Shown here: piece after piece, positions 1 to 12,714 of the stretch
Layout of the letters: every line of letters starts with the position of its first letter
How positions within the stretch are numbered: position 1 is the stretch's first letter
Assembly: GCA_013215515.1 (NCBI GenBank)
Contig: JABSPC010000138.1
Coordinates: 1 to 12,714 of the forward strand
Direction of reading: 5' to 3'
From: Crocinitomicaceae bacterium
GTDB lineage: Bacteria; Bacteroidota; Bacteroidia; Flavobacteriales_D; Crocinitomicaceae
DNA: 12,714 bases
Position numbers and translations under genes: made by a program
The notes under the pieces: generated by a model
Database searches by the model: none
Seen by the model: only the letters and a program-made list of their open reading frames with translations
Told to the model about the DNA's origin: nothing

Positions 1-239
1 AATGTTGAAAGGGCATCCGTATCTCCTTCAATAATGGCCATCTTAATTTGTTCCCAATCGGAACGAAGTTTTAGCTCTTTGGAATCTTGAGCCGATTCCT
101 CCTCTTCTTGTGCCGGAGGTGTTTCCGCGGGCTCTTTTTGGGACAATTCTTCTTTGTCAGTAGTATTCGTTTCACTACTCTCGTTGCATCCGAATACAAT
201 AAAGCCAAGGGCGATTACAAAATAAAGAGGTCTTTTCAT
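1..239 (-). CDS. Lipoprotein, N-terminal part only (runs off left edge)
   Basis: The reading frame opens with ATG at 239 and is still open at base 1, giving 79 codons. The N-terminus is a lipoprotein signal: Lys-Arg at residues 2-3, a hydrophobic stretch at about 5-16, and a lipobox ending V-F-G-C with the lipidated Cys at 18. After the Cys comes a low-complexity Glu/Ser/Thr/Pro/Gln-rich linker (about residues 19-53), then the start of a folded region containing SDWEQIKMAIIEGD. The protein should be anchored in a membrane, and the acidic linker would hold the globular domain away from it. That domain lies outside the window, so no function can be given. A possible -7 element and a palindrome lie upstream. 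Confidence 0.75.
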   Translation of the reverse strand, partial: MKRPLYFVIALGFIVFGCNESSETNTTDKEELSQKEPAETPPAQEEEESAQDSKELKLRSDWEQIKMAIIEGDTDALST

Positions 240-264
240 TTTAAGAGTGTTGGGTTTCTGCAAT

Positions 265-291
265 TAAATATACTTCTTCATTCCGAATGAA
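265..291 (-). promoter_or_regulatory. Candidate promoter -7 element with adjacent palindrome
   Basis: On the minus strand TATATTTA (272-265) matches the Bacteroidota -7 consensus TAnnTTTG except for the last base. It lies 25 bp upstream of the lipoprotein ATG. A perfect 7-bp inverted repeat with a one-base centre, TTCATTC-C-GAATGAA (277-291), sits 4 bp further upstream, where a repressor would block RNA polymerase. No clear -33 TTG was found. This is inference from motif and position only. Confidence 0.3.
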
Positions 292-301
292 ATAAGCGAA
301 T

Positions 302-796
302 TCAAGATTTTTCGTTCATCAATTTATAGCGGCGATCCGTGCATTTATCGTTTTCATTGTAAAATTCTCGAACGGGCAGCATGAACTTGTTCAGAATCTT
401 AACTGAAGGGATGTTGTTCGTATTTACATCGGCGGTTATTAGTTTGAAATTCAATTCCTGAAAACAATAGTCAATTAAACCCGCTGTAATTTCTCTGCCG
501 TAGCCTTGTCTCCAATACTGCTCTCTCAGTCGATACGCAATTTCATCTTGTCCTTGGTTATTCACCAATAAGGCGCACAATCCAATAAATTCAGTGTTAT
601 CTTTTTCGCAAATTGCCCAAAGCGTTTTCTCTTTTGGGTCTTGAATCAACAAATGCAAGTTAGTGTCACTTTCCTCGCGTGTTTTAACTCTTTGTGGTAT
701 TGGACTCATAACGTTAGGGTTCGACATCATATCATAGAAATCATCGGAGTCTGAATTTAGCAACGATCGTACGAAGAGTCTTTTTGTGGAGAACAT
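302..796 (-). CDS. GNAT family N-acetyltransferase (RimJ/RimL-like)
   Basis: A 164-aa protein of normal length for the Acetyltransf_3 (RimJ/RimL) branch of the GNAT superfamily. These enzymes move an acetyl group from acetyl-CoA to an amine on a protein N-terminus or small molecule in the cytoplasm. The N-terminal TKRLFVRSL strand and early helix are typical. Motif A for acetyl-CoA pyrophosphate binding is visible as RQGYGR at 96-101, following the DEIAYRL strand at 84-90. The NIPSVKILNKF helix at 128-138 is the usual motif B. The substrate cannot be told from sequence. It is a stand-alone gene: 62 bp separate it from the downstream lipoprotein gene, and a hairpin lies upstream between it and the 122-aa gene. 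Confidence 0.85.
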   Translation of the reverse strand: MFSTKRLFVRSLLNSDSDDFYDMMSNPNVMSPIPQRVKTREESDTNLHLLIQDPKEKTLWAICEKDNTEFIGLCALLVNNQGQDEIAYRLREQYWRQGYGREITAGLIDYCFQELNFKLITADVNTNNIPSVKILNKFMLPVREFYNENDKCTDRRYKLMNEKS

Positions 797-817
797 GGGT
801 AATTTTCATTAAAAACC

Positions 818-850
818 TAAAGTTATAATAATCAGAAAGCTCCACCCAAA
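818..850 (-). promoter_or_regulatory. Candidate promoter of the acetyltransferase gene
   Basis: Reading the minus strand, TTTG (850-847) is followed after 21 bp by TAACTTTA (825-818), one base from the Bacteroidota -7 consensus TAnnTTTG. The ATG is at 796, leaving a leader of roughly 20 nt. The element overlaps the inverted repeat at 832-870. Confidence 0.4.
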
Positions 851-870
851 AAATGGATAGCGCTTTCTGA
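832..870 (-). terminator. Inverted repeat, probable terminator of the 122-aa gene
   Basis: TCAGAAAGC (832-840) and GCTTTCTGA (862-870) are perfect complements. The loop contains a further TCCA/TGGA pairing. The hairpin lies 24 bp past the stop of the 122-aa gene. On the minus strand it is followed only by TTATTAT rather than a solid U-run, so termination may be weak. An operator role for the acetyltransferase promoter is an alternative. Confidence 0.5.
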
Positions 871-893
871 TAATCGAATATGTAGTGCCGTAC

Positions 894-1262
894 TTATTCG
901 AATTTGTACGGAGCCATAGGCCCAAGCTCTACTCTTACTTCACCCAATGCTTTTTTTGTGACCGTCATCAAGTAATAACCATCGGCTTTGGGTTTATGAT
1001 AAAACACCAACGCTCCAGTTGCTTCGTCAAGTTCCATCTTAAATATATTTTGATCCTCTTCTAAAAAAGATTGAACATCGTAGAACTCATCTTTGGTAAA
1101 GTTCTCATTGACCTTCAAGACATGAGTAGTATATGTTTCCGTAGCACCTTCTCTTGCTTCGAATTTCGCTTTTTCGAATCGTTGATCCCAATTCATCACT
1201 TCACTTTGAGAAGTACTAATGAACGTTATTGCAATTGTTAAAGTTGTTAATATCAGTTTCAT
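894..1262 (-). CDS. Small secreted protein of unknown function
   Basis: A 122-aa protein that I do not recognise. It has an N-terminal signal peptide (MKLILTTLTIAITFISTSQS, cleavage near residue 20) and a mature part of about 100 residues. The mature part is rich in Glu, Lys and aromatic residues, with alternating strand-like segments (TETYTTHVLKV, GALVFYHKPK, GYYLMTVTKK, EVRVELGP), and has no cysteine. That pattern suggests a small beta-rich periplasmic or exported domain, which is inference. It starts only 4 bp after the stop of the large T9SS protein, so the two are very likely co-transcribed and may act together at the cell surface. A hairpin follows the gene. Confidence 0.7.
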   Translation of the reverse strand: MKLILTTLTIAITFISTSQSEVMNWDQRFEKAKFEAREGATETYTTHVLKVNENFTKDEFYDVQSFLEEDQNIFKMELDEATGALVFYHKPKADGYYLMTVTKKALGEVRVELGPMAPYKFE

Positions 1263-1266
1263 ATTT

Positions 1267-3147
1267 TTATTGTTTGATGAGTCTTTTAACGCTTTCTACT
1301 TGAGAATCTTGGTATGTAACGAAGTACACTCCGCTTGATAAACTTGATAGATCTAATGTCATTCTGTTGTTTTCAGCGCCATACGTTTGCTTAACAAGAA
1401 CAATTGTTCCGTCGGTACTTTTGACTTCTAACATTCCATATTCTTTCGTCTCCAAATTCAACATAACAGTTACGTTTTCAGTTGCTGGATTTGGATAAAG
1501 GTTAACGATTCCAACCTCATTAGAGATTCTATTTAGGGAGATTGGATCGATTAAAGTTTTGGCTCCGTTGTAATCAACTTGTTCTATTCTGTAGTATGCT
1601 GTGCCAGAGCGAGGACTCAAATCTTCAAATGAATAATTTGTAGTTTCGGTTGTAGTTCCAGCTCCATAAATTTTAGCAATGTTTTCAAATGTCTGACCAT
1701 CGTATGATCGCTGTAAATTAAAGTAATCATTATCACGTTCGGAAATCGTTTTCCAAGAAATGATATTTGATTCTGGAAGGGCAACCCCATGAAACTGAAC
1801 GAGTTCAACTGGCAGTTGAATTCCGGATGCAACCCACCCGTCAACTTGGAATACACAATTGTCAGCAGCATATCCATCTACCATCAAGATATAGGTGTTT
1901 CCTATAGTTAAACCAACGGCATTTACATTTCCACTTGTTGGTGTTGCTGGGTTCCAGCAGTTTGACCTAGAAGTAAAGTTATTACAGCATCCGTTTGGAC
2001 CGTTGGTAACCTCGTATACATGGGCTTGAATTCCATCGCCATTTACGCAGCCCGTTACTGAAGAGAATGGGAAAGTAGCAGTAGTAGCAGTTGCCACGAA
2101 TTGATACCATGAGTTGTTTTCAATTGTTCCACAAAAGACAGCGTTTAAGTTCCCCGGTGTATCAGATGTATAATACGGGTATGTACTTGAAATAAAATTC
2201 CCTGGGCCCTGAATTAACGTTGCAGGAGCGTTACAATAATCTTCATTGGGAGGAGAGGAACATGCATTGTTATCTTTAACACAGATTCCAATTCCTCCAA
2301 ATTGATCGTTACTTTTTTCCCATACTTGGAGATAAACCGTGGCCCCAGGAGTAAGTCCTGTTGCAAAAATGTAGGACATTGTTCCTGATCCATCGTCATC
2401 ATTACAGGCAATTTGAGTTAAGGCTCCACACGGACCGTTGTAAAGCGCTATTCCAGAATTGTAAAATGAATGTTCTTCAGTGTCGATGGCTATATCGCCA
2501 GATGCTGGAACCACCATTGAAAACCAAACGTCATTCCCTTGGTAGTTTGCACAACCTGGATTTGGTAATCCAGAATCGGTAGCCGGAGAGTTTGTTCCTG
2601 TTATAAATGTACAAGTCGCTCCAACTGCAAGAGGAATTGCACCACATGGGTCATCGTTTGGAACGTTAGCGGATGTAGCACAAATATTTCCTGTATGAAC
2701 ATTCCATCCGCCACCACTTCGTCTATTTATATAGATAAAGTATGGTGTTCCATAAGTAGTTGGAAATACTATTGATCCAGTTCCAGTGTTACTCCACGTA
2801 CAAGCAACCTCTCCAACTCCACCGCAACCCGTAAAGGCAGCAAGGCAAAAGTTATGGCTACTTCCTGTGATTGTAATTGTAACTGGATTTCCAGTTCCGT
2901 ACATAACGAACCAGCCATCTTGGCGTTGAGGCCCCCCGCCGTTGCAAGTTCCAAAAGTTGAAGCTGACCACCACCAACGTGTAATAAACGGTCGGGGGAG
3001 GCAAGCCGAGAGGACGGGTAGATCAGTAAGAGTGCTTGGTGCAGTATTGCAATTATTACTTTGGGAAATCGCTGTTTGACTAAAACCTATTATTAATAAA
3101 CAACCTAGAATAAGGAGTGGATTTCGAGTTTGGGTGGCACAATTCAT
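1267..3147 (-). CDS. T9SS-exported Cys-rich multidomain surface protein
   Basis: A 626-aa protein from the chosen start. An ATG 19 codons upstream (3204) is in frame but would place polar residues before the signal peptide, so 3147 is preferred. The signal sequence runs from MNCATQTRNP through a hydrophobic stretch to SQTAISQ. Several Cys- and Gly-rich beta domains follow, including one of about 130 residues starting DDPCGAIPLAVG and ending GIGICVKD, with the acidic Ca-binding-like patch CNDDDGSG. Next comes a fibronectin-III-like segment (IISWKTISERDNDYFNLQRS to YYRIEQVDYNG). The last 80 or so residues are a type A T9SS sorting domain, with YPNPA, LDLSSLSSGVYFV and a terminal KRLIKQ. The protein should cross the outer membrane by type IX secretion and be attached to the surface or released. 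Adhesion or ligand binding is inferred; no catalytic motif was seen. Confidence 0.85.
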   Translation of the reverse strand: MNCATQTRNPLLILGCLLIIGFSQTAISQSNNCNTAPSTLTDLPVLSACLPRPFITRWWWSASTFGTCNGGGPQRQDGWFVMYGTGNPVTITITGSSHNFCLAAFTGCGGVGEVACTWSNTGTGSIVFPTTYGTPYFIYINRRSGGGWNVHTGNICATSANVPNDDPCGAIPLAVGATCTFITGTNSPATDSGLPNPGCANYQGNDVWFSMVVPASGDIAIDTEEHSFYNSGIALYNGPCGALTQIACNDDDGSGTMSYIFATGLTPGATVYLQVWEKSNDQFGGIGICVKDNNACSSPPNEDYCNAPATLIQGPGNFISSTYPYYTSDTPGNLNAVFCGTIENNSWYQFVATATTATFPFSSVTGCVNGDGIQAHVYEVTNGPNGCCNNFTSRSNCWNPATPTSGNVNAVGLTIGNTYILMVDGYAADNCVFQVDGWVASGIQLPVELVQFHGVALPESNIISWKTISERDNDYFNLQRSYDGQTFENIAKIYGAGTTTETTNYSFEDLSPRSGTAYYRIEQVDYNGAKTLIDPISLNRISNEVGIVNLYPNPATENVTVMLNLETKEYGMLEVKSTDGTIVLVKQTYGAENNRMTLDLSSLSSGVYFVTYQDSQVESVKRLIKQ

Positions 3148-3231
3148 AGTAGAAGAATTTAAATCTGTAGTACTATTAAGACGATTGTTTTGTACCTCAA
3201 GCAAATAGAAATGTTAGAAAAGGGCTTACGA

Positions 3232-3262
3232 TTGAATATTTCAACATGTTTGTTGAATATTT
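3232..3262. repeat. Paired TTGAATATTT repeats forming a hairpin
   Basis: TTGAATATTT occurs at 3232-3241 and again at 3253-3262, spaced exactly 21 bp, or two helical turns. Bases 3235-3246 and 3251-3261 also form an 11-bp inverted repeat with one bulged base and a 4-nt loop. It lies in the leader of the T9SS protein gene, downstream of radA. It could be an operator with two half-sites, an RNA hairpin in the leader, or a weak terminator after radA; no T-run follows it on the minus strand. Confidence 0.4.
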
Positions 3263-3318
3263 AAGGATTGCCCATGTCAAAAACATACAGGCCCCTAGGC
3301 AAGGTGTAAATTGTTATG

Positions 3319-3326
3319 CAAACATA
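3319..3326 (-). promoter_or_regulatory. Candidate -7 element for the T9SS protein operon
   Basis: The minus strand reads TATGTTTG, an exact match to TAnnTTTG, just beyond the radA stop. No TTG lies at the expected -33 distance. If used, the leader of the T9SS gene would be about 165 nt and would carry the hairpin at 3235-3261. Confidence 0.3.
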
Positions 3327-3344
3327 GGGAGGAAGGCTGTGGTG

Positions 3345-4706
3345 CTAAGCGAAGAGTGCCTTTACAACCTCGATAATTGTTCCGCACTGAATGAGTTCAA
3401 TTTTAAAGTTTTTCTGGTCGATTCCCTTGTTGTACTTTGAAATAATGATTTTATCGAAGCCGAGTTTTTCCGCTTCATGAATCCGTTGATCTGCTCTGTT
3501 TACAGGACGAACTTCACCCGATAGACCAACTTCAGCTGAAAGGGCAATTTTCTTTTGTATTGAAATATCAGCATTTGAGGAGAGTACTGCGGCAACAACG
3601 GCTAAATCTATTGCAGGGTCATCGACTTTAATTCCTCCGGCGATGTTTAAGAAAACGTCTTTGGCACCGAGCTTGAATCCACAGCGTTTTTCCATAACGG
3701 CCAGCAACATATTCAAACGCTTGCTGTCAAAACCAGTCGATGAACGTTGAGGTGTTCCGTAGGCTGCAGTGCTTACGAGAGCTTGTACTTCGATCAACAT
3801 TGGGCGCATTCCTTCCATTGTCGCGGCTATTGAAACTCCACTCAATGAAGTATCAGAATCGCTAATTAGTATTTCTGAAGGATTGGCAACTTCTCTCAAA
3901 CCGCTTCCTAACATTTCGTAGATGCCCAACTCGTTTGTGCTACCAAATCGATTCTTAATTGATCTTAATAGTCTGTAAACGTGATTTCTATCTCCTTCAA
4001 ACTGTAAAACAGTATCGACCATGTGCTCCAGAACTTTAGGTCCAGCTAGTGATCCTTCTTTAGTAATATGTCCAATTAAGAATACCGGAACATTACTTTG
4101 TTTGGCATATCGAAGAAGCTGCGCTGTACATTCGCGCACTTGAGATATGCTTCCAGGAGAACTTTCTATTTGTGAGGAGTATAAAGTTTGAATGGAATCA
4201 ATGACGAGAAGTTGAGGTTGAACCTGTTCTGCCTGTTTGAAAATATTTTGAACGTTTGTTTCCGTTAGAATGAAGCAGTCTTTGTTTGAAACGCCAATTC
4301 TGTCCGAGCGCATTTTTATTTGTTGATCACTCTCTTCTCCAGAAACATAAAGCACTTTTAAGCCTGGGTTTGTAACGGCGAGTTGAAGAATGAGTGTTGA
4401 TTTACCGATTCCCGGCTCACCACCAAATAAGATTAAAGACCCATATACTAGGCCTCCGCCCAACACACGATTCATTTCTTTGTCATTAAGAACAATCCGA
4501 GGATGTTCTTTTTGTTCGATATCTTCTAAAGACTGAGGCTTTGCGCTTTCCCCAGATCGAGAAAAGGCAACTACTTGAGGAATCTGTTTTTGAATAAGCT
4601 CTTCAACGAATGTATTCCATTCGTTGCATGACGGACACTTCCCCAACCATTTTGGGGTTTCGTGACCACATTTTTGACAATAAAAAGCTGATTTCACCTT
4701 CGCCAT
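3345..4706 (-). CDS. radA: DNA repair protein RadA
   Basis: A 453-aa protein of full family length. RadA is a RecA-related ATPase that drives branch migration of recombination intermediates during DNA repair. The N-terminal zinc finger has Cys at 10, 13, 24 and 27 (CQKC...CPSC). The Walker A motif GGEPGIGKST is at 95-104, followed by a Walker B strand LLVIDSIQT. The RadA-specific KNRFG motif is present (SIKNRFGSTNELGIYEM). The C-terminal third is the Lon-protease-like domain (LIEVQALVS, GVSIAATMEG, LSAEVGLSGEVRPV), as usual for the family. Start and stop both fit known homologues. The downstream T9SS gene is nearly 200 bp away, so radA is probably transcribed alone. No strong promoter was seen in the 75 bp upstream. 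Confidence 0.97.
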   Translation of the reverse strand: MAKVKSAFYCQKCGHETPKWLGKCPSCNEWNTFVEELIQKQIPQVVAFSRSGESAKPQSLEDIEQKEHPRIVLNDKEMNRVLGGGLVYGSLILFGGEPGIGKSTLILQLAVTNPGLKVLYVSGEESDQQIKMRSDRIGVSNKDCFILTETNVQNIFKQAEQVQPQLLVIDSIQTLYSSQIESSPGSISQVRECTAQLLRYAKQSNVPVFLIGHITKEGSLAGPKVLEHMVDTVLQFEGDRNHVYRLLRSIKNRFGSTNELGIYEMLGSGLREVANPSEILISDSDTSLSGVSIAATMEGMRPMLIEVQALVSTAAYGTPQRSSTGFDSKRLNMLLAVMEKRCGFKLGAKDVFLNIAGGIKVDDPAIDLAVVAAVLSSNADISIQKKIALSAEVGLSGEVRPVNRADQRIHEAEKLGFDKIIISKYNKGIDQKNFKIELIQCGTIIEVVKALFA

Positions 4707-4740
4707 AGAATATAAGAATGACTAAAAGTAACTAAAACAG

Positions 4741-4758
4741 AGAGCAAATTAAAGCTCT
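4741..4758 (-). terminator. Short hairpin after the 69-aa gene (weak terminator)
   Basis: AGAGC (4741-4745) and GCTCT (4754-4758) pair around an 8-nt AT loop, 23 bp past the stop of the 69-aa gene. On the minus strand it is followed by CTGTTTTAG. The stem is short, so this is a weak candidate. Confidence 0.25.
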
Positions 4759-4781
4759 AAACGAGAAATAAAATGGGTGGA

Positions 4782-4991
4782 CTATCCAGCGTAACCTTTA
4801 CGGCTCCACTTCGCACATTTGCGTTTTCTTTTCTTATTTGTACGCTTTCCTTTTTTACCCTTTTTACCTGGTCCTCCAGGATATAAAACGGTTTCCATTG
4901 AAGTGGAGTTTTGAAAGTCAAGTGTTAATTCTGTGCTTGCCGATGAAAGGAAAGACATAGAAATTACTGCGAGGGAGAGAATAAATTTCAT
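4782..4991 (-). CDS. Small secreted Lys/Arg-rich protein
   Basis: A 69-aa protein of no known family that I can name. Residues 1 to about 19 form a signal peptide (MKFILSLAVISMSFLSSAS). The mature part has a short acidic/polar segment (about 20-37), then YPGGPG, and then a strongly basic run at about 43-65 made of GKKGKKGKR and KKRKRK blocks. A single Cys is at 59 and a Trp at 62. A convincing promoter lies upstream (5024-5052), which supports a real gene. A secreted cationic peptide could bind polyanions such as extracellular DNA, LPS or polysaccharide, or act as a toxin or structural peptide. All of these are speculation. Confidence 0.65.
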   Translation of the reverse strand: MKFILSLAVISMSFLSSASTELTLDFQNSTSMETVLYPGGPGKKGKKGKRTNKKRKRKCAKWSRKGYAG

Positions 4992-5023
4992 TAACTTCTG
5001 GTTTTGTTACCTTATAAGAACGT

Positions 5024-5052
5024 CAAAATTAATGGTTTATTCCGAGAAACAA
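5024..5052 (-). promoter_or_regulatory. Promoter of the 69-aa secreted basic protein
   Basis: On the minus strand TTG (5052-5050), an 18-bp spacer and TAATTTTG (5031-5024) match the Bacteroidota housekeeping promoter (TTG, about 19 bp, TAnnTTTG) exactly. Transcription would start near 5017, leaving a leader of about 25 nt. It is back to back with the yceI promoter. Confidence 0.6.
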
Positions 5053-5065
5053 TAATTTATTTCAT

Positions 5066-5091
5066 TTTGGCGAGATAATTGAATAGGTTTG
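5066..5091 (+). promoter_or_regulatory. Promoter -7 element of the yceI operon
   Basis: TAGGTTTG (5084-5091) is an exact TAnnTTTG match. The nearest TTTG upstream (5066-5069) is only 14 bp away, so the -33 element is poor. Because the -7 overlaps the in-frame ATG at 5089, that ATG would not be transcribed in full, which supports the yceI start at 5116. Confidence 0.5.
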
Positions 5092-5115
5092 AATAGTCAA
5101 ACTAAAAAACACACC

Positions 5116-5628
5116 ATGAAAAATACAATTTTCACATTAATGCTTTTGATACCAATTTTGGGGCTAAGTCAAGGGATAAAATTAGATACGGATGACGCAT
5201 CTGTGTCATTTGTATTTGAAGCTGATAAAACCAAAGGAACCATCGCAGGAATTACGGCCAGTATTGTTTTAAAACCGACTGATTTGGGAAGTTCAGTGAT
5301 AAAAGGGTCCGCATTAATAGGGTCTTTAGATACTGGAAACAAAGGAAGAGACAAGCATTTAAAATCGAAAGATTTCTTCGACGCTGAAAAGTACCCAACA
5401 ATGAGTTTTACGAGTAGTAAAATTGTAAAAGAAGGTGATGATTACAAGGCTAGTGGTACACTGACGATTAAAGATGTAACCAAAGACGTGAGCTTTACTA
5501 TGAAAATGGAAGGTAAAAACATGGTATTCGAAACAACGATTTATTCATCTGATTTTAATATTGCCGCAAAGAAAGGTCGCGAAAAAAACAAGGTAACAGT
5601 GAAGGTAACGGTGCCAATTTCAAAATGA
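5116..5628 (+). CDS. YceI family periplasmic lipocalin-like protein
   Basis: A 170-aa protein from the ATG at 5116. This start is chosen because it begins the signal peptide (MKNTIFTLMLLIPILGLSQG) directly and lies downstream of the -7 element. Family features include the early IKLDTDDASVSFVFEADKTKGTI strand region, GSALIGSLDTGNKGRDKHLKSKDFFDAEKYPTMSF (the typical N-R-D-x-H-L...F-F-D-x-x-x-Y-P block) and GTLTIKDVTKDVSF near the C-terminal half. YceI proteins are periplasmic beta-barrels that bind long isoprenoid-type lipids; the true role in this organism is unknown. The stop overlaps the start of the broken pnuC gene (ATGA), so yceI heads an operon with pnuC and the NadR-like kinase. Confidence 0.9.
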   Translation: MKNTIFTLMLLIPILGLSQGIKLDTDDASVSFVFEADKTKGTIAGITASIVLKPTDLGSSVIKGSALIGSLDTGNKGRDKHLKSKDFFDAEKYPTMSFTSSKIVKEGDDYKASGTLTIKDVTKDVSFTMKMEGKNMVFETTIYSSDFNIAAKKGREKNKVTVKVTVPISK

Positions 5629-5836
5629 CATTTATTGATTCCCTTTGGAATGGAATTGTAGCCACTTCAATTTGGGAATGGCTCGCTTTCATTACGGGAA
5701 AGTTATACTTGGAGAGCATTCTTCAATTTTTTTATGTGGTAATGATGTGGCAGCATTGCAAATGATCATATTCACTATATTGGCAGTATTCGGTTATTTA
5801 TCGTGGCGCAAGCAACTCAAACTTCAACAGGGATAA
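5625..5836 (+). pseudogene. pnuC: pnuC remnant with two internal deletions
   Basis: PnuC is an inner-membrane transporter that takes up nicotinamide riboside and is normally about 200 aa with 7-8 membrane segments. Only about 75 codons remain. From ATG 5625 the frame gives a family-like N-terminus (SIWEWLAFITG). It then jumps directly to a middle segment (KLYLESILQFFYVVMM), skipping the expected IWCWPFG-type stretch, and ends at TGA 5763-5765. The family C-terminus (ALQMIIFTILAVFGYLSWRKQLK) continues in another frame from about 5750 to TAA 5834-5836. So two deletions are inferred, the first in frame and the second with a frameshift. Both operon overlaps survive: ATGA with yceI and TAATG with the kinase gene. 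Identification rests on my memory of flavobacterial PnuC sequences and on the neighbouring kinase. Confidence 0.75.
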
Positions 5837-6339
5837 TGAAAATTGCAATTACTGGACCTGAATCAAGTGGTAAAACAACACTCGCAGTTGCTTTAGCATC
5901 TCATTATGACGTCAATGTAATTCCCGAATACGCTCGTGAATTCTTAAAGGACAATGGACCGGAATATACCCAGCCCGACTTGGATGACATAGCCGAAGGT
6001 CACGCGGAAAATCTGCAAATATTCTATACCGAAAAAAGTAAAATTAACATCGTAGATACTGACTTTGTTGTGATTAAAGTCCGGTCAGAACACAAGTATA
6101 ATTTCGCCTCGACTTATATTAATGAGTTGGTGAGTGAAAATCATTTTGACCTGCATGTGCTTTGTGCTCCTGACATTCCCTGGGAAGTAGATCCACTTCG
6201 AGAAAACCCAGATGACCGCCATATTTTATTTGAAAAATACATTTCTGTCCTTAATTCATTCAAAAAGGATTTCATCATTGTAAATGGTTCTCCAGAAGAA
6301 AGGTTAAAAAAAAGTATTGAAGCAATAGATCGGCTTTAA
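5836..6339 (+). CDS. NadR-like ribosylnicotinamide kinase (P-loop ATPase)
   Basis: A 167-aa protein from ATG 5836, which overlaps the pnuC stop (TAATG) and directly starts the P-loop strand; an ATG upstream at 5803 lies inside pnuC and is rejected. The P-loop GPESSGKTT is at 7-15. Other NadR kinase-domain features are PEYAREFL, the conserved DTDFVVIKVRSEHKY segment, and PDIPWEVDPLRENPDDRHILFEKY near the C-terminus. The enzyme should phosphorylate nicotinamide riboside to NMN with ATP in NAD salvage. It lacks the regulatory and adenylyltransferase domains of enterobacterial NadR, as is usual in Bacteroidota. Its normal partner is PnuC, which supplies and traps riboside. Here PnuC is broken, so the kinase may now work on riboside from another source or be on its way to loss. 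Confidence 0.88.
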   Translation: MKIAITGPESSGKTTLAVALASHYDVNVIPEYAREFLKDNGPEYTQPDLDDIAEGHAENLQIFYTEKSKINIVDTDFVVIKVRSEHKYNFASTYINELVSENHFDLHVLCAPDIPWEVDPLRENPDDRHILFEKYISVLNSFKKDFIIVNGSPEERLKKSIEAIDRL

Positions 6340-6353
6340 ACCTGAGTTCCATT

Positions 6354-6405
6354 CTAATATGTCTTCTTCACTTTTATCTCTCGAAATGGAATTCCTACGA
6401 AAAAG
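6354..6405 (-). pseudogene. Possible 3' end of the IS-interrupted gene
   Basis: On the minus strand, right outside the IS end, a frame reads FFVGIPFREIKVKKTY and stops at TAG 6356-6354, convergent with the kinase gene that stops at 6339. It could be the C-terminus of the small signal-peptide gene whose 5' end lies on the other side of the element. The two halves are not in frame if joined directly and no target duplication is seen, so coding sequence was probably lost. The piece is short and could be chance. Confidence 0.3.
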
Positions 6406-6425
6406 TGGACAAATTAGTTAAGGTA
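6406..6425 (+). repeat. Terminal inverted repeat, orfB end of the IS
   Basis: TGGACAAATTAGTTAAGGTA, 16 of 20 identical with the repeat at the other end, including TGGACA and TAGTTAAG. Confidence 0.8.
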
Positions 6426-6427
6426 TA

Positions 6428-7290
6428 TCAAGCAGCTTGTTTTTTGTAATTCAATTTTTCAAATTCTAATATGGTCATTCCATCTAATGTAGAATGTCTT
6501 CTTTGCCTGTTGTACCAAGTTTCTATGTAATCAAAAACGGCTAATTCAGCTTGTTTTCTAGTGTTGTAATCTTGATGATACACAATTACCTTTTCTACTC
6601 ATGCTTCGTGTCACTAGCTCATTTCTGTCGAGATAATTGGCGAACTATTTGCATGCATATTGTATTCCTCTGTCTGAATGAAAAATTAGTGGAGCATCAA
6701 TCTTACGATTATCATTTGCCATTTTCCAAGCTGGAACGACAGTATCTTTTGCATATATTGTTTTACTGAGTGCTCAGCCAATGATTTTTCTATCCCATAA
6801 ATCCAGAATTATAGTCAAATACACCCATCCCTCTTTTGTTGCTATATCTGTAATGTCTGACACCCAGGCTTCATTAGGTTTTTCTGTTCTAAAGCCTCGA
6901 TTCAATTTATTGGGAACAATTGAATATTTATGATTTGAATTCGTTGTTACCTTCCACTTCTTTCGAATCTTACTTTGAATACCATTTGATTTCATCAATC
7001 GAGCAACTTTTGGTTTGGAAGCTGAAAAACCAAGTTCTTGTAACTCTCTACAAATACGTGGGCTTCCGTAGGTATATCTACTTTTTATATGAATTTCTGT
7101 AATCATCTCCTCTAGCGCTTTGTTTTCTTGCTCACGTTTCGATGGCTTGCGATTCCTCCAACTGTAATAGCTGCTACGACTCAACCGTAAAACTTTACAC
7201 ATCCTTTTAACTGGGAACATACAGTGATGCTCCTTGATAAACTCGTACCTCCACAGTCGTTCTTGGAAAAGATGCCTACCGCCTTTTTTT
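6428..7290 (-). pseudogene. IS3-family transposase orfB, inactivated
   Basis: This was originally a DDE transposase of about 280 aa made by frameshift fusion with orfA. Minus-strand pieces in order are AVGIFSKND in the -1 frame after the A8 run; an apparent 2-bp TG duplication near 7251-7258 that shifts the frame; WRYEFIKEHHCMFPVKRMCK; and the helix-turn-helix and integrase core with the first Asp in WVSDITD. A TGA (6776-6774) then replaces an expected Trp after RKIIG. The frame continues through the second Asp (HSDRG) to a TAG (6647-6645), and then to RKGNC near 6584. There about 17 codons corresponding to WDNAVAESFF and its surroundings are missing. The end YHQDYNTRKQ to KLNYKKQAA stops at 6428-6430. 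Loss of the catalytic Glu makes the enzyme certainly inactive. Confidence 0.85.
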
Positions 7291-7554
7291 TAATATATCA
7301 CGCTCTAGTTTCAAATCACGGTTCTCCTTACGTAATCGACGTAGTTCTTCTGTTTCAACATCTTGTATCGTTGATGGAACTCCTGAACCCGTGAAGACTT
7401 CGCCTTCTTTTTGATAAAACTCTTTTCGCCAGCGATATAATAATGGTTCACGTATACCCAAACTTATTGCAACCTCTTTTATACTATCGCTTTTGTTACT
7501 CATTTCAATAGCTTTCAGCTTGAATTCTTTGCTGAACTTTTTTATTGCTTTCAT
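7276..7554 (-). CDS. IS3-family transposase orfA
   Basis: A 92-aa protein with the usual HTH_Tnp_1 fold: basic N-terminus MKAIKKFSKEFKLKAIEM, a helix-turn-helix (SIKEVAISLGIREPLLYRWRKEF), then a leucine-zipper-like coiled coil (TEELRRLRKENRDLKLERDILKK). It binds the terminal inverted repeats and dimerises. The frame is intact and ends just after an A8 run where ribosomes would slip -1 to make the OrfAB fusion. With orfB destroyed, OrfA alone could at most bind IS ends and interfere with related copies. Confidence 0.85.
   Translation of the reverse strand: MKAIKKFSKEFKLKAIEMSNKSDSIKEVAISLGIREPLLYRWRKEFYQKEGEVFTGSGVPSTIQDVETEELRRLRKENRDLKLERDILKKRR
7284..7291 (-). other. Programmed -1 frameshift slippery run (A8)
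   Basis: The minus strand reads TTAAAAAAAAGG at the end of orfA. Slipping back one base leads into AVGIFSKND, the expected start of the orfB part. This is the typical IS3-family site, and it no longer matters because orfB is broken further on. Confidence 0.65.
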
Positions 7555-7588
7555 GCGTCTAATTTAAAATAGTTAATGCTTACTAAAC

Positions 7589-7608
7589 TATCTTAACTAA
7601 ACTGTCCA
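7589..7608 (-). repeat. Terminal inverted repeat, orfA end of the IS
   Basis: Minus strand TGGACAGTTTAGTTAAGATA, the partner of the repeat at 6406-6425. It lies 35 bp upstream of the orfA start. Confidence 0.8.
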
Positions 7609-7683
7609 GTCTAATATAGTACTTCCAGAAGCAACAGTGGATAGAATCAATACTAACAACAATAATAGTGTGGAAAGCTTCAT
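7609..7683 (-). pseudogene. 5' end of a small secreted-protein gene cut by the IS
   Basis: ATG at 7683, 29 bp after the bufC stop, opens 25 codons that encode a clear signal peptide (MKLSTLLLLLVLILSTVASG) and then STILD. The next codons, WTV and a stop, are made from the IS end itself. The gene was thus the fourth member of the MNIO operon and lost its body when the IS inserted. A possible 3' end is at 6354-6405. Its product is unknown. A short exported protein in this position could be a second substrate peptide or an accessory factor, which is inference. Confidence 0.6.
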
Positions 7684-7712
7684 TGAAATGCGATTGGTAG
7701 AAACGAAACTAA

Positions 7713-8450
7713 TCATTTCATCCCTTTAACGAGCTGAATCCCTTCCAGTTTAGAAATAAACTCAAGGCAAAACTGGAAGATTTCGTCCGTAGGTTCAATT
7801 TCATTTTGAACCAAAATATTCTCGAGAATGTTTGCAACGGTATCGGGTTGAATCGAAAGCTGCTCAGTTAATACAGCTAAAAAAGGCGTCAACTCCATCA
7901 TCTTGACGGTAAAGTCATCTTGATCACGGTAGAGAAGAATGAAATAAGGTCCCTGATGCTCCTCAATATCATCCCATTTCTCATTGTGAATAGGATATGT
8001 AAGTTGCACGACTTCAAACTCGTTGTGAAGTACCAATTGAACATTCAAATCATCATTAAACCCTTTTAAATAAACGGGTTCCCAATCCTTCCGGTAGAAC
8101 AATTCAAATTGACTCCATTCAAAACGAAGCGCATCATTTAACCAATTGTAATTATTCTCAACTCCCCATTGTGATTTCTCCTCATGACTAATCAATGAAA
8201 AAGGCATCTTCCAGAATTGAGGTTCTTGGCATTTAAAGCTGAGCACAAAACCGTGTATGAACTCCGTCCACTTCTCTTCTTCTAAGGCTCTTAAAGTTAG
8301 CGGGTATGTATTTCTTAGGGCACTATCAAAATTAGTCAGCACCATTGACCTATAAGACTCCTTAGCCTCTACATCAATGTCCATCTCTTGTCCTGTACGA
8401 CAATAAACACCAAATTGATTTTGCTTTATGATTGATTTTGATTCAAACAT
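7713..8450 (-). CDS. bufC: BufC/HvfC-type (DUF2063) partner of the MNIO enzyme
   Basis: A 245-aa cytoplasmic protein. Proteins of this family pair with DUF692 enzymes and present the precursor peptide to them (MbnC, HvfC, BufC). The N-terminal DUF2063-like helical part is at about 30-95 (YRSMVLTNFDSALRNTYPLTLRALEEEKWTEFIHGF), including the typical R/N...YP...L..E pattern. A beta-rich middle (VYLKGF, VQLVLHNEFEVVQL, GPYFILLYRD) and a C-terminal helical/winged part (FLAVLTEQLSIQPDTVANILENIL) fit the peptide-binding RRE-like fold of MbnC. It overlaps bufB by 8 bp (ATGTTTGA), so translation is coupled. Assignment is from position plus pattern; the family is very divergent. Confidence 0.75.
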   Translation of the reverse strand: MFESKSIIKQNQFGVYCRTGQEMDIDVEAKESYRSMVLTNFDSALRNTYPLTLRALEEEKWTEFIHGFVLSFKCQEPQFWKMPFSLISHEEKSQWGVENNYNWLNDALRFEWSQFELFYRKDWEPVYLKGFNDDLNVQLVLHNEFEVVQLTYPIHNEKWDDIEEHQGPYFILLYRDQDDFTVKMMELTPFLAVLTEQLSIQPDTVANILENILVQNEIEPTDEIFQFCLEFISKLEGIQLVKGMK

Positions 8451-9270
8451 TGACAGAACTTGAATCTAAAATTGTTCTAATTTCTGACATATCCTCTTTG
8501 AGGTCGTTGAAGTCTTCGAAATTAACGTCACGCTCCAACATCACCGGCACTGAATCAGGTAACTCTCTTATTACTTCGTTAAATAACTCATAAACAGGTT
8601 GAATAATTTTCTGACCATGCGTATCTAGAATAAGGCCGTCTTCCGTAGCTTCGTGACCACCAATATGGACGTAATTTACATTTTCGAGAGCAATCTCTTC
8701 TATAAATTTTCGGGGATCATAATTGTGATTTTGAGAATTCACAAATATATTATTGACATCCAACAACACTTTGCACTTCGACTCTTCAGCAATTTTATTG
8801 AAAAATTGAGCCTCTGAAAGCTCAGCCTCTAGCACTGTGTAATATGTTATATTCTCCAACACCAACGGGCGTTCCATGAAATCTTGAATTGTTCTAATTC
8901 TTTCCGATATATGCTTTACGGCATCACCAGTAAAAGGCACAGGGAGCGATTCATACAGGTGGGCATTATCACATGTGGAAAAAGACAAGTGTTCACTGTA
9001 AATATCAATGTTGTACTCGTCTAGAAAGTCCTTGATCTTTTTAAGAAATTCAAAGTTAAAAGGATCAGTACTCCCAATTGAAAGAGAGAGTCCATGCGCT
9101 GTAAACGAATACTTCTCTGCCACTCGAGACAGAATTGATCGCCAATACCCTCCTACTTCAATCCAGTTTTCGGGTGCAAGTTCAAGAAAATCAGGGCGAG
9201 AGTCTTCAATATCGCAGATCTCCAAGGCAATTTCACGCCTCAAACCAAGACCTACTTTATTGTTACTCAT
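8443..9270 (-). CDS. bufB: DUF692/MNIO iron oxidase (BufB-type) for peptide modification
   Basis: A 275-aa TIM-barrel protein of the DUF692 family, now called multinuclear non-heme iron-dependent oxidative enzymes (MNIO; MbnB, HvfB, BufB, ChrH). With two or three irons and O2, these enzymes oxidise cysteine or other residues in precursor peptides, for example to oxazolone-thioamide or thiooxazole. The family signature is complete: VGLGLR at 6-11, ELAPENW at 30-36, and putative metal ligands H59 (AHGLSLS), H94 (SEHLSF), E139 (VLENI), D171 (LLDVNN), H202 (YVHIGGHE), D216 and H218 (LDTHG), and E246 (MLERD). It sits between the candidate precursor (17 bp upstream) and the DUF2063 partner (8-bp overlap). 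The chemistry and substrate residues are unknown, since the precursor is unlike the known substrates. Confidence 0.92.
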   Translation of the reverse strand: MSNNKVGLGLRREIALEICDIEDSRPDFLELAPENWIEVGGYWRSILSRVAEKYSFTAHGLSLSIGSTDPFNFEFLKKIKDFLDEYNIDIYSEHLSFSTCDNAHLYESLPVPFTGDAVKHISERIRTIQDFMERPLVLENITYYTVLEAELSEAQFFNKIAEESKCKVLLDVNNIFVNSQNHNYDPRKFIEEIALENVNYVHIGGHEATEDGLILDTHGQKIIQPVYELFNEVIRELPDSVPVMLERDVNFEDFNDLKEDMSEIRTILDSSSVNV

Positions 9271-9287
9271 GAATAGTTAATTCTGAA

Positions 9288-9581
9288 TTATTTTGAAGCT
9301 TTTTTAGATTGCTTCCCAGACTTCCGAATAGCACGTTTATCTTGACGTGTCCATTTGCGTTGTTGTTTTTTAAATCCCTCTGGATTACCATACGCACAAC
9401 AAAGTTCTGCTGGGGAAAGAACGATATCCGAATCAGAAACTTCATTGATATCTAAGATCTTTGTTTGAATCTCTTTTGCAGATCCTAAATCTCTAGTTTC
9501 AAATAAGTTGCAGTCATTGGCGAATGCTGATCCAGCAAACAATATCGTTGATCCTAATAAAAATGCTTTTCCTTTTCCCAT
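9288..9581 (-). CDS. Candidate MNIO precursor peptide: exported, Cys-containing, basic tail
   Basis: A 97-aa protein. Residues 1-21 are a Sec-type signal peptide ending A-F-A, giving a mature N-terminus NDCNLFETR. The mature part has three cysteines (24, 61, 62), an acidic middle (about 28-58: LGSAKEIQ, INEVSDSD), the motif AELCCAYGNPEG at 59-69, and a Lys/Arg-rich tail from 71 to 97 with a single Trp at 77. It heads the operon, as bufferin (BufA) and HvfA precursors do, and those are also exported. It does not show the EGKCG-type repeats of HvfA or the four-Cys DUF2282 pattern that I know for BufA. It is therefore called a precursor by position, signal peptide and cysteines only; a separate small secreted protein is the alternative. 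Confidence 0.6.
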   Translation of the reverse strand: MGKGKAFLLGSTILFAGSAFANDCNLFETRDLGSAKEIQTKILDINEVSDSDIVLSPAELCCAYGNPEGFKKQQRKWTRQDKRAIRKSGKQSKKASK

Positions 9582-9607
9582 GGCTCTTAGTTTTAATTGA
9601 TTCTATT

Positions 9608-9640
9608 AATCTATACAATCATCTTCTAATTCCGTTCAAA
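9608..9640 (-). promoter_or_regulatory. Weak promoter candidate of the MNIO operon
   Basis: Minus-strand TTTG (9640-9637) comes from the palindrome CAAATTTG. After 21-23 bp there is only a poor -7 (TATAGATT or TAGATTAA). The position, about 30 bp before the precursor ATG, is right; the sequence match is weak. Confidence 0.25.
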
Positions 9641-9672
9641 TTTGCAGATATTAACATTTATTTATGACTTTG
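9641..9672 (+). promoter_or_regulatory. Promoter of the 47-aa Lys-rich protein gene
   Basis: TTTG (9641-9644), a 20-bp spacer and TGACTTTG (9665-9672), one base from TAnnTTTG. The leader would be about 25 nt to ATG 9703. The -33 TTTG is half of CAAATTTG (9637-9644), whose other half serves the opposite strand. Confidence 0.45.
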
Positions 9673-9702
9673 AATTCAGAATGAATAATTAGATTTACCA
9701 GT

Positions 9703-9846
9703 ATGGCAAAGCAAAAGAACACTAATAATAAGAAGAAGCATACGAAACTTCTAAATCAAAAAAAGACGAAGAAACAACTTACCAAAGAATTCAATAAATC
9801 TCGTTTAAAGGAAATTATGAAAAAAGCCAATAAATCTAATTCATAG
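9703..9846 (+). CDS. 47-aa Lys-rich cytoplasmic protein
   Basis: The ATG at 9703 opens MAKQKNTNNKKKHTK and the frame ends at TAG 9844-9846. Of 47 residues 16 are Lys and one is Arg, against two Glu. There is no signal peptide, no Cys and no membrane segment. The sequence looks like a helical, nucleic-acid-binding tail (QLTKEFNKSRLKEIMKKANK). Reasons to accept such a short gene are a fair promoter at 9641-9672, a proper start context after it, and amphipathic Lys spacing instead of random composition. RNA or DNA binding is inferred. It is divergent from the MNIO operon, but I see no direct functional link. Confidence 0.5.
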   Translation: MAKQKNTNNKKKHTKLLNQKKTKKQLTKEFNKSRLKEIMKKANKSNS

Positions 9847-9881
9847 AATTGACACTCATCAACCTCTTTTCATCTACAATC

Positions 9882-10022
9882 TTATTTTAGAATCAATTTA
9901 CCTGTTTTAATTTGTACTCGATTCGCGGAAATTCCGTAGAAGTAAATTCCAAGATCATTGGTTGGAGCGCAAGTAGTACTATCTTCTACTACACCTGATT
10001 TCACTAGAAATTCTAAAGTAAA
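9882..10022 (-). pseudogene. Orphan C-terminal fragment of a T9SS-exported protein
   Basis: A minus-strand frame of 46 codons between stops, without a Met, reads FTLEFLVKSGVVEDSTTCAP, continues with GIYFYGISANRVQIKTGKL and ends ILK at TAA 9884-9882. The block GIYFYGI...TGKL...K is what the last residues of type A T9SS sorting domains look like. The frame is closed upstream by TAA (10025-10023), and no protein body exists before it because the microsatellite and helicase follow. So this is the leftover tail of a lost gene. The stretch 9847-10180 otherwise holds only a hairpin and the AACT repeat. Confidence 0.55.
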
Positions 10023-10062
10023 TTAAACAACAAAATAATATTGCCGTGACGAATAATTGAAG

Positions 10063-10087
10063 GTGACTATTAGACCTAAATAATCAC
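10063..10087 (-). terminator. Imperfect hairpin downstream of the helicase gene
   Basis: GTGACTATT (10063-10071) pairs with AATAATCAC (10079-10087) with one mismatch and a 7-nt loop. It lies beyond the AACT repeat, about 95 bp after the helicase stop. There is no T-run on either side, so a terminator role is uncertain. Confidence 0.25.
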
Positions 10088-10110
10088 ACACTTGAACAAG
10101 CTACAAGGAG

Positions 10111-10177
<67 letters not shown>

Positions 10178-10180
10178 GTC

Positions 10181-11533
10181 CTACCCTCTCTTCTGCTTTT
10201 TGTGATACGTTTTGTCACCACGCGTCTGAGCCTTTTTATATTTCTTCGCAATCTCTCTTTTATAACTACCGCCTTGATTGGTTTTCAAATTCTTCGCTTT
10301 CTTTTCGTGAAAGCCAGGAGCCATTTCAACTTTTTTGGTGTTTCGGTCTTCGTTTAAGCTGTAATCCTCTGGCTGCTCATCTGGAGTCAACTCGCTAGAT
10401 ACTTCAACTTCATTCGGAAAGTCCAACTGAGGGATCTTATAATCCATCAAAGCTTCAATGGATTCTTTTGATGACACTTCCTTTTCGGTAAAGAACAGTA
10501 TCGTCTTACCTTCCTTCTCCGCTCTACCTGTTCTCCCAATTCTATGCATATAGTTTTCAGGGAATCCAGGAGTATCAAAGTTGATAACGTGTGTAATTTG
10601 ATCTAAATCCAGTCCACGAGACATAATATCGGTGGAAACTAAAATACGATTAACACCAGCATCAAAGTCTTCAATAGATCGAATCCTATAATTCTGCGAC
10701 TTGTTTGAGTGAATTATACAGCTCTCTTGTCCAAAATCAGGCTCAATAGCATTAAATAAGCGATCGGCGCTTTTCTTATTGGATACGAAAACGAGAACTT
10801 TTCCAAACACTTCTCGATCTGAAATCAGATGTTTAAGCAAGTTTACTTTGGTATAAAAATTCTCTACAGGATAGCATTGTTGACTAATATTATCAAGTGG
10901 AGTTCCACTTACTGCAATCGATATTTTAACCGGCGCAACAAAGAAATCATCAATCAAAGCATCGACATGATCGGTCATTGTTGCTGAGAACATTATGTTC
11001 TGTCTTCTTTCCGGAAGGAGCTCTAAAATATTTGTGATTTGGCGTCTGAAACCGAGGTCAAGCATAACATCTACCTCATCGATAACCAGCTTCTTAATCC
11101 CCTTAACTACAAGTGATTGATTAAGTATTAAATCATACAATCGACCTGGGGTTGCAACTACAACATCTGCTCCGTCAAGAAGCTTGGCACTTTGCGTTTT
11201 AATGTTTACTCCTCCATAAATACCCATCGTCCTTACGGTCATGTATTTCGTGAAGTTTTCAATTTCTTCGATCACTTGAAGAACAAGCTCTCGTGTCGGA
11301 ACCAAGACCAAAATCCGAGGATTTAATTGCTTTGAAAACTGAAGTTCTTCCAACATAGGAAGCATGTACCCCAATGTCTTACCTGTACCCGTTTGGGCAA
11401 TTCCAAGAACGTCTCTACCGGACAGAACGACTGAAAACGACTGTTGTTGAATTGGCGTAGGTGTTACGAACCCAAGATCATCTATAGCGTTTTTCAGCTG
11501 TTTTCTTAGTCTAAAATCTTCAAAAGAGGACAT
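10181..11533 (-). CDS. DEAD-box (DEVD variant) RNA helicase, RhlE-like
   Basis: A 450-aa protein from the ATG at 11533. An in-frame ATG at 11578 falls on the promoter and is rejected. The protein unwinds RNA duplexes with ATP, typically in ribosome assembly or mRNA decay. Motifs (from 11533) are the Q motif GFVTPTPIQQQ near 21-31, motif I AQTGTGKT at 46-53, motif Ia PTREL, motif Ib TPGR, motif II DEVD at 152-155 in place of DEAD, motif III SAT at 183-185, motif V with STDIMSRGLD, and motif VI HRIGRTGR at 330-337. The last 60 residues or so form an acidic, then strongly basic, unstructured tail ending HKKQKRG, useful for RNA contact. The stop is followed 3 bp later by the AACT microsatellite. 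It appears to be transcribed alone from its own promoter. Confidence 0.95.
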   Translation of the reverse strand: MSSFEDFRLRKQLKNAIDDLGFVTPTPIQQQSFSVVLSGRDVLGIAQTGTGKTLGYMLPMLEELQFSKQLNPRILVLVPTRELVLQVIEEIENFTKYMTVRTMGIYGGVNIKTQSAKLLDGADVVVATPGRLYDLILNQSLVVKGIKKLVIDEVDVMLDLGFRRQITNILELLPERRQNIMFSATMTDHVDALIDDFFVAPVKISIAVSGTPLDNISQQCYPVENFYTKVNLLKHLISDREVFGKVLVFVSNKKSADRLFNAIEPDFGQESCIIHSNKSQNYRIRSIEDFDAGVNRILVSTDIMSRGLDLDQITHVINFDTPGFPENYMHRIGRTGRAEKEGKTILFFTEKEVSSKESIEALMDYKIPQLDFPNEVEVSSELTPDEQPEDYSLNEDRNTKKVEMAPGFHEKKAKNLKTNQGGSYKREIAKKYKKAQTRGDKTYHKKQKRG

Positions 11534-11547
11534 GCTTATTTTTTTTA

Positions 11548-11578
11548 CAAAGTTAATATATAATGAAGCTATAACCAA
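11548..11578 (-). promoter_or_regulatory. Promoter of the helicase gene
   Basis: Minus strand TTG (11578-11576), a 20-bp spacer and TAACTTTG (11555-11548) match the Bacteroidota promoter consensus fully. The start site would be about 7 bp downstream, leaving a very short leader of about 8-10 nt before ATG 11533. This decides the start codon against the upstream ATG. Confidence 0.65.
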
Positions 11579-11701
11579 TTAAACCACCCCCAAAAGTCAC
11601 CAAGTGAATTTCTAAATAAAACTGAAAAACCACCTAATATTAGACTAAAACATTTAATTTCGACACCATCAATCAACCTTTTAGAAAATAAAAAGAATGA
11701 T

Positions 11702-11733
11702 AAGACCGTTGGGAATTACAGCGGTCTTTTTTT
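11702..11733 (+). terminator. Rho-independent terminator hairpin
   Basis: AAGACCG (11702-11708) pairs with CGGTCTT (11722-11728) around a 13-nt loop and is followed by a T-run ending at 11733. The good U-run is on the plus strand, yet no plus-strand gene lies upstream. On the minus strand, downstream of the dehydrogenase gene (stop 11834), the hairpin is followed by ATCATTCTTTTT, so it may act in both directions. The rest of 11581-11833 shows no gene. Confidence 0.6.
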
Positions 11734-11833
11734 GTTTCAACTTTACCAAATCCTTATACACCACAAATTAGCACTACACCAAACTTTTATAGGATGGTAT
11801 TAACAGAATTTGAATAGAAACGATACAGGGTTA

Positions 11834-12714
11834 TCACCAGTCAATTGGGAAGTAATCTTTCAAGAACTTGCCGCTCCAGTGCTTTCCAGTGTTGATACCA
11901 TCCAACAGAGGATCCATCACACGTGCGGCACCATCGACAATATCTAGTGGTGGCTGAAAATCATGTTCTGACTCCTTTTTCCTAGCCAACTGAACCGGAT
12001 CTTCATCTGTAACCCACCCAGTATCCACTGCATTCATGAAGATTCCGTGCTTAGCAAACTCAGAAGCAGAAGTATGCGTCATCATATTCAATGCGGCCTT
12101 AGCCATATTCGTATGCGGGTGACGATCTTGCTTGTGGAACCTGTGAAACTTACCCTCCATCGCAGAAACGTTTATGATATGCTTCATTCCAGTATTTTCC
12201 TTCTTCATTAGATTCGAAAGGCGATTGCACAAAACAAAAGGCGCAACTGCATTTACGAGCTGAACCTCAACCATTTCCGGAGTCTCAATTTCTCCAAGTT
12301 TCAACCTCCAACTATTCGTTGTTCGAAGGTCAACCTGCTGTAAATCAGCATCTAGCTCTCCTTCAGGAAACACTTCTTTTGTCGCCAATGAATTATCAAA
12401 GCTATATGGTATCTGTGACAACCTCGCCGATGCTCTCAAACCAATTCCAGGCTCTGGACCGTGCCACGTTACAGGCAATCTAGTATTGTTCTTCTCTCCA
12501 GTATTCTGAGTAAATAACCGCAGCTCTTCTAAGCAATGATTATGGTCACTGAGCAATAACTGGGCATCTTTAGAGAGATCGCTTGCAGAAAGCTCCTCAT
12601 TGCCCATTAAATGTTGATAGAACCCTGCAGGGCGGCGAACCGTCTGAGCCGCATTATTTATCAGTATGTCTAATCGATCGTATTTCGATTCAATGTAATT
12701 ACAGAATATCTCAA
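11834..12714 (-). CDS. Atypical short-chain dehydrogenase (SDR), N-terminus off the window
   Basis: The frame is open to the right edge (292 codons visible), so the ATG at 12607 is internal. Proof is the SDR motif LINNAA (NNAG type, fragment residues 17-22), which lies upstream of it. Further on are the catalytic-Ser segment [10 protein letters not shown] and the active-site helix [13 protein letters not shown], then [10 protein letters not shown]. In classical SDRs a Tyr precedes this Lys by four residues; here that place is Thr, so the usual proton donor is missing. A long insert of about 100 residues between the NNAA and Ser motifs is also unusual. I recall a bacterial SDR subgroup with [12 protein letters not shown], so this is likely a conserved variant and not a mutation. 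The nucleotide-binding GxxxGxG part is outside the window. The substrate is unknown. Confidence 0.8.

Follow-up and report, generated by a model that had tools for sequence, protein, structure and literature searches.

What does an MNIO (DUF692) operon make when its small exported precursor belongs to no recognised family? The question is raised by contig JABSPC010000138.1 of a Crocinitomicaceae bacterium, the whole of which (12,714 nucleotides, hereafter the window) was analysed here. The initial annotation saw in the precursor a possible new RiPP class. No paper naming this family, which we call CAYG, was found in a literature search that included its motif strings; since hundreds of small exported Cys-bearing ORFs are noted ahead of mega-cluster MNIOs in the available part of PMC12452194, members may already sit in Table S2 of that paper. 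Rather than a new class, the operon appears to be a form, carried by a few marine-type Bacteroidota, of a known copper-binding peptide system in which the repeated Cys motifs have been lost, one altered site has been kept and a basic tail has been gained. Alongside the precursor, the enzyme appears to have changed at a position thought to read the Cys site.

Layout and genomic linkage of the operon

The three ORFs first proposed stand as annotated, all on the reverse strand: a 97-residue precursor (9288..9581), a 275-residue MNIO that starts 17 bp downstream (8443..9270), and a 245-residue DUF2063 partner (7713..8450) that overlaps the enzyme gene by 8 bp. Pfam confirms both the enzyme (PF05114, E 2.7e-88) and the partner, in which PF09836 (DUF2063, 40.3 bits) and PF22106 (NGO1945_C, 49.3 bits) exceed their cut-offs; the latter protein is thus of the DUF2063 plus RRE-like type (PME type 1) and HvfC-like, with 83.8 bits against the NCBIfam HvfC cut-off of 142. 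The MNIO is HvfB-like by the trees described below and by NCBIfam HvfB (NF003818), the top of five MNIO models at 340.7 bits against a curated cut-off of 360, with the window enzyme alone scored. The precursor, recognised as a family through protein and profile searches, matched no Pfam or NCBIfam model, in keeping with the earlier view of it as unfamiliar. A single MNIO was found in the window genome (3.47 Mb in 796 contigs, 79% complete).

On the 3' side of the partner gene lies the start of a further short exported-looking ORF (7610..7683, reverse strand), whose membership in the operon is uncertain. It is interrupted by an element that we take to belong to the IS3 family (approximately 6405-7609), which has imperfect inverted repeats, transposase ORFs broken by stops, and HTH_Tnp_1, HTH_21 and rve domains.

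The precursor is sparsely distributed. Its profile matched four (the window genome among them) of the 240 genomes searched in the window's family, and a scan of the named genome collection returned three loci in the same three relatives (L021, L022 and L023). Across the order, 6 of 399 genomes matched the first profile (A1) at E 0.01, two of them weakly, and these two proved to be an EGKCG precursor (G332, E 0.0037) and a stop-ridden stretch; the viral contigs searched held no relative. Linkage to the enzyme, predicted at the outset, was found in all four genomes: at the window, L021, L022 and L023, the four loci on which everything said of genomic context is based, an MNIO gene follows the precursor after 17, 3, 2 and 2 bp, and a DUF2063 gene follows the MNIO.

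No recurring flanking gene was seen when ORFs at these four loci were compared by eye, and no regulator or DoxX gene adjoined a CAYG operon among the neighbours scanned. At L023, a sigma-70 gene (231-797) stands 6.2 kb upstream of the precursor with five other ORFs between, among them a TetR-type gene and an ABC/HlyD/outer-membrane efflux set. At loci of the EGKCG type, discussed below, RskA-like anti-sigma genes lie directly upstream of four clusters of the window's family chosen by eye (L003, L006, L025 and L026), the last of which also has a sigma-70 gene, suggesting stress control; a DoxX gene lies downstream of L024, and another gene is found there at L007.

One cysteine site and a basic tail

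Protein searches yielded five relatives of the precursor and successive profile rounds 17 and then 18, for a total of 20 clusters at 90% identity (P0001-P0020); P0013 and P0016 were found in the 17-relative round and were absent from the next. The edge of the family is sharp, the weakest match of the 18-relative round having E 2e-23 where the limit was 1. Counts given here are for 20 members, the window protein and P0002-P0020; P0001, 99% identical to the window protein, was left out of them and of profiles A1 and A2. Two relatives carry organism names, both Crocinitomicaceae.

The window peptide begins with a Sec-type signal peptide (residues 1-21; 9519..9581, reverse strand as for all its parts), with a basic start, a hydrophobic run and an AFA end that set its boundary by inspection. 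There follow a leader with LFETRDLGSAKEIQ (residues 22-58; 9408..9518), a core reading ELCCAYG (residues 59-65; 9387..9407), and a basic tail (residues 66-97; 9291..9386) with 13 K/R, 2 D/E and 9% VILMFW. In an AlphaFold model of mean pLDDT 65, the tail forms one predicted helix (67-96) and block means exceed 70 only from residue 71 onward, everything else, including a helix at 5-23, being of low confidence.

Of the three cysteines pointed out in the window precursor, all are present there (Cys24, Cys61 and Cys62), and only one is universal. The motif EL[CN]CAY is kept in 20/20 members, so that the CAY core of the proposed CC-AYG signature is upheld; the Cys-Cys pair is not, residue 61 being Cys in 11 members and Asn in 9, and Cys24, on which weight had also been placed, occurs in 2. 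A Cys-Cys signature was accordingly rejected. Eight members, one of them N-truncated (P0015), have a single Cys in the whole protein. Cys62 is the likely modified residue, and its invariance is matched by that of Ala63 and Tyr64. The statement that EGKCG repeats and a four-Cys bufferin pattern are lacking is borne out by this one universal Cys and by the lack of any DUF2282 match or any match at E<=1 to the HvfA models NF050137 and NF050188, which five relatives likewise failed to match. All four EGKCG precursors scanned as a control matched NF050137 at E<=0.0053 and only one exceeded the cut-off, so this model is weak for Bacteroidia.

The basic tail, also noted initially, recurs throughout: K/R account for 40% or more of the final 30 residues in all 20 members, with tails of 27-49 residues containing 2-22% VILMFW. 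Substitution rates in the one pair compared (L022/L023) indicate that core and leader are tightly held (residues 1-66: dN 0.020, dS 0.43, dN/dS ~0.05) and that the tail is held mainly in composition (dN 0.22, dS 0.67, dN/dS ~0.33). Two other views of the tail were set aside. Such tails are not common background, occurring in 2 of 36 small signal-bearing ORFs from 400 kb of control DNA (19 stretches of G015 and one of G055, under a crude home-made signal-peptide rule), one of the two presumably being ribosomal protein S13. Nor is the tail supported as the frame-shifted remnant of an EGKCG array, as the other two frames of four CAYG genes showed no EGKCG-like residues by eye.

The window encodes another basic exported-looking peptide, unrelated to the precursor, of 69 residues (4782-4991, reverse strand) with a C-terminal K/R block and one Cys. 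It reads TNKKRKRKCAKWSRK where the five relatives read have NKKRKRKC..W.R, has no Pfam or NCBIfam family above cut-off, and is a conserved unnamed gene of 38/240 family genomes (29 in the window's genus and 9 in one other); in G015 it lies 31 kb from the MNIO operon. Its presence in the same window raises the possibility that basic exported tails are a theme of the lineage, which counts against the CAYG tail being special.

Relation to EGKCG-repeat precursors and their enzymes

Of 399 genomes from the order, 13 carry related MNIOs (E up to 1e-60), as do 20 of 395 from the class; the window's own genome is counted in both. The resulting set comprises 33 enzymes, 4 with CAYG precursors and 29 others from Bacteroidia, and an EGKCG-type (oxazolin/captophorin) precursor lies upstream of 26 of these 29. 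The three without one are L009, L024, which seems to end at a contig end, and L026, which looks frame-broken; at L009 an EGKCG-type precursor with a lipoprotein-like start (3124-3390) is placed after the MNIO and partner genes instead of before them. Near a more distant MNIO (30% identical), an ORF at L012:3236-3562 ends in a Cys-rich stretch of the CSSCSSCSSCGGGC type.

Many EGKCG precursors begin like the window peptide, as in L027 (...ANLFETSDLGSGAELRNELL...VELKCGE) compared with the window (...DCNLFETRDLGSAKEIQTKIL...AELCCAYG), and profile comparison ties the CAYG leader (LFETxDLGS) to theirs. With signal peptides and cores excluded, the leader profiles alone (25 EGKCG against 20 CAYG sequences; the L045 ORF, without a recognisable leader, was left out) aligned in hhalign at E 4.4e-5 with a score of 22.7, the best of 200 column shuffles scoring 13.2; whole profiles (A2 against A3) gave E 5.1e-6. 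Sequence-to-profile tests were weak in both directions. The EGKCG leader profile found 1/20 CAYG precursors at E<=0.01 and 10/20 at E<=1, with 1/538 control ORFs at E<=1, and the CAYG leader profile found 1/26 and 4/26 EGKCG precursors at these limits and 0/538 unshuffled control ORFs; 20 shuffled sequences also passed E<=1 with the latter, and the six listed all derive from the N-truncated P0015, the leader of which had survived the shuffling. Judged by profile-profile alignment, then, the CAYG leader is homologous to that of EGKCG precursors of Bacteroidia, a comparison in which HvfA itself was not included.

The resemblance extends to the first Cys site. ELxCA aligns with the first site of EGKCG precursors, often E-L-x-C-G, some of which read ELKC or ELTC and one ELTCA, and the first Cys follows LG at a distance of 30 residues in the window and 18-33 in the 25 EGKCG precursors. 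Position -3 of CG sites beyond residue 40 in EGKCG precursors is always acidic (E in 112/151, D in 39/151), and Glu59 stands at -3 of Cys62. A profile derived in part from three comparison genomes found EGKCG precursors in all three of them and in none of the four CAYG genomes, two of which are 79% and 86% complete. The likeness of leader and first site leads us to infer that the CAYG precursors are a derived branch of the captophorin kind, and the proposal of a new RiPP class is not sustained.

The enzyme retains its metal site. The full ligand set listed at the outset (H59, H94, E139, D171, H202, D216, H218 and E246) is present and identical in 33/33 aligned MNIOs, window included. The four CAYG enzymes form one clade in a maximum-likelihood tree (support 97/99) that persists on omission of L008, of L010/L011 or of the window, though branches are long; at best match they are 43-54% identical to EGKCG enzymes. 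The match between the window enzyme and an EGKCG-type MNIO (E 3e-103) points to a place in the mega-cluster of PMC12452194, as outlined in the part of that paper available, rather than in its separate cluster 3 (adjamnio-3).

One change in these enzymes may bear on substrate choice. According to the available part of PMC13097082, Phe250 of FonB adjoins the proposed base Asp249, contacts residues around the modified Cys and affects selectivity (AlphaFold model and mutants), and a logo of 100 Lys-Cys MNIOs shows it conserved. By way of the ERDF motif, the FonB sequence itself being unaligned, window position 249 (codon 8524..8526, reverse strand) would be its equivalent: it is Phe in 29/29 other MNIOs and Val, Ala, Ser and Ser in the four CAYG enzymes, and the proposed-base position is Asp in two of these and Glu in two. 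Of 77 non-ligand columns invariant in the 28 full-length others (L024 excluded), 8 differ in every CAYG MNIO, and the inclusion of Phe249 among these has a chance of about 10% by itself; the four enzymes, moreover, form one clade. The link to substrate choice is suggestive and not proof. In FonBC double variants, the Gly that follows Cys could be exchanged for Ala alone, so sites of the E-x-x-C-A type are open to such an enzyme, although modification of a Cys-Tyr substrate was seen once; the variants mentioned there include neither Cys nor Asn ahead of the modified Cys. Of minimal FonA peptides, one with two repeats was modified and one with a single repeat was not, which counts against a single-site substrate for that enzyme, and CAYG precursors have one site (all from the same portion of PMC13097082).

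Product of the operon and comparison with known systems

We consider it likely, with a probability of roughly two in three, that the product of the operon is a derived captophorin-like RiPP with one site and a polycationic tail, modified at Cys62, probably to a 5-thiooxazole. In such a scheme, the DUF2063/RRE partner would bind the LFETxDLGS leader in the cytoplasm and hand the E59-L-[C/N]-Cys62-A-Y site to the MNIO, which would oxidise Cys62 with iron and O2, a 5-thiooxazole that takes in residue 61 being the most likely result, before export of the peptide through Sec. The modified site could then serve as a soft-metal (copper) ligand or a redox thiol, and the basic helix could hold the peptide to an anionic surface such as the outer membrane, exopolysaccharide or nucleic acid. 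The CAYG type would have a single origin in the lineages covered, in an EGKCG-repeat precursor, through loss of the repeats, change of an ELKCG-like first site to EL[CN]CAY, and opening of the enzyme pocket (Phe249 to Val, Ala or Ser). This account draws on the constant precursor-MNIO-DUF2063 linkage, the similar leaders, the EGKCG precursors upstream of most related MNIOs and their lack in CAYG genomes, the acidic -3 residue, the single enzyme clade, the change of Phe249 in all four and the tolerance of Ala. Against it we count the unmodified one-repeat FonA peptide and the lack of Cys or Asn before the modified Cys among the variants mentioned (PMC13097082, available part), Glu at the base position in two of four enzymes, the weak sequence-to-profile leader tests, the one-in-ten chance attached to Phe249, the absence of regulators and DoxX beside CAYG operons, and a context of four loci.

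The same changes in precursor and enzyme would also fit a different chemistry, in which the enzyme, acting on Cys-Ala-Tyr, makes a product other than 5-thiooxazole (a Cys-Tyr cross-link, Tyr hydroxylation or Cys beta-carbon loss, for example) and the peptide is not a copper buffer. The invariance of Ala63 and Tyr64, the loss of Phe249 together with seven other otherwise invariant columns, the Asp-to-Glu difference at the base, the long stem branch of the clade and the report of an MNIO system acting on Tyr (PMC12257519, in the part available) all lean this way, and a single site per peptide would be poor for metal buffering. We nevertheless judge it unlikely, given that the ligand set is unchanged, that the best NCBIfam model is HvfB, that the characterised MNIO-PME1 cases install 5-thiooxazole, and that E-x-x-C-A falls within FonBC tolerance (both from PMC13097082, as far as its available text goes). 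A related idea, which we put forward tentatively, is a switch within one clade: a multi-site copper-buffering MNIO, its Phe250-equivalent pocket opened and its base Asp changed to Glu in one branch, would have been re-specialised to one modification at Cys-Ala-Tyr on a polycationic helix. The outcome would be a single-site cofactor bound to a surface or polyanion, in place of a metal sponge, and the chemistry might be new, joining Cys62 and Tyr64.

The tail invites a reading as a cationic antimicrobial peptide or bacteriocin for which the MNIO step is maturation, since the peptide is exported-looking and strongly basic in 20/20 members and L023 has ABC transporter, HlyD-like and outer membrane efflux genes directly upstream. 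That exporter set is present at one locus of four, no recurring immunity or protease gene was seen among the flanking ORFs (by eye and in partial Pfam scans), and the tails hold few large hydrophobics, in which membrane-lytic peptides are not poor; we find this reading improbable. Still harder to credit is that the precursor is a decayed EGKCG gene in an operon on its way out: sparse occurrence and the IS element after the window operon would suit decay, which is already disfavoured by the purifying selection estimated on core and leader in one pair, and the ligands are intact and the same core is found in every member.

If the single-site captophorin-like reading is true, bulk metal buffering is a role that captophorin systems can give up in favour of a product with one site. 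CAYG and EGKCG systems would then form a natural before-and-after pair, with similar precursor leaders and enzymes 43-54% identical at best match, in which a one-residue enzyme swap and one core swap would be a direct test of how MNIOs choose their substrates.

Among known systems, the bufferins Buf1 (DUF2282) and Buf2 share with the CAYG operon an exported precursor, an MNIO and a PME type 1 partner, but have four conserved Cys (Buf1) or six or twelve (Buf2) according to the available part of PMC12452194, whereas CAYG precursors have one. In the lipidated oxazolin NedA, an EGKCG product is anchored to the membrane (PMC12636315, part available), and by likeness to it the basic tail may be an anchor, although that of NedA is a lipid and that of CAYG would be electrostatic at most. 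Captophorins, the peptides of which carry a 5-thiooxazole and bind Cu, combine, as set out in the accessible text of PMC13097082, a full-ligand MNIO, a PME type 1 partner (DUF2063 plus RRE) and a Cys-rich precursor of the Lys-Cys, Cys-Lys or DUF2282 category; the operon has the first two, and its precursor has instead one universal Cys, preceded by Cys or Asn and followed by Ala. From the oxazolins and Lys-Cys captophorins (HvfABC, FonABC) it differs in its lack of repeats and of Lys-Cys, its one EL[CN]CAY site, its basic tail, the loss of Phe at the selectivity position, the lack of an NCBIfam HvfA match, and the lack of an adjoining regulator or DoxX gene in the neighbours scanned. It is nonetheless these systems that the operon resembles in the order of precursor, MNIO and DUF2063 genes, in its Sec-type signal, in a leader similar to those of Bacteroidia EGKCG precursors, in the acidic residue at -3 of the Cys, and in an HvfB-like enzyme whose ligands are unchanged.
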